The notes under the pieces were generated by a model, which saw only the letters and a list, made by a program, of their open reading frames with translations, made no database searches and was not told the origin of the DNA. Below are positions 1-64,000 of a stretch of DNA of 64,000 nucleotides, piece after piece. Source of the DNA: Candidatus Nitrosotenuis cloacae (GTDB taxonomy: Archaea; Thermoproteota; Nitrososphaeria; Nitrososphaerales; Nitrosopumilaceae); contig NZ_CP011097.1 in assembly GCF_000955905.1 (NCBI RefSeq), positions 124,001-188,000 of the forward strand, given 5' to 3'. The position numbers and the translations under genes are program-made. The stretch's first letter is position 1; each line of letters opens with the position of its first letter.

Positions 1-9
1 CTCTACGAA

Positions 10-1062
10 CTAGGTATCCACTGCGAATCTTAGCAACGATAAAATTCCACCAAGGCCAGATACCTGAAGACCAATATCCGTTGATGCATCTAATGCATAC
101 ACCTTGACCCCTTTTGACTCGACATCATTCAGAAATTCTACCACCTCATCTTCGTCATGGGTCTGGATTATCTTTTCAGAGAAAACCAATGATTCCACAG
201 CACCGAACTCGTTTGCCTTTTTGGTCTCCTCAAAGCCCATTGTGAATTTTCTGCTCTTGTTGTTTGCCCTAATCATCACCTCTTCCAGTATGGATGAGAC
301 CTTGGCAAGCTTGCTTTGGCCCAAAATCTGTTGCATGGCTTTTGATTTTATGAATACGTAGATTCCATCCTCTCCACCAGAGTCAATACCATCTATTGTC
401 TCTATTTTGTGCGATTTTGCAATTGGGGTCTTTGCCAAAAAGTTGGCAAACTGCCTTTTTGTCTCACCTGGGCCAAAGATCACAATTCCGTCGTTTTCCT
501 TTAGAGTGGTATCTAGGGCCTTTGAGACATTCTCAAAAAAGGCCTGGATGTTAAAGTTGGTCTTGTATTGCTTTCCGCTAGATCCGGAATACATGTTTTG
601 CATCAGCTCCAAGTGCGTTCCCTTTAGCTTGCCGATTCCACAATCACCCTTGTCAATTGCAATCAAAACAAACCCAATGCTTTCATCTTTACTCTTTATG
701 AGCTTGAGCTCAATTGGCTGCAATTTTTTCTTCACAACATTAAGCGAGTCTCCAATTCTTATCAAAATGGAGTGGTGCAGTCCCTTTGATACTGCCTCGT
801 TGGTTGATTCTATTATGGTTCCATGGATTCGAAGCTTGTCAAACACCGCATCCAGTGCGATTTTTTCAACCTCGAGTGATATGCGGATTTTGATTCGCTC
901 GCCCCTGTCTGGCCTGGAATAGTCCTTGTCCTGCTTTATGACGCGTGTAGTGTCGGATATTATCTTGTCTTCTTTTTTTATTATTCTGCGTAGTGTGAGC
1001 AGATCATCTGGCTCTTCGACCAAAAACGATACTGTGGAATCATCGATAATTTTTGTAATCAT
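10..1062 (-). CDS. pelA: mRNA surveillance protein Pelota (aPelota)
   Basis: Archaeal homologue of Dom34/Pelota, the eRF1-like factor that enters stalled ribosomes with aEF1A/aABCE1 in no-go decay and ribosome rescue; cytoplasmic. At 350 aa it has the family length, and the three-domain plan is visible: an Sm-like N-terminal domain (about 1-130), a central eRF1_2-type domain (about 135-255) and an eRF1_3-type C-terminal domain (about 260-350). The GGQ peptide-release motif of true release factors is absent, which separates it from aRF1. The ATG start follows the upstream small gene (1090-1497) by 27 bp on the same strand, so the two are probably co-transcribed. Base composition is typical of the core genome, richer in G+C than the glycan island to the right. 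Confidence 0.9.
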   Translation of the reverse strand: MITKIIDDSTVSFLVEEPDDLLTLRRIIKKEDKIISDTTRVIKQDKDYSRPDRGERIKIRISLEVEKIALDAVFDKLRIHGTIIESTNEAVSKGLHHSILIRIGDSLNVVKKKLQPIELKLIKSKDESIGFVLIAIDKGDCGIGKLKGTHLELMQNMYSGSSGKQYKTNFNIQAFFENVSKALDTTLKENDGIVIFGPGETKRQFANFLAKTPIAKSHKIETIDGIDSGGEDGIYVFIKSKAMQQILGQSKLAKVSSILEEVMIRANNKSRKFTMGFEETKKANEFGAVESLVFSEKIIQTHDEDEVVEFLNDVESKGVKVYALDASTDIGLQVSGLGGILSLLRFAVDT

Positions 1063-1089
1063 TGGGTTTGGTGTGTAATACTAGAATAA

Positions 1090-1497
1090 TTATACAGCGT
1101 TTGTGTTTTCCATGTTTTTCTTTTTGAGATAGCTATCAACCCATTCTGGTGTGATTACTCCGCCTTCTGCCAGATTTACAAGCGAATTGGATGATGCCTC
1201 ACCGGTTACCTTGCCTCCCCTTCTTCGCAATTGTCTCCACTTTAGCGTGGTGTTGCCGCTCTTGGAATTGTATATTATACCAAGAACGTCCCTTGCGTTT
1301 ACAAATGTGATGTCTCGGATCTTCTTTAGCGTAACCTTGTCTGCTGCCTCCACATAAATGGAGCCAAGAGATTCCTCTCTTTCTGGAAACACTTCTGGGT
1401 CTTCTATATAGCTGCGCGGCATGTAGGAGCTGCATGTGCTGGCTATGACAAACCTTCTGAAGCTTTCAAGTGAGGCAGATGCATCTATTGCAACCAT
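1090..1497 (-). CDS. conserved hypothetical protein upstream of pelA
   Basis: A 135-aa basic protein that I do not recognise. It has no signal peptide, membrane segment or metal-binding cluster. The central part (about 45-95) alternates hydrophobic and charged residues like a compact alpha/beta fold and ends in an Arg/Lys-rich stretch (QLRRRGGK, about 88-95), which would suit nucleic-acid binding. It lies directly upstream of pelA with a 27-bp gap on the same strand, so a translation- or RNA-linked role is possible, but that is inference. The frame is open over its whole length and has core-like codon use, so I take it as real. A TATA-like TTTTAAAA lies about 40 bp upstream of the ATG. Confidence 0.7.
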   Translation of the reverse strand: MVAIDASASLESFRRFVIASTCSSYMPRSYIEDPEVFPEREESLGSIYVEAADKVTLKKIRDITFVNARDVLGIIYNSKSGNTTLKWRQLRRRGGKVTGEASSNSLVNLAEGGVITPEWVDSYLKKKNMENTNAV

Positions 1498-1533
1498 TTT
1501 CTTTATACTATTTTTGTGCCTTTTATCAAGCTT

Positions 1534-1544
1534 CTTTTAAAAAT
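1534..1544 (+). promoter_or_regulatory. TATA-like promoter for the C/D sRNA candidate
   Basis: The sequence CTTTTAAAAAT is centred about 26-30 bp before the predicted 5' end of the C/D box RNA at 1568, which is the archaeal TATA-to-start spacing. The TTTTAAAA core is palindromic, so it could also drive the minus-strand gene starting at 1497. Confidence 0.4.
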
Positions 1545-1567
1545 CCCTTTTTCCTATGATGGTTCGT

Positions 1568-1626
1568 AGGCGTTGATGACCTTATCCCATTGATTCCAAA
1601 TGATGTAGATCTTGAGTTCTGAGCCT
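1568..1626 (+). ncRNA. box C/D guide sRNA candidate
   Basis: All four boxes occur in the right order and spacing: box C TTGATGA (1573-1579), a D'-like TTGA (1590-1593), a C'-like ATGATGT (1600-1606) and box D CTGA (1619-1622). The ends can pair as a 4-bp terminal stem, AGGC (1568-1571) with GCCT (1623-1626). The two guide spacers are 10 nt (1580-1589) and 12 nt (1607-1618), which is typical for archaeal dual guides. A TATA-like box sits about 28 bp upstream. Archaeal C/D sRNAs direct 2'-O-methylation of rRNA or tRNA. The D guide pairs over 7 nt with AACTCAA, a word in the universal 16S segment near E. coli 910, but the match does not extend further, so I name no target. Confidence 0.55.
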
Positions 1627-1672
1627 GCACTATTGCAATAAGCTTTAATCCAAAAATCAAAAGCTACCAAAC

Positions 1673-2092
1673 ATGAAATCCCTAACAGAGTATCTTACGT
1701 TTAACACAAAGACCAGAACAGCATTTGTGAATCTTACACCACAGGTACGACAGCTGGTCAAAAAAAGCAAGATCCAAGAAGGGTTCTGCCTTGTCAATGC
1801 AATGCATATTTCTGCAAGCGTTTTCATAAATGACAACGAGTCAGGCCTGCACCGCGATTATGCCAAGTGGCTTGAGAAACTAGCACCACACGAGCCAATC
1901 AACCAATACGAACACAATGACACCGGAGAGGACAATGCAGATGCGCATCTAAAGCGTCAAATCATGGGGCGCGAAGTTACAGTAGCAATTACAAACGGTG
2001 AGCTGGACTTTGGGCCCTGGGAGCAGATATTTTATGGCGAGTTTGATGGGATGCGTCCAAAAAGAGTTCTAGTCAAAATTATTGGAGAATAA
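1673..2092 (+). CDS. YjbQ/UPF0047 family protein
   Basis: A 139-aa member of the YjbQ (UPF0047) family, small trimeric beta-rich enzymes. Some members show thiamine-phosphate synthase activity in vitro, but the physiological role is unsettled. Family signatures are visible: the N-terminal FVNLT segment, the central [10 protein letters not shown], a [13 protein letters not shown] block (about 96-108) holding the conserved His, and [13 protein letters not shown] near the C-terminus. Length and ATG start match the family. It converges end to end with the small zinc gene: this stop ends at 2092 and the opposite stop begins at 2093. Confidence 0.85.
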
Positions 2093-2257
2093 TTATCCAA
2101 AATCAACGTCGCGTTTCTGGCTCTGGTTTTCGTTTTTGCGTGACGCCATTCTAAATTCATCATCATGGTTTTGGGGGCCATGTGTACAGTTGACACATCC
2201 TACCTTGAATCCATAGGAATCCTTTACAAACGTCTTGCAGCCGCAAAAACACACCAT
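2093..2257 (-). CDS. small Cys-rich zinc-ribbon-like protein
   Basis: A 54-aa frame running from ATG (2257-2255) to TAA. The N-terminal half is a probable metal knuckle: Cys3, Cys5, Cys7 (CFCGC), then Cys21 and Cys24 followed by His26 (CVNCTH). The C-terminal half is hydrophilic and charged (FRMASRKNENQSQKRD). It lies 30 bp downstream of the DtxR-type regulator on the same strand, with a TATA-like AT-rich stretch about 20-28 bp before the ATG, so it may have its own leaderless transcript or be third in the TrmB-DtxR unit. The function is unknown; zinc or iron binding is inferred from Cys spacing only. Confidence 0.6.
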   Translation of the reverse strand: MVCFCGCKTFVKDSYGFKVGCVNCTHGPQNHDDEFRMASRKNENQSQKRDVDFG

Positions 2258-2287
2258 GTTAGAAAACACACATTCTATGATATAATC

Positions 2288-2734
2288 TTAAGCAGAACAA
2301 CATGATCCTGGTGGAATTACATGGCCGTGGGGGCACTTGCGAGGATGTTTTAGCATTGTACATAGGGCATCTGTGAACTGTCTGTTCATATGGTGTTCTA
2401 TGCCACAAACCATCTCTTCATCGATTTCCACTTTGAGTGCGCTATCCATGAGCACTTCTAGTAGCCTACTGTTTCGCATCATACTAGAGCCAACCTTTTC
2501 TCCGCCTTCTGTTAGAGAAACGCCAGCTTTGCTATAGTTGACCAGATTCTGCTCGTTTAGTTTTTTTAGCATCTGGACTACGCTTGGCTGTCTAACATTG
2601 AGCATCTTTGCAATTGTACTAATTTTGACTGGCTCGCTTCTTTCTTTGATGTGCCAAATTGCCTTTAGATACATCTCTACGTGTTCCGCCTCGGCGGTTC
2701 CAACAAATAGTACCTCATCATTAACTGAATCCAT
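2288..2734 (-). CDS. DtxR/MntR family metal-dependent transcriptional regulator
   Basis: A 148-aa iron- or manganese-responsive DNA-binding regulator. The N-terminal winged helix-turn-helix spans about 15-75 (recognition segment VRQPSVVQMLKKL, 48-60). The dimerisation and metal domain follows: Cys110-x2-Glu113-His114 matches the C-x2-E-H metal motif of DtxR, and the typical HPRKCPHGHVIP segment (130-141) adds His/Cys ligands. No SH3-like third domain is present, as in MntR-type members. Its ATG overlaps the stop of the upstream TrmB gene by one base (TAATG), so the two are translationally coupled. Metal specificity cannot be read from sequence. Confidence 0.88.
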   Translation of the reverse strand: MDSVNDEVLFVGTAEAEHVEMYLKAIWHIKERSEPVKISTIAKMLNVRQPSVVQMLKKLNEQNLVNYSKAGVSLTEGGEKVGSSMMRNSRLLEVLMDSALKVEIDEEMVCGIEHHMNRQFTDALCTMLKHPRKCPHGHVIPPGSCCSA

Positions 2735-3501
2735 TATGATACACTCTTTGCATCTTTGAGCAAATATTCAAAGTATTCCCTTGCAAAAACGGCAAGGCCT
2801 GCGTGGTCTGCCCAAATCGCAACTGCTTCACCTTCAGATGACTCATTTATTGGTCCGAGCAAAATCACAACATAACGCTTGTCTGAGATTATGCCGCCGC
2901 CAAACAGTCCTTTTTTTACCTTGACTGTGGATACACGAGATAGTGCCTTTAATGACTCCTTGTCCATCTCATCTGACATCAATATTGTGATAACCACGCC
3001 TTTGTCGTGAAGCTGGCGTAGCTTTGGCAGGGCCTGCTTTACTAGAATCTCATTTGCCTTGGGTAATGCAATCAAGACCTCGCTTCTGCACGAATCCACC
3101 ATCTCTAGGATCTTTGATGCAATGTTCATTATGCCTGATAAAACCCAGATGTCCGGCCGCTCACTAACCCCACTCTTTTCGTATAATGGTACAAGCTCGC
3201 GTAGTACTATAGTTTCATTTTCCTTAAAGTCAGATTCCGCCTTTTGCTTTGTTACCTCTAGTGCAGTGGATGGAGATTTTGCAAAATATTTTGTGGGCCT
3301 TGAATCATCCGATCCGATCCAACCCTTTTCTTCTAGCGATCCTAGAACCTCATAGATCTTGGAATATGGCACGCCTGACTTTTGGCTAAGATCGGAGGCC
3401 GTCAGCTCGCCGCCCTTTAGCAACGATGAATATGTCCTGATCTCATAACTGGTAAGGCCTATTCTCTCAAGCGACTTGCGAGTATTATCAGAAATGCTCA
3501 T
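2734..3501 (-). CDS. TrmB family transcriptional regulator
   Basis: A 255-aa archaeal sugar/effector-type regulator. The N-terminal TrmB helix-turn-helix covers about 8-75 (LTSYEIRTYSSLLKGGELTA, then YSKIYEVLGSLEEKGWI). The remainder resembles the PLD-like effector/dimerisation domain of TrmB proteins lacking the full sugar-binding region. It is first in a TrmB-DtxR-(zinc protein) unit and divergent from the Tes-like gene at 3616. A TATA-like TTTAAATA on the minus strand lies 24-31 bp before its ATG, indicating a leaderless transcript. The ligand is unknown. Confidence 0.85.
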   Translation of the reverse strand: MSISDNTRKSLERIGLTSYEIRTYSSLLKGGELTASDLSQKSGVPYSKIYEVLGSLEEKGWIGSDDSRPTKYFAKSPSTALEVTKQKAESDFKENETIVLRELVPLYEKSGVSERPDIWVLSGIMNIASKILEMVDSCRSEVLIALPKANEILVKQALPKLRQLHDKGVVITILMSDEMDKESLKALSRVSTVKVKKGLFGGGIISDKRYVVILLGPINESSEGEAVAIWADHAGLAVFAREYFEYLLKDAKSVS

Positions 3502-3524
3502 CCGATCTACTCGAGGTTTTTCAG

Positions 3525-3532
3525 TATTTAAA
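3525..3532 (-). promoter_or_regulatory. TATA box for the TrmB-DtxR unit
   Basis: TTTAAATA, read on the minus strand, is centred about 27 bp upstream of the ATG at 3501. That places the start of transcription at or next to the start codon. Confidence 0.45.
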
Positions 3533-3576
3533 CACCTAACGAATCTATCTGCTAAATCACACGGGGCAGAGTGGGA

Positions 3577-3590
3577 AATACATTAAATAG
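3577..3590 (+). promoter_or_regulatory. TATA-like promoter for the Tes-like gene
   Basis: The A/T-rich block AATACATTAAATAG lies 26-39 bp before the ATG at 3616, consistent with a short-leader or leaderless archaeal promoter in the divergent TrmB/Tes intergenic region. Confidence 0.4.
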
Positions 3591-3615
3591 CATATCAGAA
3601 AAATCTCAATAACAC

Positions 3616-5280
3616 ATGTCGCTAATTCAGCTCTCAAAGAATACAACAAAGAGCCTCGGAAAGAAATCCACTATTCGATTCACTCAGAGCATCTGCCCTG
3701 ACTGTAACATGATTCTGGATGCAGAGGTTTTTGAGCGAGACGGACGCGTCTTTATGAGCAAAACATGCCCTACACATGGCGAATGCGAAGAACTTTACTT
3801 TGGATCCTATGAAATGTACAAAAAATTCAGCACATATTGGGCTGATGGCAAAGGCGCACATGCACCAAACGTAATGATAGAGAAATGCTCCTGCCCAAAC
3901 AACTGCGGTTTATGTTCTAACCATTTATCACATAGCGGTCTTGCAAACATGATCGTCACAAATAGATGCGATCTGACATGCTGGTACTGCTTTTTCTATG
4001 TAAAGAAGGGCCTTGAGGGTGCATACATGTATGAACCATCACATGACCAAGTTCGTGCAATGATGAAAACCCTACGATCAGAGCGACCAATTCCAGGCAA
4101 TTCAATGCAGATCACTGGAGGTGAGCCAATGCTTCGAGACGATATCACTGATGTTATCAAAATAATGAAACAGGAGGGTGTTGAACATATTCAGATGAAT
4201 ACAAACGGTATCAGACATGCAATGGACCCAGAAGCAGCAAGAGAGGTAAGACTGGCAGGATGCAACAATCTCTATTTGAGCTTTGATGGTGTCACTGCAA
4301 GAACAAACCCAAAGAACCACTGGGAGATTCCTTATGCACTAGATAGCTGCAGAAAGACTGGAACAACAGTTGTTTTCGTTCCAACAGTAATCAAATCGAT
4401 TAACGATCATGAGTTAGGTGGAATTATTCGCTATGCACAAAAGAATATGGATATTGTCCATGCAGTAAACTTCCAGCCAGTATCTCTAACTGGAAGAATG
4501 GGCAAAACCGAGCGTGAAAAATACCGAATTACTATTCCTGATTGCATCCAAAGAATCGAAGAGCAAACCGGTGGCGAGGTAACAGTTGATGACTGGTTCC
4601 CAGTTCCAAGTTGCATGCCACTAACAAACGTTATAGAGGCATTCTCTAGCAAACCAAAATACGAATTATCAATTCACTTTGCATGTGGTGCAGGAACATA
4701 TGTGTTCGAAGATGCAGAAACAAAGAAGTTTGTCCCACTACCAAGATTTGCAGACATTCAAGGCATGTTGGAATTATTTGAGGATAAAGCAGAAGAAATA
4801 CGTTCTGGCAAGAACAAGTACTTTACAATGCTAGAGGTGGTAAGAAAATTATCCAGTTTCGTTGATAAAAAGAAGCAGCCAGCAGGACTAGACTTGGCAA
4901 AGATGTTTGGCAATATACTAATGAAGAGATCGTTTGATGCAGTCGGATCTTGGCATGTCAAAGGATTATTCTTGGGCATGATGCACTTCCAAGACAAATA
5001 CAATGAAGACTTGGAAAGACTGCAAAGATGTGACATTCATTATGTAACACCAGATCTTAGAATCATCCCGTTTTGCGCGTTCAACGTTATCCCAGAATGG
5101 TACAGAGACAGAATCCAAAAGAAATACTCTATCACCGTAGAAGAATGGGAACAACGTGAAGGAGTAAAACTGGAGGACGGCTTGTACCGTGGCCTCATGA
5201 GAAGAGGAAAGGGTGACGAGCTTGCAGCAGGATGTGCAAAGAGTCAGATGATGCATGAAGCATCACAAGCTTTGCAGTAG
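3616..5280 (+). CDS. tes: radical SAM protein, tetraether lipid synthase (Tes)-like
   Basis: A 554-aa radical SAM enzyme with the layout of the Tes/MJ0619 family, which joins the phytanyl tails of two archaeal diethers to form GDGT membrane-spanning lipids. Visible features are an N-terminal Cys pair (Cys27, Cys30) and CPTHG (51-55), a Cys cluster at 91/93/97/100 for an extra iron-sulfur site, the radical SAM CxxxCxxC (Cys118, 122, 125) and the SAM-binding GGEP (168-171). The long C-terminal region carries further Cys residues. GDGTs such as crenarchaeol dominate thaumarchaeal membranes, so the role fits. The family also contains other lipid-acting radical SAM enzymes, so the exact reaction is an inference. 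It is monocistronic and of core-like composition. Confidence 0.75.
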   Translation: MSLIQLSKNTTKSLGKKSTIRFTQSICPDCNMILDAEVFERDGRVFMSKTCPTHGECEELYFGSYEMYKKFSTYWADGKGAHAPNVMIEKCSCPNNCGLCSNHLSHSGLANMIVTNRCDLTCWYCFFYVKKGLEGAYMYEPSHDQVRAMMKTLRSERPIPGNSMQITGGEPMLRDDITDVIKIMKQEGVEHIQMNTNGIRHAMDPEAAREVRLAGCNNLYLSFDGVTARTNPKNHWEIPYALDSCRKTGTTVVFVPTVIKSINDHELGGIIRYAQKNMDIVHAVNFQPVSLTGRMGKTEREKYRITIPDCIQRIEEQTGGEVTVDDWFPVPSCMPLTNVIEAFSSKPKYELSIHFACGAGTYVFEDAETKKFVPLPRFADIQGMLELFEDKAEEIRSGKNKYFTMLEVVRKLSSFVDKKKQPAGLDLAKMFGNILMKRSFDAVGSWHVKGLFLGMMHFQDKYNEDLERLQRCDIHYVTPDLRIIPFCAFNVIPEWYRDRIQKKYSITVEEWEQREGVKLEDGLYRGLMRRGKGDELAAGCAKSQMMHEASQALQ

Positions 5281-5294
5281 ATTTCATCCAAGAC

Positions 5295-5307
5295 CTTTTA
5301 AAATAAT
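5295..5307 (+). promoter_or_regulatory. TATA-like promoter of the first island gene
   Basis: CTTTTAAAATAAT is centred about 25 bp before the TTG start at 5326. This predicts a leaderless transcript and supports the TTG as the true start. Confidence 0.4.
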
Positions 5308-5325
5308 ACAATTAGTTTTGATTCA

Positions 5326-6273
5326 TTGAAGATTCTTTACATTTCTCCGCGCTTTGAGGGTGGGATTGGAGGTCATGCATTTGGAGTTGCAGAGAAACTA
5401 CGAGAAAATGGCTTTGATGTAAAACTAATGCAAGTGTCACACATCCCAATCAACAATCTCAAAAATCCAAGCTTTGCGTTATTTGGTGCACTCAAAGCAA
5501 TTTTTGACCGCGAAAAATATGATGCTGTACATGCCTGGAATGTTCCTTCTGCGATTGTAATGAAATTTATCAAGGCAAGGAAAAAAATCCTCTCAGTTCA
5601 TGGAGTGTATTCAGAACAAGTAAATGTATTGCATTCTGATGCAACTAGTTCTATTGTCAATTCAACAGAAGCAAAAATTCTGAAACTTGCAGACATTCTA
5701 ACAACTGATTCAAAATCTGTTCAAAAAACTTACAAAGAAAAACTAGGATTGGATTTTGTTTATCTTCCAGCACCAATAGATACAGAAAAATTCAAAGAAA
5801 TCCCAGAAGTCAAAAAAATAGAGAACCAAGTTGTGTTTGTTGGAAGAGATAGCTACGAAAAGGGAGTTGATATTTTAAAAAACATTGAACCAAAAATTAC
5901 TGGTAAGGTAATCTATTGTACAAACTTGTCCTGGAAAGATGCCATGACAAATCTAAAAGCATCAGCGGTACTTGTTGTACCGTCAAGAATGGAAAGCTTG
6001 CCACAATCAATCAAAGAGGCATTCTATCTCAAGATTCCGGTTGTAGCTACAAATGTTGGTGATATTCCAGACGTAGTAACAAATAATGAAACAGGGTTAT
6101 TAATTCCACCAAATGATCCACAATCATTGATTAATGCAATCAATTCATCACTTGAACAAAAAGAAAACTCTGCCAGAATGGCTTCTAATGCGTATGATTT
6201 TGTAACAAAGAATTTCACATGGGAAGAATTACTTCCAAAATATGTCGATTTTTATGAAAAATTACTCAATTAG
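5326..6273 (+). CDS. GT4 family glycosyltransferase
   Basis: A 315-aa GT-B fold retaining glycosyltransferase. The N-terminal acceptor domain opens with ILYISPRFEGGIGGHA, the usual glycine-rich loop. The donor domain contains FVGRDSYEKGVD (171-182) and the EX7E pair Glu223/Glu231 within PSRMESLPQSIKEAF, followed by VVATNVGDIPDVV. It is slightly short for GT4 (usually 350-400 aa). The start is TTG with a well-placed TATA box. It is the first gene of the glycan island and overlaps the convergent epimerase gene by 4 bp. Donor and acceptor are unknown. Confidence 0.85.
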   Translation: MKILYISPRFEGGIGGHAFGVAEKLRENGFDVKLMQVSHIPINNLKNPSFALFGALKAIFDREKYDAVHAWNVPSAIVMKFIKARKKILSVHGVYSEQVNVLHSDATSSIVNSTEAKILKLADILTTDSKSVQKTYKEKLGLDFVYLPAPIDTEKFKEIPEVKKIENQVVFVGRDSYEKGVDILKNIEPKITGKVIYCTNLSWKDAMTNLKASAVLVVPSRMESLPQSIKEAFYLKIPVVATNVGDIPDVVTNNETGLLIPPNDPQSLINAINSSLEQKENSARMASNAYDFVTKNFTWEELLPKYVDFYEKLLN

Positions 6274-7175
6274 GGTTTTTGTGGGAAGAATCTTGCAAGA
6301 CCATCTTTGAGGCCTATTTCATATTCCCAACCTAACGTTTCTTTGGCAAATCTGGTATCTGCTTGACTTTCTTGTACATCCCCATCAAGAGGTTTTTCAT
6401 ACTGTGGTTTTAATTCCAAGCCTGAGAGTTCAATCATGGTATTTGCAAGTTGTTGAATTGATGTAATAATCCCGGTGCCAATGTTAAAAAATCCACTACT
6501 GACTTTACTATTCATTGCAGAAATGTTTGCTCTTGCGACATCTTCTACAAAAATAAAATCCCGTATCTGAGATCCATTACCGAAAATTATAGGAGGTTTT
6601 CTTTCTTTTAATTGGTTGATGAATTTAGTAATCACGCCAGCATAGGATCCAGTCTGCCCCCTTCCATAGACATTAAAATATCTTAACCCAATTATTGAAA
6701 CCCCATCTCTTGAGTATTTTTCTGCCAAAATCTCATCTTCCAGTTTTGTGTTTCCGTATGGGTTGATGGGTGCACGTTCACTATTTTCTGTAATTGGGAT
6801 TTTTTTTGGGTTACCATAAACACTTGAACTGCTTGCATAAACCACCTTTAATTCAAATTCTTTTGCAATTTTGAATACGTTCTCCGTACCCCTGATGTTT
6901 ACATCTGCATATTCGTCTTTTTTTGTAAATGATTCTTGAACGTCTGTGAGAGCAGCTTCATGAAATATTCCATCAACATTTTTTAGAACATCTCTAAGGT
7001 CTCCAAAATCCCTAATGTCAATTTTTTGAAATTCATAATCTTTGAGCGGTACAAGGTTTTGCAAATTACCTCTGTACAAATTATCAATAATCACAAGAGT
7101 ATGATCTTGCTTGATAATTTCCTTTGCCAGATGACTCCCAATGAATCCAGCACCTCCTGTTATAGCTAGTTTCAC
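6270..7175 (-). CDS. NAD-dependent sugar epimerase/dehydratase (UDP-glucose 4-epimerase-like)
   Basis: A 301-aa extended short-chain dehydrogenase. The Rossmann TGGAGFIG lies at residues 6-13, Asp31 is the NAD-ribose-binding acid, and the catalytic set is the Ser run 115-118 with Tyr140-x3-Lys144 (YGNTK). The substrate half has LRYFNVYG and the IRDFIFVEDVARA motif of the GalE/UDP-sugar epimerase group. It should interconvert UDP-Glc/Gal or the N-acetyl forms to feed the neighbouring transferases. The start is GTG. Its 3' end overlaps the convergent GT4 gene by 4 bp, and it is divergent from the dehydrogenase gene at 7241. Confidence 0.82.
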   Translation of the reverse strand: MKLAITGGAGFIGSHLAKEIIKQDHTLVIIDNLYRGNLQNLVPLKDYEFQKIDIRDFGDLRDVLKNVDGIFHEAALTDVQESFTKKDEYADVNIRGTENVFKIAKEFELKVVYASSSSVYGNPKKIPITENSERAPINPYGNTKLEDEILAEKYSRDGVSIIGLRYFNVYGRGQTGSYAGVITKFINQLKERKPPIIFGNGSQIRDFIFVEDVARANISAMNSKVSSGFFNIGTGIITSIQQLANTMIELSGLELKPQYEKPLDGDVQESQADTRFAKETLGWEYEIGLKDGLARFFPQKP

Positions 7176-7240
7176 AACGATTGTGTCTTTTTCACATCTT
7201 TAAGTCTTGAGAAAATCTAAAACTAAATAAGTAATCAAAA

Positions 7241-8644
7241 TTGAAAATCATTCAATCAGCTGACACATTTATGACAAAAATTATGGAGATGAATTCATCC
7301 GAACTAATACAATCAATTCAAACAGGCAAGCTTAGAATATGTGTTATTGGAATAGGAAGAATTGGGCTGCCTACAGCTTTGTCCTTTGCAAACTCTGGCC
7401 TACCAACTACAGGAGTAGATATCAACCCCAAACTTGTCGCAGATATTAATTCTGGATTGTTTCCTCTCAAAGATGAGCCAGGTTATGATGCAATATTTGA
7501 AAATGTTATCAAGGAAAAGAAGTTTATTGCTACAACCAAAATAGAAGAAGGAGTTCCAACATCCGATGTTGTATTGCTGTCCTTGCCAACACCCATGGAT
7601 GAAAATAATGTACCTAATTACTCTGCATTAAAATCAGTGGGAAGACAATTACACGATCTGCTTACTCCGGGTTCTTTAATAATTGTAGAAAGCACGATTG
7701 AGCCAGGTTTTGTAGAAAATGAATTAATCTCTATAGTAGAAGGCAACGATGGGAGATTAAAGGCTGGAAAGAACTTTGGAATTGGTGTTTGTCCTGAAAC
7801 TGCAAATCCTGGACAAATTCTCAATGATTTTGAAAGACTTCCTCGTCTGGTTGGTGCAATCGATGATAAAATTGCCAGTATTATTACAAAGATTTACAGG
7901 CATGTCTTTACAGTCGATTTAATTCCAATGCCTGATTGCAAGACTGCAAATGCAGTGAAACTCACAACAAACGTCTTTCGTGACATTAACATTGCTTTTG
8001 TAAATGAGCTGGCAGTATTGTTTGAAAAAATAGGAATTGATATCATGAAGGTATTAGAAGCCGCAAAAACAAAATACAATTTCCAAGTTCATTATCCCGG
8101 GGCTGGGGTTGGAGGTCCTTGTCTACCTGTCAACTCTTACCAAATGTTGAATCTTGCAAAAAGAGTCAATGAAGATCTCAGCATTGTGAAAGCAGGACGC
8201 ACAATAAACGAGTCAATGCCTGATCATGTGGTTGGGCTGCTCGATGATGGATTTTTAGAAGCGAAAAAAAACATGAAAGACTCAGAAATACTAATTCTGG
8301 GCATATCGTACAAGCCTGATGTGAAAGACATTCAATTAACGCCCGCAGAATCTATTGCAAAAAAACTGCAAATCAATGGTGCAAGAGTAAAAATCTATGA
8401 TCCATATTTTAAATCCTCTGAAATATTTGGAATAAAAACTGAAAATAATTTGGTTGATGCATTAACAAACACTGATGCTGTTGTAATTGTTACTGCGCAT
8501 AAAGAATTTCATGACCTAGAGCCTACATTCCTAAGCACAAAGATGAGAACACCAATAGTAGTCGACTCAAGAGGAGTAATGGATCAACACGCGGCAAAAA
8601 AAGCAAACCTGATATTTAGAGGTCTAGGCCGTGGCAAGATCTAA
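7241..8644 (+). CDS. UDP-N-acetyl-hexosamine (ManNAc/GlcNAc) 6-dehydrogenase, UGDH family
   Basis: A 467-aa NAD-dependent UDP-sugar 6-dehydrogenase producing a UDP-hexuronic or UDP-N-acetylhexosaminuronic acid. Domains: Rossmann GIGRIG (37-42), the central helical domain with catalytic Lys240 in ANAVKLTTN, the catalytic Cys294 in GVGGPCLPVN, and a C-terminal UDP-binding domain starting near LGISYKPDVKDIQ. CPETANPG (184-191) is closer to the WecC/WbpA (UDP-ManNAc/GlcNAc) type than to UDP-glucose dehydrogenase. The TTG at 7241 is upstream of in-frame ATGs at 7271, 7283 and 7289, so the true start may be later; the Rossmann strand starts only near residue 31. The next gene overlaps by 14 bp, suggesting an operon. 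Confidence 0.85.
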   Translation: MKIIQSADTFMTKIMEMNSSELIQSIQTGKLRICVIGIGRIGLPTALSFANSGLPTTGVDINPKLVADINSGLFPLKDEPGYDAIFENVIKEKKFIATTKIEEGVPTSDVVLLSLPTPMDENNVPNYSALKSVGRQLHDLLTPGSLIIVESTIEPGFVENELISIVEGNDGRLKAGKNFGIGVCPETANPGQILNDFERLPRLVGAIDDKIASIITKIYRHVFTVDLIPMPDCKTANAVKLTTNVFRDINIAFVNELAVLFEKIGIDIMKVLEAAKTKYNFQVHYPGAGVGGPCLPVNSYQMLNLAKRVNEDLSIVKAGRTINESMPDHVVGLLDDGFLEAKKNMKDSEILILGISYKPDVKDIQLTPAESIAKKLQINGARVKIYDPYFKSSEIFGIKTENNLVDALTNTDAVVIVTAHKEFHDLEPTFLSTKMRTPIVVDSRGVMDQHAAKKANLIFRGLGRGKI

Positions 8645-9848
8645 AATAACACTTGAACCAAATTCGATAAAAAACATATTAACACTGAGATACAACCCAA
8701 TAAAAACATCACAAATTCCGAAAAAAACTTGGCAAGACTTTGTAGAAAAACCAACAACACAAAATGTTGCTCAACATGTGGAACACTTGATAATCTCAAA
8801 CATAAAAAAATCAATCAAAAATTCCAAGACAACAAAGGCATCAATAGCACTTAGTAGTGGCGTGGATTCCACACTTGTTTTATCTCTTCTAAAAAAAACC
8901 TGCCCTGATGTACAAATAAATGCAATTTCGATAAAATTCGCTGAAAGTATAGATGAATCAAAACACGCTGCAAGAATTTCAGAAAGATTTGATGCTTTAC
9001 ACCATGTAGTCTATATTGAAAACTATCTCAAAGAACTCCCAACTGCAATTAGCATAATTAGGCAGCCTTTTTGGGATCTTCATTGGTACTATGTGGTAAA
9101 AAAATCAAAGACTCTGGGTAAACTACTTGTTTCTGGAGATGGTGGCGACGAATTATTTGGGGGTTATACATTTAGATATGAAAAATTTCTGTCTCTGACA
9201 AAAAGAAATTCATCAGCACTTGCAAAGACAAAGGCATACTTGCTATGTCATGAAAGAGATTGGGTGCCAGATCAACAAAAAATCTTTGCAAATAAATTAC
9301 AGTTCTCTTGGGATGACATCTATTCAAGAGTTCTATCATATTTTGACAATCCACTGCATCCAATATCTCAAGTCTTTCTGGCAGACTTTAATGGCAAGCT
9401 GCTATACAATTGGGTACCGCTAAATACGAAAATTCATGAACATTTTGGAGTTAAACCCATAACGCCAATTCTATCAAAAGAGACAATTGATTATGCAACC
9501 CACTTGCCAATAGGGCTAAAATATGATCCAAAAAATAATCTTGGTAAGCTTTTGTTAAGAGAAATAATCCACAAGTACTCTCTTGAAAAACTACTCATAA
9601 AGAAAAAACAAGGATTTTCAGTTGATACTACAAATCTATGGAAATCTCATGGGTACGAGCTATGTGATAATTATCTGTCTGATGCTAGAATAGTCAGACA
9701 AAAATGGATTAATGACTCTTGGATTCAAAAACACTTACAAAAGAATTTGGATGCAAGATATGTCAATAAATTTTTGGGGTTACTGGCACTTGAGATCTGG
9801 TATAGAATTTTTGTTACCAAGGAAATGAGACCCAGTCACACACTATAA
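8631..9848 (+). CDS. asparagine synthetase-like amidotransferase lacking the glutaminase domain
   Basis: A 405-aa protein homologous to the C-terminal synthetase half of AsnB. The ATP pyrophosphatase loop SSGVDST (75-81) and the signature GDGGDELFGGY (169-179) are intact. The N-terminal Ntn glutaminase domain, which needs Cys at position 2, is missing: the first 65 residues are a short unrelated leader. Such proteins in glycan loci can amidate the carboxyl of a uronic acid, using free ammonia or a partner glutaminase. This gene directly follows the UDP-uronate-forming dehydrogenase, with a 14-bp overlap and a GTG start, so it may produce an amidated hexuronic sugar, which is an inference. Confidence 0.75.
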   Translation: MARSKITLEPNSIKNILTLRYNPIKTSQIPKKTWQDFVEKPTTQNVAQHVEHLIISNIKKSIKNSKTTKASIALSSGVDSTLVLSLLKKTCPDVQINAISIKFAESIDESKHAARISERFDALHHVVYIENYLKELPTAISIIRQPFWDLHWYYVVKKSKTLGKLLVSGDGGDELFGGYTFRYEKFLSLTKRNSSALAKTKAYLLCHERDWVPDQQKIFANKLQFSWDDIYSRVLSYFDNPLHPISQVFLADFNGKLLYNWVPLNTKIHEHFGVKPITPILSKETIDYATHLPIGLKYDPKNNLGKLLLREIIHKYSLEKLLIKKKQGFSVDTTNLWKSHGYELCDNYLSDARIVRQKWINDSWIQKHLQKNLDARYVNKFLGLLALEIWYRIFVTKEMRPSHTL

Positions 9849-9853
9849 GAGTT

Positions 9854-10915
9854 TTAATTTTTTGATATGTGTTTTTGTACTATATCGACGAATCTTTTTG
9901 CCATTTTCTCCCAACTAAACTCCGTCTCTACGAATTGTCTTCCCTTTTCGCCAAATTCTTGAGCAAGCTTTTTGTCATTTAACAAAAGAGTTATCTTTTC
10001 AATCCATGCTTTATGATCGCCTCTTTCAATCAAAAATCCAGCTTCTCCATCCTTCATTAATTCTGGAATGCCTCCGGAATTTGTAGCAATTACTGGTTTT
10101 TTCATAAGCTGTGCCTCTTGTAGTGTCAAAGGAGACATGTCGATTCCACTTGGAAGTGCATACACATCAAGTGCTGCAATGTATTGCCTTACCTGATCTG
10201 GATATTGAAGGGCACCGAGCCATCGAAAGTTCTTGCATTTATCCAAAACGTCAGTTATCTTTTGTCTATATGGCCCATCCCCCGCCCAGTAAAAAGTAAT
10301 GTCTGGCAGTGATTCAATTACATTTTTGAGTGTAAGAATTTCTTGTGTTTTCCCCCAAATCCATGCTCCCTGTAGTAATCCTACACACGGATGATCCAAT
10401 TTCATCCCTTCAATTGGATACCATCGTGAAGCATCAATTCCGCCATACAAAACTTCGGTCTTCTTTTGTGGATAATGTTCCTTTACAATATCATCCAGAT
10501 ATCTGCAAATTGGCATAATCATCGTCGTTTTTTCAAAACATTTTTCTGCAATCTTATTCCACTGGTAGAGAGCAATCCTTCTGGACAGAGTTTTGTATAA
10601 TGTCTGTTTTGCCCATTTCATCTCACTCCAATAATCCCCTCTCAGAAGCATGTATGTTGGTATACCACTTTCTACTGCAGCCAAAGAAAAATGCCTTTGT
10701 CTGTCAACAAAAATCGCATCTGGTCCAAAATCCTTAATCAGACGATTGAATTTGGCTCTAGATTGAAACCAATTTCTAATATTCCGGCTAGGGAAACCGT
10801 CTTGAATATCTATGTCGTGAACTAACATATACTCTACATCGAATTTTGTCAAGGCGTCTCCAAATTCTTCTAAATGAAAAAATTTTGATTTAGATCCGGC
10901 TATGAGAATCTTCAA
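9854..10915 (-). CDS. GT4 family glycosyltransferase
   Basis: A 353-aa GT-B enzyme. The donor domain shows VGLLQGAWIWGKTQE, FYWAGDGPYR, then ALPSGIDMSPLTLQEAQLMK, where the EX7E first acid is replaced by Asp, and PVIATNSGGIPELM. A close paralogue lies at 12064-13131 with the same motifs (RGDYW, IWGK, TFYWAGDGPYR, SGMDMSPHSLLEA), so the pair arose by duplication around the methyltransferase gene between them. The start is TTG, with no Shine-Dalgarno site. It converges with the preceding gene with a 5-bp gap. Sugar specificity is unknown. Confidence 0.85.
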   Translation of the reverse strand: MKILIAGSKSKFFHLEEFGDALTKFDVEYMLVHDIDIQDGFPSRNIRNWFQSRAKFNRLIKDFGPDAIFVDRQRHFSLAAVESGIPTYMLLRGDYWSEMKWAKQTLYKTLSRRIALYQWNKIAEKCFEKTTMIMPICRYLDDIVKEHYPQKKTEVLYGGIDASRWYPIEGMKLDHPCVGLLQGAWIWGKTQEILTLKNVIESLPDITFYWAGDGPYRQKITDVLDKCKNFRWLGALQYPDQVRQYIAALDVYALPSGIDMSPLTLQEAQLMKKPVIATNSGGIPELMKDGEAGFLIERGDHKAWIEKITLLLNDKKLAQEFGEKGRQFVETEFSWEKMAKRFVDIVQKHISKN

Positions 10916-11014
10916 TTTGCTTTATTGTATGTATTCATAATTATATGTGAAGTTGAACAATTAAAATTCACTTAATACAATTAATTTTTATTTAAGCCAG
11001 CAAAGTGAAGCGTC

Positions 11015-12058
11015 ATGAAAGAAAGCCTAGTAGACCAAATAATTTGCCCCCTATGTAATTCTGATTTTACGATCCAAATCAAAGCAAAAAAAGACCAAGA
11101 GATAATCACAGGTTTATTACGCTGTTCTAGAGGACATACATTCAAAATCATCCGTGGTATTCCAAGATTAGTAGTAGACGAAACAAAAGGATTCACTAAA
11201 ACTGAGGCTGCGTTTTCATCAAAATGGAAGAAATATAACAAATCGTATCATGAAAAAAAATGGTACGAATTTCAACAAAATTGGTTTTTAGACAGATTTG
11301 GTTGGAAGACTCTGAACAAATTTAACGATTTTCTAAAAACACGTAATAAAATATTAGATGCAGGTACAGGATTGGGAAATAGTGCAAAACTTTTTTCATC
11401 AAATTCCAACTCAGAGGTTTTTGCAGTTGATGCAAGTGATAGCATAGAATTTGCTTACAAAAAATATGGAGGCAAATCCAATATTCACTTTTTGCAGGCT
11501 GATATTAGAAAATTACCTTTTAAGAAAAAATTCTTTGATTTTATTTGTTCAGATCAAGTTCTTCATCATACCAAGGACACTGAATCATCATTCAAATTCC
11601 TTACAAAATTGTTGAAGTCTGATGGCCAGATCTCAATCTATGTTTATAAGAAAAAGGCACCAATGAGAGAATTTGCCGATGATTATATTCGTCAATTCAC
11701 TACAAACATGAGTGAAAAAGAATGTGTTGAATTTTCAAAGGATATGACAAACCTGGGTAAAGTGTTGTCCAACTTGAAGGCAAAAATCAAAATTCCGCGT
11801 GATATACCAATACTACAAATCAAAGCGGGAACCTATGATGTTCAGCGGTTCATTTATTGGTATTTCTTGAAGTGTTTCTGGGCCGAAGATGAGAATTTTG
11901 AACGCAGTGTTGGAGTAAACTATGATTGGTATTTCCCAAAATTTGCATACAGACACACATCTGATGAAGTAAAAAAATGGTTTAAAGACATGGGACTAAA
12001 AATTATTCATTTCAACGAAATGGAAAGTGGGATAAACATAACCGGTAAAAAGTTGTAG
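11015..12058 (+). CDS. class I SAM-dependent methyltransferase with zinc-knuckle N-terminus
   Basis: A 347-aa protein. Residues 8-50 form a Trm112-like zinc knuckle (Cys11-x2-Cys14 and Cys37-x3-His41), followed by a Rossmann methyltransferase with motif I ILDAGTGLGNSA (about 112-123), an acidic VDASD strand and the motif IV region DFICSDQVLHH. The C-terminal extension of about 140 aa is Trp/Tyr-rich (FIYWYFLKCFW, YDWYFPKFAYRH). It probably methylates a glycan or sugar intermediate. It sits on the opposite strand between two paralogous GT4 genes. The substrate is unknown; the fold is confident. Confidence 0.8.
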   Translation: MKESLVDQIICPLCNSDFTIQIKAKKDQEIITGLLRCSRGHTFKIIRGIPRLVVDETKGFTKTEAAFSSKWKKYNKSYHEKKWYEFQQNWFLDRFGWKTLNKFNDFLKTRNKILDAGTGLGNSAKLFSSNSNSEVFAVDASDSIEFAYKKYGGKSNIHFLQADIRKLPFKKKFFDFICSDQVLHHTKDTESSFKFLTKLLKSDGQISIYVYKKKAPMREFADDYIRQFTTNMSEKECVEFSKDMTNLGKVLSNLKAKIKIPRDIPILQIKAGTYDVQRFIYWYFLKCFWAEDENFERSVGVNYDWYFPKFAYRHTSDEVKKWFKDMGLKIIHFNEMESGINITGKKL

Positions 12059-12063
12059 CTTCG

Positions 12064-13131
12064 TTAATCGTTAAACAAATTATGATTCTTTAATGTTCTG
12101 ATAAAATTCTCAGCTATTTTCTCCCAACTAAAATTTTCTTCCACAAATTTACGCCCCGATATTCCCATTCGCATGGCCATTTCCTTATCACTTATTAATA
12201 ATGAAATTTTTTCACAAAGATCTTTTGAATTCCCCCTCTCCACCAAAAACCCCGTTTCATTGTTTTTCATCAGTTCCGGAATTCCCCCTACATTTGTAGC
12301 AATTACTGGTTTTTGCATTGCAGATGCTTCTAATAATGAGTGTGGAGACATATCCATGCCTGAAATTAATGCGTAAACGTCTATTTCTGATAAAAACTCT
12401 CTTACTTTTTCGGGATAATCAAGGTGCCCAAGCCACTTGAAATTATTGTGTTTGTTTAATGTTGGAAGAATTTTATTTCTATACGGACCATCACCAGCCC
12501 AATAAAATGTTACGTTGGGAAACTTGTCTAATACGTCATCCAGAATGAGCATTTCTTCAGACTTGCCCCAAATATGTGCTCCTTGTAGTAATCCGACCGA
12601 AGGGCTCTTTAGTTTCTTCTTGGATGTATATTTCCATGAATTAACATCTATTCCCTGATATAAAATGGAAATTTTATTTCTTGGGTATCTATCTTTTACT
12701 ATATTTGTTAGATAATTGCAGATTGGCAATATTATGGTGGAATTTTTAAAGCATTTCTCCGCAACTCTACTTCTAAAAAAGAGTTCTATTTTTTTTTGAA
12801 CAGATGAATGAATGGTTTCTTTTGCAAATTTCAATTCTTTCCAATAATCCCCCCGTAAGAAAATTAACAATGGAATTTTCTTCTTAATGACTAGTAAGCT
12901 AAACTGACTGACTCTTTCTGTAAATACAATGTCTGGGTTAAACTCTTTAATCAATTTGACAAATCTTTGTGGCTCCTTTACCCAACGTAGTATTTTTCTA
13001 GAAAAAAATGAATCATCATATATTTCAAGATCGTTAATAATCTTGCATTCTATATTATATTTTGAAAGTGCTTTTGAAAATGGAATTAAATAATCAAATC
13101 TAGTCTTATCTACGGCTATTAATACTCGCAA
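12064..13131 (-). CDS. GT4 family glycosyltransferase (paralogue of 9854-10915)
   Basis: A 355-aa GT-B transferase closely similar along its length to the gene at 9854-10915: LLIFLRGDYWKELKFAKE, VGLLQGAHIWGKSEE, VTFYWAGDGPYRNKI, ALISGMDMSPHSLLEA, PVIATNVGGIPELM. The EX7E first acid is again Asp. The start is TTG. The conserved gene order of paralogue, methyltransferase and paralogue suggests that the two act in successive additions of similar sugars, but that is inference. Confidence 0.85.
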   Translation of the reverse strand: MRVLIAVDKTRFDYLIPFSKALSKYNIECKIINDLEIYDDSFFSRKILRWVKEPQRFVKLIKEFNPDIVFTERVSQFSLLVIKKKIPLLIFLRGDYWKELKFAKETIHSSVQKKIELFFRSRVAEKCFKNSTIILPICNYLTNIVKDRYPRNKISILYQGIDVNSWKYTSKKKLKSPSVGLLQGAHIWGKSEEMLILDDVLDKFPNVTFYWAGDGPYRNKILPTLNKHNNFKWLGHLDYPEKVREFLSEIDVYALISGMDMSPHSLLEASAMQKPVIATNVGGIPELMKNNETGFLVERGNSKDLCEKISLLISDKEMAMRMGISGRKFVEENFSWEKIAENFIRTLKNHNLFND

Positions 13132-13174
13132 TATGATTATGTGATAATTTCGTGAATATAATTAATTCTTATAT

Positions 13175-13675
13175 ATGGGGCCACAAGACATGTTGACCGT
13201 GAATAAGAAATTAGCTTTTCGTGCTTGGTATTACTTTAGAACTGGTTGGGCAACCTACTTTACATTCATTTTTGCCTCTGTTAATACTTTAGTGGTAACA
13301 TATTATTTGGCAATAGAAAAAATCCCGGCATTACAGGTTATTTTCCCAACATTTTTTTCGTACGTTCTTATAGTGACCTTCGCTGGAATTCCACTTTTAG
13401 TTCTTGCTGGATACATTCATTTTAAAAGAATTCCAACATACACTTCCGAACTCGATATAGGTGCAGAATCAAATCAATGGATATTCAAACTTCAACCTGG
13501 GCACCAAATCAAAGTGACATTTCCTATGTATAGAATGATGACTCTGATGTTATTAAAGATCTCAAATAATGAAAAATTAGATGATGAAGAGATAGCCGAG
13601 ATAAAAAAAATCATTAAAGACTTGGAAATTCTAATAGCGGGCGGATATATTGCTAAACCCAAAAATATGAAATAA
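13175..13675 (+). CDS. two-TM membrane protein of unknown function
   Basis: A 166-aa protein with an N-terminal cytoplasmic-looking stretch, two predicted membrane helices (about 27-48 and 54-82), a hydrophilic segment (SELDIGAESNQWIFKLQPGH) and a charged C-terminal helix (NNEKLDDEEIAEIKKIIKD, about 127-148) that may form a coiled coil. I do not recognise the family. Its position among glycosyltransferases suggests a membrane-anchored accessory to glycan assembly. ATG codons occur at residues 1 and 6; the first is only about 40 bp from the divergent gene's start, so either may be used. Confidence 0.65.
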   Translation: MGPQDMLTVNKKLAFRAWYYFRTGWATYFTFIFASVNTLVVTYYLAIEKIPALQVIFPTFFSYVLIVTFAGIPLLVLAGYIHFKRIPTYTSELDIGAESNQWIFKLQPGHQIKVTFPMYRMMTLMLLKISNNEKLDDEEIAEIKKIIKDLEILIAGGYIAKPKNMK

Positions 13676-13738
13676 AGTTTCCTCTATGTAAACGAAATAT
13701 CAGCATTCTCGTATTGAACCTTCAAAAATGATTTTTAT

Positions 13739-14599
13739 CTAGTTATGATAATATATTGCCTGGCCGGTGGGAAGTTTCTGTAACAAACCTGGCTTGTCGT
13801 GAAAGAATTCATCGATTACCATTTTTGTTTCTTCAAATCCCGCATGCCCATAATCGTCAAAAATCATAATAGCACCATGTACTGCTCTTGGATAAAAAAA
13901 CTTTAATGCCTCTAATGTTGGTTTATGTGAATTAAGATCAATATGCAAGTATACTATTGTGTCTGGCGCCTTAGGCTCTTCAAATAATGATTCTGGAATA
14001 TAGCCATTATGAAATATTAAATTATTTTTAAATTCATTTAAGTTTTGCCGAGTAATGGTTATGTCCAGTTTATCATATGACGACGCCCAATAATCTTTCA
14101 TCCCTTTTGGCATGTCTTGATCTCTCATTATTTTCCAAGAATCATAAAGATGCATAGAAAAATTGGAAGAAATTTTTGCATTCCCAACTGCTTCTCGTAA
14201 AGCAAAAAATGCTGTAAAACCTTGTCCAACACCACACTCAACAAAATTATACTCTGTAGTTTTTACAAATCTTACTACCCAATTAATCGCATATGATATA
14301 TTCCAATGTCGCCAAAGTAATTCTTCTGGATGAGAGTAATAGTATCCAAATTGTTTTTTGTCAAACGTCATCTGTTTTATTAAATCTTGTTTTGCCTTCC
14401 TAAAAATTTCTCCTTGATAATTATCGTTCCATGGTAATTCATGATTTGATGTCATGCCCCATCCAGAAAAACGCGGTTTTATTCCATTACTATTCTTAAG
14501 AAAGAATTTTCCAGGTGCAAGAAATGGTCGAAAATAAGGATATTTTTTAACTAATTTTCTACCAGAATCTAATAATTTTCTACGTCTATCTTCAACCAT
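13739..14599 (-). CDS. TylF/MycF-type sugar O-methyltransferase-like protein
   Basis: A 286-aa protein resembling macrocin O-methyltransferase (TylF) family enzymes, Mg-dependent SAM methyltransferases that act on sugar hydroxyls. Visible features are FVECGVGQGFTAFFALREA (motif I, about 118-136), the MHLYDSWKIM segment, HNGYIPESL, and the acidic VYLHIDLNSHKPTLEALKFF plus MIFDDYGHAGFEETK stretches carrying the Asp residues that bind metal in this family. An N-terminal basic segment (about 1-35) precedes the domain. It probably O-methylates a sugar in the surface glycan. Confidence 0.75.
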   Translation of the reverse strand: MVEDRRRKLLDSGRKLVKKYPYFRPFLAPGKFFLKNSNGIKPRFSGWGMTSNHELPWNDNYQGEIFRKAKQDLIKQMTFDKKQFGYYYSHPEELLWRHWNISYAINWVVRFVKTTEYNFVECGVGQGFTAFFALREAVGNAKISSNFSMHLYDSWKIMRDQDMPKGMKDYWASSYDKLDITITRQNLNEFKNNLIFHNGYIPESLFEEPKAPDTIVYLHIDLNSHKPTLEALKFFYPRAVHGAIMIFDDYGHAGFEETKMVIDEFFHDKPGLLQKLPTGQAIYYHN

Positions 14600-14715
14600 T
14601 TTTTTCCGTGTTCTTCTATCGTTTATCTATTTTTCGTAATTAATTTGTCTATTTTACTACGATTTAGAACGCATAGTGTAATACTTTAATTGCCTTTATT
14701 CATCACATGTAATAT

Positions 14716-15399
14716 ATGGATATTCAAGCAATTTCTAAAACCGTTCTTAGAAATTTTAAAACTAGATTTATTGGCAAATCCAAATACGGTAACGAACAAT
14801 GGCAAAAGGCAGATAGTAAGTGGTATGATGAAATTCATAATCAAAACACCGAACTACATGAGAATTTTATGAATTATTTCAACTCTAAAAAAGACATTAA
14901 AACAATATTGGAAGTTGGTTGTGGTACCGGTGTATATCCAATCAAATACAAAGATCTCTTCCAAGATAAAATATACACAGGAATTGATTTCTCAAAAGCA
15001 AACATTGATTTTTGTAGAGCACACTCGAATTTTGAATTCATTCAAGGAGATTTCTTAAAAATGAATTTACCAAACAAATATGATCTGGTATACTCACATG
15101 CGGTAATAGATCATGTTTATGATATTGACGAGTTTCTGCGAAGAATAATTAAATCATGTAAAAAATATGCTTATATTAATTCCTACAGAGGTTTTTTTCC
15201 TGAATTGAATGAACATAATATGCATTGGCGGGATGATGATAATTGTTATTATAATGATTTATCAGTTAAAAAAACAAAAGAAACTTTACTCAAATCTGGT
15301 TTGACTGAGAAAGAATTTCTGATCCGAAAACAAGAAAATATGGATAAAAATGGAAAACGTTGGGATGAGACCGTTATAGAAGTAGTTTTAAATAATTAA
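14716..15399 (+). CDS. class I SAM-dependent methyltransferase
   Basis: A 227-aa stand-alone Rossmann methyltransferase. Motif I is ILEVGCGTGVYP (about 67-78), followed by YTGIDFSKANIDFC and the GDFLKMNLPNKYDLVYSHAV segment. It lacks zinc knuckle or membrane parts. The ATG at 14716 fits the start of the first helix. It is divergent from the TylF-like gene, about 116 bp away, and followed by the sulfotransferase on the same strand. The acceptor is unknown, probably a sugar. Confidence 0.78.
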   Translation: MDIQAISKTVLRNFKTRFIGKSKYGNEQWQKADSKWYDEIHNQNTELHENFMNYFNSKKDIKTILEVGCGTGVYPIKYKDLFQDKIYTGIDFSKANIDFCRAHSNFEFIQGDFLKMNLPNKYDLVYSHAVIDHVYDIDEFLRRIIKSCKKYAYINSYRGFFPELNEHNMHWRDDDNCYYNDLSVKKTKETLLKSGLTEKEFLIRKQENMDKNGKRWDETVIEVVLNN

Positions 15400-15511
15400 A
15401 TTGTGCTATTTCGCCTCTAGAAAATTTGATATTGTTATATTGATTTAATAGTTCTTAACCTAACAATTAGTCACATTTCGCTTTAAATAATTCCAAAAAG
15501 CATTAATTTGT

Positions 15512-16414
15512 ATGAATAACACTAAGTTGTCCCTTCATACAAAAACAAGAAACTGGTTATTAAAACATCCGCGATTGAATCCATACAATATTTCTTTAGA
15601 TAGAACTCTCAGAACTATTACTAGTTTTTTTAGACTAAAACCTGATTTTATTATTATTGGATATCATAAATGTGGCACGACATCACTCTATGATTACATT
15701 TGTCAGCATCCGAATGTAGGTCATGCATCAAGAAAAGAAATACATTATTTTGATTTAGCATATTGGAGAGGTCCAGGTTGGTATCGAACATATTTCCCAA
15801 CTATCTTTACCAAGAAAAAAATAGAAAAAAAAACAAAACATCGATTTACTACTGGAGAAGCATCTCCGTTATACGTAATTCATCCCTTTGCTCCTCAAAG
15901 AATTCATAAATTAATTCCTAATGTGAAAATAATAATACTCTTACGTAATCCTGTAGATCGTGCATACTCTCATTATCAACATGCCTATCTAGCTGATCAA
16001 GAATTTGCTTCTTTTGAAGAAACGATTAATGAAGACGATGATCGATGGAATGTATTCATAAAACAACTTAGTAATGATGAAATTCATGATTATGATGTGA
16101 AATACATTAAAACTCCGTATAGATCGTTTGGAAAATATATTGATCATATCAAATTGTGGTATGAGACGTTTCCTAAGGATCAGATACTCGTTCTGAAATT
16201 AGAGGATTTAGAAAGTAATCTACATGATACATTAAAACAAACTTTTTTATTTCTTGGTCTGCCTAATTTCACAATTAAAAATACCGAGAAAAAAAATGTA
16301 AGAGAGTATGATAAAATGGAAGCAAAAACTAGAAACTTACTGCTAGATTATTATAGACCATATAATAAAAAACTAGAAGAATTTTTAGAAAGGCAATTGA
16401 ATTGGAACCAATAA
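15512..16414 (+). CDS. PAPS-dependent sulfotransferase
   Basis: A 300-aa cytosolic sulfotransferase of the heparan-sulfate/NodH type, transferring sulfate from PAPS to a sugar hydroxyl or amine. The 5'-phosphosulfate loop is GYHKCGTTSLYDYI (50-63), and the 3'-phosphate site is RNPVDRAYSHY (145-155) with Arg145 and Ser153. No transmembrane anchor is present. The gene implies a sulfated surface glycan. PAPS-synthesis genes are not in the window. It lies among methyltransferases, consistent with late tailoring of the chain. The ATG start is preceded by an A/T-rich promoter-like region. Confidence 0.85.
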   Translation: MNNTKLSLHTKTRNWLLKHPRLNPYNISLDRTLRTITSFFRLKPDFIIIGYHKCGTTSLYDYICQHPNVGHASRKEIHYFDLAYWRGPGWYRTYFPTIFTKKKIEKKTKHRFTTGEASPLYVIHPFAPQRIHKLIPNVKIIILLRNPVDRAYSHYQHAYLADQEFASFEETINEDDDRWNVFIKQLSNDEIHDYDVKYIKTPYRSFGKYIDHIKLWYETFPKDQILVLKLEDLESNLHDTLKQTFLFLGLPNFTIKNTEKKNVREYDKMEAKTRNLLLDYYRPYNKKLEEFLERQLNWNQ

Positions 16415-16431
16415 TTTTTTGTATTTAGCTT

Positions 16432-16539
16432 TTATTTGTTATGTGTACAATTTGGGCAAATATTATTTGCATTAACGCATGGATTAGGTGTTGTATAATT
16501 TTTTCCACAAATTATTTTATTATGTAATAAAATAATCAT
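16432..16539 (-). CDS. possible 35-aa Cys-rich miniprotein
   Basis: A short ATG-to-TAA frame lying 21 bp downstream of the FkbM-type gene on the same strand. It carries Cys11, Cys21, Cys28 and Cys31, the last pair in CPNCTHNK, which resembles the CVNCTH of the small zinc protein at 2093-2257. The spacing would allow a single zinc site. There is no Shine-Dalgarno sequence, and at this size a chance frame cannot be excluded. The rest of the 146-bp intergenic region shows nothing else. Confidence 0.3.
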   Translation of the reverse strand: MIILLHNKIICGKNYTTPNPCVNANNICPNCTHNK

Positions 16540-16560
16540 TAACTCGTAACTATTCTCCAA

Positions 16561-17550
16561 TTAATTATTTTTAAAAGCAAGAATGAATCCTGAGTATCCT
16601 ACTTTATGATTAATTTTTTTATATCGTGAACTATGATTCATTAATTTAAAAGAACTAAACAAAGAATTAACGACATCTGTTGCATGAGGTTTTGTTACTG
16701 TAACATTATAGCCTATTGATTCCAATTTACGCTTTAAATTAGAAAAACCCGAATGATATTCTATTTGCATGCTACTAAAATGAATGAGATCTTCTATAGG
16801 TGTATTCTCAATTATGTCGTATTCGCACCCTTCGCAATCCATCTTTAAAACTGAATTCTTTGGAATCTCAAATTTTTCTATTATTTCTTGAAGGGTTAAT
16901 AGCGGTACATCAACTCCATTTACAAAATTCTTCAGCTTACTCTCAATATTACTTTGATATTCCGGATCAATTTTCACGGTTCCATTTTTTGATGAACATC
17001 CAGCTTGTAATAGCTTAATTGTATTCTCAAGCTTATTTACGACAACATTTTCTCTGGCTAATTGAAAGTTTTTTGGAAAAGGTTCAACACCAATTACTTT
17101 TTTTGCTCCATTTAACGCATAAAATATTGCAGTATCTCCAATATTTGCTCCAATGTCCAAAATTGTTTTTCCTTTTACTGAAATACTTGCATAATCCTTT
17201 TTGAAAAATGTATTGACTATGTCTCCGTTATTTATTCCCCCATGAAGAATAATTTCTTTTCTAGTTGATTCCTCTTCTTGATATAGTGTAACTGTGTCTT
17301 TTTCGACATCATAATTGATCTGTTGATTTTTAGGAACATTAGAAATAAAAAACATAGAATTAAATGTCTTCACTTTAATTTTATCACCATTTTTTAAAAC
17401 AGCATTTATTGGGAAATCGTTTTTAAAAGATCGAAACAATAATTTTAATGGATTCTGAAAAGTTTTTCTTACATTGATAATCATCTGGAAAAAATCACCC
17501 CAGTATTTTACATGTGCCATTATTTTATCAGAGTGTGAAATTTCAGTCAA
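16561..17550 (-). CDS. FkbM family methyltransferase
   Basis: A 329-aa SAM methyltransferase of the FkbM family, which O-methylates sugars or polyketide-like hydroxyls. The first 125 residues are a family-variable beta-rich region. Motif I is ILDIGANIGDTAIFYALNGA (about 131-150), then VIGVEPFPKNFQLA, and the FkbM hallmark LKMDCEGCEYDII with its Cys pair (about 236-248). The start is TTG. A second, diverged FkbM protein lies at 51175-52314. It is probably a tailoring enzyme for the glycan; the position methylated is unknown. Confidence 0.82.
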   Translation of the reverse strand: MTEISHSDKIMAHVKYWGDFFQMIINVRKTFQNPLKLLFRSFKNDFPINAVLKNGDKIKVKTFNSMFFISNVPKNQQINYDVEKDTVTLYQEEESTRKEIILHGGINNGDIVNTFFKKDYASISVKGKTILDIGANIGDTAIFYALNGAKKVIGVEPFPKNFQLARENVVVNKLENTIKLLQAGCSSKNGTVKIDPEYQSNIESKLKNFVNGVDVPLLTLQEIIEKFEIPKNSVLKMDCEGCEYDIIENTPIEDLIHFSSMQIEYHSGFSNLKRKLESIGYNVTVTKPHATDVVNSLFSSFKLMNHSSRYKKINHKVGYSGFILAFKNN

Positions 17551-17586
17551 CTTTTATACTCTATAATCATATTCACTAAAAAACAA

Positions 17587-18558
17587 TTATTGTATTACTT
17601 CATTTATTATTTCACGTGAAGTCAAGTCTACTGCCTCAACACTAGACATTTTTGGCTTCCAGCCAAGGTTTTTCAATTTCGAAATATCTAAGTGGGCCTT
17701 TTTAATATCCCCTTTCCAACCCCTACCGCCATCTATGCCACCAGTAGTGTAGATGTTGATTTCTTGTAAATTCATATTTTTACAAACTGTTTTAGCCACA
17801 GTCATGATCTCTATACTATCATCGCTTCCAAGATTAAAAATTCCTACATTCTCTTTCACTTTTGCAATCAAGTGAAAAATACCCTCAATTCCGTCGTTTA
17901 TGTGTATAAAAGACTTGACTTGTTTCCCGTCTCCTAAAATCTCTAATTTTGAATTATCATTTTTTAGCTTGTGAACTAAATCCCAAATTAATCCATGACG
18001 ACCACGAGATCCAATGACGTTAGCCGGACGAACAATGATTCCTTTCATATTATAATTATGACAAAAGGAAGAAATTAGTGCCTCACAAGCTAGTTTAGAG
18101 GCACCATAATGTGATATTGGTAATAATGGACTATAATTTTCTGGAGTCGGTAAAATCGTCGCATCTCCATACACTGATGAAGAAGATGCAAATACTATTT
18201 TTTTAACCTTAGAATGTCTGATTTTTTGTAATAAATTAAAGGTATTTCGAATATTTTGATTGAAAGAATCTTCTGGCTTGTCGTAACCCGTTCTTACCTC
18301 AGGATCAGCCGCCATGTGAAAAACAACATCAACATCACTAAGAAATTCATTACTGTCGTCCAAATTACCCAAATCTAATTCATATAATCGAAAGTTTTTT
18401 TTGCTCAAACATTTCGCTAAATTTCCTTTTTTACCTGTTACGAAATTATCGACAACTTTGACATTTATCCCAGAATTTGTGAGCCTTTCTGCTATATGGC
18501 TGCCAATAAATCCTGCTCCGCCGGTTATTAAAACAGAATTAAATTCAAAACTTTCCAA
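17587..18558 (-). CDS. NAD-dependent sugar epimerase/dehydratase
   Basis: A 323-aa extended SDR. It has Rossmann TGGAGFIG (12-19), Asp37 for NAD(H) preference, the Ser run 125-128 and Tyr151-x3-Lys155 (YGASK). The SFIHINDGIEGI motif and the C-terminal LGWKPKMSSVEAV are typical of UDP-sugar epimerases and decarboxylases. It is paralogous to the genes at 6270-7175 and 19763-20701. It is transcribed 36 bp upstream of the FkbM gene on the same strand, so the two may form one transcript. The exact substrate cannot be told. Confidence 0.82.
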   Translation of the reverse strand: MESFEFNSVLITGGAGFIGSHIAERLTNSGINVKVVDNFVTGKKGNLAKCLSKKNFRLYELDLGNLDDSNEFLSDVDVVFHMAADPEVRTGYDKPEDSFNQNIRNTFNLLQKIRHSKVKKIVFASSSSVYGDATILPTPENYSPLLPISHYGASKLACEALISSFCHNYNMKGIIVRPANVIGSRGRHGLIWDLVHKLKNDNSKLEILGDGKQVKSFIHINDGIEGIFHLIAKVKENVGIFNLGSDDSIEIMTVAKTVCKNMNLQEINIYTTGGIDGGRGWKGDIKKAHLDISKLKNLGWKPKMSSVEAVDLTSREIINEVIQ

Positions 18559-18642
18559 CCAATTCCCTCATTAATTAGAAGACGATAATTTTCATCATAT
18601 CAACACCTTTTATCTTACGTATTTAAAACATATACGAGTTAA

Positions 18643-19671
18643 CTAAACTTCATCATATACATCTTGAATCCGTTTACAAAATTTTTGCAAATCATGTGTT
18701 TCTGCATATTTTAATGCGTCATTACTAAAATTAATTCTATTCTGAAATACTTTGTCGATTTTGTCACATAGATCAGTACTATTAGAAAAAGAAAATCCTA
18801 ACCCTGCTTTGGATGCATCTAAAATCTCAAGATGTGATTCTAATTTTGATAAAACTAGAGGTTTTCCACATGCCATAGCTTCAAAGGTTGGTACTGGACA
18901 ATGTTCGTTTCTACTCGCAGAAACATACATGTCACATGAAGCATATCTCATTCTTAACTCCTCATCATCTATTCTGCCTGTCATCTCAACGTGTTTTCCA
19001 AGATTTTTTTTATTAATAATTTCTTTCAATTTTTTAAAATCTTCCCCATCACCGACAATCTGTAAGTGTGCTTGTGGATATTTTTTTAGTAGTTCTGGCA
19101 TGGCATTAATCAATTCAGATGTTTTTTTATATTTGCGTAAAACACTAACAAAAAGAAGTTGTGGTGAACCCTTTTTGTATGGGCTGTCCAAATTTGGATG
19201 ATAAAAATTCGTGTCAACTCCATTATAAATTACTGTGGCATTGCATTCTCCTGCCCAATATGTTAGATGATGCAAAGCTTTTTTTGAAACACATATGGTC
19301 TTTGTAATTCTTTTTTTTAACAATCCCATTGACACTTTCAGATTTAATTCTTGTATGATATTCGAAGCTGCGTGGTAGTGAAATATGATGGGTTTGTTTG
19401 GTTTTTTAAATAATAGATAGTAAAGAACCTGGGCTTGGTGAGGATGTATGATATCAAACTCTAATGATGAAACTCCTGATTTGAGTAGTTTAATTCGGTT
19501 CAATTTTACTTTCTCCACTCCATTAGGCGGTTCTCCCTCAAAAGAAAAGGCCCCTATGGCTGCTCTGTGACCTAATTCCTTTAATCCTCTACATAGATTG
19601 TTGATTACTGTTGTATGTCCATATGTCGCTGGATATTTGGCAACTACCATTAAGACAGATTTCTTGACCAT
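18643..19671 (-). CDS. GT4 family glycosyltransferase
   Basis: A 342-aa GT-B retaining transferase. The N-terminal half has VVAKYPATYGHTTVINNLC and HPHQAQVL; the donor domain has LLFVSVLRKYKKTSELI, LQIVGDGEDFKKL and the EX7E element RNEHCPVPTFEAMACGKP, then VLSKLESHLEIL. The start is ATG. It is divergent from the epimerase at 19763. It probably acts in chain assembly on the cytoplasmic face of the membrane. Confidence 0.85.
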   Translation of the reverse strand: MVKKSVLMVVAKYPATYGHTTVINNLCRGLKELGHRAAIGAFSFEGEPPNGVEKVKLNRIKLLKSGVSSLEFDIIHPHQAQVLYYLLFKKPNKPIIFHYHAASNIIQELNLKVSMGLLKKRITKTICVSKKALHHLTYWAGECNATVIYNGVDTNFYHPNLDSPYKKGSPQLLFVSVLRKYKKTSELINAMPELLKKYPQAHLQIVGDGEDFKKLKEIINKKNLGKHVEMTGRIDDEELRMRYASCDMYVSASRNEHCPVPTFEAMACGKPLVLSKLESHLEILDASKAGLGFSFSNSTDLCDKIDKVFQNRINFSNDALKYAETHDLQKFCKRIQDVYDEV

Positions 19672-19762
19672 ATTATTTTTTAAATTGTGTTTTATATTAA
19701 TCCAATTAACATCTTGTTATTCTAAATTAACATTAATAGCAAGATCTTTACTGATTTATAGT

Positions 19763-20701
19763 ATGAAGATTATGATTACTGGTGGTTTTGGGTTTGTTGG
19801 CAGCCATCTATGTGATGCTCTGCTTAAGGATAAACATGAGCTGATAATACTAACCCGTAGCTATTCAAAAAAAAATAACATTAAACATATTCAAAAAAAA
19901 ATTATTATAGAAAAAATAGACGTAACTAATTTTAAAAAATTAAAAACCTCCATTGAAAAAAACAAACCAGATGTCATAATTCATCTCGCTGGTGAAACAT
20001 CACATTCAAAATCTTTTGAAAACCCGATACGTGACATAGAATTAAATGCAAAATCTACTCTCTATATCTTGGAAATAATTCGCACTCTCAACCTCAAGTG
20101 TAGATTCATTTTGGGCAGCACCTTCATTGTTATCGGCAAACCAACAAAATTACCAATAAACGAAGAGTCACCATGTAATCCTAATACAATTTATGGAACT
20201 AATCGACTAGCTAGTGAACATTATTCAAAGATATATAATAAAATGTATGGGTTAGATACAATAATATTCAGAATTACAAATTCGTATGGCCCAAGAGAGC
20301 AATATGTGTTAGGTAAAAATGCTATAAATTATTTATTATACAGATCTTACAAAGGAGAAAAAATATCCTTGTATGATAAAGGAAAAACTATTCGTGACTT
20401 AATCTACATATCTGATGTAGTTTCAGGAATCAAAACCATTATGAAAAAAGGTAAACCCGGCGAACTTTATTGGATATCATCATATCAAAAAACCTCATTA
20501 TACAAGATTGGTCAATTATTGAAAAAATATACAAACACAGTTGTCTCATATGTTGAATCTCCATCATATGCAAGGAAAGTAGATGTGGGAAATTTTATAG
20601 TCGATAATAAAAAGCTAAAATCATTGGGCTGGAAGCCAAAAGTCTCAATTAATAAAGGAATTCAATACACACTAAATTATTTTCAATCTGTGAATCTATA
20701 G
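19763..20701 (+). CDS. NAD-dependent epimerase/dehydratase with YxxxR in place of YxxxK
   Basis: A 312-aa extended SDR starting at ATG 19763 (MKIMITGGFGFVGSH). An in-frame extension back to 19598 runs into the divergent gene and does not resemble the family, so I reject it. The Rossmann motif GGFGFVG (7-13) is normal, and the Ser/Thr pair is in LGSTFIVIG. The catalytic motif reads Tyr144-Gly-Thr-Asn-Arg148, so the usual Lys is Arg. The C-terminal part has RDLIYISDVVSGI and LGWKPKVSINKGI. It may be a diverged active epimerase or a catalytically altered one. Its stop overlaps the convergent deacetylase gene by 6 bp. It is very A+T-rich near 19870. Confidence 0.78.
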   Translation: MKIMITGGFGFVGSHLCDALLKDKHELIILTRSYSKKNNIKHIQKKIIIEKIDVTNFKKLKTSIEKNKPDVIIHLAGETSHSKSFENPIRDIELNAKSTLYILEIIRTLNLKCRFILGSTFIVIGKPTKLPINEESPCNPNTIYGTNRLASEHYSKIYNKMYGLDTIIFRITNSYGPREQYVLGKNAINYLLYRSYKGEKISLYDKGKTIRDLIYISDVVSGIKTIMKKGKPGELYWISSYQKTSLYKIGQLLKKYTNTVVSYVESPSYARKVDVGNFIVDNKKLKSLGWKPKVSINKGIQYTLNYFQSVNL

Positions 20702-21532
20702 ATTGTATTTTTGTATGTATCTGCTAAACGAAGTAAATTCAAATTTTTTTAACAACTCATCCATTCTTGATAGAGTATTTTTAAGATTATGATAAGTAAT
20801 GAATCTATCTTTGATTGACATTGAAATTTTTGGCATAAATTCTGGCGTGAGCTCCCATGAATGAATATAAAACGTCGAAGGAATTCTCATCTTCTCATAT
20901 TCAATAATTGATTTTTTGATTACGCTCAAAGGTAAAAACCGAATGTAAAAACCTCCAGATGTGGGAACTGTTCTACCAAGCAATTTTCCAACTAGTAATG
21001 GAAATTCTATCAATTCTCCCTCAGGATCATTCTTTTCAAGAGATTTTGATGTTATTTTATACGGTTTAATCTCAGAATTTGTGAATCCGTACATACTCGT
21101 TTTCACAGGCATGATACTACTGTCATAAGAATAACCATTATTCACTAGCATCTCTATCGCCCATGAACTTTGATAATTCAAAGAAAACGTTGGTGCTCTA
21201 AATCCTCTTGATCTCTTTTCCGTCAAATTTGCAAATTTTATAATTTCCTCTTGAAATTTTTCTTTAAAATTAGGCTCATCAAGTCTTGTATGGTGCATGG
21301 TATGAAACCCAATCTCATGACCTTGATTGATTATTTTATCAAGAATTTCTGGTTTGTATTCTAACAATTCACCTACCACAAAAAAAGTTGCATACACATT
21401 CTTGATACGCAAAAAATCAAGTATCTTATCCAACCCATTAATCACAGTTGGAGTTCTCTTCTTTCCATCCAAATATCTCTGGATTAACTGTGGATGAAAC
21501 CAATCTTCAAAGTCTATGCCAAGAATATTCAT
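20696..21532 (-). CDS. NodB-like polysaccharide deacetylase
   Basis: A 278-aa carbohydrate esterase family 4 protein similar to the deacetylases of exopolysaccharide loci. The N-terminus LGIDFEDWFHPQ holds the catalytic Asp of motif 1; the metal-binding His pair is His77/His81 (GFHTMHHTRL); motif 3 is RGFRAPTFSLN; a C-terminal FYIHSWELTP closes the domain. It would remove N- or O-acetyl groups from a glycan or sugar lipid. No signal peptide is visible, so it should act inside the cell, on precursors. It is co-directional with the hexapeptide acyltransferase 21 bp upstream. Confidence 0.85.
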   Translation of the reverse strand: MNILGIDFEDWFHPQLIQRYLDGKKRTPTVINGLDKILDFLRIKNVYATFFVVGELLEYKPEILDKIINQGHEIGFHTMHHTRLDEPNFKEKFQEEIIKFANLTEKRSRGFRAPTFSLNYQSSWAIEMLVNNGYSYDSSIMPVKTSMYGFTNSEIKPYKITSKSLEKNDPEGELIEFPLLVGKLLGRTVPTSGGFYIRFLPLSVIKKSIIEYEKMRIPSTFYIHSWELTPEFMPKISMSIKDRFITYHNLKNTLSRMDELLKKFEFTSFSRYIQKYNL

Positions 21533-21553
21533 TCTAGTCTTACCACTGATAAT

Positions 21554-22090
21554 CTAATGCTCAATTCGTTTCACAATTCTTGCTGGGTTTCCAACAACTA
21601 CACAATAATCTGGCACATTTTCAAAAACAACACTTCCAGCACCAATTAACGAGTTCTCTCCTATGGTTACTCCGGCAGTAACTATACAACCGGGAAATAA
21701 CACTGCCCCAGATTTGATGTTTACAGATTCAACTTTTCTAGGATATCCATTTTTTTTTAAAAATAGATTTGTAGTAGGATTTGTATGAGCAAAAATCAAA
21801 GTGTTACTCCCTATAGTAACATTATCTCCTATTGTTACAAGCTGAGGATAAAGCAAATCAATCAAGACATATGGAGAAAAATGGCATTTCTTTCCAATTT
21901 TGACCCCTCTTGATCTCTGTAGCTTTATGGCAAAACCTGAAAATGGCGTAGAATGTGCAATTGTGTGTAGTATCCATGTCTTAAGAAATTTGCATCGTAG
22001 TTGAAATCTGCCACAGGTACCACTATATCCATAATATTGCATAATTTCTTGCTCATTAACAGAAAAAGCATCCATCTCAATATCTTTCAT
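21554..22090 (-). CDS. left-handed beta-helix (hexapeptide) acyltransferase
   Basis: A 178-aa LbH-fold acetyltransferase-like protein. Hexapeptide repeats run from about residue 66 to 165 (VTIGDNVTIGSNTLI, VNIKSGAVLFPGCIVTAGVTIG, SLIGAGSVVFENV), ending in the common VVGNPARIVKRI cap. The His of FAHTNP (about 100) is a candidate catalytic base. The N-terminal 50 residues are helical. It would O- or N-acylate a sugar, from acetyl-CoA or possibly from the acyl carrier protein encoded divergently at 23961. It forms a two-gene unit with the NodB-like deacetylase, so together they could set acylation state. Confidence 0.8.
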   Translation of the reverse strand: MKDIEMDAFSVNEQEIMQYYGYSGTCGRFQLRCKFLKTWILHTIAHSTPFSGFAIKLQRSRGVKIGKKCHFSPYVLIDLLYPQLVTIGDNVTIGSNTLIFAHTNPTTNLFLKKNGYPRKVESVNIKSGAVLFPGCIVTAGVTIGENSLIGAGSVVFENVPDYCVVVGNPARIVKRIEH

Positions 22091-22209
22091 GATTATAGCC
22101 TCAAATCGTTTACATTGTCTAAAACCTTTCTGAGAAAAAATACTTGCTTGTTTGGTCGTAATAAATAATTAGTACAAAGCTTATTGAGACTATGATTTAT
22201 TAGAAAATT

Positions 22210-23961
22210 ATGAGAGAACAAAAATTATCTTACTATATCAATAAAGCATCTGAATTAAACAACCAATCTTTTGATCAAAAAATTCGTATTGCTCTGTTGG
22301 GAAGTTTTACATTAAATGGACTTGCTGAAACGATACAAGTAAAGTGCGCAGAAAAAAAAATCCAATGTACTACATACGTTGGAAACTATAACCAATATAA
22401 TCAGGAAATATTAAACCCTACAAGTAATCTTTACAAATTTAATCCGGAAATCTCATTTCTTCTTATAGATACAAGAACGTTACTCATGGATTTATTCCAT
22501 CACTCTCACTCGGTATCCGTAGAAGAAAGAAGAAAACTAGTTGATGAGAAGATAAACAAAATATTATCTTTGGCAACAAAATTTTCTCAAACAACAAAAT
22601 CAAAATTGGTCTTAGCGAATTTTTCAATTCCAACATTTTCTTCATATGGAATTTTTGAAAATAAAACCGACTTTGGTTTTCACAGAATGTTAAATGAAAT
22701 TAATACCAAGATATCTGACGCACTGTCAAATTCAGACTCTGTATATGTTTATGATTTTGCTGGATTTGTAACAAAATTCGGTGAGAAGAATATCTTCGAT
22801 TACAAACAGTTTTTCTTTGGCGACATGAAAATTTCACTTGATTATATTCCATATCTTGCATCGAATCTAATGTCGTATGTGATAGGCTATATGGGAATAT
22901 CAAAAAAATGCATAGTATTAGATCTTGATAATACCTTGTGGGGAGGAATTGTTGGTGAGGATGGTTTTAATGGCTTAAAGTTAGGGCCAGAACCGCCAGG
23001 AAATGCATTCATGGAATTTCAAAAAGTACTACTCTCTCTTCACCAGCGAGGTATAATTCTCGCAATAAACAGCAAAAACAACTATGATGATGCAATTAAA
23101 GTAATCCGAGATCATCCATACATGCAACTAAGAGAAGATCATTTTGCATCTTTGAAAATAAACTGGAATGACAAGGTGTCAAACATGAAAGATATTGCAA
23201 ATGAGATCAATATTGGTTTGGACAGTATTGTTTTTTTTGATGATGATCCAGTAAATAGAGAATATATGAGAATTAATCTTCCGCAGGTTGAAACTATTGA
23301 ATTACCTCAAGATTCGTCAGAATTTGTAAATATTCTAAAAGATCTTAATGAATTCAGTGTCTTGAACATAACACAGGAAGATCAACAAAGAGGTAAAATG
23401 TATTCAGAACAAAGAAAACGAGTTGAGCTAGAAAAATCTACACCTGATCTAGAAGGTTTTCTAAAACAACTAGATCTTAAAATATCAATAAAAAAAGCCA
23501 ACGAATTTACAATACCAAGAATTTCTCAGCTTACATTAAAAACGAATCAATTTAATTTAACAACCAAAAGATATCAGGAAAATGACATCAAAAAATTTTC
23601 TCAGGACACAAATTATTTTATTGGATGTGCTCAAGTTGAAGATAAATTTGGTGACAATGGAATAACTGGGGTTTTCATAGTTTACAAAGAAAATCAAAAA
23701 GAATGGTTCCTAGATACATTTCTTCTTAGTTGTAGGGTTATGGGAAGAGAGGTGGAAAGGGGAATTCTTAGCCATATTATAAACAAAGCAAAAGAAGCTG
23801 GAGTTGAAAAAATAAGAGCGCAGTTTGTCCCAACTTCAAAAAATAAGCCAATTGAAGACTTTCTTCCTAATTGTGGATTCAAAAAAGATGCAGATTCTTG
23901 GGTCTATTCTATTAAATCATCATTTGAAATACCAAGCTGTCTTACAGTTAGTGCTGAATAA
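22210..23961 (+). CDS. fkbH: FkbH-like HAD-IIIC phosphatase / GNAT fusion
   Basis: A 583-aa protein with the FkbH layout: an N-terminal SGNH-like region (about 25-225), a HAD-IIIC domain (about 233-380) with nucleophile Asp238 and Asp240 in VLDLDNTLWGG, then FFDDDPVNREYMR, and a C-terminal GNAT-like domain (about 415-570; TNQFNLTTKRY, FLLSCRVMGREVE). FkbH proteins take 1,3-bisphosphoglycerate, remove its phosphate and load a glyceryl unit on an acyl carrier protein. Here the ACP gene begins on the stop codon (TAATG, 1-bp overlap). It is the first gene of a four-gene coupled set. In glycan loci such proteins may donate glycerate or a derivative to sugars; that step is inference. Confidence 0.88.
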   Translation: MREQKLSYYINKASELNNQSFDQKIRIALLGSFTLNGLAETIQVKCAEKKIQCTTYVGNYNQYNQEILNPTSNLYKFNPEISFLLIDTRTLLMDLFHHSHSVSVEERRKLVDEKINKILSLATKFSQTTKSKLVLANFSIPTFSSYGIFENKTDFGFHRMLNEINTKISDALSNSDSVYVYDFAGFVTKFGEKNIFDYKQFFFGDMKISLDYIPYLASNLMSYVIGYMGISKKCIVLDLDNTLWGGIVGEDGFNGLKLGPEPPGNAFMEFQKVLLSLHQRGIILAINSKNNYDDAIKVIRDHPYMQLREDHFASLKINWNDKVSNMKDIANEINIGLDSIVFFDDDPVNREYMRINLPQVETIELPQDSSEFVNILKDLNEFSVLNITQEDQQRGKMYSEQRKRVELEKSTPDLEGFLKQLDLKISIKKANEFTIPRISQLTLKTNQFNLTTKRYQENDIKKFSQDTNYFIGCAQVEDKFGDNGITGVFIVYKENQKEWFLDTFLLSCRVMGREVERGILSHIINKAKEAGVEKIRAQFVPTSKNKPIEDFLPNCGFKKDADSWVYSIKSSFEIPSCLTVSAE

Positions 23962-24197
23962 TGTCAAAGTTGTATGATCTTATTGCAAGAGTGATGAATG
24001 TGTCAGCAGCTTCGGTTACTGATGATTCCGGTCCGGAATCAATTGAAAGTTGGACTTCGTTTAAGGGATACGTCTTGCTTTATGAGCTGGAAAGTGAGTT
24101 TAAAGTAAAATTTACAATTGATGAAGCCATGGATGTAAAAAAAGTAGCCGACATTAAACGTCATCTTGGTAACCATGGAGTTGTGCTAAATGACTGA
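23961..24197 (+). CDS. acyl carrier protein
   Basis: A 78-aa ACP of the FkbJ type. Four-helix length and the attachment region ESIESWTSFKGYVLLYELE match carrier proteins, with Ser33 as the likely phosphopantetheine site (it aligns with the Ser of the NWDSLGHL-like motif). Helix III has the acidic FTIDEAMDV, and the C-terminal helix has VADIKRHL. Its start overlaps the FkbH stop by one base, and its end overlaps the MaoC gene by 8 bp. It should carry the C3 unit made by FkbH. Archaea usually lack ACP, so the gene is probably of bacterial origin; it has its own activating enzyme at 24621. Confidence 0.85.
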   Translation: MSKLYDLIARVMNVSAASVTDDSGPESIESWTSFKGYVLLYELESEFKVKFTIDEAMDVKKVADIKRHLGNHGVVLND

Positions 24198-24624
24198 TTT
24201 GCTAAATGAACTTAAATTTGAAGAAATCGAAATAGGTGATAGTAAAAAATTCACAGAAAAAATCAGTAAACTAAGTCTTGATAATTTTGCAATGCTTTCA
24301 GGTGATTACAATCCACTTCACATGGATGACAATTATGCAACAAACACAAAATTCAAAAAACGAGTTTGTCATGGTATGCTTCTCGCATCATTTTTTTCAA
24401 AACTGGTAGGAATGTATCTGCCGGGTAAAAACGCATTATATTTTTCTCAGACTCTAAATTTTCAAGCACCATGTTATGTAGGTGATACTATCACAGTTAC
24501 AGGTGAAGTAATTGACAAAAGTGACTCAACAAGAATAATAACTCTAAAGACACTAATTCACAATCAAACTGGAGTTTGTTTAGTGGACGGAATAGCCAAG
24601 ATAATAGTACGCCAAGATCAATGA
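24190..24624 (+). CDS. MaoC-like (R)-hydratase/dehydratase
   Basis: A 144-aa single hotdog-fold protein. The MaoC catalytic motif is complete: Asp39-Tyr-Asn41-Pro42-Leu-His44 within SGDYNPLHMDD, followed by the conserved VCHGMLLASFFSKL and the LNFQAPCYVGDTITVTGEV strand block. These enzymes hydrate or dehydrate (R)-3-hydroxyacyl thioesters on CoA or ACP. Placed between ACP and holo-ACP synthase, it may dehydrate a carrier-bound hydroxyacyl group. The start overlaps the ACP stop by 8 bp and the end overlaps acpS by 4 bp (ATGA), so expression is coupled. Confidence 0.85.
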   Translation: MTDLLNELKFEEIEIGDSKKFTEKISKLSLDNFAMLSGDYNPLHMDDNYATNTKFKKRVCHGMLLASFFSKLVGMYLPGKNALYFSQTLNFQAPCYVGDTITVTGEVIDKSDSTRIITLKTLIHNQTGVCLVDGIAKIIVRQDQ

Positions 24625-24980
24625 ATATGCTCAACAACATTGGAATTGGAATAGATATTGTTGATGTGGATAAATTCAAGCAAATTCCATTTGAATCAAA
24701 ACCTGGGTTTTACAAACAGATTTTTAATCAAACTGAAATAAAGTACTGTCTAAAATATAAAAACTATCATGAACATTTTGCAGGAAAATTTGCAATCAAG
24801 GAAGCAGTAAAAAAATCGATACGCAACAGAGTACACATGATAGATATAGAAACATATCATATAAAGTCAAAACCGCATGTGCAACTAAAAAAACTAGCAA
24901 GTAATTATTCATTTTATGTATCTATGAGTCATGAAAAAAACCTAGCAGTTGCAATCGTGATATCAGAACTTACAATTTAA
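24621..24980 (+). CDS. acpS: holo-ACP synthase (4'-phosphopantetheinyl transferase)
   Basis: A 119-aa AcpS-type transferase that attaches CoA-derived phosphopantetheine to the ACP serine. Motifs: GIGIDIVDVDKF (8-19) with Mg-binding Asp12, FAGKFAIKEAV (53-63) with Glu61 and Lys60, and a C-terminal SMSHEKNLAVAIV. The ATG at 24621 overlaps the MaoC stop as ATGA. A longer in-frame reading exists but runs 45 bp into MaoC and lacks family similarity. A dedicated AcpS next to its ACP makes the cassette independent of host functions. It converges on the GT2 gene with a 2-bp gap. Confidence 0.88.
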   Translation: MNMLNNIGIGIDIVDVDKFKQIPFESKPGFYKQIFNQTEIKYCLKYKNYHEHFAGKFAIKEAVKKSIRNRVHMIDIETYHIKSKPHVQLKKLASNYSFYVSMSHEKNLAVAIVISELTI

Positions 24981-24982
24981 GA

Positions 24983-26038
24983 TTATTTACTTAATATTTT
25001 GTTTTTAGCTTTTTGACTGAGAATTACTAATAGCGAATTGAAAATGCGACTTCCAAAACCATCACTCACATTTTTTGGAATAAAGATTTCATCTGGAAAT
25101 GATTTAATCAATTCCGTATCTGGAATTATCTTCTTAGCTTCTAATTCCTGATATTTTTCTACAATGTATTGTTTGTTCTTAATTATGTCAAGCTCAGCTC
25201 TGATCTTTGCACCAAGAAACCCTTTTGATATATAAAATATCCAAACCATAAGTTCTGTCTGTCTCAAATACGGAAGCATCTTTTTGTATGTATTTCTAGA
25301 ATAATGTGTCAAAAGACAATACCTTCTATTCCTTTCAAGCCAGAAAAACTTCTTTGAGCTCCATTTCAGACTATAGCTCTCGGCGTGATATATCGTAGCA
25401 AGTGGAACATAATATGATCTTATTCCTAATTGAGCAGCCCTCCAACCCAAATCAAGATCATCGTGATACAAAAACAAAAATGAATCAAACAATCCAATTT
25501 TTTTTATAACTTGTTGCGAAGTAAAAAGGCAGGTACCTGAAGCATATCCTATTCGTTCTATTTCCTTTTGCTGATGGATATCAGGAATTCCTTTATCTCT
25601 TGCAAATCCAAACCCAAAAAGATGTATCATGTTACCAGTGCTTTGCAAAATATTTTCCTCATACAATGAAATTATCTTTGGCTGATAGAGTCCCTCACCA
25701 TGTTTTCTGTAAGCCGAAATAAGCTCTATTATCCAATTGTGATCTACTGTAGTGTCTGGATTGAGAATTACAATAAACTCTCCACTAGCCTCTCGTATCC
25801 CAACATTATTTCCTTCACAATATCCTAAATTTTGTTTGTTTTCAATTAATTTGATCTTGTCAAATTTTTCCTTGCATTTTTTGTGACTTTGGTCTTTTGA
25901 TGCATTATCGACAACAATTACTTCTATGTTATCATATGCTGTTCTGAAAACTGATTCTAAACAATTAAGCAACAATTCTCCTGCATTATAATTTAAAATT
26001 ATGATGCTTACTTTAGGATTAAACAATTTGTCTATCAA
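24983..26038 (-). CDS. GT2 family glycosyltransferase
   Basis: A 351-aa GT-A fold transferase similar to rhamnosyltransferases. It has VSIIILNYNAGELLLNCLES at the N-terminus, VIVVDNASKDQS, the donor-binding GEFIVILNPDTTVDHNW and the acceptor-side YHDDLDLGWRAAQLG (an ED-x-D-like motif). The frame extends further upstream to 26128, but that part overlaps the RmlA-type gene and is not family-like; the TTG at 26038 starts 8 bp after that gene's stop and is the best candidate. It is part of a dTDP-sugar unit (28121 to 24983), which suggests a dTDP-6-deoxyhexose donor. Confidence 0.8.
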   Translation of the reverse strand: MIDKLFNPKVSIIILNYNAGELLLNCLESVFRTAYDNIEVIVVDNASKDQSHKKCKEKFDKIKLIENKQNLGYCEGNNVGIREASGEFIVILNPDTTVDHNWIIELISAYRKHGEGLYQPKIISLYEENILQSTGNMIHLFGFGFARDKGIPDIHQQKEIERIGYASGTCLFTSQQVIKKIGLFDSFLFLYHDDLDLGWRAAQLGIRSYYVPLATIYHAESYSLKWSSKKFFWLERNRRYCLLTHYSRNTYKKMLPYLRQTELMVWIFYISKGFLGAKIRAELDIIKNKQYIVEKYQELEAKKIIPDTELIKSFPDEIFIPKNVSDGFGSRIFNSLLVILSQKAKNKILSK

Positions 26039-26045
26039 TTCACAA

Positions 26046-27107
26046 CTAGAGAGAAATCTTCGTTCCCTCTCCCAACAAAAACACTTTGTTTGGAGAACTT
26101 GATCTTGTAATTTCAGAATTAAACGCAATTATGCTGTCTTTGATGATAAAATCCCCATCAATAGTACAACTTGACATGATTATTGAGTTTTCAATATGAC
26201 AATTAGACAGCTTTGTGTTATCCCCTATACTTGTATTGGACCCAATGTTGGCATTAGGGCCAATCTGACAGTCCTTACCAATTATTACGGGGCCAGTTAA
26301 CTTGGAACCGTTTTTGATTGTGGTTCCAGAGCCAATCATGACATTTCCAGTTATGATTACATCCTCTTCTTCTTTACCTTCAAAATATGGCTTCATATCA
26401 CTTAGTATGACCTGATTCGCGTGTATGATATCCTGTGGAGTACCAGTATCTTTCCAGTAATCTGTTACCATATTGTAAATTATCTTGTATTCCTCTTGTA
26501 AGAGCATTTGAAGTGCATCTGTTATCTCATATTCATTTCTCCACGATGGTTTTAGTCTATCAATGATATCAAATATTGTGGGTGTAAGAAGATAGATACC
26601 AGTCACCGCAAGATTTGTTGGAGGATCTTTTGGCTTTTCTATTATTTTTTTTATGACACCATCTTTGATATCAGCTATTCCAAATTGTGTAGGATTGCTC
26701 ACTTCGCATAGCAAAATTGATGCACTAGCATCCGAGTCTTTGAATCTTTGGATATACTCCGTAATACTTTTTTTAAGAATATTGTCTCCTAAAAATACGA
26801 CAAACTTTTCACCATTTACAAATTCTTTACAAAGTCTTATTGCCTGTGCAATTCCACGTGGTGCGTCTTGAGAAATATATGTTAATTTTACACCAAATCT
26901 TTCACCATTACCGTAATATTCTTGGACTTTGTTTGAACCAGTACCACCAATAATTATCGCAATATCTGTGATGCCTGCATCTTTTAATGACTCTAGACAA
27001 TACTGTGACATTGGTTTGTTTGCAATTGGCAGTAATTGTTTCGGACCAGTATGTGTAAGTGGCCTTAATCTGGTGCCGTGGCCGCCATGTAAAATTATTC
27101 CTTTCAA
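26046..27107 (-). CDS. rmlA: glucose-1-phosphate thymidylyltransferase, long archaeal form
   Basis: A 353-aa sugar nucleotidyltransferase with an added C-terminal hexapeptide beta-helix. It forms dTDP-glucose (or another NDP-sugar) from glucose-1-phosphate. The nucleotide loop GGHGTRLRPLT (8-18) and KQLLPIANKP are intact, as is FLGDNIL (metal/dNTP region). The second half has VMIGSGTTIKNGSKLTGPVI repeats. Long forms of RmlA are common in archaea, and the next gene is a clear dTDP-glucose 4,6-dehydratase, so thymidylyltransferase is favoured over GlmU-type or UTP-dependent activity. The start is ATG; the intergenic gap to rmlB is 30 bp. Confidence 0.85.
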   Translation of the reverse strand: MKGIILHGGHGTRLRPLTHTGPKQLLPIANKPMSQYCLESLKDAGITDIAIIIGGTGSNKVQEYYGNGERFGVKLTYISQDAPRGIAQAIRLCKEFVNGEKFVVFLGDNILKKSITEYIQRFKDSDASASILLCEVSNPTQFGIADIKDGVIKKIIEKPKDPPTNLAVTGIYLLTPTIFDIIDRLKPSWRNEYEITDALQMLLQEEYKIIYNMVTDYWKDTGTPQDIIHANQVILSDMKPYFEGKEEEDVIITGNVMIGSGTTIKNGSKLTGPVIIGKDCQIGPNANIGSNTSIGDNTKLSNCHIENSIIMSSCTIDGDFIIKDSIIAFNSEITRSSSPNKVFLLGEGTKISL

Positions 27108-27137
27108 TTAATCAATTCGTTCTTATTTTTTATTATC

Positions 27138-28121
27138 TTATCTAGTTTTCCAAGGTATTGTAAACGCCTCATTTTTGATGTGCCTGCGCCATTCTTTGTT
27201 TTGTTGGTACCACTCTATAGTTTGCTCTAAACCATCTTCAAATTTGTGAATAGGCCGCCATGATAACTTCCTTCGTATTTTGTTTGAATTGAGACTGTAT
27301 CTAAAATCATGACCTGGCCTATCTGAAGTAAACTCGATCAGGTTCTCTGATTTTTCCATTATCTTCAAAATTTTTTTCACAATTTTCAGATTATCTGCTT
27401 CATTGTTTGCAGAGATATTGTAAGATTCACCTCTTTTCCCTTCAAATAAAACCCTGAAAATCGCATCACAATGATCTTGAACAAAAATCCAATCTCTAAT
27501 ATTTTTTCCAGTTCCATAAATTGGGATTTTTTTATTTTGTTCTGCTAGCAGTATTGTTTTTGGAATGAGTTTTTCAGGTGATTGTCTTGGGCCATAATTG
27601 TTAGTACATCGTGTTGTTATTACATCCGAATCATATGTGATGAAATACGAATTTACAAGATTCTCAGCTGCTGCCTTTGACGCGGCGTATGGGCTTGATG
27701 GATTGTATGGATATCTTTCTGTAGCGTTGGCTGATTTGAGGCTACCAAAAACTTCATCCGTGGATATTTGAATTAGTTTTTTCCTATGCCTTCGTACTGC
27801 TTCTAGTAATGTGTATGTTCCGTAGATATTTGAATCAATAAATGGTTGAGGATCAGAAATGCTTCTATCTACATGAGATTCTGCAGCAAAGTTGACTATT
27901 GCATCTATGTCTGAGGCAAGTTTATCAACTAGTTTTTTGTTGGTGATATTTCCCTTAATGTATCTGTATCTAGCATTGTTTTTTACTTGTTTTAGATTCT
28001 GTACATTTGAGCCTGGTAAACCAGCATCAATATTTGTTATTCTGAGTTTTGGATTTCTTAATGCATGTAGGATAAAATTACTACCAATAAAACCTAGGCC
28101 GCCAGTAACGAGAATCTTCAC
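27138..28121 (-). CDS. rmlB: dTDP-glucose 4,6-dehydratase
   Basis: A 327-aa extended SDR converting dTDP-glucose to dTDP-4-dehydro-6-deoxyglucose. Diagnostic sites: GGLGFIGSN (7-15), AAESHVDRSI (79-88), the catalytic Thr121-Asp122-Glu123 in STDEVFG, and Tyr145-x3-Lys149 (YAASK). NNYGPRQSPEKLIP and GKNIRDWIFVQDH are also typical of RmlB. The start is GTG. It is first in the minus-strand unit rmlB-rmlA-GT2 and divergent from the cupin gene, so the cupin probably acts on its product. Confidence 0.92.
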   Translation of the reverse strand: MKILVTGGLGFIGSNFILHALRNPKLRITNIDAGLPGSNVQNLKQVKNNARYRYIKGNITNKKLVDKLASDIDAIVNFAAESHVDRSISDPQPFIDSNIYGTYTLLEAVRRHRKKLIQISTDEVFGSLKSANATERYPYNPSSPYAASKAAAENLVNSYFITYDSDVITTRCTNNYGPRQSPEKLIPKTILLAEQNKKIPIYGTGKNIRDWIFVQDHCDAIFRVLFEGKRGESYNISANNEADNLKIVKKILKIMEKSENLIEFTSDRPGHDFRYSLNSNKIRRKLSWRPIHKFEDGLEQTIEWYQQNKEWRRHIKNEAFTIPWKTR

Positions 28122-28216
28122 AGATACAACTCCATGTTCTTTACAATAAATGAATATTTGTATATCTTGTGTAGGATTGGTAGTGAATTTTTATATCATG
28201 TTTAATTTGTACAATT

Positions 28217-28669
28217 GTGCAAGATAATACGATTCAATACATCAAGCTAGAAAAACATGACACTAAGGACATACATGATGGTCACATCAATGGATCTCTA
28301 ACTGTGATCTGGAGAGATTGGGATAAACCACTTGGAGTTGAACCAAAAATGGTCTATGTTTCATCAGTAAATCCGAGAGAGATTAAAGGACCCCATCTTC
28401 ACACAAAAAGAGACAGCTATTTTGTGTGCATTAGAGGTAAAGTTGTATTCATTGCAAAAGACATGGATGGAAAATATCATGAAATTGAGTCTAGTGAAGA
28501 TGAGCCTGTCTTGATACAAATACCAAAAAATTATCCTTCAGCACACATCAATGTATCTGATAAAATAGCTACAGTACTCACATTGGCAAATCCTGCATGG
28601 AGGCCAAATGATAATGAAATGGTAAATGTTGATTTTGATGATTATGATTGGAAAAAATGGAAAATATAA
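28217..28669 (+). CDS. cupin-fold sugar-nucleotide epimerase/isomerase (RmlC-related)
   Basis: A 150-aa cupin protein related to dTDP-4-dehydrorhamnose 3,5-epimerase-like enzymes. It carries the HLHTKRDSYF metal- or substrate-type cupin box (about 61-70), CIRGKVVFIAKD, and IPKNYPSAHINVSD (the second box with His). It is shorter than RmlC (about 180 aa) and could equally be a 3,4-ketoisomerase of the FdtA kind. It is divergent from rmlB with a 95-bp shared promoter region, supporting a role on dTDP-4-keto-6-deoxyglucose. The start is GTG. No RmlD partner lies next to it; an RmlD-like protein is at 30936. Confidence 0.7.
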   Translation: MQDNTIQYIKLEKHDTKDIHDGHINGSLTVIWRDWDKPLGVEPKMVYVSSVNPREIKGPHLHTKRDSYFVCIRGKVVFIAKDMDGKYHEIESSEDEPVLIQIPKNYPSAHINVSDKIATVLTLANPAWRPNDNEMVNVDFDDYDWKKWKI

Positions 28670-28729
28670 CCAAGTTTTCCAAAATTATCTATTAAAGAAC
28701 CGTATTTTGTTATGATGATGTGTTTATAG

Positions 28730-29608
28730 TTAATTTCGCTCTCGGACAACACTTACTGTTGAATAGAGTATTATGGATGTCATGATACAGAGTGTTCCTA
28801 GTATTAAACCTCCAATTCCGATTAGTGCAACATTTGTGATAATTTGTCTACTTTCAGAAAAAATCTGTAAAGTCCATACTGTAAAAAAAATTCCTATGCT
28901 AAATAAGATGAAGCCTGGAATGCCGTAAAAAGATAATGGCCTCTCTATTGACACATATTTCATAGTGCTTAGAATCACTGATGTTCCATGAGTCACTGGA
29001 TTGTGAGTTGAAGTATCGCCTTCATATAGAATAACAATTGGAACTTCAATTATTCTAAAATTCATCTTTTTTGCCTTTATTAATATCTCAGTTGAAATTC
29101 CCATTCCAAAATCTGATGGATTGATCTCTTCTAACACTTTATTATTGTAAGCTCTGAATCCACTTTGAGAATCAGATATTTTCAAACCAGTAGCAACATT
29201 GGCAAGATTGGTGATTATTTTTATTCCAGCCTTTCTATATTTTGGCACATTAGAATCATTATGTAAAAAACGTGAGCCAATAACTATGTCTGCACTTTTT
29301 TCTTTTAAAGGTTGTAAAACCAAATCAATGTCTTCTATTCTATGTTGACCATCTGCATCAAATGTTACAAGTGCATCTATTTTTAATTCACGAGCTTTTA
29401 GAAAAATCGATCTTATTGCTGCTCCATAACCAGAATTTTTTTTATGTGTAATTACAGTTGCACCTAATTCGTTTGCAATACTTCCTGTTAAATCTGATGA
29501 ACCGTCATCACAAACTATGATGGTTTCATATTTTTTCTTTAATTTTAAAATTATTGCTGCTATTGATTTTTCTTCATTATATGCAGGAATTCCAATTGCA
29601 ATATTCAA
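28730..29608 (-). CDS. DPM1-like GT2 glycosyltransferase with two C-terminal membrane helices
   Basis: A 292-aa dolichol-phosphate mannosyl/glucosyltransferase-type enzyme. The catalytic domain has IPAYNEEKSIAAII, VCDDGSSDLTG, the DADGQH donor motif (about 104-109) and SQSGFRAYN. Two hydrophobic segments follow (about 223-247 and 258-284). Such enzymes charge dolichyl phosphate with one sugar on the cytoplasmic face, which then serves GT39-type transferases outside; the PMT/ArnT-like protein at 37361 could be its user. The start is TTG. The upstream 253-bp gap holds a hairpin (29718-29760). Confidence 0.82.
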   Translation of the reverse strand: MNIAIGIPAYNEEKSIAAIILKLKKKYETIIVCDDGSSDLTGSIANELGATVITHKKNSGYGAAIRSIFLKARELKIDALVTFDADGQHRIEDIDLVLQPLKEKSADIVIGSRFLHNDSNVPKYRKAGIKIITNLANVATGLKISDSQSGFRAYNNKVLEEINPSDFGMGISTEILIKAKKMNFRIIEVPIVILYEGDTSTHNPVTHGTSVILSTMKYVSIERPLSFYGIPGFILFSIGIFFTVWTLQIFSESRQIITNVALIGIGGLILGTLCIMTSIILYSTVSVVRERN

Positions 29609-29717
29609 TTATTTTCATTTTTATTGATCGCTATTAAAATTAATCCATAGATTAACGCATATACGGTTTCTAAAATCAATAATCACACTGCTTGTATTTT
29701 CTGCATCATTATAATAG

Positions 29718-29760
29718 AGATTTATCTGTAAAAATCAAAAATTCCTATCAAGATAAATCT
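29718..29760. repeat. perfect 10-bp inverted repeat (hairpin)
   Basis: AGATTTATCT (29718-29727) and AGATAAATCT (29751-29760) are exact inverted copies separated by 23 bases. They lie in a 253-bp, very A+T-rich gap between two minus-strand GT2 genes. This could be an operator, an RNA hairpin at the 3' end of the upstream gene, or chance in A+T-rich DNA. Nothing else was seen in the gap. Confidence 0.4.
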
Positions 29761-29861
29761 TATTTAACAATTGTAAAATTCTTATAAAAAACAAATTATA
29801 AACACCATCAGATCTCTTTATAGCAATTTTGGTGCATACAATAATTTTACATAAAACTAAT

Positions 29862-30788
29862 TTACCAATACCTATCTTGCCCACATACAATTCTTTTACA
29901 CATTCTTAATAATTCAGAGATAATCCCAAATTCTGAAGTTATATTCAGTTTCGTAAAATACCCGCAATTCCTTAAAAATTCTTTTACTCCTAAATTTTTT
30001 ATGAACCAGATTGTAAATGGAAAATTGATAAATAAAATATCCATCGAACTAAAACCAATTTTTTTCATATATTGAATAGTTGATGTTGATTTAACACTGA
30101 CTTCTTTATAGATAAACGCATCACTGACAACCTCTAAATCTCCTTCTTTTATTACATTCAAGATACATGCTAGAGCCCATCGCCACATTCGATTATTTTT
30201 ATAATTTTCAAAAGTATTGGCCTTTTGTATTTTATCTGTTCTATAAACACCATAAATAATTCCACCCATATTATAATTTAAATAAAATTTTATTTTTTCT
30301 CTTATGTCGCCATTAATGGGGTGTACATATTGAAATTTCTTGGAGTTTTCTATAACTACAATTTCTATCTTATTTGTTAATGGATCTTTAATTCTATTAA
30401 ACATCTTCATTTCTCCTATGCTGCCAACAACATTTTCATTATTTTCTAAGACATCGATATTTTTTTCTAAAAAGCTATGACTCCAAATATCATCCACTGC
30501 AGCCCATACGAAATATTTTGTTTCAGCTTTTTCTAAAAGAAAATTGAAATTCCAATAAGGTCCTCTATTTTTCTCATGACGAAAATAAATGATCTTCTTA
30601 TCGATTTTAGAAATCTTTTCACAAATTTCCTGTGTTTTGTCATTAGAACCATTATCTGAAATCATCAAGATAAAATCTTGAAATGTTTGAGCAAGTATCT
30701 GTTCTATTCTTTCTTTTACAATTTCTTCTCCATTATAGACTAGTAGCCCTATGGTAAGTTTGGTTCTTTTATTATAAGGCAAATTCAT
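29862..30788 (-). CDS. GT2 family glycosyltransferase
   Basis: A 308-aa GT-A fold transferase with LTIGLLVYNGEEIVKERIEQ, MISDNGSNDKTQEI and the acidic WAAVDDIWSHSF donor region. The C-terminal half is Lys/Ile-rich and lacks membrane anchors. The start is ATG, with a TATA-like TTTATAA about 25-30 bp upstream. It lies downstream of the CDP-sugar operon on the same strand, so it may use that sugar. Its composition is strongly A+T-rich. Confidence 0.82.
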   Translation of the reverse strand: MNLPYNKRTKLTIGLLVYNGEEIVKERIEQILAQTFQDFILMISDNGSNDKTQEICEKISKIDKKIIYFRHEKNRGPYWNFNFLLEKAETKYFVWAAVDDIWSHSFLEKNIDVLENNENVVGSIGEMKMFNRIKDPLTNKIEIVVIENSKKFQYVHPINGDIREKIKFYLNYNMGGIIYGVYRTDKIQKANTFENYKNNRMWRWALACILNVIKEGDLEVVSDAFIYKEVSVKSTSTIQYMKKIGFSSMDILFINFPFTIWFIKNLGVKEFLRNCGYFTKLNITSEFGIISELLRMCKRIVCGQDRYW

Positions 30789-30935
30789 AATACCGATATT
30801 ATTAGATCTGTATTATAAAACCCAGAGTAAAAATTACTACCAGATTAATTTTATTTTAAATTTTAGGCAGAAACATGTTAGAATTACATTTATTCTGTGA
30901 AATGATCTAGTCACACCATACAATCATCTATAAAT

Positions 30936-31832
30936 TCAAGTCTTTCTAATGCTATTCATATTTTTCAATCCTTCCTCAACTCCGCTCATACTAATCCCAA
31001 ATTTTTGAAGTAACTTGTGATTAACAAGCTTAACGTTTGATCTTTTCGCAGGCAAATTCAATTCATCTGAATTAATAGGTTTGATTAATTCTTGATTTAA
31101 ACCAAAAATTCTTGCAGTTTCAAGTGCCCATTCATATCTATTAATAAAATCTGAACCTACTACATGAAAAATTCCATCTGCTTTATCACATAATTCAAAA
31201 ACAACACGTACAAAATCTGGTACGTAAGTAGGAGTGTTATGCCAGTCAACTACCTCGTTTAATGTCTTTTGTGAGCCTAATGTTTCTAAAACCCTTAACA
31301 CTGAATTAGTATGCTGCCACTTCTCTATCCAACAGTATGGCTGATCTGTACGTAAGATCAAATATGGCAAGCCTGATGTTTTTACGTATTCTTCACCTTT
31401 AGCTTTCGTTACTCCATAATGCGAGAGAGGCGAAACGCATTCATTCTCTTCATACTCTTTTTTTCTGCCATCAAATACCGCGGAAGTTGAAATGTAAATT
31501 ATTTTACTTCTCGAAATTGTTGCTCCCTCGATGACATTTTTGATACCGTTTACATTGACAAGATCTGCTAAATCTCTGTTGATCTCACACAAATCAACAT
31601 TGGTAATGGCAGTGGTGTGAACTATGATATCTGGTTTCATATCAGAAATAAATTTCACTGTTGGTGTTTTCTCTGTTATATCTAAATAATACCCGCCGTC
31701 TATTGGAAGATGGTTTTTTAAATAAGTAAACTTGATGTCAATGTTTTTTTCTTTAAAATATCTGACTAATTTGGACCCTATTACCCCAGTTCCTCCAACT
31801 ATTAACACTCTCAATAATTGATAATTACTCAA
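30936..31832 (-). CDS. RmlD-like NDP-4-keto-sugar reductase (SDR)
   Basis: A 298-aa SDR of the RmlD_sub_bind type. GGTGVIG (13-19), STSAVFDG (115-122, cf. STDYVFDG of RmlD), SPLSHYGVTK with Tyr139 and Lys143, and LRTDQPY are visible. It should reduce the 4-keto group of an NDP-6-deoxy-hexulose. It is last of the CDP-glucose operon (36203 to 30936), so its likely substrate is the CDP-linked, C-methylated 4-keto sugar rather than dTDP-4-dehydrorhamnose. The start is TTG at 31832; a second TTG six codons later is possible. Confidence 0.8.
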   Translation of the reverse strand: MSNYQLLRVLIVGGTGVIGSKLVRYFKEKNIDIKFTYLKNHLPIDGGYYLDITEKTPTVKFISDMKPDIIVHTTAITNVDLCEINRDLADLVNVNGIKNVIEGATISRSKIIYISTSAVFDGRKKEYEENECVSPLSHYGVTKAKGEEYVKTSGLPYLILRTDQPYCWIEKWQHTNSVLRVLETLGSQKTLNEVVDWHNTPTYVPDFVRVVFELCDKADGIFHVVGSDFINRYEWALETARIFGLNQELIKPINSDELNLPAKRSNVKLVNHKLLQKFGISMSGVEEGLKNMNSIRKT

Positions 31833-31868
31833 TGAATTGATAATCTTAGCGTATTTTAAGAATCGTAA

Positions 31869-32606
31869 CTATTTGATACGTTTTAGATAACCGTCAGGCG
31901 CTGCAGTAATAGCTAACTTATTTGTAATCTCACTATCTATTCTGAATTGTCTATTATTTTTCAGAAATTCAATCAAAGCTGATTTGGGATTATTGAATTT
32001 TTTCCATGGGCGATTAGCAAAATAACGCTGTGGTAAATCTGCAACAACCGTATCAAAAACCACCAGATAACTATTCTTGGTTACGATTGGAGAGTAGAAT
32101 TCCAATTCCTTTAACACATGATCATGTGTGTGATTTGAATCGAGAACAACCATGATGTTTTTTTTACCTCTAGCTGCACTATAGACATCTTTAACTGTCT
32201 TTTCGTCTATGGATGAACCTTCAATCATGTTTATTCTCTTGGATAGTGGATGTTTCTCAATCTCCTTTCTATTATGTGATCTTATGTCAACATCGATTCC
32301 TAATACGCTACCTTTGCCAATTAATTCTAGTAATGATGCAAAGAAAATCAATGATCCGCCCCTAGCTATTCCGGTCTCAATTATAAGATCGGGTTTGATA
32401 TTCCATACAATCTCTTGCAATGCAACGATATCTTGTGGATATTGTATGATCGGACGACCGAGCCATCTAAAATGATAAGAATACTCATGCTTGTAAGTCT
32501 GTGAAAACCACTTTTTTGAAGTGGCTTTTACTTTTTTGTCTAATGCCATGATCTTTATTTTTCTCTGATTTCTTAACTCAAAATTCCTGTCATTCATTTT
32601 AATCAC
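31869..32606 (-). CDS. CmcI/cephalosporin-hydroxylase-like SAM methyltransferase
   Basis: A 245-aa protein of the CmcI family, SAM- and metal-dependent O-methyltransferases or hydroxylase partners often found in sugar operons. It has GRPIIQYPQDIVALQEIVW, the SAM site ETGIARGGSLIFFASLLE (about 77-94), LGIDVDIRSHNR, IEGSSIDEKTV and the acidic VVLDSNHTHDHVL. The start overlaps the epimerase stop as ATGA. In bacterial CDP-sugar clusters a CmcI homologue accompanies RfbF/RfbG and a C-methyltransferase, so it probably O-methylates the same sugar. The substrate is unproven. Confidence 0.78.
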   Translation of the reverse strand: MIKMNDRNFELRNQRKIKIMALDKKVKATSKKWFSQTYKHEYSYHFRWLGRPIIQYPQDIVALQEIVWNIKPDLIIETGIARGGSLIFFASLLELIGKGSVLGIDVDIRSHNRKEIEKHPLSKRINMIEGSSIDEKTVKDVYSAARGKKNIMVVLDSNHTHDHVLKELEFYSPIVTKNSYLVVFDTVVADLPQRYFANRPWKKFNNPKSALIEFLKNNRQFRIDSEITNKLAITAAPDGYLKRIK

Positions 32607-33130
32607 TTAAAATCGCCATAAGTCTGGTCTCTTTTAGAAATTATTGAGGGGTTTAAAGGCCAATCTATTTTAAATGACCCATCATCCCATCTTATTCCTC
32701 GAGCATGTTTTGGCATAAAAAATTCTGATATTTGATAAAAAACTTCCGTATTGTCTTCTAATGTTTGAAATCCGTGAGCAAATCCTTTTGGAACATAGAT
32801 CATTCTGTATTCGTTCGCGTCAAGTTCAATCCCAATCCACTTCTTATATGTGGGTGATTCTGGCCGTATGTCAATTATCACATCAAACATTTTGCCTCTG
32901 ACACAGCGAATGATCTTGTCCTCCTCATATGGCTTCTCTTGATAGTGAATGCCTCTAAGCGTTCCTCTTCTCTTATTGTAAGAAATACTGCATTGTACAA
33001 TATTTGTGTTTAATCCAAGATTAGTAAATTCTTTGATATCCCAAACACGAGCAAAAAATCCTCGCTCGTCTTCAATCTTTTCCATGTCTATTACAAATAC
33101 GTCTTTAAGCGAAGTTTCAGAAAAAATCAT
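32603..33130 (-). CDS. RmlC-type 3,5-epimerase of the CDP-sugar operon
   Basis: A 175-aa RmlC-family cupin from ATG 33130. A 16-residue in-frame upstream extension would overlap the methyltransferase gene and is not family-like. It shows DERGFFARVWD (21-31), RGTLRGIHYQ (55-64) with the catalytic His62, CVRGKMFDVIIDIR and VPKGFAHGFQTLEDN. The stop of the upstream gene and this ATG share one base (TGATG), and its own stop overlaps the CmcI gene by 4 bp. It epimerises C3 and/or C5 of a 4-keto-6-deoxy sugar, here presumably CDP-linked. Confidence 0.87.
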   Translation of the reverse strand: MIFSETSLKDVFVIDMEKIEDERGFFARVWDIKEFTNLGLNTNIVQCSISYNKRRGTLRGIHYQEKPYEEDKIIRCVRGKMFDVIIDIRPESPTYKKWIGIELDANEYRMIYVPKGFAHGFQTLEDNTEVFYQISEFFMPKHARGIRWDDGSFKIDWPLNPSIISKRDQTYGDFK

Positions 33131-34362
33131 CAATAAATCTCCACTTTTGGTATGAATACAACAAATTTTCCATTCCATTCTTTAATGCGATTCATCTGTT
33201 GCATTATCTCATCTTTCAAATTCCATGGTAAAATAATTAGGTAATCTGGTTTGGTCTCAAAAACCATACTTGGATTCATGATTTGTATGTGAGTGCCTGG
33301 TAGAAACAGGCCTTGTTTGTGAGGGCTTTTATCAACAATATACTCAATAAACTCTTTACCAATTCCGCAATAATTTAACAATGTGTTTCCTTTTGCGGCA
33401 GCACCATAGCAAACTATCTTTTTATTTTCTTTTTTGGCATCATGAAAAAACTTTAGAATATCTTCTTTTATACAATTAATTCTGTTTGCAAAAGAAGAGT
33501 AAGTAAGAATGTCATCTAGTCCGTATTTTTTCTCTTTATCAATAATACTGTTGACGCTCTCTCTAATGGAAAACCTCTGGTTATCTGAATGTTTGAGATA
33601 AACTCTAAGTGATCCACCGTGAGTTGGAATCTCTTCTACATGAAAAATGGTCAGGCCATGCCTAGAAAATATCCTTTCTAACGAAAGAAGTGAAAAATAG
33701 GAAAAATGTTCATGGTATATTGTATCAAATTGATTGAATCTGATTAAATTCAGCAAATGAGGAAATTCTACTGTTATTATTCCGTCTTCTTTCAACACCT
33801 GTTTCATGCCTGAAACAAAATCATTTAGATCCGGGACGTGAGCCAACACATTATTTGCTATTACCAAGTCTGCCTTCTGATTCCTAGATACCATGTGCAT
33901 TGCAGTATCTACTCCGAAAAATTTTACTAACGTAGGTATGCCGCGTTCTTGAGCAATTTTAGCTACATTAGCAGCTGGTTCTATTCCTAAGACAGGAATG
34001 TTCCTATCTCTAAAATATTGTAATAGATACCCATCGTTACTTGCAATCTCTATCACAAAACTTTTGTCATTAAAACTAAATTCTTCTATAACTGAATTCA
34101 CATAATTCTCTGAATGCTTTAACCATGTATTAGAAAACGATGAAAAATAGGCATAATTAGTAAATATGTTTTCTGGCCTTTCGAATTCTGGAACCTGAAC
34201 CAAAAAACATTTGGAACAGAGATATGCAACAAGTGGGTATTTCGGTTCTTTTTTTTCAAGCATGTTGCTTTTTAAAAAAGAATTTGCAAGTGACACCACC
34301 CCAAGATCTGCAAAAACCTCTGATAATGAGGATTTGCAAAATCTACAGATATTTTCCGTCAT
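33130..34362 (-). CDS. NDP-4-keto-hexose C-methyltransferase (TylC3/Methyltransf_13-14 type)
   Basis: A 410-aa three-part methyltransferase: an N-terminal zinc site (Cys6-x2-Cys9 and Cys49-x2-Cys52), a SAM domain with VIEIASNDGYLLQYF (about 105-119) and NNVLAHVPD, and a C-terminal domain with VCYGAAAKGNTLLNY that resembles a putative sugar-binding Rossmann fold. The family adds a methyl to C3 (or C4) of NDP-4-keto-6-deoxy sugars, giving branched sugars. IYHEHFSYFS contains the conserved catalytic Tyr/His/Glu. It lies between rfbG and the epimerase with 1-bp coupling to the latter, so the substrate is likely CDP-4-keto-6-deoxyglucose. Confidence 0.88.
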   Translation of the reverse strand: MTENICRFCKSSLSEVFADLGVVSLANSFLKSNMLEKKEPKYPLVAYLCSKCFLVQVPEFERPENIFTNYAYFSSFSNTWLKHSENYVNSVIEEFSFNDKSFVIEIASNDGYLLQYFRDRNIPVLGIEPAANVAKIAQERGIPTLVKFFGVDTAMHMVSRNQKADLVIANNVLAHVPDLNDFVSGMKQVLKEDGIITVEFPHLLNLIRFNQFDTIYHEHFSYFSLLSLERIFSRHGLTIFHVEEIPTHGGSLRVYLKHSDNQRFSIRESVNSIIDKEKKYGLDDILTYSSFANRINCIKEDILKFFHDAKKENKKIVCYGAAAKGNTLLNYCGIGKEFIEYIVDKSPHKQGLFLPGTHIQIMNPSMVFETKPDYLIILPWNLKDEIMQQMNRIKEWNGKFVVFIPKVEIY

Positions 34363-34368
34363 AACGTA

Positions 34369-35436
34369 TTATAGCTGAATAAACCGATTAATTTGTTCTT
34401 GACTAAATTTTCTCATATCTAGACCATTTTTATAATGTCTATACCACTCCGCCGTCCAACTCAATGCTTCATCGAGATTCAATTTGGAAGACCATTTTAA
34501 TCGAGAACTTGCCTTTGAACAGTTCAAGCTAAGATATGATGATTCATATGGTTTCGTGGCCGTATCATAACTGATCTCAATTTTTTCATCAAACAAATCC
34601 ATCATTTTTGTAACTAACCAGTCTACAGGCTTGATTTCGTTACGAGTCGGACCAAAATTCCACGCCTCTGCAAACTCTGGGCCATTTCGCCAAAGATTCT
34701 CTATTAGAATAGTGTAACCATTAATTACATCAAGCACATATTGCCAAGGTCTTGTTGCGTTAGGATAACGTATCAGTATTTGTTTTTTCCCAATCAAGCT
34801 TCTTACGATATCTGGTATTAGTCTATCAACTCCCCAATCTCCACCACCTATCACATTTCCGGCTCGAGCTGTCGCTACAGAAACACCATGTCTGTTAAAT
34901 TCCTGTACGTTAAAAAAAGAATTTCTAAATGCTGACGTGACCAGCTCCGCACATCCTTTGCTGCTACTATACGGATCAAATCCTCCCATCGCATCTGTCT
35001 CTACATAACTATGTGACAGGTTACTTGACTCATAACATTTATCGCTTGTAACATTCAGGATTGTCTTTACGGTTTTAGTATTTCGAACAGCCTCTAAGAC
35101 ATTTACAGTTCCCATCACATTTGTTGCAAATGTTTCTGTGGGGTTCTTGTAAGACTGGCGAAGAATTGCTTGGGCCGCCATATGAATGATTATTTGCGGC
35201 TTGAATTTCTGAATTGTCCTCTCAAGTATATTGTAGTCACAAACATCTCCAAAAATTGAAGTCATTCCACTATCGACTTTAGCAATTTCAAAAAGACTGG
35301 GATTTGTAGGTATATCTTTAGAAAAACCTATCACTGTAGCGCCTAATTTTTGAAGCCAAAGTGACATCCAGCTTCCCTTGAAGCCAGTGTGGCCGGTAAG
35401 TAGAACTATTTTATCGTTCCAAAACTGTGAACTCAT
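34369..35436 (-). CDS. rfbG: CDP-glucose 4,6-dehydratase
   Basis: A 355-aa extended SDR converting CDP-glucose to CDP-4-dehydro-6-deoxyglucose. Its hallmark TGHTGFKGSWMSLWL (14-28) differs from RmlB and is specific to RfbG/DdhB. It also shows AAQAILRQSYKNP, TSDKCY in the active site, DPYSSSKGCAEL with the catalytic Tyr/Lys, and GNVIGGGDW. ATG 35436 shares its A with the stop of rfbF (TAATG). A longer in-frame version starting at 35472 lies inside rfbF and is rejected. Six bases separate its stop from the next start. Confidence 0.92.
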   Translation of the reverse strand: MSSQFWNDKIVLLTGHTGFKGSWMSLWLQKLGATVIGFSKDIPTNPSLFEIAKVDSGMTSIFGDVCDYNILERTIQKFKPQIIIHMAAQAILRQSYKNPTETFATNVMGTVNVLEAVRNTKTVKTILNVTSDKCYESSNLSHSYVETDAMGGFDPYSSSKGCAELVTSAFRNSFFNVQEFNRHGVSVATARAGNVIGGGDWGVDRLIPDIVRSLIGKKQILIRYPNATRPWQYVLDVINGYTILIENLWRNGPEFAEAWNFGPTRNEIKPVDWLVTKMMDLFDEKIEISYDTATKPYESSYLSLNCSKASSRLKWSSKLNLDEALSWTAEWYRHYKNGLDMRKFSQEQINRFIQL

Positions 35437-36203
35437 TACCAAACTTTCCAAGGAGCCTTTCTGGAATTCCACAAATTTTCCAAGTGATTCTTCTCGCGTA
35501 GGGTGTCAATGGGATACCAAAATCCGTCATGTTTGAAGGCCGCCAATTGATTTTTTCTAGATAGGTTTTCCATGGGATCTTTCTCCCACACAACAGAGTC
35601 ATTCTTTATATAATCAAAAACATCGGATTCGAGAACAAAAAATCCGCCATTTATCCAAGCTCCATCACCAGGAGGTTTTTCCTCAAAACTGACGACATGA
35701 TCATTTTTGATACTTAATTTGCCAAATCTTCCAGGCTGTTGAACTGCAGTGACAGTAGACATTTTCTTTTTGGCACGATGAAATTTTATCAACTTTGAAA
35801 AATTGATATCACTTAGGCCGTCTCCATAAGTAAAACAAAATGTGCTTTCGTCTACATATTTCTGGACTCGCTTGAGACGGCCGCCTGTCATAGTGTCAAG
35901 ACCAGTATCAATTAAAGTAACTCTCCACGGCTCTGCAAATTTTTCATGTACTTCCATCTTGTTCTTCTTTATGTCAAAAGTCACATCAGATTTATGAAGA
36001 AAATAATTCGCAAAATATTCCTTTATCATGTATCCTTTGTAGCCACAGCAAATTATGAATTCATTTATGTCGTACGTAGAATACATCTTCATTATGTGCC
36101 ATAGAATAGGCATACCACCAATCTCTATCATAGGTTTTGGCCTGAGAATTGTTTCTTCACTAATCCTAGTTCCATATCCTCCGGCTAGTATCACTGCTTT
36201 CAT
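35436..36203 (-). CDS. rfbF: glucose-1-phosphate cytidylyltransferase
   Basis: A 255-aa nucleotidyltransferase making CDP-glucose from CTP and glucose-1-phosphate. The nucleotide loop AGGYGTRISEET (7-18) and RPKPMIEIGGMPILWHI (about 22-38) are those of RfbF/DdhA, as are FIICCGYKGYMIKEYF and FTYGDGLSDI. Length and ATG start fit exactly. It heads the translationally coupled CDP-sugar operon (rfbF-rfbG-C-methyltransferase-epimerase-CmcI-RmlD-like). Confidence 0.93.
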   Translation of the reverse strand: MKAVILAGGYGTRISEETILRPKPMIEIGGMPILWHIMKMYSTYDINEFIICCGYKGYMIKEYFANYFLHKSDVTFDIKKNKMEVHEKFAEPWRVTLIDTGLDTMTGGRLKRVQKYVDESTFCFTYGDGLSDINFSKLIKFHRAKKKMSTVTAVQQPGRFGKLSIKNDHVVSFEEKPPGDGAWINGGFFVLESDVFDYIKNDSVVWEKDPMENLSRKNQLAAFKHDGFWYPIDTLREKNHLENLWNSRKAPWKVW

Positions 36204-36257
36204 TTTTTAAATTCTGATTTTATAGAAAATTTTATAGTTAATTAAGAATTACTGTTT

Positions 36258-37238
36258 TTAAACAAATTCTTCCATTAAATCAACCAAGGAATCAACAGCT
36301 TTATCGTTGTTCAAATTCTCTAAAGCATATTTTCTTCCAGCATTTGCTATTTTCTCCCATTTTGGATCATCTGGGTTTCTAAGAAATTCTTTAAATTTCT
36401 CTTCATAGTTGTCCTCGTTTATGAAAATCGCTGTTTCCTCATCAGTATATCCTAAATATTCTCCACCATTCTTCTTAGTGATTTCCATAAACGTTAAACA
36501 TCCGGCAGCAGGAATCTCCCAATATTTTATAGTCGGACCAAATGTTGTCGCCGCAATTGCAGCCTGATATTTTTGTAAAAGTAATGGATACTTGTCACCT
36601 ATGAATTCGTGCTGTAAAGTAGATGTATAGTCAACATATGGCAGTTTATTGCACTTTGTTCTTAGCCTATATTCATAATACGGATTTCCGTGGACAGGTT
36701 TGAACAAATTCATGGCTCTTGAATATAAACTGGTATTGCCAATTGCGCCGGAATTTAAAATTCTATTTTTAATCCTGTCTTTGAATGGAATAACATTTTG
36801 ATACAGTGATGGTTCTAATCCATATATCACAGTTTTATACTTGAAATTTTTTGGATAAAACTGATAAAATAATTCCTTTGTATTAAATCCGAAATAATGA
36901 TTGATCTTATATTTTTCGTGATAACTGATGGTGTCATATTTTTGTGCTGCATGAAAATCACCACATCTTGCTATTACTGGAATATCTAATTCATTAATTC
37001 CAATTAATTCATCCGGCGAGCCACCATTCCAATTTTCATATAGTAAAATAATGTCAAATTTATTTTTTAGTCCCCTGACATCCATTTTGTTTTCAGTCGG
37101 AAAATAAGTTACATCAATACGAGAATTGCGTTTTAGTGCATCCATGAAAAAATGATAATATGTAGTGTCGTAGTTAGTTGGTGATAACAATGGATTTGAT
37201 TTTTTATAGAGAAATGCAACTCTGATTTTTTCATCCAT
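36258..37238 (-). CDS. glycosyltransferase-like protein (GT-B, Glyco_trans_1_2-type C-terminus)
   Basis: A 326-aa protein from ATG 37238; an earlier ATG eight codons upstream is possible. The N-terminal half has VAFLYKKSNPLLSP and ILLYENWNGGSPDEL; the C-terminal half has KYQAAIAATTFGPTIKYWEIPAAGCLTFME, YLGYTDEETAIFI and a final helical block, a pattern seen in spore-coat/CgeB-like and DUF3880-type GT-B transferases. No classical EX7E is evident, although KYWEIPAAG is in the expected place. It lies 54 bp upstream of rfbF on the same strand, so it could use the CDP-branched sugar. Confidence 0.7.
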   Translation of the reverse strand: MDEKIRVAFLYKKSNPLLSPTNYDTTYYHFFMDALKRNSRIDVTYFPTENKMDVRGLKNKFDIILLYENWNGGSPDELIGINELDIPVIARCGDFHAAQKYDTISYHEKYKINHYFGFNTKELFYQFYPKNFKYKTVIYGLEPSLYQNVIPFKDRIKNRILNSGAIGNTSLYSRAMNLFKPVHGNPYYEYRLRTKCNKLPYVDYTSTLQHEFIGDKYPLLLQKYQAAIAATTFGPTIKYWEIPAAGCLTFMEITKKNGGEYLGYTDEETAIFINEDNYEEKFKEFLRNPDDPKWEKIANAGRKYALENLNNDKAVDSLVDLMEEFV

Positions 37239-37360
37239 AAAAATTAGATAACACGCACACATTTAATATATTAATTTTTCAAGAATTTCAATCAAAGAAT
37301 TCTAACACACCTTGAGGTTTAACATATCTGGGCTTTTGTTTAAATTGTTTATATGTGAAA

Positions 37361-39010
37361 TTAGACATCATTACTGTCTTTTAATGAATTAAATAATTCA
37401 AAATCCACTTTGAATATCTTGACATGATATTCTAAATTGTCATCTTTTGAGTCGTATACCTTTTTCAGAAATTGATATTTTGTTTCATCATAGAAAACCT
37501 CATTGAGAAATTCAGGCCTGTCTTTTTTCCCATCCAGTACCAAATGAGTAATTTTCCCTCTTGTTGAGTCTTGCAAAAACGAATCCAATGTTTTAAAATT
37601 AGTTGGATCTTTGATTGTAACCTGACGTGGATGATGTAGCTCATCTCGCGTGTATTCTTTTTTTACTCTATCCATATTTTTAAAAAATGTTTTATACTCT
37701 GACCATGTTTTTGGCACATCCAAACTTACGGCGTATTGACTTTCAGGATAATAATCGTTGATTATCTTGGTATTCTCAACGACATGCCTTGCAATTAATG
37801 CGGATTCTCTTTCATGACTATTGTCAAATTTGAAACCGCTAAACAAAATACTTGTTGCAATTATGACTATGAAACAAATCACAAATACGCTTTTCCTAAC
37901 ATGTAGTTTTTCTATAAATAATTTTAGTGAGTAAGTTGCAAAAATACAAAAAAATGGAAAAAGAAAATAAAGATATTTTGTCTCTAGTAATGGATATGAA
38001 TAAGCGTAAAGTGCTGGAATTGCCATTATTATCGTTATAATAATTATCGTTAACTTGTCCATTGTTAAGTTTCTAAAAAATGAGATAAACCCAAGTGGAA
38101 CAAGTAGTATGAACATTGGAATTAACACCCAACCCAAATATTTTACAAAATATTCTAAGCTTGTTTGCATTAATTTGATTGGGTTATTGTTTTTTGATTC
38201 TAAATTTTCATTAATGTCTTTTTCAGTATCTGAAGGATCTTCATTAAATGAAAAAAACATATTGCTTGTTTTGTATGTCTTTACAAATATCGAATCATAC
38301 ATTCCTACTTGTTCTTGATGTATCATTAATGGAGTTAAAACCAAGACATATAGTAATAATGCAACAATGTATTTTGGAATAATCAGTTTCTCATTTCTAT
38401 GTCTAAGTATGTATGCTATGGAAATTCCAATAAACAAAAACAGCCCTTCCGGCCTAATGTATGTCGAAAGACCAGCTGCTAAAAATGACAAATAAACGAT
38501 CTTCGTGTTTTTATTTAATGATAACAATGCTGTAATAACAATACAAAATATGAATAATGGTTCAGTACCACCTAGAATTGAATTTTGAATCAACCGTGGC
38601 TCAACTGCAAATAATACAACTCCTAACAAGCTATATTTTTTCTCAAAAAATTTTTTTATAAGAAAATATAATGGAAATATCGTAACACTGGAAATGATAA
38701 TTGTTGCTATTTTTTGTAATTGCATGTATGATTCTGTGTCATCAAAATTAAAAAATGAAAATAATCCTGAAAGAACAAATGACCATCCTGGCTTTGCTAT
38801 ATCGTAATTTTCAGGCAATTTTCCAATCGTATGAATATCTGCAGCATATGAAAAAGAATCCACAGCATCCAAGCTAATGGGGATTGTTTCATCAAAATAC
38901 TCTAATCTAAAAAATAATCCAATAATCAGTATGCCGCATAACAGATAAACTGAAATTTTTGAAGAAAAAACTGTATTTCTGACAGAATTAGGATTAGTGT
39001 CTCTCTTCAT
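37361..39010 (-). CDS. PMT/ArnT-like (GT39/GT83 family) integral-membrane glycosyltransferase
   Basis: A 549-aa protein with about 10-12 hydrophobic segments in the first 380 residues and a soluble, Lys/Asp-rich C-terminal domain of about 150 aa. The first loop has ISLDAVDSFSYAADIHTIG, holding the acidic pair typical of GT-C enzymes that use polyprenyl-phosphate-linked sugars, and the second has LGVVLFAVEPRLIQNSILGGTEPLF (in two parts around 130-155). It should transfer one sugar from dolichyl-phosphate donors to an extracytoplasmic acceptor; the DPM1-like enzyme at 28730 could make the donor. It is not an AglB-type oligosaccharyltransferase (no WWDYG motif). Confidence 0.75.
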   Translation of the reverse strand: MKRDTNPNSVRNTVFSSKISVYLLCGILIIGLFFRLEYFDETIPISLDAVDSFSYAADIHTIGKLPENYDIAKPGWSFVLSGLFSFFNFDDTESYMQLQKIATIIISSVTIFPLYFLIKKFFEKKYSLLGVVLFAVEPRLIQNSILGGTEPLFIFCIVITALLSLNKNTKIVYLSFLAAGLSTYIRPEGLFLFIGISIAYILRHRNEKLIIPKYIVALLLYVLVLTPLMIHQEQVGMYDSIFVKTYKTSNMFFSFNEDPSDTEKDINENLESKNNNPIKLMQTSLEYFVKYLGWVLIPMFILLVPLGFISFFRNLTMDKLTIIIITIIMAIPALYAYSYPLLETKYLYFLFPFFCIFATYSLKLFIEKLHVRKSVFVICFIVIIATSILFSGFKFDNSHERESALIARHVVENTKIINDYYPESQYAVSLDVPKTWSEYKTFFKNMDRVKKEYTRDELHHPRQVTIKDPTNFKTLDSFLQDSTRGKITHLVLDGKKDRPEFLNEVFYDETKYQFLKKVYDSKDDNLEYHVKIFKVDFELFNSLKDSNDV

Positions 39011-39134
39011 ATTTTATAACTCTCAAAATAGAATCACGCATAATAATTATTAGATTAATCTTTTTGATTTTTCTAATTATTGCATACGATGAATGATTGT
39101 TTCTCGATAAATGACGTGGCTGATTTCTGGGTAG

Positions 39135-39145
39135 CCTATAAATAA
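39135..39145 (+). promoter_or_regulatory. TATA box for the gene at 39173
   Basis: CCTATAAATAA lies 28-38 bp before the ATG at 39173, giving a predicted start a few bases from the start codon. The other 120 bases of this divergent intergenic region show nothing else. Confidence 0.45.
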
Positions 39146-39172
39146 TAATGGTTATTACCAGTTTTTCTATAA

Positions 39173-40681
39173 ATGAATGATAAAATAATTTTTTGGCTTG
39201 ATAAAGATCTAAAACAATACTGTCTTTGTTATTATTTACAAAAGGAAATGGATGCCGACTTCTATGCAATTGTCGACACAACAAACAAGACTAAGTCATT
39301 TTTTGAAAACCAAAACCTGGTAAATTTCAAAAAGACATGGTATTATCACGACAACGTAATGCCAATTAAAAAACCAAATGTAGAATATCTAGCCTCATTT
39401 GAGGAAAAGTATGGCATAGAACTTTGGAAATTGGCCGTAAATGATAGAATTTTTTATCGATTTAATGACTTTTACAAATTTTCCAAAAATGAAATCTTAT
39501 CTATATTAGAAAATGAATGTAGATTCTTTGAGCATATTCTAGATGATATACAACCAAATTATGTCATAATGCATGAACCATACTCTCATCAAGATGAACT
39601 TTTTTACGAGTTATGTAAAGTCAAAGGAATCAAAGTATTGGCGTCTTTCTTTTCAACGTTGGGTTACAGATGTGAAATCTCGCAGACTGTTCATTTTATG
39701 GATGAATTCAAAAACATTGAGACCAAATCCAATCCTCGAGGTTTTGATGAATTAATAAATTACTTGGAATCATTCAATCTTTCGGCTAAAATTAAAAAAC
39801 AGAATATAGACCCCTTTGGCAATAAAGTGAATATACTAAACGCTGCAATAGATTATCTGTTCCGGACAAAAAACGAAAACCAAAAAACACACTATACTTA
39901 TTTCGGCCGTTCTAAGTTGCGAGTTCTTCTAAACTCAATCAATGGTGCACTTAAGACTAAATGGCGTTGGCATTACCTAAACAAAAAACTCATTAAAAAT
40001 GTGGATTATGGCCAAAAATTCGTTTATTATCCATTACATATTGAACAGGAACGCTCTACTCTGATAGCAACACCATTTTACACAAACGATATAGAGTTTA
40101 TTCGAAATATTGTAAAATCACTGCCCATTAATTATACGCTATATGTAAAAGAGCATCCAAGCCAATTTACAAGACATTGGAGAAGCAAAAAAATCTATGA
40201 TGAGATTGCCAGCATACCTAATGTTTACCTTATTCATCCTCATGTATCGTCGCTGGATTTAGTGAAAAACTCGTCGCTTGTAATCACACTGAGTGGAACT
40301 GTGGCAATCGAAGCTGCGTTCCATCAAAAGCCCTCAATAACCTGCGCAGATTTTGATTATACATTTTTACCATCTGTTGAACGAATTGGCCGAATTGAAG
40401 ACTTACCAAAACTCATTAGAAAAAGTCTGAAAAAGAAAATAACCTCAGATGAACTAGACGCGTATGTTTCTCTTGTTGAAAAAAATACATTTGAATTTGA
40501 TGGCACGGACTTTGATAAGAAATCAACAAAAAAATTTTTTCATGGGGGGCGTCTCGCAGACGTTCATATCTCCAATCAAATGATGAAAGAATTTTTAGAT
40601 GAGAACGCATCTGTTTTGAGAGTTCTTGCAAGCGAACACCTTAAAAAAATTAATTACTTTAAAAATCAAACTCAAAATTAA
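39173..40681 (+). CDS. capsule-synthesis-like GT-B protein
   Basis: A 502-aa soluble protein. The last third matches the Kdo/sialyl-type capsule glycosyltransferase pattern: KFVYYPLHIEQERST, YTLYVKEHPSQF (the K-x-HP motif), VYLIHPHVSSLDLVK and VITLSGTVAIEAAFHQKPSI, where the Ser/Thr-Gly-Thr and Glu bind CMP-sugar phosphate in relatives. The N-terminal part is a unique alpha/beta region (NYVIMHEPYSHQDE). It may transfer a nonulosonic acid made by the neighbouring Neu/Pse pathways. The start is ATG with a TATA box 30 bp upstream. A similar C-terminal pattern is in the protein at 49240. Confidence 0.65.
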   Translation: MNDKIIFWLDKDLKQYCLCYYLQKEMDADFYAIVDTTNKTKSFFENQNLVNFKKTWYYHDNVMPIKKPNVEYLASFEEKYGIELWKLAVNDRIFYRFNDFYKFSKNEILSILENECRFFEHILDDIQPNYVIMHEPYSHQDELFYELCKVKGIKVLASFFSTLGYRCEISQTVHFMDEFKNIETKSNPRGFDELINYLESFNLSAKIKKQNIDPFGNKVNILNAAIDYLFRTKNENQKTHYTYFGRSKLRVLLNSINGALKTKWRWHYLNKKLIKNVDYGQKFVYYPLHIEQERSTLIATPFYTNDIEFIRNIVKSLPINYTLYVKEHPSQFTRHWRSKKIYDEIASIPNVYLIHPHVSSLDLVKNSSLVITLSGTVAIEAAFHQKPSITCADFDYTFLPSVERIGRIEDLPKLIRKSLKKKITSDELDAYVSLVEKNTFEFDGTDFDKKSTKKFFHGGRLADVHISNQMMKEFLDENASVLRVLASEHLKKINYFKNQTQN

Positions 40682-40810
40682 TTACTTGATCTAATTCATC
40701 GATCTGTTGTGAAGGGATCTATTGAATTCTATCTTATTATCACTACGATAGTGAAATAGTATAAACAATAGAGAACTTTATCAGGCAATGTAAAATTTTT
40801 ATTAATTGAT

Positions 40811-41965
40811 ATGGGACTATTTGGCAATAGTAATCTTCTAAAAAATATTGGTTCAATTGGATTAGTAAATATTGTAGGATCTCTGATCTCTGCGTTTTTT
40901 TGGATTTACCTTGCTGGATTGATGGGTTCTGAACAATATGGCTTATTGGCATACTATCTCTCTATTGCTGGTATATTTACATCCGTTTCTTTAATTGGAG
41001 GCCCTATGGTAATCACTGTTTTTACTGCAAAAAAAATTCCACTAACATCTACAATATGTTTGATATCTATTTCGACAAGTATATTGTGTAGTGTTATTCT
41101 TTATTTTGTTTTAAATAATGTTGGGATTAGCGTTTATGTCATCGGAGCTATAATCTACAATCTCTCAGTATCTGAATTATTAGGAAGAAAATTCTACAAA
41201 ACATATTCAATATATTTTATTTTACAAAAAACACTCTTTGTCGTATTTTCATTAATACTCTATTATGTTATGGGCCCAAGTGGCGTTTTAGTCGGTACCG
41301 GTCTGTCATTTTTGCTTTTTACAACAAGGGTCTATAGATCTTTTAGAGATGCAAGAATAAACTTTCAATTATTAAAGACAAAATGGAGCTTTATTGCAAA
41401 TAATTTTGTATTAGATCTAAGCTACGTCGTAAATGGTCAAATTGATAAATTGTTTATTGGCCCTATGTTTGGATTTATGACTCTTGGAAATTACTATTTA
41501 GGAATTCAAGTTCTTAACATGTTAGCAATTATCCCAGAATCAATACGAAAGTATACTCTACCAGAAGATTCCAGTGGAGCTAATACCAAAAAAATAAAAG
41601 TCATAACCGTATTTTTTTCTGGTTTCTTGGCATTAATAGGAATATTTATTGTTCCACAAATATTTCCTATTATTTTTCCAGCATATACTGAATCATTAGA
41701 TCTAATTCCTATTATTTCTATTTCAATTATACCTACCACCATATCAACTATGTACATCTCGCATTTTCTAGCTAAGGAACAGAGTTTCTACATTCTGATT
41801 ACAAGCATTGTTTCAATAATTACGATGGTATTGGGAATTTTTACGCTTGGATCGTTGTTTGGAATAATTGGTTTAGCATTCTCGCTAGTTTTGTCTGATG
41901 TATCTAGAGCAATTATGTTGTCTATGATACATCTTTATCAAAAAAGAGCACTGTCTAAATTTTGA
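40811..41965 (+). CDS. Wzx-like polysaccharide flippase (MOP superfamily)
   Basis: A 384-aa integral membrane protein with about 10-12 hydrophobic helices and the N-terminal IGSIGLVNIVGSLISAFFWI entry helix of O-antigen translocases. QYGLLAYYLSIAGI and DKLFIGPMFGFMTLGNYYLG (about 215-235) are typical Wzx-family segments. It is somewhat short for the family (usually 420-480 aa), apparently lacking the last pair of helices. It would move undecaprenyl- or dolichol-linked glycans across the membrane and is the only flippase in the window. The start is ATG. Confidence 0.8.
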   Translation: MGLFGNSNLLKNIGSIGLVNIVGSLISAFFWIYLAGLMGSEQYGLLAYYLSIAGIFTSVSLIGGPMVITVFTAKKIPLTSTICLISISTSILCSVILYFVLNNVGISVYVIGAIIYNLSVSELLGRKFYKTYSIYFILQKTLFVVFSLILYYVMGPSGVLVGTGLSFLLFTTRVYRSFRDARINFQLLKTKWSFIANNFVLDLSYVVNGQIDKLFIGPMFGFMTLGNYYLGIQVLNMLAIIPESIRKYTLPEDSSGANTKKIKVITVFFSGFLALIGIFIVPQIFPIIFPAYTESLDLIPIISISIIPTTISTMYISHFLAKEQSFYILITSIVSIITMVLGIFTLGSLFGIIGLAFSLVLSDVSRAIMLSMIHLYQKRALSKF

Positions 41966-42016
41966 TCAAACAATTTACAACAAGGAAATAAATACTTGAA
42001 TTATTTTTAATGTTTA

Positions 42017-43156
42017 ATGCGGTATTGTAAAAAATGTTTATACCCTGATACTAAACCACAATTACAATTTGATAAAAATGGTGTTTGTAGCGCGTGCGTG
42101 AATAATCTACTGAAAGAAAATATAGACTGGGATAAAAAAAGAGAAGTTTTTTTACGAATTATTGAAAAATACCGAAGTAAAAACGGAAGCAACTATGATT
42201 GTATAATTCCAGTTAGCGGAGGTAAGGATTCAACTTTTCAAACATACACGATGAAAGAAACATTTGGCTTGAATCCATTGGTGGTAAATTTTCATCCCCT
42301 TGATCAAACTGAGATCGGAAAGAAAAATTTGGAAAACTTGAAAAAATTAGATGTCGATTGTATTGAATTTTCTCCAAAACCCAAGATATATTCAAAACTC
42401 GCAAAATTTGGGCTAACTGAACTAGGTGATTTTCAATGGCCAGAACATATTGGAATTTTCACAGTGCCTGTACAAATAGCAGTTAAATATAAAATTCCGT
42501 TAATCATATGGGGAGAAAACCCCCAATTTGAATACGGTGCATTGACCAATATTGATGAAGAAACTATTCTAGATAAACAATGGACTGAAAAACATGGTGG
42601 ATATTTTCTTGATAAAATTACTCCACAAGATATGACAAAATATGGATTTGAAATGAAAGACCTGAAACCGTATCTCTATCCGTCCGATGAGGAGATTAAG
42701 GAGGTTGGTGTAACGGGAGTTTTTCTTGGCTCTTATATCAAATGGGATATCTTCAAACAACTAGATTTGGTAAAAAAATTAGGTTTTTCAGAAAACAACG
42801 AGGATAAAGAAGGAACTTATCTGAGGTGGGAAAACCTCGATGTATATTTTACGGTTTTTCACGACTATTTTAAATTCTTAAAATACGGATTTGGACGAGC
42901 CACTGATCATGCCTCAATAGAGATACGATATGGTAGAATTACAAGAGAGCAAGGTATTGAATTAGTTAAAAAACATGAAGGTAAGATACCACGAAAATAT
43001 CTCAAAGAGTTTTTGCAGTCTGCAGAAATTACAGAAAATGAATTTCATAAAATATGTGATAAATTTACTAACAAAGATATATTTTTGACCAATAATGATG
43101 GAACTATATCTAAAGATAGCGAAAATAATCCTATCTTAAGAAATCCGATTCAATGA
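42017..43156 (+). CDS. N-acetyl sugar amidotransferase (PseA/WbpG-like)
   Basis: A 379-aa PP-loop ATPase with an N-terminal zinc site (Cys4, Cys7, Cys24, Cys27) and the ATP pyrophosphatase loop PVSGGKDST (65-73). Family markers VVNFHPLDQTEIG, IPLIIWGENPQFEYG and the DHASIEIRYGRI region are present. WbpG/PseA enzymes turn N-acetyl into N-acetimidoyl (acetamidino) groups on uronic or nonulosonic sugars, and WbpG needs HisH/HisF-type ammonia donors, which are not in the window. It adjoins the NeuC-NeuB genes, so an acetamidino-nonulosonate is a fair inference. The start is ATG. Confidence 0.85.
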   Translation: MRYCKKCLYPDTKPQLQFDKNGVCSACVNNLLKENIDWDKKREVFLRIIEKYRSKNGSNYDCIIPVSGGKDSTFQTYTMKETFGLNPLVVNFHPLDQTEIGKKNLENLKKLDVDCIEFSPKPKIYSKLAKFGLTELGDFQWPEHIGIFTVPVQIAVKYKIPLIIWGENPQFEYGALTNIDEETILDKQWTEKHGGYFLDKITPQDMTKYGFEMKDLKPYLYPSDEEIKEVGVTGVFLGSYIKWDIFKQLDLVKKLGFSENNEDKEGTYLRWENLDVYFTVFHDYFKFLKYGFGRATDHASIEIRYGRITREQGIELVKKHEGKIPRKYLKEFLQSAEITENEFHKICDKFTNKDIFLTNNDGTISKDSENNPILRNPIQ

Positions 43157-43183
43157 TTTTATCAATCTGATAATATATCCTAA

Positions 43184-44320
43184 TTAATTCGAAGCATCCA
43201 AATCCACAAATTGTTTTTGGATTGGGGTTTTCCAGATTTTTGGATCAGAAACAATATTGAAAAAGTGTTGACTACTTTTTCCATCTCCAAAATAACTACA
43301 TTTCTCAATTTTTTTATTCTCTACTTCAATAATGGCATTCAAGATTTGATCTCTTACACTATCGACATTTATTATGTTGGTACTTTTTGTCCTGTTTTTC
43401 TGTCTAGTTCCTATGTTTATTGTAGGGATTCCATAAACTTCGGATTCTTTTATTCCTGCACTGGAATTGCCGATTAGAAATTTGGATTTTTTTAACATTG
43501 TTAAAAAATATTCAAACCTGACAGAAGGTAATATCTTAAAGTTTTTCATATTCTTAAGACGTTCATACTCTTTTAAAATTATGTCTGAGCCTGCATCATT
43601 GTTTGGATATATGACAACATAATTCTTTTTAGATTCAATTAGTGCGCTTACCACCTCTCTAATTTGATGTGCAAGAGTTTCTAACTCAGTTGTTATGGGA
43701 TGAAAGATAAACGTTGCATAGTTGTCGTATGATATATCGTAATGATCTTTAACTTCTTTTATGTCGGGTAAATCATCGCCATACATTATATCGATATCTG
43801 GAGAACCTATAACAAAAATACAACTTTCTGATTCTCCCATCTGAATTAATCGCTTCTTTGCCTCATCATTGGATACAAAATGGATATGTGAAAGCTTAGT
43901 AACAGCATGTCTGATTAATTCATCAAGTGTTCCTGATAATTCGCCTCCTTCAATATGGGATACTAGAATGTTGTTAAATGAACCCGTTATAGCTCCTGCT
44001 AACGCTTCAATCCTATCTCCATGTATTACTATCATATCGGGATGAATCTCTTTTATAAAATTACTAAATCCAGTAACAGTGTTTGATAAAATTATGTCTG
44101 GTTCAGTAGTGTTAGTCTGATTCATGTAAATGAATATGTGTTTGTAGCCGAGTTTTTTTATTTCAGTAAAAGTTGCACCATATTTTGACAGAGTATGCAT
44201 ACCAGTGACAAAAATATAACAATCAAAATCTTTAGAGGCCTCTACTATGTTAATCAGTGGTTTTAATTTACCAAAATCTGCTCTAGTTCCAGTTAAAAAC
44301 ACAATTTTTCTTTTATTCAA
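43184..44320 (-). CDS. neuC: hydrolysing UDP-N-acetylhexosamine 2-epimerase (NeuC/LegG-like)
   Basis: A 378-aa GT-B fold enzyme that hydrolyses UDP and inverts C2 to give ManNAc (sialic acid route) or 6-deoxy-diacetamido-mannose (legionaminic route). Visible motifs are TGTRADFGKLKPLI (10-23), VIHGDRIEALAGA, SHIEGGELSGTLDELIRH and FLIGNSSAGIKESEVYGIP, all typical of NeuC rather than the non-hydrolysing WecB. The start is TTG, overlapping the NeuB stop by 8 bp. Whether the substrate is UDP-GlcNAc or UDP-diNAc-bacillosamine cannot be decided here; no LegB/LegC pair is adjacent. Confidence 0.88.
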   Translation of the reverse strand: MNKRKIVFLTGTRADFGKLKPLINIVEASKDFDCYIFVTGMHTLSKYGATFTEIKKLGYKHIFIYMNQTNTTEPDIILSNTVTGFSNFIKEIHPDMIVIHGDRIEALAGAITGSFNNILVSHIEGGELSGTLDELIRHAVTKLSHIHFVSNDEAKKRLIQMGESESCIFVIGSPDIDIMYGDDLPDIKEVKDHYDISYDNYATFIFHPITTELETLAHQIREVVSALIESKKNYVVIYPNNDAGSDIILKEYERLKNMKNFKILPSVRFEYFLTMLKKSKFLIGNSSAGIKESEVYGIPTINIGTRQKNRTKSTNIINVDSVRDQILNAIIEVENKKIEKCSYFGDGKSSQHFFNIVSDPKIWKTPIQKQFVDLDASN

Positions 44321-45347
44321 TCATATTCCACCATAACTGTGTATCTTTTTTAATATCGGTTGAAGCTTTTCGGTTCAATATGTCGAAATAATGTTTTGCT
44401 TTGATTTCACCTGTGCCTGGTCTTTTTACCCAAATGTTTTTTTCAGACAATTTCTCGCCTTTTTTTATATCCGAAATTGTAACTACTGAAGCGTATGCAA
44501 AATCTATTGTTGGTTTCTCTTCTTGTAGAATGGTTTTACTCCCCCCAAGTGCGTGATAAATTGCCTTGCTACCAAGTATCAAATCGTGTAATTCAAGGGG
44601 ATCAATGGATATTGGTATATCTGGTCCTGGCCAACTTTTGTTAGACGTGAAATGTTTCTCCAAAATGCGTGCACCAAGAGGAATTGCTGCAAAACAAGTA
44701 TAGTTTCCAATAGAATGATCGCTTAGTCCTATTATCGCGTTTGGAAATTTTTCTTTAAGTTCGGTCATGGCACCTAATCTGACTTTCTCATATGGTGTTG
44801 GATACATTGATGTCACATGAAGTAATGCATATTCAATACCGGATGTCTCTAAAATCTTAACACTTTCTGAAATACTTTGAATATCGTTCATGCCGGTGCT
44901 TAGAATTACTGGTTTCCCAAATGACGCAATGTGTTTGAGTAATGGATAATTGTTACATTCCCCAGATCCAATTTTGTAGGCACAAACATTCATTTCTTCC
45001 AAGCGATTTGCAGCTGCTCTGGAAAATGGCGTGCTGAGGTATATCATATTCAATTGTTCAGTGTATTTTTTCAGTTCAATTTCTTCCTGTTCAGTTAAGG
45101 AACATCTTTTCATGATCTCCCAAATTGATTCTTTTGCATTTGCAGGAATGACGTCATTTTTTATCATTTCATCCTCAATAACATGACATTGAAATTTTAC
45201 ACACTCTGCACCTTGTTGATGTGCATCAGTAATCATTTGTTTGGCTTTCTGAAAATCACCTTCGTGATTAATCCCGATCTCAGCTATCACTATTGGTTCG
45301 TAATCTTCACCAACGAGTCGTCCACACAGATTTAGTTTGTTGTTCAT
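44313..45347 (-). CDS. neuB: N-acetylneuraminate/legionaminate synthase (NeuB family)
   Basis: A 344-aa PEP-condensing synthase that makes a nine-carbon nonulosonic acid. The TIM-barrel begins with VIAEIGINHEGD (20-31); AECVKFQCH, YKIGSGECNNYPLL, ILSTGM and IGLSDHSIG follow; an antifreeze/SAF domain (about 283-340; IKKGEKLSEKNIWVKRPGTG) closes the active site. It overlaps neuC by 8 bp and is 21 bp downstream of the oxidoreductase-like gene. It is distinct from the PseI-type synthase at 55628, so the locus has two separate nonulosonate synthases. Confidence 0.9.
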   Translation of the reverse strand: MNNKLNLCGRLVGEDYEPIVIAEIGINHEGDFQKAKQMITDAHQQGAECVKFQCHVIEDEMIKNDVIPANAKESIWEIMKRCSLTEQEEIELKKYTEQLNMIYLSTPFSRAAANRLEEMNVCAYKIGSGECNNYPLLKHIASFGKPVILSTGMNDIQSISESVKILETSGIEYALLHVTSMYPTPYEKVRLGAMTELKEKFPNAIIGLSDHSIGNYTCFAAIPLGARILEKHFTSNKSWPGPDIPISIDPLELHDLILGSKAIYHALGGSKTILQEEKPTIDFAYASVVTISDIKKGEKLSEKNIWVKRPGTGEIKAKHYFDILNRKASTDIKKDTQLWWNMIE

Positions 45348-45368
45348 GTATTTGTTTTGGCCCGTAAT

Positions 45369-46373
45369 TTATTCAAGTATTATTTTTTTTCCTTTTTTGC
45401 TGCTTTGCTCTATGATATCCATTGTCTTTAAGGTTTTTAGCTCATCATTCATCGAATATGGGTATTTCTTCTCTTTCTTTATGGCATTCAAAACAGCTCT
45501 CATTTCATCTTCATATAGTGCCTCTGGAGGAGTACTCCCAACATATCCCTTTGCCACCGAACCCATGTTTAATTTCAACTCTTTCCAATTCTTCCCTCTG
45601 TTGATTTTTATCGTACCCTCAACAAAATTGCATAGTATAGTACCTTTTTCACCAATGATCTTAGTCTCACGAAATGAAGGTATTGATACAACATCAATAT
45701 TTAGAGTACAAAATATTTTATTTTTAAACTCAATAAGAATTTGATAAAAATCGTCAATATCTGCATCCAGTTTTGAAACTTTCCCGATATTTGCATAGAC
45801 TGATTTTATGTCCGAGAATAAATACGTCAACCAGAATAATTCAAACGGTAGTAATTCTCTTGCACCGCCAGTTTCTCTTTTTGATACAAAAAATTTCCTG
45901 TAATCTTCCCAAGGGTGCCAATTAGGTAAATACTGGCCAATATGTTGCTGTATCAACAAGACATTTCCGATCGTATTCTTATCAAGTAACTGTTTTGCTT
46001 TTTTTACGACGGGGTGGAATCGAAGCGTACATGACGGTAATCCTACAATAGACTTTCCACGCATCTTGTGTATTATCTGTTCTATGTCCTTTGAAAACAT
46101 ATTAAGCTCGGTAAAAAAATTAACGTTTTTCTCTATTGCTACTTTAGCGTATTTGAGATGTAGATCAGGAGGAGTGGAGATGATCATGAGACCAGGTTTT
46201 TTTTCAAATGCCTCATCTAATCGAGAAAATGTCTTAATGTGGTATTTTTTTGTGGTTTCATTCCGTCTGTCCTTTCTTGTGTCAAAGCCAATTATGTCTG
46301 ATTGTCCCAGTTTCAACAGATTTCTTATTCTTCTTTTCCCCATTGAGCCAAGCCCAACTATTAAAATTCGCAA
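45369..46373 (-). CDS. Gfo/Idh/MocA-like protein with degenerate catalytic motifs
   Basis: A 334-aa two-domain oxidoreductase-fold protein. The NAD loop GLGSMG (7-12) is intact, but the family EKP motif, whose Lys is catalytic, reads Glu89-Leu90-Asn91, and the HE(I)D His motif seen in the paralogue at 47201 is replaced by LPFELFWL. NWHPWEDYR is shared with that paralogue. It lies 21 bp upstream of neuB in the same unit and starts with TTG. It may be a non-canonical enzyme or a regulatory/structural partner of the nonulosonate pathway. Confidence 0.8.
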   Translation of the reverse strand: MRILIVGLGSMGKRRIRNLLKLGQSDIIGFDTRKDRRNETTKKYHIKTFSRLDEAFEKKPGLMIISTPPDLHLKYAKVAIEKNVNFFTELNMFSKDIEQIIHKMRGKSIVGLPSCTLRFHPVVKKAKQLLDKNTIGNVLLIQQHIGQYLPNWHPWEDYRKFFVSKRETGGARELLPFELFWLTYLFSDIKSVYANIGKVSKLDADIDDFYQILIEFKNKIFCTLNIDVVSIPSFRETKIIGEKGTILCNFVEGTIKINRGKNWKELKLNMGSVAKGYVGSTPPEALYEDEMRAVLNAIKKEKKYPYSMNDELKTLKTMDIIEQSSKKGKKIILE

Positions 46374-46492
46374 TAATGAATTTTTTACTTAATTATACAT
46401 ATACTTATGGAGAATATCTGCAATATCTCTGGCCGGATAAATCATCCAACTATCCAAGATGTTTATTATAATGTTCATAATATGAAAACGAC

Positions 46493-47188
46493 ATGAAACC
46501 AATTTGTTTCATTGCCGCGAGAGGTGATTCCAAAGGAGTTCCAAAAAAAAATATACGATTATTGATCAATAAACCGCTTATTGCGCATACAATTGAAAAA
46601 TCAATTGATTCAAAGATTTTTAGTCACGTAATAGTGTCAACTGAAGACGATGAGATAGCAAAAATATCAAAGCAATATGGAGCTGAAGTTCCATTTAGAA
46701 GACCGAGAAGGTTAGCCACTGATACTGCTGGGATGGGAGATGTAATGGTACATGGCATAACAAAACTTTGCTCACTTGGATATGATTTTGATACGTTCGT
46801 TAACCGCGATTGTACTGTTCCATTCATACGTAATTCTGATATCCAAGGCAGCATTAATCTGTTGAAAAGAGAAAAGTGTGATGTGGTATATGGGGTCTAC
46901 GTCCAGCATTTTAATCCATATTTTAATATGATGGAATTAGGCCGAGACAAATTTTTAACATTTAGCAAGAAAATGAAAATTCGACCAAAAAGACGTCAAG
47001 ATGCACCAAAAGTTTACCAATTAAATGGACTGTACACATACAATACAAAGAGATTCTTAAAATTCAAAAATCCATTCCTTCCAAAAGGACTTCCCTATGA
47101 AATTTCGCCTGAAACAGGTTTGATGATTGATACGGAATTGGAGTTCAGAATTGCTGAAATGATGTTAAAACAAAAACTTATCAAATAA
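46493..47188 (+). CDS. neuA: CMP-nonulosonate (acylneuraminate) cytidylyltransferase
   Basis: A 231-aa NeuA/LegF-type enzyme activating the nonulosonic acid with CTP. The nucleotide-binding motif ARGDSKGVPKKNIRLL (9-24), VSTEDDEIAKIS, PFRRPRRLATD and NRDCTVPFIR are characteristic. The C-terminal phosphatase domain of mammalian CMAS is absent. The start is ATG. It lies between two Gfo/Idh/MocA genes and is divergent from the neuB-neuC unit. A SpsF-like second cytidylyltransferase at 54839 probably serves the Pse route. Confidence 0.87.
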   Translation: MKPICFIAARGDSKGVPKKNIRLLINKPLIAHTIEKSIDSKIFSHVIVSTEDDEIAKISKQYGAEVPFRRPRRLATDTAGMGDVMVHGITKLCSLGYDFDTFVNRDCTVPFIRNSDIQGSINLLKREKCDVVYGVYVQHFNPYFNMMELGRDKFLTFSKKMKIRPKRRQDAPKVYQLNGLYTYNTKRFLKFKNPFLPKGLPYEISPETGLMIDTELEFRIAEMMLKQKLIK

Positions 47189-47200
47189 ACCTCAATTAAT

Positions 47201-48205
47201 TTATAATTTCATGATTTTGTTTAATGATGATGATTTCTTTGTCGCAAATGCCACTTGAAGTGTTTTTAATGCGTCATTAACAGTATTCATAGTTGTTTTT
47301 TTGTTTCTAACGCAATTAATAAAATATGACAATTCTTGGATATACATTTCATTTCGTTCATAATTTTTCAGTTTTATTTTCCTAATCCATTTTCTCTTAT
47401 CCGTATCGTACAAATGTACTTCGTTAGTCTCAGAATCCCAATATATTGTTCCCTTGGTGCCTATGACTTTACAGCTACGGAAATCAGGTTGTTGGAAGTA
47501 ATCCAAATGAACTTCGGCTATGATATTTTTCTTAAATTTAAGTAAAATCGCCGAAAGATCTTCGACAGATATTTCTAGATCGCTAAATTTGCCTGTAAAG
47601 GAGAATACTTGGTCAACATTACCAAAAAACCAACATAGATAATCAATTTCATGAATGCATGTCAGGACTACGCCGCCTCCCAGTTTTTTTAGGGATGCAT
47701 AGCTGGTACGATAATCCTCCCAAGGATGCCAGTTTGGTAAATATGAGCCACTCTCTACACGTACTGAAATAATTCTTCCAATTTCGTTATTCTGTATTTC
47801 TTTTTTAATTCCTTGTATGCATTTATGAAATCTTAAATTGCATCCAACCATCGTGATTAGTTTTTTCTTTCTGATCAATGTAATGAGACGGTTAATGTCT
47901 GCCAAGGAATTGGATAGTGGTTTTTCTATGAACAAATGACACCCACTCTGTGCCAATTTTATAGCTGTTTTGACATGTAAACTTGTAACATTACAAACAA
48001 AACCAATGTCAGGTTTTTCATCAAGACATTTTGCAAGTGAATCATAAACTTGAATCCCATTCTTTTTGAGCTGATCTGTGTCTTTATTTTTAGAGCAAAC
48101 TAGGATTTCAACATTTTTTAATTTCATTAAATTGTTAACATGTCTTTTGCCTATGGAACCATATCCGACTACTAGTATTTTCAAATAAAAATTTGTACGT
48201 GTCAT
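47201..48205 (-). CDS. Gfo/Idh/MocA family oxidoreductase
   Basis: A 334-aa NAD(P)-dependent sugar oxidoreductase. Rossmann GYGSIG (14-19), FIEKPLS with catalytic Lys95, and CIHEIDYLCWFFG carrying the second-domain His/Asp are all present, unlike its paralogue at 45369. The shared LPNWHPWEDYR motif suggests common ancestry and similar substrates. It converges with neuA with a 12-bp gap. In nonulosonate clusters such enzymes are thought to adjust the sugar precursor, but the reaction is not known. The start may be ATG 48205 or TTG 48184. Confidence 0.85.
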   Translation of the reverse strand: MTRTNFYLKILVVGYGSIGKRHVNNLMKLKNVEILVCSKNKDTDQLKKNGIQVYDSLAKCLDEKPDIGFVCNVTSLHVKTAIKLAQSGCHLFIEKPLSNSLADINRLITLIRKKKLITMVGCNLRFHKCIQGIKKEIQNNEIGRIISVRVESGSYLPNWHPWEDYRTSYASLKKLGGGVVLTCIHEIDYLCWFFGNVDQVFSFTGKFSDLEISVEDLSAILLKFKKNIIAEVHLDYFQQPDFRSCKVIGTKGTIYWDSETNEVHLYDTDKRKWIRKIKLKNYERNEMYIQELSYFINCVRNKKTTMNTVNDALKTLQVAFATKKSSSLNKIMKL

Positions 48206-48295
48206 GTGATATTAGGTTATTGTTTAAATGGTTAGATATTTGTTGGAATTTTAAAATACAAAATTGTAATATATGATCTCAAAATTAAAACTCAT

Positions 48296-49237
48296 GTGCA
48301 TTGTGTCTTATGTAAAAATGATAATTTCAAAACTATTGTCAATATGGTGCGACACGACATACCTCGTAAGGTCGTTCAATGTACTAACTGTTCCCTGATC
48401 TCATTAGAGGATCCGACCAACAACGTTGTAGATTACTCTGGTACAGAATATCGTTCACTTCATGGCCCAATACTGGGAAAGAAGGTTACTGCTAAAGAAA
48501 TGTTTGACATACAAATCCCATTTCAGCAAGAGAGACTGTCTAATGTCAAACGATTATTGAATTCTTCAGATAGGGTGTTGGAAGTGGGATGTTCCACAGG
48601 CCATTTTTTACATACTATAAAAGATCATGTTGGTGAAGTTATTGGTATCGAGTTAGATCAATCCCACGCAAAGTTTGCTCGTGAAAATTGCGATCTTACT
48701 GTATATGATCGACCTATTGATGAAACCCCTATCCAAAATAATTATTTTGATATCATTTTCATGTTTCAGGTTTTTGAACATATTCCAAATCCTATAGAAT
48801 TTTTGTCATTATATAAAAAATATCTAAAACCTGATGGTATTATCTACATTGAAGTACCGAACATAAACGATGCACTTCTTTCGATTTACAACATATCATC
48901 ATATAGGAAATTCTACTTTCGTCTTCCACATGTTTATTACTATTCTGAATTAACACTTCAAAAGATTTTAGAAAAAGCAGGATTTAATGGAACCACAAAA
49001 ACTATTCAAGAATACACCGTTTTTAATCACCTACATTGGATATTAACAGGAAATCCACAAGCTACGCAGATTGATGGTCGTCAACTACCAAAATTAGATT
49101 TATCAATTCCAGAAAAGAAGAACGCTGAAATATCGATTAAAAATTGGTTTTCCAAGATAAATGAAGAATATAAGAAACTGCTTGAAGAAAATGGTATTGC
49201 TGAAAACATTTGTTTTCAGGGTAAAATAATTAGATAG
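48296..49237 (+). CDS. class I SAM-dependent methyltransferase with zinc finger
   Basis: A 313-aa protein: an N-terminal CVLCKND (Cys3, Cys6) and VVQCTNCSLIS form a four-Cys zinc site, then the SAM domain with RVLEVGCSTGHFLHTI (about 95-110), VIGIELDQSHAKFA and FQVFEHIPNPIEF. The start is GTG at 48296; the overlapping ATG two bases earlier is out of frame. It belongs to the Methyltransf_23/11 type common in O-antigen loci. It converges tail to tail with the 49240 gene with a 2-bp gap. The substrate is unknown. Confidence 0.78.
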   Translation: MHCVLCKNDNFKTIVNMVRHDIPRKVVQCTNCSLISLEDPTNNVVDYSGTEYRSLHGPILGKKVTAKEMFDIQIPFQQERLSNVKRLLNSSDRVLEVGCSTGHFLHTIKDHVGEVIGIELDQSHAKFARENCDLTVYDRPIDETPIQNNYFDIIFMFQVFEHIPNPIEFLSLYKKYLKPDGIIYIEVPNINDALLSIYNISSYRKFYFRLPHVYYYSELTLQKILEKAGFNGTTKTIQEYTVFNHLHWILTGNPQATQIDGRQLPKLDLSIPEKKNAEISIKNWFSKINEEYKKLLEENGIAENICFQGKIIR

Positions 49238-49239
49238 GT

Positions 49240-51111
49240 TTAGAAGGTATCTAAAATTTTTGTTAACACTTGCGACGCACACCCATGATTAGACAAGTAT
49301 TGCTCTAAAAATTTTTTACTATTCAGGTTTATTTCGTTTTTCAGCTCAGCGTTGCTCAGCATTTTCTTAATTCCATCTTCTATGTCTTGTTCCTTGGTGA
49401 TAGATAGTACCGCATTCATTTTTGCAATCTGGCTTTCTTCTGCCCATTTTTCAATTTGTAATGAAATTGTAGGTTTGTTTAGTATTATAGATTCCAAGGC
49501 AGTCGTAGAATTGTTGAATGTTATTAACAACTCACAGGAACTGATTAAATCCTTCAGATCTGTTTCTAGCACTATTGGTATTTTATCGTCTATTTCTTTG
49601 ATAAGTTCAAGCATGTTGTTTATTGAGTCCGGTTGAGGATGCGGTTTGATAATCAATTGCCTGCCCAGTTTTTTTGAAACTCTGCAAACTTCTCTAACAA
49701 AGTTTTCAAATTTTATATGAACATCAGAAGTAGATCCTTCTGCAAAAACTCCCGAGGCGCCAGTAGTTGTAAATAATATCCTCCCATTGTCTTTTGTCGC
49801 CTTACTGAAATGAAAAAATTCATCATGACGAGGACTACCAGAAATTAAAATATCTTTTTCTTGATGATTATGATTCAGTGCAAAAGATTTTGTTAATTCT
49901 CCCCATACTGCTTGTTTATCACTCATAAATGGAGATGAGAAATGCGCAAGAAACCTGGAAAATTTATCCCATGGGGGTGAGTTTGCAAGCATTCCATGTT
50001 GTAATAACACTGAAGGAATTTCTTTTCTTTTTGACAAGTTAAGAATCTCTTTTTCTTCTTGGGCAGTTTCAGCCCATTCTAAAATGACAGATATGTCAAA
50101 TCCTTCAAAGAGATGTTCAAGTAAAGTCATTCTTCTGAGAGATTCTGTGAATCTGGAAATGCATGTTTTAGTAAAAGTGTTTTTGATTGAATTCCACAGT
50201 GAATATGACTGAACAGTAAAAATGCTTTCAAAAACGTCATCTAGTTCAAACATTTTAGTTAGATTTTCTCCGAGTTTGATCGTTTCCATCTTTATTCTAT
50301 TTCGCTCATATTTTTCAAAATCATTAAGATTGAGTATAATACATTTTGTGCTTTTGACAATCTGTATACTTTTAAGATTCCAGATGGCAGGTCGTCTCTG
50401 ATTTAATAATAAAATATTTTTATCTAGTTTAGATAATTCTTTTAATAATGTTTTGTAGGAAACAGGATTAAAATCCAAGAGTAGTACTGATTTTTGATGT
50501 TTTAAATTAATCGAGTTTAGGCCAAAAAAAGATTTTGTAATGTTGTCAAAAATATTTTTTATTTTAAGATAATTGTTTTTTGAGAGTTTGATAGAAATCG
50601 GAATCGGGCCGATGTTATATTTTACATTTATGGTATCAAAATACATTGAATCAGTTTTGGGTTTTTGTAATGAAATTATTTTAATATTTTTTGTATTGCA
50701 TATAGTTTTAACAAATTCGTCTACGTTGGTAGAAGTGATAATTGTTTTTGGATTCTCTTTTTCAATTATCCGAAAAATTGAGATTGCTTTTATATACACT
50801 GATAAGATATAATGAAAAAGCTCAAGCTCGATAAGACTACCAAGATTTACTCCCTGATACATCAAAAATGGTTTTAACGAATCTTGATTGTACCAATTTG
50901 TAGTTATGTCTATTGATTTATCGTCAATGAAAGTTTTATCCTCTTTAGTAAGATATTGATCTCCTAACTCATGTTCTAAACCGTTTTTTTCCAAGGTTCT
51001 ATGAGCAAAATAATTGAGCGCAAATGTTTGTACAGTTTTGTGACGAATTGTCTCTTCTTTCAATTTTATAATATCAAAATTTTCATCCAAAATTGATATG
51101 GTATTATTCAT
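49240..51111 (-). CDS. large capsule-synthesis-like GT-B protein
   Basis: A 623-aa soluble protein without membrane helices. The C-terminal half shows LLQHGMLANSPPWDKF, ISGSPRHDEFFHF, LIIKPHPQPDSINNM (K-x-HP motif) and LITFNNSTTALESIILNKP, a pattern shared with KpsC/KpsS-, polysialyl- and Kdo-type GT-B transferases and with the protein at 39173. The N-terminal 300 residues are diverged, Ile/Lys-rich and not recognised. It probably transfers a CMP-activated acidic sugar, given adjacent NeuA. The ATG is preceded by a 63-bp divergent region shared with the FkbM gene. Confidence 0.65.
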   Translation of the reverse strand: MNNTISILDENFDIIKLKEETIRHKTVQTFALNYFAHRTLEKNGLEHELGDQYLTKEDKTFIDDKSIDITTNWYNQDSLKPFLMYQGVNLGSLIELELFHYILSVYIKAISIFRIIEKENPKTIITSTNVDEFVKTICNTKNIKIISLQKPKTDSMYFDTINVKYNIGPIPISIKLSKNNYLKIKNIFDNITKSFFGLNSINLKHQKSVLLLDFNPVSYKTLLKELSKLDKNILLLNQRRPAIWNLKSIQIVKSTKCIILNLNDFEKYERNRIKMETIKLGENLTKMFELDDVFESIFTVQSYSLWNSIKNTFTKTCISRFTESLRRMTLLEHLFEGFDISVILEWAETAQEEKEILNLSKRKEIPSVLLQHGMLANSPPWDKFSRFLAHFSSPFMSDKQAVWGELTKSFALNHNHQEKDILISGSPRHDEFFHFSKATKDNGRILFTTTGASGVFAEGSTSDVHIKFENFVREVCRVSKKLGRQLIIKPHPQPDSINNMLELIKEIDDKIPIVLETDLKDLISSCELLITFNNSTTALESIILNKPTISLQIEKWAEESQIAKMNAVLSITKEQDIEDGIKKMLSNAELKNEINLNSKKFLEQYLSNHGCASQVLTKILDTF

Positions 51112-51174
51112 AAATTAAAAACAGGTTATTTTGATTATATAGTTTCTATTCAAAAACTAAAAGTTAAATGACCA

Positions 51175-52314
51175 GTGAAAATTCTAACCGTGTTGTCCAT
51201 TATTCACAAGTTAGGAATAATTTACTATCTACTTCCCTTTATCAAAGTAGTTGATAATCGATTTGGACTCATTCTTTCTATTTTAATTGGCTGCAAAAAT
51301 TATACTCTAAAAATAAAAGGACATTCAGTTAGTTTTAGCAGTGTAAAATTTGACATCATGTTACATTTTGTGATGGTTTTAATGTATTCTACGTCGTATG
51401 TTATCACACCTGATAGAAAAATTAAACTTACACTGGATATGAGGAACACTTTCACGGTTCCACTCGATGACTTATCGATTGAAGATGAAAATTTGATTGT
51501 TACTTTGGCTGTAGGTTTGAGATATGGTGCAAATTTTGAGACTAAAAATATTAATTTTAAAGATTTCCGTGATAAAACACTAGTAATTTCAGAAAGTAAT
51601 GGTGAAAAAATTATTGAAACTTCAAGAGGAATAAAATTTTATTTAGACTCTATACATCCAGGCAACACAATCGGTGAGGCATTTGTGCAAGATATTCATA
51701 CCATTCGTTATGATGATGATTATACTGATAAAACTGTGGTGGATGTTGGCGCAGAATGTGGTGATACAGCCTTGTACTATGCAAGCAGGGGAGCAAAAGT
51801 ATTTGCTTTTGAACCTATGAAAGCTCATTACGATGCAATGCTGCGAAATCTCAGTCTTAATCCAGAACTGGCAAAAAGAATTACTCCGATTAATGCCGCA
51901 ATTGGTAAAGATGGAATATTGAAATTTTATCATGCAAATAAAGCTGACATTGCTGGAAGATCATCATTTGTATATAATGCACACGGAGATAATTATGTAG
52001 TCTTTGAGGTACAGGGTTATAGTCTTTCATCTGCAATTAAAGAATTTAACATATCTCATGTTGACATACTAAAAACTGATTGTAAGGGATGTGAGTTCTT
52101 TCTTACAAAACAAGATCTGGAAAAGGTTGATCAAGTAAAAATTGAGTATGAAGCGTTTGAAATAACAAAACACAGTCTTGCTGAATTACTGAAAGTGTTG
52201 GACGATTCTGGTTTTGAATATATGTTGTATAGAATTAATCCTAATCGGGACAGTTTTTCTAATAAAGTCTCAGGACATTTATTTGGAAGAAAAATCCAAA
52301 ACCTCAAAAAATAA
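51175..52314 (+). CDS. FkbM family methyltransferase with hydrophobic N-terminus
   Basis: A 379-aa protein; the start is GTG (the nearby ATG at 51168 is out of frame and soon stops). Residues about 8-25 (IIHKLGIIYYLLPFI) and 58-72 (MLHFVMVLMYS) are hydrophobic and may bind the membrane. The catalytic domain has VVDVGAECGDTALYYASRGA, VFAFEPMKAHYDA and LKTDCKGCEFFL, the FkbM signature with its Cys pair. It is a diverged relative of the gene at 16561. It probably O-methylates a membrane-linked glycan. Confidence 0.8.
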   Translation: MKILTVLSIIHKLGIIYYLLPFIKVVDNRFGLILSILIGCKNYTLKIKGHSVSFSSVKFDIMLHFVMVLMYSTSYVITPDRKIKLTLDMRNTFTVPLDDLSIEDENLIVTLAVGLRYGANFETKNINFKDFRDKTLVISESNGEKIIETSRGIKFYLDSIHPGNTIGEAFVQDIHTIRYDDDYTDKTVVDVGAECGDTALYYASRGAKVFAFEPMKAHYDAMLRNLSLNPELAKRITPINAAIGKDGILKFYHANKADIAGRSSFVYNAHGDNYVVFEVQGYSLSSAIKEFNISHVDILKTDCKGCEFFLTKQDLEKVDQVKIEYEAFEITKHSLAELLKVLDDSGFEYMLYRINPNRDSFSNKVSGHLFGRKIQNLKK

Positions 52315-52391
52315 TCTACAAAATATTTTATTTTGAATTCTATCTTGGGATTCTTCAAAATATAAATATATTACCGGATTAGAACAATCGC

Positions 52392-52847
52392 GTGCCTAAA
52401 TTAGAGTTTTCATTCAATCTTCCTACAGAACCAAACCAGTTAATGAAATTATCAGAAGATTATGAATCCATTCCGCAATATCTTCCTGATCAACTTAAAT
52501 CAGTTAAGATAATTGAACAAAATGGAAACGAAACTAAAACTGAGGAAATCATTGTTTTTAGTACTCTATTAAAAAAAGAAATTATTCAACATGCATTACA
52601 TCGAAAAAATGGAAATAATCAATTAACTACTGAAATAATATCTGGTCCTGCAAAAGGAACAACATTAAATGTAACTTTTGAAAAAATAGATTCCGGAACT
52701 AAAGTTGTCTTTGACGTCGATTTAAAGTTATCAATTAAGGCTAAATTTCTTCAACCGCTTATAAAAAAATATTATAAAATGGTTCTAACATCAGTATTGT
52801 ACAAAATGAATAACACTATATTACAATCTCAGACAAATGGAGGTTAG
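52392..52847 (+). CDS. SRPBCC (START/polyketide-cyclase-like) protein
   Basis: A 151-aa helix-grip fold protein. The opening FSFNLPTEPNQLMKLSEDYESIPQYLP, a beta-rich middle and a long C-terminal helix (IKKYYKMVLTSVLYKMNNTI) match SRPBCC family members that bind hydrophobic ligands. No enzyme motif is visible. The start is GTG. Its last 11 bp overlap the oxygenase gene, and its end encodes GGAGGT, a Shine-Dalgarno sequence for that gene. Partnership with the oxygenase, for instance presenting a lipid or lipid-linked sugar, is inference. Confidence 0.7.
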   Translation: MPKLEFSFNLPTEPNQLMKLSEDYESIPQYLPDQLKSVKIIEQNGNETKTEEIIVFSTLLKKEIIQHALHRKNGNNQLTTEIISGPAKGTTLNVTFEKIDSGTKVVFDVDLKLSIKAKFLQPLIKKYYKMVLTSVLYKMNNTILQSQTNGG

Positions 52848-53568
52848 GTATAATTTGGAAAACTTCGATGAAATTTTTAATTGGGAAAACTTCTTTAAAC
52901 AATCTGAGACATTTAAGAACAATAAGCCGTTCAAATTTGAGCTTATTGAAGAAGTCATGAAGCGTGATTTCTATGAAAAGCTGTATGAAACTTTTCCTGA
53001 ATATGATGAGTCCAATGGTTGGGAGACTAGTACATCATATTCAAAAAATCAAATGTTTAGAGGATGGGGCGAAATCGATTCTGGTCAATATGCTGAGGAA
53101 GTAGAAGATCCAAGGGTTAGCCCAGAATGGAACAAATTTTATAGATTTCTACACTCTAAGGAATTTATAGATAATGTAAGAAAATTTTCTGGAATACCTG
53201 TAAACAAATTGAAAACTTTTAGATTTGTTTTGTATCATAAAGGGGGATTTCAACTACCACATATCCATAATGAAGGCCCCAGCACATTAATCATATTCTT
53301 TTATTTTTCAAAAGGATGGCAAAAGGGTGATGCAGGAGGAACATATTTTGCGTCAGATACGGACGAATCAAAGATTCTGGTTGAAGCGTATAACCTAGAC
53401 AATACTATGGGGTTGTTTCAAGATGGACCGCGTGCAGCTCATGGAGTAAGATACATCACTAAAGATGTTAAACGAAAAGCAATTCAAATTTATCTTGAGG
53501 AATACAATGAAAAGAGTGGCTGGTCGGGCAAAGGCTTTGATGCTCCAAAAGGAACAATTGAACTTTAG
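52837..53568 (+). CDS. 2OG-Fe(II) oxygenase-like protein with HxH in the metal site
   Basis: A 243-aa double-stranded beta-helix protein of the 2-oxoglutarate/Fe(II) type found in glycan loci. The core runs FRFVLYHKGGFQLPHIHNEG, then GDAGGTYFASD, NTMGLFQDGPRAAHGV and KRKAIQIYLEEY. The distal His202 and 2OG-binding Arg213 are in place, but the usual His-x-Asp is His142-Ile-His144, so the carboxylate ligand is missing. It could use a three-His site, be halogenase-like, or be inactive. ATG 52837 overlaps the SRPBCC gene by 11 bp; TTG 52855 has a GGAGGT 10 bp upstream and may be the true start. Confidence 0.75.
   Translation: MEVRYNLENFDEIFNWENFFKQSETFKNNKPFKFELIEEVMKRDFYEKLYETFPEYDESNGWETSTSYSKNQMFRGWGEIDSGQYAEEVEDPRVSPEWNKFYRFLHSKEFIDNVRKFSGIPVNKLKTFRFVLYHKGGFQLPHIHNEGPSTLIIFFYFSKGWQKGDAGGTYFASDTDESKILVEAYNLDNTMGLFQDGPRAAHGVRYITKDVKRKAIQIYLEEYNEKSGWSGKGFDAPKGTIEL
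52839..52844 (+). promoter_or_regulatory. Shine-Dalgarno site GGAGGT
   Basis: GGAGGT is embedded in the last codons of the SRPBCC gene. It lies downstream of the ATG at 52837 but 10 bases before an in-frame TTG at 52855, suggesting that TTG may be the real start of the oxygenase. Confidence 0.45.
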
Positions 53569-53628
53569 TTTCTAAAACACAGATTAATGTTATTCTTATT
53601 TTATTTGTTCTTCAATGTCTCTGTGATC

Positions 53629-54660
53629 TTATACTGAATTTGATTGGTTGTTATTTTTAGTTTCTAGCAGACCTGATTGTATTATCATTTTCTTCAATTC
53701 TGTTTTAGATAATTTTTCAACATTATCTGAAGAATAGGTTTCTATATTGTTGATTTTTTTGATCTTATTTTTATAAGATTTCTTGATGTTTGATTCTTCT
53801 CGTAGTGGATTTGCGATCATGTATTTTTTACCCAAATCCCAACTTGAACGCATCTCATCTTTATTGATCAATACTTCATGTAGTTTTTCCCCTGGCCTAA
53901 TTCCAACAACTTCAATTCCAGTCTTACCAATCAATTCAAACAGGGTGTCTTTGACATCCACGATTGAATATGACTTGAGTTTCGGAACGTAAATCTCCGA
54001 TTCTTTTCCATTTAATGCTATGTCTATTATGAGATCCAAAGCTTGATCCATCGTTATGCTAAACCTTGTCATTTTTGGATCGGTTATTGTTATCTTTTTC
54101 TTAGCTCTGATCTGCTCAATGAACTTTGGAATGACAGAACCGCTACTTCCAACCACATTCCCATAACGTACAGCTAAGAATTTTGTCCTGTGTTTTCTTC
54201 GATTCATGTAATTATTTGCAGTAACAAACAATTTTTCCATTAATAGTTTTGTTGCTCCATATGTATTGAGTGGAGAAACTGCTTTGTCCGTCCCAATACA
54301 TACTGCAGTTTCTACATTTTGTTGTAGACATGCATCAATTACATTTTGTGAGCCTATTACATTGGTCTTTATGCTCTCAAATGGGTTGTATTCAATAATA
54401 GGAACATGCTTTAGTGCTGCCGCATGAAAAATAATATCAATGTCTTCTAAGGCTGTTGCAAGACGTTCTTTTTCTCTAACATCACCGATTAAAAATCTAA
54501 GTCTTTTATCATGAAAGTTAGATTCCATCATGACTTGTTTATTTTCATTTCTGCTGAAAATCCGTACTGTAGATACATTTGTCTGCAATAATCTTTTGGT
54601 AAGTGCCTGCCCTAATGACCCAGTACCGCCTGTAATGAGAATTTTTTTTCCATCAAACAT
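53629..54660 (-). CDS. pseB: UDP-GlcNAc 4,6-dehydratase (5-inverting)
   Basis: A 343-aa SDR performing the first step of pseudaminic acid synthesis: UDP-GlcNAc to UDP-2-acetamido-2,6-dideoxy-beta-L-arabino-hexos-4-ulose. TGGTGSLGQALT (10-21), the catalytic Asp125-Lys126 in GTDKAVSP and Tyr134-x3-Lys138 (YGATK) are those of PseB/FlaA1. The long SDR146 membrane dehydratases (PglF/LegB-type) have N-terminal helices, absent here. The C-terminal 40 residues are Lys/Asn-rich and variable. The ATG is divergent from the cytidylyltransferase at 54839. Confidence 0.9.
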   Translation of the reverse strand: MFDGKKILITGGTGSLGQALTKRLLQTNVSTVRIFSRNENKQVMMESNFHDKRLRFLIGDVREKERLATALEDIDIIFHAAALKHVPIIEYNPFESIKTNVIGSQNVIDACLQQNVETAVCIGTDKAVSPLNTYGATKLLMEKLFVTANNYMNRRKHRTKFLAVRYGNVVGSSGSVIPKFIEQIRAKKKITITDPKMTRFSITMDQALDLIIDIALNGKESEIYVPKLKSYSIVDVKDTLFELIGKTGIEVVGIRPGEKLHEVLINKDEMRSSWDLGKKYMIANPLREESNIKKSYKNKIKKINNIETYSSDNVEKLSKTELKKMIIQSGLLETKNNNQSNSV

Positions 54661-54805
54661 TAATTTTTCTAAATATCAGTCAGTTTTATCAGTTTGCTTC
54701 TTTATTTATCTACAATTCAAGTCCAGTTACATCTGATCTCTTAGTTGTGTATTCTAAACAAATTTTCAATGTTGTGGACTTAATTATGCAAATCAAACAA
54801 AATAG

Positions 54806-54816
54806 CTTTTTAATTA
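54806..54816 (+). promoter_or_regulatory. TATA box of the pse unit starting at 54839
   Basis: CTTTTTAATTA is centred about 28 bp before the TTG start at 54839. This predicts a leaderless transcript and supports the TTG as start. Confidence 0.4.
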
Positions 54817-54838
54817 GGCAATTGACTCATTTTAACGA

Positions 54839-55561
54839 TTGATTGGCTGTATCATACAGGCAAGAATGGGTTCAGCCAGATTGCCTGGAAAAGTACTCAT
54901 GAATCTTGACGAACATAATACAATTTTAGATTATGTAATTAAACAGCTTAAACATTGTAATAATATTAATAAAATCATCATAGCGACCACCGATTTAAAA
55001 GAAGATGACGTAATTGAAACATTTGCACAAAATAAAAATATGATATGCTTCAGAGGCAACCCTCTTGATGTATTGGATAGATATTATCAATGTGCAAAAC
55101 TCCACTCGATTTCTATTATTGTTAGAATAACTGCAGATAATCCGTTAATTGATCCAATCATCGTAGGAAAAGTGATATCTGAATTCCAATCAAGCTCATG
55201 CGATTATGCTTCCAATGCGGTTTCTAGATCATTTCCTTATGGAACAGAAACAGAAGTTTTTTCATTTAATGCTCTTGAGAAAGCTTGGATGAATGCAAAA
55301 CAAGATGCTGAAAGAGAGCACGTTACTCCGTATTTCTATAATAATCCAGAGGAATTTAGAATTCATCATGTAAAAAACCAAGAAAATCTTTCATCATTTA
55401 GATGGACAGTAGATCAGATTGAGGATTTTATTCTTGTTAAAAAAATCATATCTAAAATCAATAAACGCCCAATACTTATGAATGATATAATAAATCTGCT
55501 AACCCAAGAACCAGAATTACTTACCATAAACAAAAATGTAATTCATAAACATGTATTATGA
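54839..55561 (+). CDS. SpsF/PseF-like cytidylyltransferase
   Basis: A 240-aa GT-A-like nucleotidyltransferase of the SpsF family. QARMGSARLPGKVL (7-20) is the CTP-binding loop; IATTDLKEDD, FRGNPLDVLDRYYQ, VRITADNPLID and the FRWTVDQIED block are typical. In Bacillus spore-coat and many Pse loci, SpsF stands next to a PseI-like synthase and activates the nonulosonate with CTP, so it is the likely PseF of this route. The start is TTG with a TATA box. It is followed 66 bp downstream by pseI on the same strand. Confidence 0.82.
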   Translation: MIGCIIQARMGSARLPGKVLMNLDEHNTILDYVIKQLKHCNNINKIIIATTDLKEDDVIETFAQNKNMICFRGNPLDVLDRYYQCAKLHSISIIVRITADNPLIDPIIVGKVISEFQSSSCDYASNAVSRSFPYGTETEVFSFNALEKAWMNAKQDAEREHVTPYFYNNPEEFRIHHVKNQENLSSFRWTVDQIEDFILVKKIISKINKRPILMNDIINLLTQEPELLTINKNVIHKHVL

Positions 55562-55627
55562 TTATATCGTGTTTTTTGGTTCTATGTATAAATAAAGTAT
55601 TTTATAAAGTGCTACAAAAAACATCTC

Positions 55628-56680
55628 ATGTTTTCGTTTGATGATCTAAATAATAAAAATCGAACCTTTATCATCGCAGAAGGTGGCTCGAATTGGAAAT
55701 GTGGAACTTTTGATGACGATCTCAATAGAGCTAAACAACTCATAACTATTGCAGCCGAGTGTGGAGCTGACGCCATAAAATTTCAAGTCTACAGACCTGA
55801 AACCACATATGTTCAAAATGCTGGCACCAGCAATTATCTTTCTGAACATGGTATAAGTGAAAACATCAATGAAATCTTTGAAAATTTATCGATGCCTTAT
55901 GAAATGATACCAATTCTTGCAGAATATGCTGAGAAACAAAAAATAATTTTCATGGCAACACCATTTTCAATAAAAGATGCTCAAGAAATAGATCCATACG
56001 TCCCAATACACAAAATTGCTTCGTTTGAAATAAATCATGTCAGATTACTTGAATTTCTTGCAAAAACAAAAAAACCGATTCTTATTTCAACTGGTGCGAG
56101 CACATATGACGAAATTGACTTTGCAGTGAATCTTGTTAAGAAAGTCCATGATCGAATAACTCTTTTACAATGTACATCAAAATATCCTGCACCTATGGAA
56201 TCTATGAATCTGAGTGTGATCCCTCAGATGAAGTCAAGGTATTGTCTTCCTGTGGGATTTTCTGATCACAGCATGGATCCACTAATAGCACCATTAGTGG
56301 CAGTTGGCTTTGGTGCAACGGTAATAGAAAAGCATTTCACAAGTGATAGAAATCTTGTTGGGCCGGATCATCGATTTGCACTAATCCCAATTGAATTGGA
56401 ACTTATGATATCCTCAATTAGACAAGCAGACAAATCTAAAGGATCTGGCAATAAAGAAGTCCTCAAAGAAGAAAACGAATTGCAGAAATTTGCTAAAAGA
56501 TCTATCCAAGCAATTAGAAAAATTACAAAAGGTGAAATTTTAAGAGAAGGGTATAACTTTGAAGTACTCCGACCAGGTAATATGACCAGGGGGCTGGAAC
56601 CAAGATTTCTTGCACAGATTAGCGGAAAAAAGGCTGTAAAAGATGTGGAAATTGGTGAAGGAATTCTGGATTATGAATGA
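55628..56680 (+). CDS. pseI: pseudaminic acid synthase (PseI/NeuB family)
   Basis: A 350-aa PEP-dependent nonulosonate synthase. TIM-barrel motifs: FIIAEGGSNWKCG (14-26), ADAIKFQVYRPET, FMATPFSIKDA, IHKIASFEI, ILISTGAST and LPVGFSDHSMDP. The C-terminal SAF domain (about 280-348) has ITKGEILREGYNFEVLRPG. FQ-YRPET-type spacing and the SIQ/ITKGE cap group it with PseI rather than with the NeuB-type at 44313. It condenses the 2,4-diamido-trideoxy-altrose with PEP to form pseudaminic acid. It lies in one unit with the SpsF-like gene. Confidence 0.9.
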   Translation: MFSFDDLNNKNRTFIIAEGGSNWKCGTFDDDLNRAKQLITIAAECGADAIKFQVYRPETTYVQNAGTSNYLSEHGISENINEIFENLSMPYEMIPILAEYAEKQKIIFMATPFSIKDAQEIDPYVPIHKIASFEINHVRLLEFLAKTKKPILISTGASTYDEIDFAVNLVKKVHDRITLLQCTSKYPAPMESMNLSVIPQMKSRYCLPVGFSDHSMDPLIAPLVAVGFGATVIEKHFTSDRNLVGPDHRFALIPIELELMISSIRQADKSKGSGNKEVLKEENELQKFAKRSIQAIRKITKGEILREGYNFEVLRPGNMTRGLEPRFLAQISGKKAVKDVEIGEGILDYE

Positions 56681-56731
56681 AATAGATAATCAACAATTTG
56701 ACTGTCTTTCAAAGTAATGCCAAAATAATTG

Positions 56732-57451
56732 TTATAATGAATTTTTAAATTGCCTGACCAGACAAAATGCCTCAGCTGCAGAAAAGCCCGAGACTGTTCC
56801 CCATCGCCTTGCAATTACTTCTAAACCCTTCTCAGATCTCGGATGTGGAAAATTCCTGATCTCAGTTTTGTAAGCCGATAACGCTCGAATTTTAGTTGCA
56901 AGTTCTTTACTTATATCAATGAACATATTTGGAGAAAATTTTGCTGGAAAGTACCATTCTGTAGATGATGGCACTTCAAAAGATATCACTTCTTTTACTT
57001 GATATTTAGAATGTGGTCTTGTTGCAGTTATGGTTGCATCATAAAGCATTCTATGATCAACATTGATATCATTTTGTGAATGTGTAAAAATAACATCCGG
57101 TCTAAAATCTGTTATTGATGATTCTATTTTCTTTGTTATCTCCAAGTTTGAAATCTTGTCCATCTCATTATCTGGTAAGTCCATGAATTCTATATTTTTT
57201 ACACCCATTATTTTTGCAGCTTTGCTAGCATCCTTCTGTAATGCGCTTACTTGTTTTTCCATCTTTTCCATAGTTTTTTTATTTATTTGATAATTAGTCG
57301 AATTTGTATATTCAGAAGAACGACGAGAAATAATGCCTGTAGCCATAATGATTATTTTCAATTCGTGTCCATTTTTCACATATTTTGTGATAGTACCACC
57401 CATTCCCAAGACTTCGTCATCTGGGTGAGCAGCAATTACAAGAACTTTCAA
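56732..57451 (-). CDS. PIG-L/LmbE family N-deacetylase
   Basis: A 239-aa zinc-dependent deacetylase. The metal and catalytic motif AAHPDDEVLGMGGT (7-20) has His9, Asp11, Asp12 and Glu13; the third ligand region is THSQNDINVDHR. It removes an N-acetyl group from an amino sugar. Its TTG start overlaps the formyltransferase-like gene by 4 bp, so the two are coupled: one frees an amine and the other may formylate it. It is placed between pseI and the pseH/pseC genes, hence a Pse precursor is the likely substrate. Confidence 0.85.
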   Translation of the reverse strand: MKVLVIAAHPDDEVLGMGGTITKYVKNGHELKIIIMATGIISRRSSEYTNSTNYQINKKTMEKMEKQVSALQKDASKAAKIMGVKNIEFMDLPDNEMDKISNLEITKKIESSITDFRPDVIFTHSQNDINVDHRMLYDATITATRPHSKYQVKEVISFEVPSSTEWYFPAKFSPNMFIDISKELATKIRALSAYKTEIRNFPHPRSEKGLEVIARRWGTVSGFSAAEAFCLVRQFKNSL

Positions 57452-58110
57452 ATTATTTCTCCTCGAAATTCGAGTTTTTTACCGTCATATTTTGCATCTT
57501 TGAAAACAATTTTTTTCTTTCCGAACTTAATATAGGCATGAGGGTAAGGATCTGCAAGCATTCGTATGAAATCGTAGATGTATTTTTTGGAATAATCTAG
57601 CGTCTCCAATTCACTTTCTTCAGGTTTTCTTCTCTTAAATGTAGTACTCTTACCAGCTTGCTTTCGCCTTCTAAATTTACCTTCAATGATTCTATTGATT
57701 AAAAAATAATCATTTTCTATCATTCGGGAGAATATCTCATTCAATGTTCCATTCAATGACAAGTCTCTTTGAAGTAATATGTCGCCACCATCGAGTTTTT
57801 CATTCATTATAAATGCTGTAGTTTTAGTCTTTTTTATGCCACGAATTATTTGGTTTTGTATTGGACTTCCGCCACGAAACTTTGGCAAATTAGATTCATG
57901 GAAACAAATACATTGATAATTCTTTATTATGTCCTTTGAAATAATCCATGACCAATCTGGGAAGAAAATTAAACTAGGTTTAATTTTTTTTAAATACGTA
58001 GATGTCAATTTTTTAGGATTATCAAGTAGAATCAAATCTTTATGTTTTTTGACCAATTTTTGGTATAACAAAATTGCCCAATCTCTGTATGCACAAAATA
58101 AGTAAACCAT
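57448..58110 (-). CDS. formyltransferase-fold protein (sugar N-formyltransferase-like)
   Basis: A 220-aa homologue of the Fmt N-terminal domain. FHESNLPKFRGGSPIQNQI (70-88) holds the conserved His71, and LDGGDILLQ (106-114) the Asp107. However, the Asn two residues before the His, part of the Asn-x-His-Asp triad of classic formyltransferases, is Cys69. The usual C-terminal Fmt domain is replaced by about 60 residues (DPYPHAYIKFGKKKIVFKDA). Such proteins recur in pseudaminic loci. It probably uses formyl-tetrahydrofolate on an amino sugar, coupled with the PIG-L deacetylase by 4 bp. Confidence 0.75.
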   Translation of the reverse strand: MVYLFCAYRDWAILLYQKLVKKHKDLILLDNPKKLTSTYLKKIKPSLIFFPDWSWIISKDIIKNYQCICFHESNLPKFRGGSPIQNQIIRGIKKTKTTAFIMNEKLDGGDILLQRDLSLNGTLNEIFSRMIENDYFLINRIIEGKFRRRKQAGKSTTFKRRKPEESELETLDYSKKYIYDFIRMLADPYPHAYIKFGKKKIVFKDAKYDGKKLEFRGEII

Positions 58111-58172
58111 ATCTCTATCGACTTTAGTGATAGAGATATTGATTTATCTATCTATTCAAGTCAGTATTTCAT

Positions 58173-58709
58173 ATGTTTGAAGGAAAATATGTCAAGTTAA
58201 GAGCATTAGAACAAGAAGATTTGAAATTATTGAAAGATTGGAGGAACCGCAAACATGTGAGAAAAACTACTCGGGAATATAGATTGCTTAACATGATACA
58301 TCAGAAGAAATGGTTTGAATTAATTCACACTGAAAATCCGCCCAAACATATCATGTTCGGAATTATGAAAAAAAATAGAAAACTAGATGGTGTTACGGGA
58401 CTTACATATATTGATTGGAAAAATAAACATGCTGAAATTTCTATCTATATGTCAAATAGAAATTGGCAAAAAACAAAGGAAGCAAAAGACACAATTAATC
58501 TAATGCTTGAATATGGCTTTGAAGAGCTTAATCTTCACCGACTATGGGTAGAAATTTTTCAAATATCGACAGAAAATATAGCATTATTTGAACAAATGAA
58601 TTTTAAAAAAGAAGGCGTTTTGAGAGATAAAGCATGGAGAAGTGGAAAATGGTGGAGCTCTATTATCTATTCAAAACTCTCAAATGAATACAAAAATGAA
58701 TCAAATTAA
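58173..58709 (+). CDS. pseH: PseH-like GNAT N-acetyltransferase
   Basis: A 178-aa RimJ/RimL-type GNAT. VKLRALEQEDLKLLKDWRN, HKKWFELIH-like segments, ISIYMSNRNWQ and the acetyl-CoA region with EYGFEELNLHRLWVEIF are family features; the C-terminal EGVLRDKAWRSGKWWSSIIY is typical of PseH. It would N-acetylate the 4-amino group made by PseC. The first methionine fits the first beta strand. A paralogue lies at 59783, with the aminotransferase between; this gene overlaps the aminotransferase start by about 26 bp. Confidence 0.82.
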   Translation: MFEGKYVKLRALEQEDLKLLKDWRNRKHVRKTTREYRLLNMIHQKKWFELIHTENPPKHIMFGIMKKNRKLDGVTGLTYIDWKNKHAEISIYMSNRNWQKTKEAKDTINLMLEYGFEELNLHRLWVEIFQISTENIALFEQMNFKKEGVLRDKAWRSGKWWSSIIYSKLSNEYKNESN

Positions 58710-59778
58710 ATTATTTGATCCAGTAGTATCTGGCGAAGAGGAATCATCAATAAAAAAAATTTTTAAAAATGGATTTTGGGCGTCTGGTGCCGGGATAGGA
58801 CGTGTCAACGATTTTGAAAAAAAATTTCGCGCATATGTGAATTCAAAAGATTGTATTGCTGTGAATAGTGGAACAGCTGCATTACATCTTGCGCTTTCCG
58901 TATTGGATATTAAAAATAAAGAAGTTATTCTGCCCTCACTTTCTTTTGTGAGTACAGCTCATGCAGTTGTATATAATGGTGGAAAACCGATCTTTGCAGA
59001 AGTAGATCCGCAAACCCTCTGCATCGATCCCTCTGACATAAAGAAAAAAATCACCAAGAATACCAAAGCCATATTGCCTGTTCACTTTGCAGGTATGCCT
59101 GCAAATTTATCTCAACTAAAACACATCAAAGAAGAGTTTGATTTAGCACTAATCGAGGATGCTGCTCATGCATGTGGTGCTAAATATGCCGGCAAAAAAA
59201 TAGGCTCACATGGAGATATGGTATGTTTTAGCTTTCATCCCGTAAAAAATCTTGCAATGCCGTCTGGTGGATTGATTTCAGTTAATCGTTCTGATCATAG
59301 AAATCTGAGAAAAATCTTTTCATCAAAAAGATGGTGTGGAATAACTGATAGGAAAGATGTATCTTATGATATAAAAGATCTAGGTTGGAATTTCTATATG
59401 AATGAATTTTCTGCTGCAATCGGGTTAATACAATTAAAAAAACTAGATCGCTTAAACAGTAAACGAAAGAAAATTGCAAAAAGATTTCATAATGAAATTC
59501 ATCTAGAACAAAAAATTCCATATGATAAAAACTGCTCGTATCACTTTTACTGGATTTTATTAAAAAATAGGGATCGATTTAGAAAGAAAATGAAAAGTGT
59601 TGGTATTGAGACTGGAATACATTATCAACCAATTCACAAATTTTCAATGTATGATAAACATTCCAATCTCCCAATAACTGAAAAAATAGGAAATTCAATA
59701 GTAGCTCTTCCCACACATCCTAATCTTTCTGATTCTGATCTTGATTTGATCATTGACTCAGTTAACAAATTTTCATAA
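58684..59778 (+). CDS. pseC: UDP-4-keto-sugar aminotransferase (PseC type)
   Basis: A 364-aa PLP-dependent DegT/DnrJ/EryC1 aminotransferase that converts the PseB 4-keto product to the 4-amino sugar. SGTAALHLAL (62-71) binds PLP phosphate, EDAAHACGA (158-166) holds the Asp, and Lys188 in SFHPVKNLAMPSGG is the Schiff-base Lys. FWASGAGIGRVNDFE replaces the usual FxxGxxVxxFE motif. ATG 58684 or 58696 are both possible; longer forms run back into pseH. The SFHPVKN motif and its location between two PseH-like genes support PseC. Confidence 0.88.
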   Translation: MNTKMNQIKLFDPVVSGEEESSIKKIFKNGFWASGAGIGRVNDFEKKFRAYVNSKDCIAVNSGTAALHLALSVLDIKNKEVILPSLSFVSTAHAVVYNGGKPIFAEVDPQTLCIDPSDIKKKITKNTKAILPVHFAGMPANLSQLKHIKEEFDLALIEDAAHACGAKYAGKKIGSHGDMVCFSFHPVKNLAMPSGGLISVNRSDHRNLRKIFSSKRWCGITDRKDVSYDIKDLGWNFYMNEFSAAIGLIQLKKLDRLNSKRKKIAKRFHNEIHLEQKIPYDKNCSYHFYWILLKNRDRFRKKMKSVGIETGIHYQPIHKFSMYDKHSNLPITEKIGNSIVALPTHPNLSDSDLDLIIDSVNKFS

Positions 59779-59782
59779 TATT

Positions 59783-60334
59783 ATGAGCAAATTAAAATCT
59801 AAAAAAGTTGTAATGTATGGAAAACATGTAAATTTTTATACAATCACAAAAAATGATCTGAGAACTCTACAAAGATGGAGAAATTCTAATGATATATTTG
59901 CATATAATACTCAATATGTTCTTCTTAACATGATTAACCAAGAAAATTGGTATGAAACACTGCAAAAAAATTCTGATCGTATTATGTTTATGGTCACCAA
60001 TAAATTGGATAATCCGATAGGAGTATGTGGTTTAATTCATGTTGATCTGAATGATAAAACTGCATCTATTGCAATAATCATAGGCGAAAAAAAATTCCAG
60101 AGTAAAGGATTTGGTACAGCGGCTTTACAAATGTTGATTGATTATGGATTCAACAAATTAAAACTACATCGACTGGAGGCTGAGGTTTTCGAATATAATG
60201 AAACTTCAATAAAACTTTTTAAAAAAATGAACTTTACACAAGAAATAGTGTTACGCAACTCATTATGGCGAAGAGGTAAGTGGTGGAATACTTTTCTTTT
60301 TTCAATTCTACGAAATGAACACGTGAAAATTTAA
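59783..60334 (+). CDS. second PseH-like GNAT N-acetyltransferase
   Basis: A 183-aa GNAT starting at ATG 59783; the 10-codon upstream extension overlaps the aminotransferase and is rejected. It resembles the gene at 58173: TLQRWRNSNDIFAYN, YVLLNMINQENWYE, IIIGEKKFQSKGFGTAALQMLIDYG (acetyl-CoA loop complete, Q/R-x2-G-x-G/A), LKLHRLEAEVF and LRNSLWRRGKWWNTFLF. It may act on a second amine or on the deacetylated position, or transfer another acyl. The A-loop is clearer here than in the first copy, so either could be the main PseH. Confidence 0.8.
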   Translation: MSKLKSKKVVMYGKHVNFYTITKNDLRTLQRWRNSNDIFAYNTQYVLLNMINQENWYETLQKNSDRIMFMVTNKLDNPIGVCGLIHVDLNDKTASIAIIIGEKKFQSKGFGTAALQMLIDYGFNKLKLHRLEAEVFEYNETSIKLFKKMNFTQEIVLRNSLWRRGKWWNTFLFSILRNEHVKI

Positions 60335-60535
60335 TTTCAAACGATATGTACGATACAAATGATTCTGGATGATTTACATTACAAAATTTCACTTTCTCTA
60401 AAGCCTGATAAAAAGACAAATTAAAACCGACTTAATATGAGAATTAATCTAATATTCTTTCAGTGTATGACATAGTAATTTTTGTAGGCTTCTTGAGCAT
60501 TTAGTTAATTTAGGCGATTTTCATAGATTCATTAC
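60335..60535. other. 201-bp intergenic region without recognisable feature
   Basis: An A+T-rich region downstream of the second GNAT and upstream of the truncated dehydrogenase. I see no open frame, tRNA or convincing C/D boxes. A TATA-like TTAGTTAATTTAGG lies about 25-35 bp before the TTG at 60536. Confidence 0.4.
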
Positions 60536-61297
60536 TTGAAAAAAGATGTTGTAGTTGGACTTGGTGAGATAGGAAAACCAATCTTACAGATTATTTCAAA
60601 GACTAATCCTGTAGTTGGGTATGACATTAATCCAAAATTAATGGACGGCAAAAAATTTTTAAAATATCAAAACTTGTCTACTAGATTTCTGCACGTCTGT
60701 ATTCCATTTACTACAAATTTTATTACAAATGTTGTTTTACTAAGTGAAAAATTTCAACCAGAATGTGTGATCATACATAGTACCATTCGCCCAAAAACAA
60801 CTAGTACTCTCCAACAAAAATCACTGATTCCTGTAATCTATAGCGCCACGCGTGGAGTCCATAAAAGAATGGCCTATGATCTGAAACGTTACACAAAATT
60901 TTACGCCGTTGAGAAAAATGCCCCTAGAGCAACCTGGGCAGCCACAACTTATTCAAACGTCATGAGAAAATGTGGCATAAAAACAACCAGAATGTCGAAT
61001 CCAATTACACTTGAACTTGCTAAAATTGTTGTCGACACGTCATATTATGGATGGCTGATAAACTACGCTCAACTAAGCAATATGATCGCTGTAAAAAATA
61101 AAATCAATTACGATGAAATGTGGTCATTTGCAGATGAAATTCACAAATTTCTTGGAAATAGGCCAAAAATGTATCCTGGATTCATAGGAGGCCACTGCGT
61201 GATCCCAAATCTTGATCTGATAAAAGATGATGCGCTTAATCTGATAAAAGAAATCAATGATGATTATGCAAAAATCTTGAAACGCAAGAAACAATAA
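60536..61297 (+). CDS. short UDP-sugar dehydrogenase-like protein lacking the C-terminal domain
   Basis: A 253-aa protein related to the N-terminal and central domains of UGDH enzymes. GLGEIG (8-13) is the NAD loop, LELAKIVVDT has the catalytic-type Lys163, and GFIGGHCVIPN has Cys221 at the active-Cys place of GGHCIP. Loops are shortened (about 95 residues fewer before the Lys than in the full enzyme at 7241), and the UDP-binding third domain is absent. It may act on a small, non-nucleotide substrate, or be a remnant that is still open. The start is TTG, with codon use like the island. Confidence 0.7.
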   Translation: MKKDVVVGLGEIGKPILQIISKTNPVVGYDINPKLMDGKKFLKYQNLSTRFLHVCIPFTTNFITNVVLLSEKFQPECVIIHSTIRPKTTSTLQQKSLIPVIYSATRGVHKRMAYDLKRYTKFYAVEKNAPRATWAATTYSNVMRKCGIKTTRMSNPITLELAKIVVDTSYYGWLINYAQLSNMIAVKNKINYDEMWSFADEIHKFLGNRPKMYPGFIGGHCVIPNLDLIKDDALNLIKEINDDYAKILKRKKQ

Positions 61298-61316
61298 AAA
61301 ATACTAAATTTTTAAT

Positions 61317-62348
61317 CTATTTACTTCGGCTTTTTACAAAATTAATTGCGTTAACGGGAGTAGGATCAATTCCTGAGATTACAGCACGATATATCGTGGA
61401 GTAATCAAGCAAGTAGATCAAACCGATTATCTTTGACAATATGCTCCCATTAGCAGAAGAAATTTCTTTATACTCAATTTTATTTTGTTCAAAGTATTCT
61501 TTGATGATGGTCCATCGTTCTTTTGTCTTTACGTAATCGTCTTCCCCTCTGATCAAAATGGGTTTAAGATCAGACTGCCTTTGCCAAGCGACAATTCCAT
61601 TATGACAAGCTTCTATGATATCTTCTGCCATGGCATGCATTTTTGCATTCTCTTGAAGAGAATTTTTAAATCTAATTGCAGCTGCTTGAAGTCCCCAAGG
61701 ATAGTAGATCACTGGAATGTTTGAAATCCAGTCTGCAAGACTTAGTGCTGAGTTCTCTGAAGTAAGATTTGCAGATGATATTTTCTCTTGTATATACTCT
61801 AAATTCTCGATTGATTCAACGACATCTGTTTTTTTTATTGTAATTATAGGTTGTAAAATTTTTAACATCGCGAATAGAAATGATGTCAATGAAGCTCTTG
61901 GAGAATGATATGTGGAAATATGTCTGTGTTCTATTTTATTTGCCTTACAGTATTCTTCCATTTTACCGCCACTAGAAAATGCGATTATTTTACTACCTGT
62001 ATTCTTAGCTGAATTTAATACCGTCAGAGATTCGGCAGTATTCCCAGATACGCTAGTAGTGACTACCAGAGTGTTAGCATTTATCGTATTTGGAATATGA
62101 TATCCTTTCACAACATCAACGTGAATATTTGTCTTGGATAATATGGAAGAAAATATGTCATTAATTGTTCCTGACCCACCCATTCCAGTCAAAACAATAT
62201 GTGAAATTTTCTCAAAATTGATTTGTGCAAGATCCGTATTGTAACTTTCCTTTGCAATCTCAGGCCATCTATCATAAACCTTGTACATTCCATATGAGTC
62301 AAATTTATTCAAGATAGACGAGTCGAGCAATCGTTTTTTGAATGACAT
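61317..62348 (-). CDS. bifunctional phosphoglucose/phosphomannose isomerase
   Basis: A 343-aa double SIS-domain isomerase of archaeal type, interconverting fructose-6-phosphate with glucose-6- and mannose-6-phosphate. GMGGSG (55-60), SVSGNTAES (99-107), AFSSGG and YHSPRAS are SIS/PGI-PMI motifs; HNGIVAW and the C-terminal block complete the second domain. It supplies hexose phosphates to the nucleotide-sugar routes of the island and to core metabolism. The ATG start is divergent from mtnA, with which it shares a 60-bp promoter region. Confidence 0.85.
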   Translation of the reverse strand: MSFKKRLLDSSILNKFDSYGMYKVYDRWPEIAKESYNTDLAQINFEKISHIVLTGMGGSGTINDIFSSILSKTNIHVDVVKGYHIPNTINANTLVVTTSVSGNTAESLTVLNSAKNTGSKIIAFSSGGKMEEYCKANKIEHRHISTYHSPRASLTSFLFAMLKILQPIITIKKTDVVESIENLEYIQEKISSANLTSENSALSLADWISNIPVIYYPWGLQAAAIRFKNSLQENAKMHAMAEDIIEACHNGIVAWQRQSDLKPILIRGEDDYVKTKERWTIIKEYFEQNKIEYKEISSANGSILSKIIGLIYLLDYSTIYRAVISGIDPTPVNAINFVKSRSK

Positions 62349-62408
62349 CTTGTGATATAATGGTTAACAAGTTTATTTTAAATAACGAAAAAAATCTGAT
62401 TATTTTAC

Positions 62409-63464
62409 TTGACCGAAAAAACATTGCCCCTATTAAGAACTATAGAGTGGAAAAATAACAAAGTGGTGATGATTGATCAGACCAAACTTCCTGTGGAGCT
62501 TGTACGTGTAGAATATTCTGATTATTTGGATGTCGCAAATGCAATCAAGACTTTGATTATTAGGGGAGCTCCGGCCATTGGTGTTGCAGGTGCATTTGGA
62601 TTGGCATTGGCCTCGCTTCAAAGTAAATCCAGCACAAAAGAACAACTAATCTCTGATCTAGAGATCGCAAAAAAAATTCTCTTTGAGACAAGACCTACTG
62701 CAGTAAATCTGGCATGGGGTCTTGAGCAAATTATGATGGTAGCAAAAAAAGGTAACACTGTTTCAGAAATACAAAATCTCATAATAAATACGGCAAAGCA
62801 AATGGCGGAAGATGATATCAAAATTAACATGACTATGGGAAAATACGGTTCAGAATTATTTTCCAACAATGATACAATAATGACTCACTGCAATGCCGGA
62901 TCTCTAGCTACTGTGGCATATGGAACTGCATTGGGAGTAATACGAGCTACAAAGGAAAGTGGAAAAAACATCAAAGTAATCGCAACCGAAACTCGACCTG
63001 TACAACAAGGATCACGTTTAACTGCATTTGAGCTAAAACACGATGGATTTGACGTCAGTCTGATTCCGGACACTGCTGTTGGTTATTCCATGGCAAATAA
63101 GCTAGTAAACAAAGTGGTTGTAGGTGCAGACAGAGTGTTACGAACCGGCCATGTGTATAACAAGATTGGAACATATCAAGTTGCATTAATGGCAAAACAG
63201 CACGGAATTCCATTCTATGTAGCAGCACCCTTGTCCACATTTGATATGAAAAGCAGCCCACAAGAAGTCATAATAGAGCAACGAAAGGGAACCGAAGTAA
63301 CACAAATTGGCGATAGAAAGACAGCACCAGATGGAATTAATGTGATAAATCCCGCATTCGATATGACTCCACCAGAACTTATCTCGGGCATAATCACAGA
63401 AGCAGGCGTTGCAAAACCACCATTTGAAGAATCCATCAAAAAATTATTTGAAGCTAAGAAATAG
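62409..63464 (+). CDS. mtnA: S-methyl-5-thioribose-1-phosphate isomerase (MtnA/aIF2B-like)
   Basis: A 351-aa isomerase of the MtnA/ribose-1,5-bisphosphate isomerase superfamily. IRGAPAIGVAGAFGLALA (51-68), the catalytic Cys161 in THCNAGSLATVAYG, ETRPVQQGSRLTA and catalytic Asp241 in VVGADRVLRTGHVYNKIGTY are all present. It isomerises methylthioribose-1-phosphate (methionine salvage) or, in some archaea, a ribose phosphate of the AMP/nucleoside pathway. The start is TTG. The return of core-like, G+C-richer composition marks the right edge of the island. Confidence 0.88.
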   Translation: MTEKTLPLLRTIEWKNNKVVMIDQTKLPVELVRVEYSDYLDVANAIKTLIIRGAPAIGVAGAFGLALASLQSKSSTKEQLISDLEIAKKILFETRPTAVNLAWGLEQIMMVAKKGNTVSEIQNLIINTAKQMAEDDIKINMTMGKYGSELFSNNDTIMTHCNAGSLATVAYGTALGVIRATKESGKNIKVIATETRPVQQGSRLTAFELKHDGFDVSLIPDTAVGYSMANKLVNKVVVGADRVLRTGHVYNKIGTYQVALMAKQHGIPFYVAAPLSTFDMKSSPQEVIIEQRKGTEVTQIGDRKTAPDGINVINPAFDMTPPELISGIITEAGVAKPPFEESIKKLFEAKK

Positions 63465-63500
63465 AAAGTTTTTATTCATTTTTAGAACCACATACAAAAT

Positions 63501-64000
63501 ATGTCAGTTAATGCCGAGCAAGTAAGGGAATCTCTTACCAGGTGTATGGATCCAGAAGTCCCACTAAACATTGTGGAAATGGGACTCATTTATGGAATCG
63601 ACATTACGCCATCAAATGACGTCAATATCAAAATGACTCTGACCACTCAAGGCTGTCCGTTGCATCAAACACTAGTTCAAGATGTGACAAGATATGTAAA
63701 AAAGGTTCCAGGCGTTAATGATGTCAAAGTGGACATTGTCTGGAATCCTCCATGGACAATGGACAAAATGTCAGAATCTGCCAAAGCCAAACTCAAGAGC
63801 ATGTCATCTGGGAATAGCCCTGCACCAATAGATTATGAAACAGCACTACCTCAAGGTGTCGGCTCTTTGGTACAACAAGAAGACGGTGGAATGGTTTTGG
63901 CAAATGAGCACAATCAGGGATTCATGGTAAATCAGGCAATCATTGATTTCTGGAAGTCATGCAATGGACAACGCAAGATCACAGAGCTGGTAGATATATT
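63501..64000 (+). CDS. MIP18/PaaD-like iron-sulfur assembly protein with PqqD-like C-terminus (partial)
   Basis: The reading frame begins at ATG 63501 and is open to the window end (166 codons seen). Residues 5-85 are a MIP18 (DUF59) domain: MDPEVPLNIVEMGLIYGI, TLTTQGCPLHQ with the conserved Cys52, and VDIVWNPPWTMDKMS. After a linker, residues about 120-166 (GSLVQQEDGGMVLANEHNQG, IDFWKSCNGQRKITELVDI) resemble PqqD-type peptide/cofactor-binding domains. The MIP18 part suggests iron-sulfur cluster trafficking; the PqqD-like part is an unusual addition. It is 36 bp downstream of mtnA on the same strand. The 3' end is missing. Confidence 0.8.
   Translation, partial: MSVNAEQVRESLTRCMDPEVPLNIVEMGLIYGIDITPSNDVNIKMTLTTQGCPLHQTLVQDVTRYVKKVPGVNDVKVDIVWNPPWTMDKMSESAKAKLKSMSSGNSPAPIDYETALPQGVGSLVQQEDGGMVLANEHNQGFMVNQAIIDFWKSCNGQRKITELVDI

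Follow-up and report, generated by a model that had tools for sequence, protein, structure and literature searches.

A self-contained FkbH-ACP-MaoC-AcpS cassette in a thaumarchaeal glycan locus as a probable acyl-ACP supply line

What might an acyl carrier protein (ACP) with its own activating enzyme do in the glycan locus of an archaeon? In the window (the whole stretch analyzed, 64,000 nucleotides of contig NZ_CP011097.1 from Candidatus Nitrosotenuis cloacae), four forward-strand genes overlap in series by 1, 8, and 4 bp. They encode an FkbH-like protein (22210–23961; 583 aa), an ACP (23961–24197; 78 aa), a MaoC protein of the (R)-hydratase/dehydratase type (24190–24624; 144 aa), and a holo-ACP synthase, AcpS (24621–24980; 119 aa; ATG start at 24621, the mechanical open reading frame beginning with TTG at 24576). 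The genes, positions, and overlaps given in the first-pass annotation were all recovered, and its gene identities were upheld by family models and, for the ACP, by fold and Ser33. Each of the four is the sole copy found in the 1.62 Mb genome, and with no other ACP, AcpS, or MaoC the cassette is self-contained, as had been proposed. Compared with the nearest relative, dN/dS is 0.03–0.09 for the four genes (with dS near saturation); they are intact, real, and under purifying selection.

The FkbH-like protein scores 317.4 bits against TIGR01686 (cut-off 146.7) and comprises an SGNH/GDSL-fold domain (residues 23–230), a HAD domain of the MDP-1-like phosphatase type (231–385; motif DLDNTLWGG), and a C-terminal GNAT domain (420–570; motif LSCRVMGRE). 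All 104 of 104 homologues are identical at D238, D240, S288, K322, D344, D345, C508, and R509; thus, the HAD aspartate pair (D238 and D240) and the LSCR motif, by which FkbH membership is judged, are both kept. The three domains are also seen in the AlphaFold (AF2) model (pLDDT 91.9), which matches 3slr (Z 30.6), MDP-1 (Z 17.6), and GNATs (Z about 15) in structure comparisons. The VIA-align results for this protein consist mostly of GNAT chains, and the absence of other folds there carries no weight. FkbH proteins are known to produce glyceryl-ACP (PMC7489565), and the conservation of Cys508 allows the guess that this residue serves as the acyl carrier on FkbH.

The ACP is a weak sequence member of its family (PF00550: 18.9 bits, gathering score 20.8), and its assignment therefore rests on fold and Ser33. 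The genome search for ACPs relied on a custom alignment, since PF00550 at its threshold detects none. The AlphaFold model (AF2 with Foldseek; pLDDT 93.7) has four helices, the second of which begins at residue 33, and resembles the ACPs of E. coli and H. pylori (TM about 0.8). Ser33 (in W-T-S-F), already put forward as a candidate and here the predicted phosphopantetheine site, is nearly invariant among homologues (invariant in alignment A2, at least 90% in A7). AcpS lies above the cut-offs of PF01648 (43.9 vs 25 bits) and TIGR00556 (57.7 vs 45.4 bits) and falls short of the narrower TIGR00516 model (48.8 vs 59.8 bits), with the Mg-binding residues D12 and E61 invariant in alignment A4. The PF01648 genome search overlooked one AcpS (genome G068) that is present at its cassette locus. 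In the published view, a few unrelated archaea possess an ACP and its synthase through gene transfer (PMC3533463), so that an archaeal ACP as such, earlier called striking, has precedent.

MaoC (PF01575: 75 bits, cut-off 27) carries the expected D-x-N-P-x-H motif as SGDYNPLH, with D39, N41, P42, and H44 invariant across the family, and its closest solved structures are (R)-specific enoyl-CoA hydratases (5cpg and 1iq6). Its place in the cassette is interchangeable, being filled by MaoC, by MaoC plus an SDR reductase, or by a VOC protein. In other thaumarchaea, a methylmalonyl-CoA-epimerase-like VOC protein takes the MaoC position, and at some loci, in unrelated hosts, MaoC is accompanied by an SDR that resembles FabG/acetoacetyl-CoA reductase. 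Among 105 FkbH loci, MaoC occurs in 43 and VOC in 27, and the two are never found together (0 loci). On the thaumarchaeal FkbH tree, this exchange amounts to 3–4 changes, although the well-supported branches alone still permit a single one. The present genome has MaoC with no adjoining SDR, and four loci (L040, L046, L047, and L054) have FkbH, ACP, and AcpS with no MaoC, VOC, or SDR nearby. Since MaoC is one among several exchangeable tailoring enzymes, the 'acrylate-like' product suggested earlier is only one option.

The surroundings of the cassette uphold its link to a glycan locus. Divergent from FkbH lies a hexapeptide (left-handed beta-helix) acyltransferase gene (21554–22090, reverse strand; PF00132: 47 bits; WcaF/NeuD-like NCBIfam matches), which remains beside FkbH at relatives' loci, within 3 kb in 26 of 28 thaumarchaeal loci with enough flank and in 9 of 10 loci of other archaea. 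The transferase, a proposed acyl-ACP:sugar transferase, keeps this linkage across loci. A polysaccharide deacetylase of the DUF3473/XrtA type (20696–21532, reverse strand; PF01522 and PF11959 above cut-off) is found within the same distance in 22 of 28 thaumarchaeal and 6 of 10 other archaeal loci, and may free an acceptor amine. On the other side are three reverse-strand genes: a family 2 glycosyltransferase (24983–26128; PF00535: 95 bits), with a homologue at most sister loci, an RmlA-type glucose-1-phosphate thymidylyltransferase (26046–27107; TIGR01208: 406 bits, cut-off 320), which is a conserved neighbor, and an RmlB-like sugar-nucleotide 4,6-dehydratase (27138–28121), assigned by reading its sequence without a profile scan, whose homologues stay beside RmlA at sister loci. 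An FdtA-like cupin ketoisomerase (28217–28669, forward strand; PF05523: 58 bits), kept at many sister loci, hints at a dTDP-3-amino-3,6-dideoxyhexose route. The glycosyltransferase, RmlA/B, deacetylase, and hexapeptide transferase are constant neighbors.

A search of related genomes recovered the same gene order in more than 20 Nitrosopumilaceae, and the cassette is patchy in this family (39 of 250 genomes). The ACP/AcpS pair, too, is patchy in thaumarchaea and not universal, and the first reading thus stands the check for a universal pair with a known different role. The cassette is also not unique to them: it, or its FkbH-ACP core, is widespread among Asgard archaea, Bathyarchaeia, Nanoarchaeota, Pacearchaeota, CPR, and ordinary bacteria. 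AcpS adjoins FkbH in 10/10 non-thaumarchaeal archaea and 4/4 CPR and in 0/40 other bacteria (counts not corrected for shared ancestry). The cassette is self-contained because a dedicated AcpS goes with archaeal and candidate-phyla hosts, and not with other bacteria; in hosts that lack fatty-acid synthesis, it supplies its own carrier-activating enzyme. The loader is exchangeable as well: in two genomes, FkbH is replaced by an AMP ligase, with the same transferase, ACP, and AcpS kept at L158 and L159 matching that layout, and a homologue of the family 2 glycosyltransferase also adjoins this variant. Single-protein queries of viral contigs returned no relative, and the three plasmid matches inspected (~30% identity) belong to PKS-like or other clusters in which the four-gene order is absent.

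Taken together, we consider the cassette to be, with somewhat better than even confidence, a modular supply line that delivers acyl-ACP for glycan acylation, in which a glyceryl group from 1,3-bisphosphoglycerate is loaded and then converted. We infer the substrate, product, acceptor, and type of MaoC reaction as follows. AcpS would attach the phosphopantetheine arm to Ser33 of the ACP, the HAD domain of FkbH would strip the phosphate from 1,3-bisphosphoglycerate (the genome has a phosphoglycerate kinase, PGK), and the GNAT domain would hand glyceryl to the ACP, perhaps through Cys508. In this genome, MaoC could then remove the beta-hydroxyl of glyceryl-ACP as water to give 2-hydroxyacryloyl- or pyruvoyl-ACP, or could catalyze some related dehydration or hydration. 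The SDR added in relatives could reduce the MaoC product to lactoyl-ACP, and where a VOC protein takes the place of MaoC, it could invert the alpha carbon. Finally, the hexapeptide acyltransferase would transfer the acyl group to a sugar of the cell-surface glycan, at an amino (or hydroxy) position; the neighboring deacetylase may free this acceptor, or the dTDP-amino-sugar genes may produce it. The first suggestion, that a C3 acid bound to the carrier is modified and then passed to a sugar, appears to be the most likely reading. Several points weigh against it: with MaoC and no SDR here, the end product after dehydration is uncertain, the nearest solved MaoC relatives are enoyl-CoA hydratases, and the hexapeptide transferase could take CoA substrates. 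A published thaumarchaeal N-glycan, that of Ns. viennensis (a species outside the cassette check), likewise shows no C3 acyl group (PMC12153357).

The similarity of MaoC to (R)-enoyl-CoA hydratases and of the SDR to FabG/acetoacetyl-CoA reductase also fits an ACP that bears a C4-type acid (3-hydroxybutyryl or crotonyl) taken from CoA intermediates of thaumarchaeal carbon fixation, with MaoC and SDR acting in the manner of PhaJ and FabG and the GNAT domain as loader. The FkbH fold matches include the GNAT FdhC (5ktc), which transfers 3-hydroxybutanoyl to a 3-amino-3,6-dideoxy sugar. We nevertheless give this route a small chance, given that the HAD phosphatase residues, invariant in all FkbH homologues, would be needless for a CoA-derived acid, that an epimerase-like VOC in place of MaoC makes little sense on crotonyl, and that the genome has no strong fatty-acid-type ketosynthase, with a weak ketosynthase-family match alone. 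It is improbable that D-glyceryl is transferred unmodified and that MaoC, VOC, and SDR serve other substrates or a minor pool. The four loci without these enzymes would suit such a scheme, but the ACP/MaoC overlap is tight (8 bp in many genomes), MaoC and VOC exclude each other, and the MaoC catalytic residues are kept.

Two further routes depart from glycan acylation altogether. FkbH proteins in the cited literature belong to polyketide or peptide pathways, yet a secondary-metabolite role of the tetronate or methoxymalonyl-ACP type is very improbable for a cassette whose constant neighbors are glycan genes and which has no adjoining ketosynthase, PKS module, FabH-like tetronate enzyme, or O-methyltransferase/dehydrogenase set. 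A tetronate glycerate-utilization operon (FkbH and ACP with a FabH-like enzyme, an acyltransferase, and a dehydratase) was rejected because a FabH-like gene is absent among the neighbors, and a methoxymalonyl-ACP cluster (two dehydrogenases plus an O-methyltransferase) because the neighbors differ. ACP, AcpS, and MaoC are fatty-acid-type parts, and archaeal ACPs are held to derive from gene transfer (PMC3533463), as expected for a remnant or nascent fatty-acid synthesis of bacterial origin; however, FkbH is no part of that pathway, the ketosynthase-family match is weak, and the cassette is patchy and placed in glycan loci. This route was rejected on gene content, is close to refuted, and retains hardly any probability.

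Returning to the supply line for glycan acylation, it is possible, if short of probable, that exchangeable cartridges delivering acyl-ACP to surface glycans are common to archaea and candidate-phyla bacteria. Carrier, AcpS, and transferase would be constant, whereas the loader (FkbH or AMP ligase) and the tailoring enzyme (MaoC, MaoC plus SDR, or VOC) could be swapped, the tailoring enzyme deciding between glyceryl, epi-glyceryl, pyruvoyl, and lactoyl on the sugar. If so, ACP would have a definable role in archaea without bacterial fatty-acid synthesis. The ACP of this cassette is an archaeal carrier whose one activating enzyme is dedicated to it, and its likely purpose is the acylation of surface sugars from a glycolytic intermediate. 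Exchange in the tailoring slot leads to testable predictions of the C3 group in each species, and hints at fast cell-surface variation in abundant ammonia oxidizers, for which phage pressure is a speculative driver.

Among solved structures, BF1531 of Bacteroides fragilis (PDB 3slr) shares the SGNH-like and HAD combination with FkbH (30% identity; Z 30.6; rmsd 2.2 over 375 residues), its solved chain being the N-terminal part alone. FK520, tetronate, and methoxymalonyl-ACP pathways (for example Mad7/Mad8 and Mad14/Mad12; PMC7489565) likewise combine an FkbH-like protein of the same family model with a stand-alone ACP. The cassette differs from these FkbH/FkbJ pathways in its MaoC (or VOC, or MaoC plus SDR) and AcpS, its glycan locus, and its archaeal host, and in lacking PKS, FabH-like, and methoxymalonate enzymes. 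The lactate starter of bryostatin/oxazolomycin is a possible precedent and a lead. Our literature search returned no paper linking FkbH with O-antigen, and unrelated papers alone for FkbH combined with polysaccharide and ACP. In the tetronate branch of Vibrio cholerae O1 (wbeL and neighbors; PMC3441752), a dedicated block makes a hydroxy acid for the amino group of perosamine, a 6-deoxy-amino sugar. That block differs in having a loader other than FkbH, a C4 acid, and a host with its own fatty-acid synthesis. Like the L158/L159 variant, the Vibrio block includes an AMP ligase together with an ACP. To our knowledge, the known sugar N-acyltransferases of the FdtC/QdtC/PglD type use acetyl-CoA, whereas the cassette transferase would use acyl-ACP. 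These left-handed beta-helix enzymes sit in dTDP-amino-sugar loci, and the cassette transferase shares both their fold family and their type of locus.

The four cassette genes are consecutive on the forward strand and, as the first-pass annotation stated, overlap in series by 1, 8, and 4 bp: FkbH (22210–23961), ACP (23961–24197), MaoC (24190–24624), and AcpS (24621–24980). FkbH, MaoC, and AcpS scored above the curated cut-offs of their family models and the ACP slightly below its Pfam cut-off. The doubt about the ACP fold that arises from this sub-threshold score is settled by the predicted structure (pLDDT 93.7), a four-helix model in which helix II begins exactly at Ser33, the residue proposed earlier as a candidate, and whose closest structural matches are the E. 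coli and H. pylori ACPs. Compared to an 80%-identical relative, the cassette genes have dN/dS values of 0.03–0.09 (dS near saturation), and purifying selection acts on all four. A scan of the host genome (one contig, 1.62 Mb) found one FkbH, ACP, AcpS, and MaoC each, all inside the cassette, together with a single weak ketosynthase-family match (23.6 bits) and phosphoglycerate kinase, which supplies 1,3-bisphosphoglycerate. Over positions 14001–62000, GC content declines from ~0.43 at the left end to ~0.30–0.35 across the glycan island; no tRNA gene was found in the window, and large island ORFs (379–623 aa; 39173–43156 and 49240–51111) had no Pfam match at E 1e-5.

A total of 105 distinct FkbH loci were compared. 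ACP adjoins FkbH in nearly all of them, and the slot downstream of ACP is variable. MaoC occupies it in most thaumarchaea, including the window, a VOC protein in G197, G321, G102, G363, G349, G371, and other genomes, and MaoC plus SDR in thaumarchaeal G029, G108, and G233, as well as in Uhrbacteria, Omnitrophota, Pacearchaeota, Nitrospinota, and Parcubacteria loci. MaoC was present in 43 loci and VOC in 27, with no locus encoding both (Fisher p 3.5e-8, ignoring shared ancestry). On the thaumarchaeal FkbH tree, the MaoC/VOC labels require 4 changes (bootstrap range 3–4), and the well-supported branches alone are compatible with one. The slot VOC scored 70 bits against the TIGR03081 methylmalonyl-CoA epimerase model, below its cut-off of 115, and its matches include solved epimerases. 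The loader also varies, differing from FkbH in G089 and G150: at locus L158, the gene separating ACP from the hexapeptide transferase encodes an AMP-binding ligase, and MaoC is absent, with AcpS and the neighboring glycosyltransferase retained. Locus L159 has the same spacing (the ligase domain scan covered L158).

The predicted FkbH structure has three domains (SGNH-like, HAD phosphatase of the MDP-1 type, and GNAT), and D238, D240, and C508 are identical in 104/104 sequences. The exchangeable enzymes would be chemically sensible on glyceryl-ACP: MaoC could remove the beta-hydroxyl to give pyruvoyl, SDR could reduce pyruvoyl to lactoyl, and VOC could invert the alpha carbon. MaoC in the window has no accompanying SDR. 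The divergent hexapeptide acyltransferase (21554–22090, reverse strand) is the likely exit of the acyl group, which it would place onto N or O of the acceptor. This gene is no more than 3 kb from FkbH at 26 of 28 thaumarchaeal loci and at 9 of 10 from other archaea, usually beside a polysaccharide deacetylase (22/28 and 6/10, respectively). The other flank, conserved at many sister loci, encodes a glycosyltransferase, RmlA, an RmlB-like protein, and an FdtA-like ketoisomerase.

FkbH is present in 39 of 250 Nitrosopumilaceae genomes and 7 of 22 genera (the G410 row being marginal). Several stops interrupt it in G233 (L028, 8834–10567) and G320 (G320:C2:2-993), indicating that the cassette is undergoing loss in some lineages. 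Universality of the ACP/AcpS pair in thaumarchaea, which the first-pass annotation had listed as counting against its reading, is not observed; instead, the pair is patchy and linked, because the Nitrosopumilaceae that encode an ACP in the 300-genome phylum sample are the same 13 that encode an AcpS (including G068, whose AcpS was missed by Pfam), and 11 of these also encode FkbH.

Among loci picked by FkbH similarity and having enough flank, a scan blind to Sfp-type enzymes found AcpS no more than 3 kb from FkbH at every locus from non-thaumarchaeal archaea (10/10) and CPR bacteria (4/4), at 27/28 thaumarchaeal loci, and at 0/40 loci from other bacteria. Pooling non-thaumarchaeal archaea and CPR against other bacteria gave a Fisher p of 3e-13, which ignores ancestry. 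Bacteria with fatty-acid synthesis already possess an AcpS. The self-contained cassette is thus the form expected where the host has no housekeeping AcpS. The bacterial ACP machinery is generally missing from archaea (PMC3533463), and fabG is the sole fatty-acid-synthesis gene reported in a CPR genome paper (PMC4736985). The cassette FkbH was likely exchanged between domains, because its tree unites the thaumarchaea in a single supported group adjacent to rows from Nano-/Pacearchaeota and CPR/Omnitrophota, and places Asgard and Bathyarchaeia in a separate group.

Other ACP-related loci were also observed. Six loci from other Thermoproteota families (L160–L163, L167, and L168; f8, f10, f11, and f29) encode a different AcpS without FkbH, with an adjacent ACP in several, phosphotransacetylase- and acetate/butyrate kinase-like neighbors (assigned by eye), and a sugar nucleotidyltransferase beside AcpS within the group (PF13562 in L168), possibly representing a second archaeal ACP system. 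At L173 (6010–9732, G239), genes for a DltD-like protein, ACP, SDR, and MBOAT acyltransferase are consecutive, a row that suggests transmembrane acyl-ACP-dependent acylation in some thaumarchaea; an MBOAT acyltransferase was also assigned by eye at L028 (12477–13721, G233). A lokiarchaeal ACP (L047, 9714–9950) has Ala in place of the phosphopantetheine Ser (W-D-A-M), reflecting either a sequencing error or an unmodified carrier.

Our literature search found no paper linking FkbH with O-antigen and returned only two unrelated papers for FkbH, polysaccharide, and ACP combined. The only published thaumarchaeal N-glycan that we found has no C3 acyl group (PMC12153357). What appears new, in that we found no description of it, is the combination of these parts at archaeal glycan loci into an ACP cassette with exchangeable members, whose AcpS follows archaeal and CPR hosts; the individual parts of the cassette are already known.
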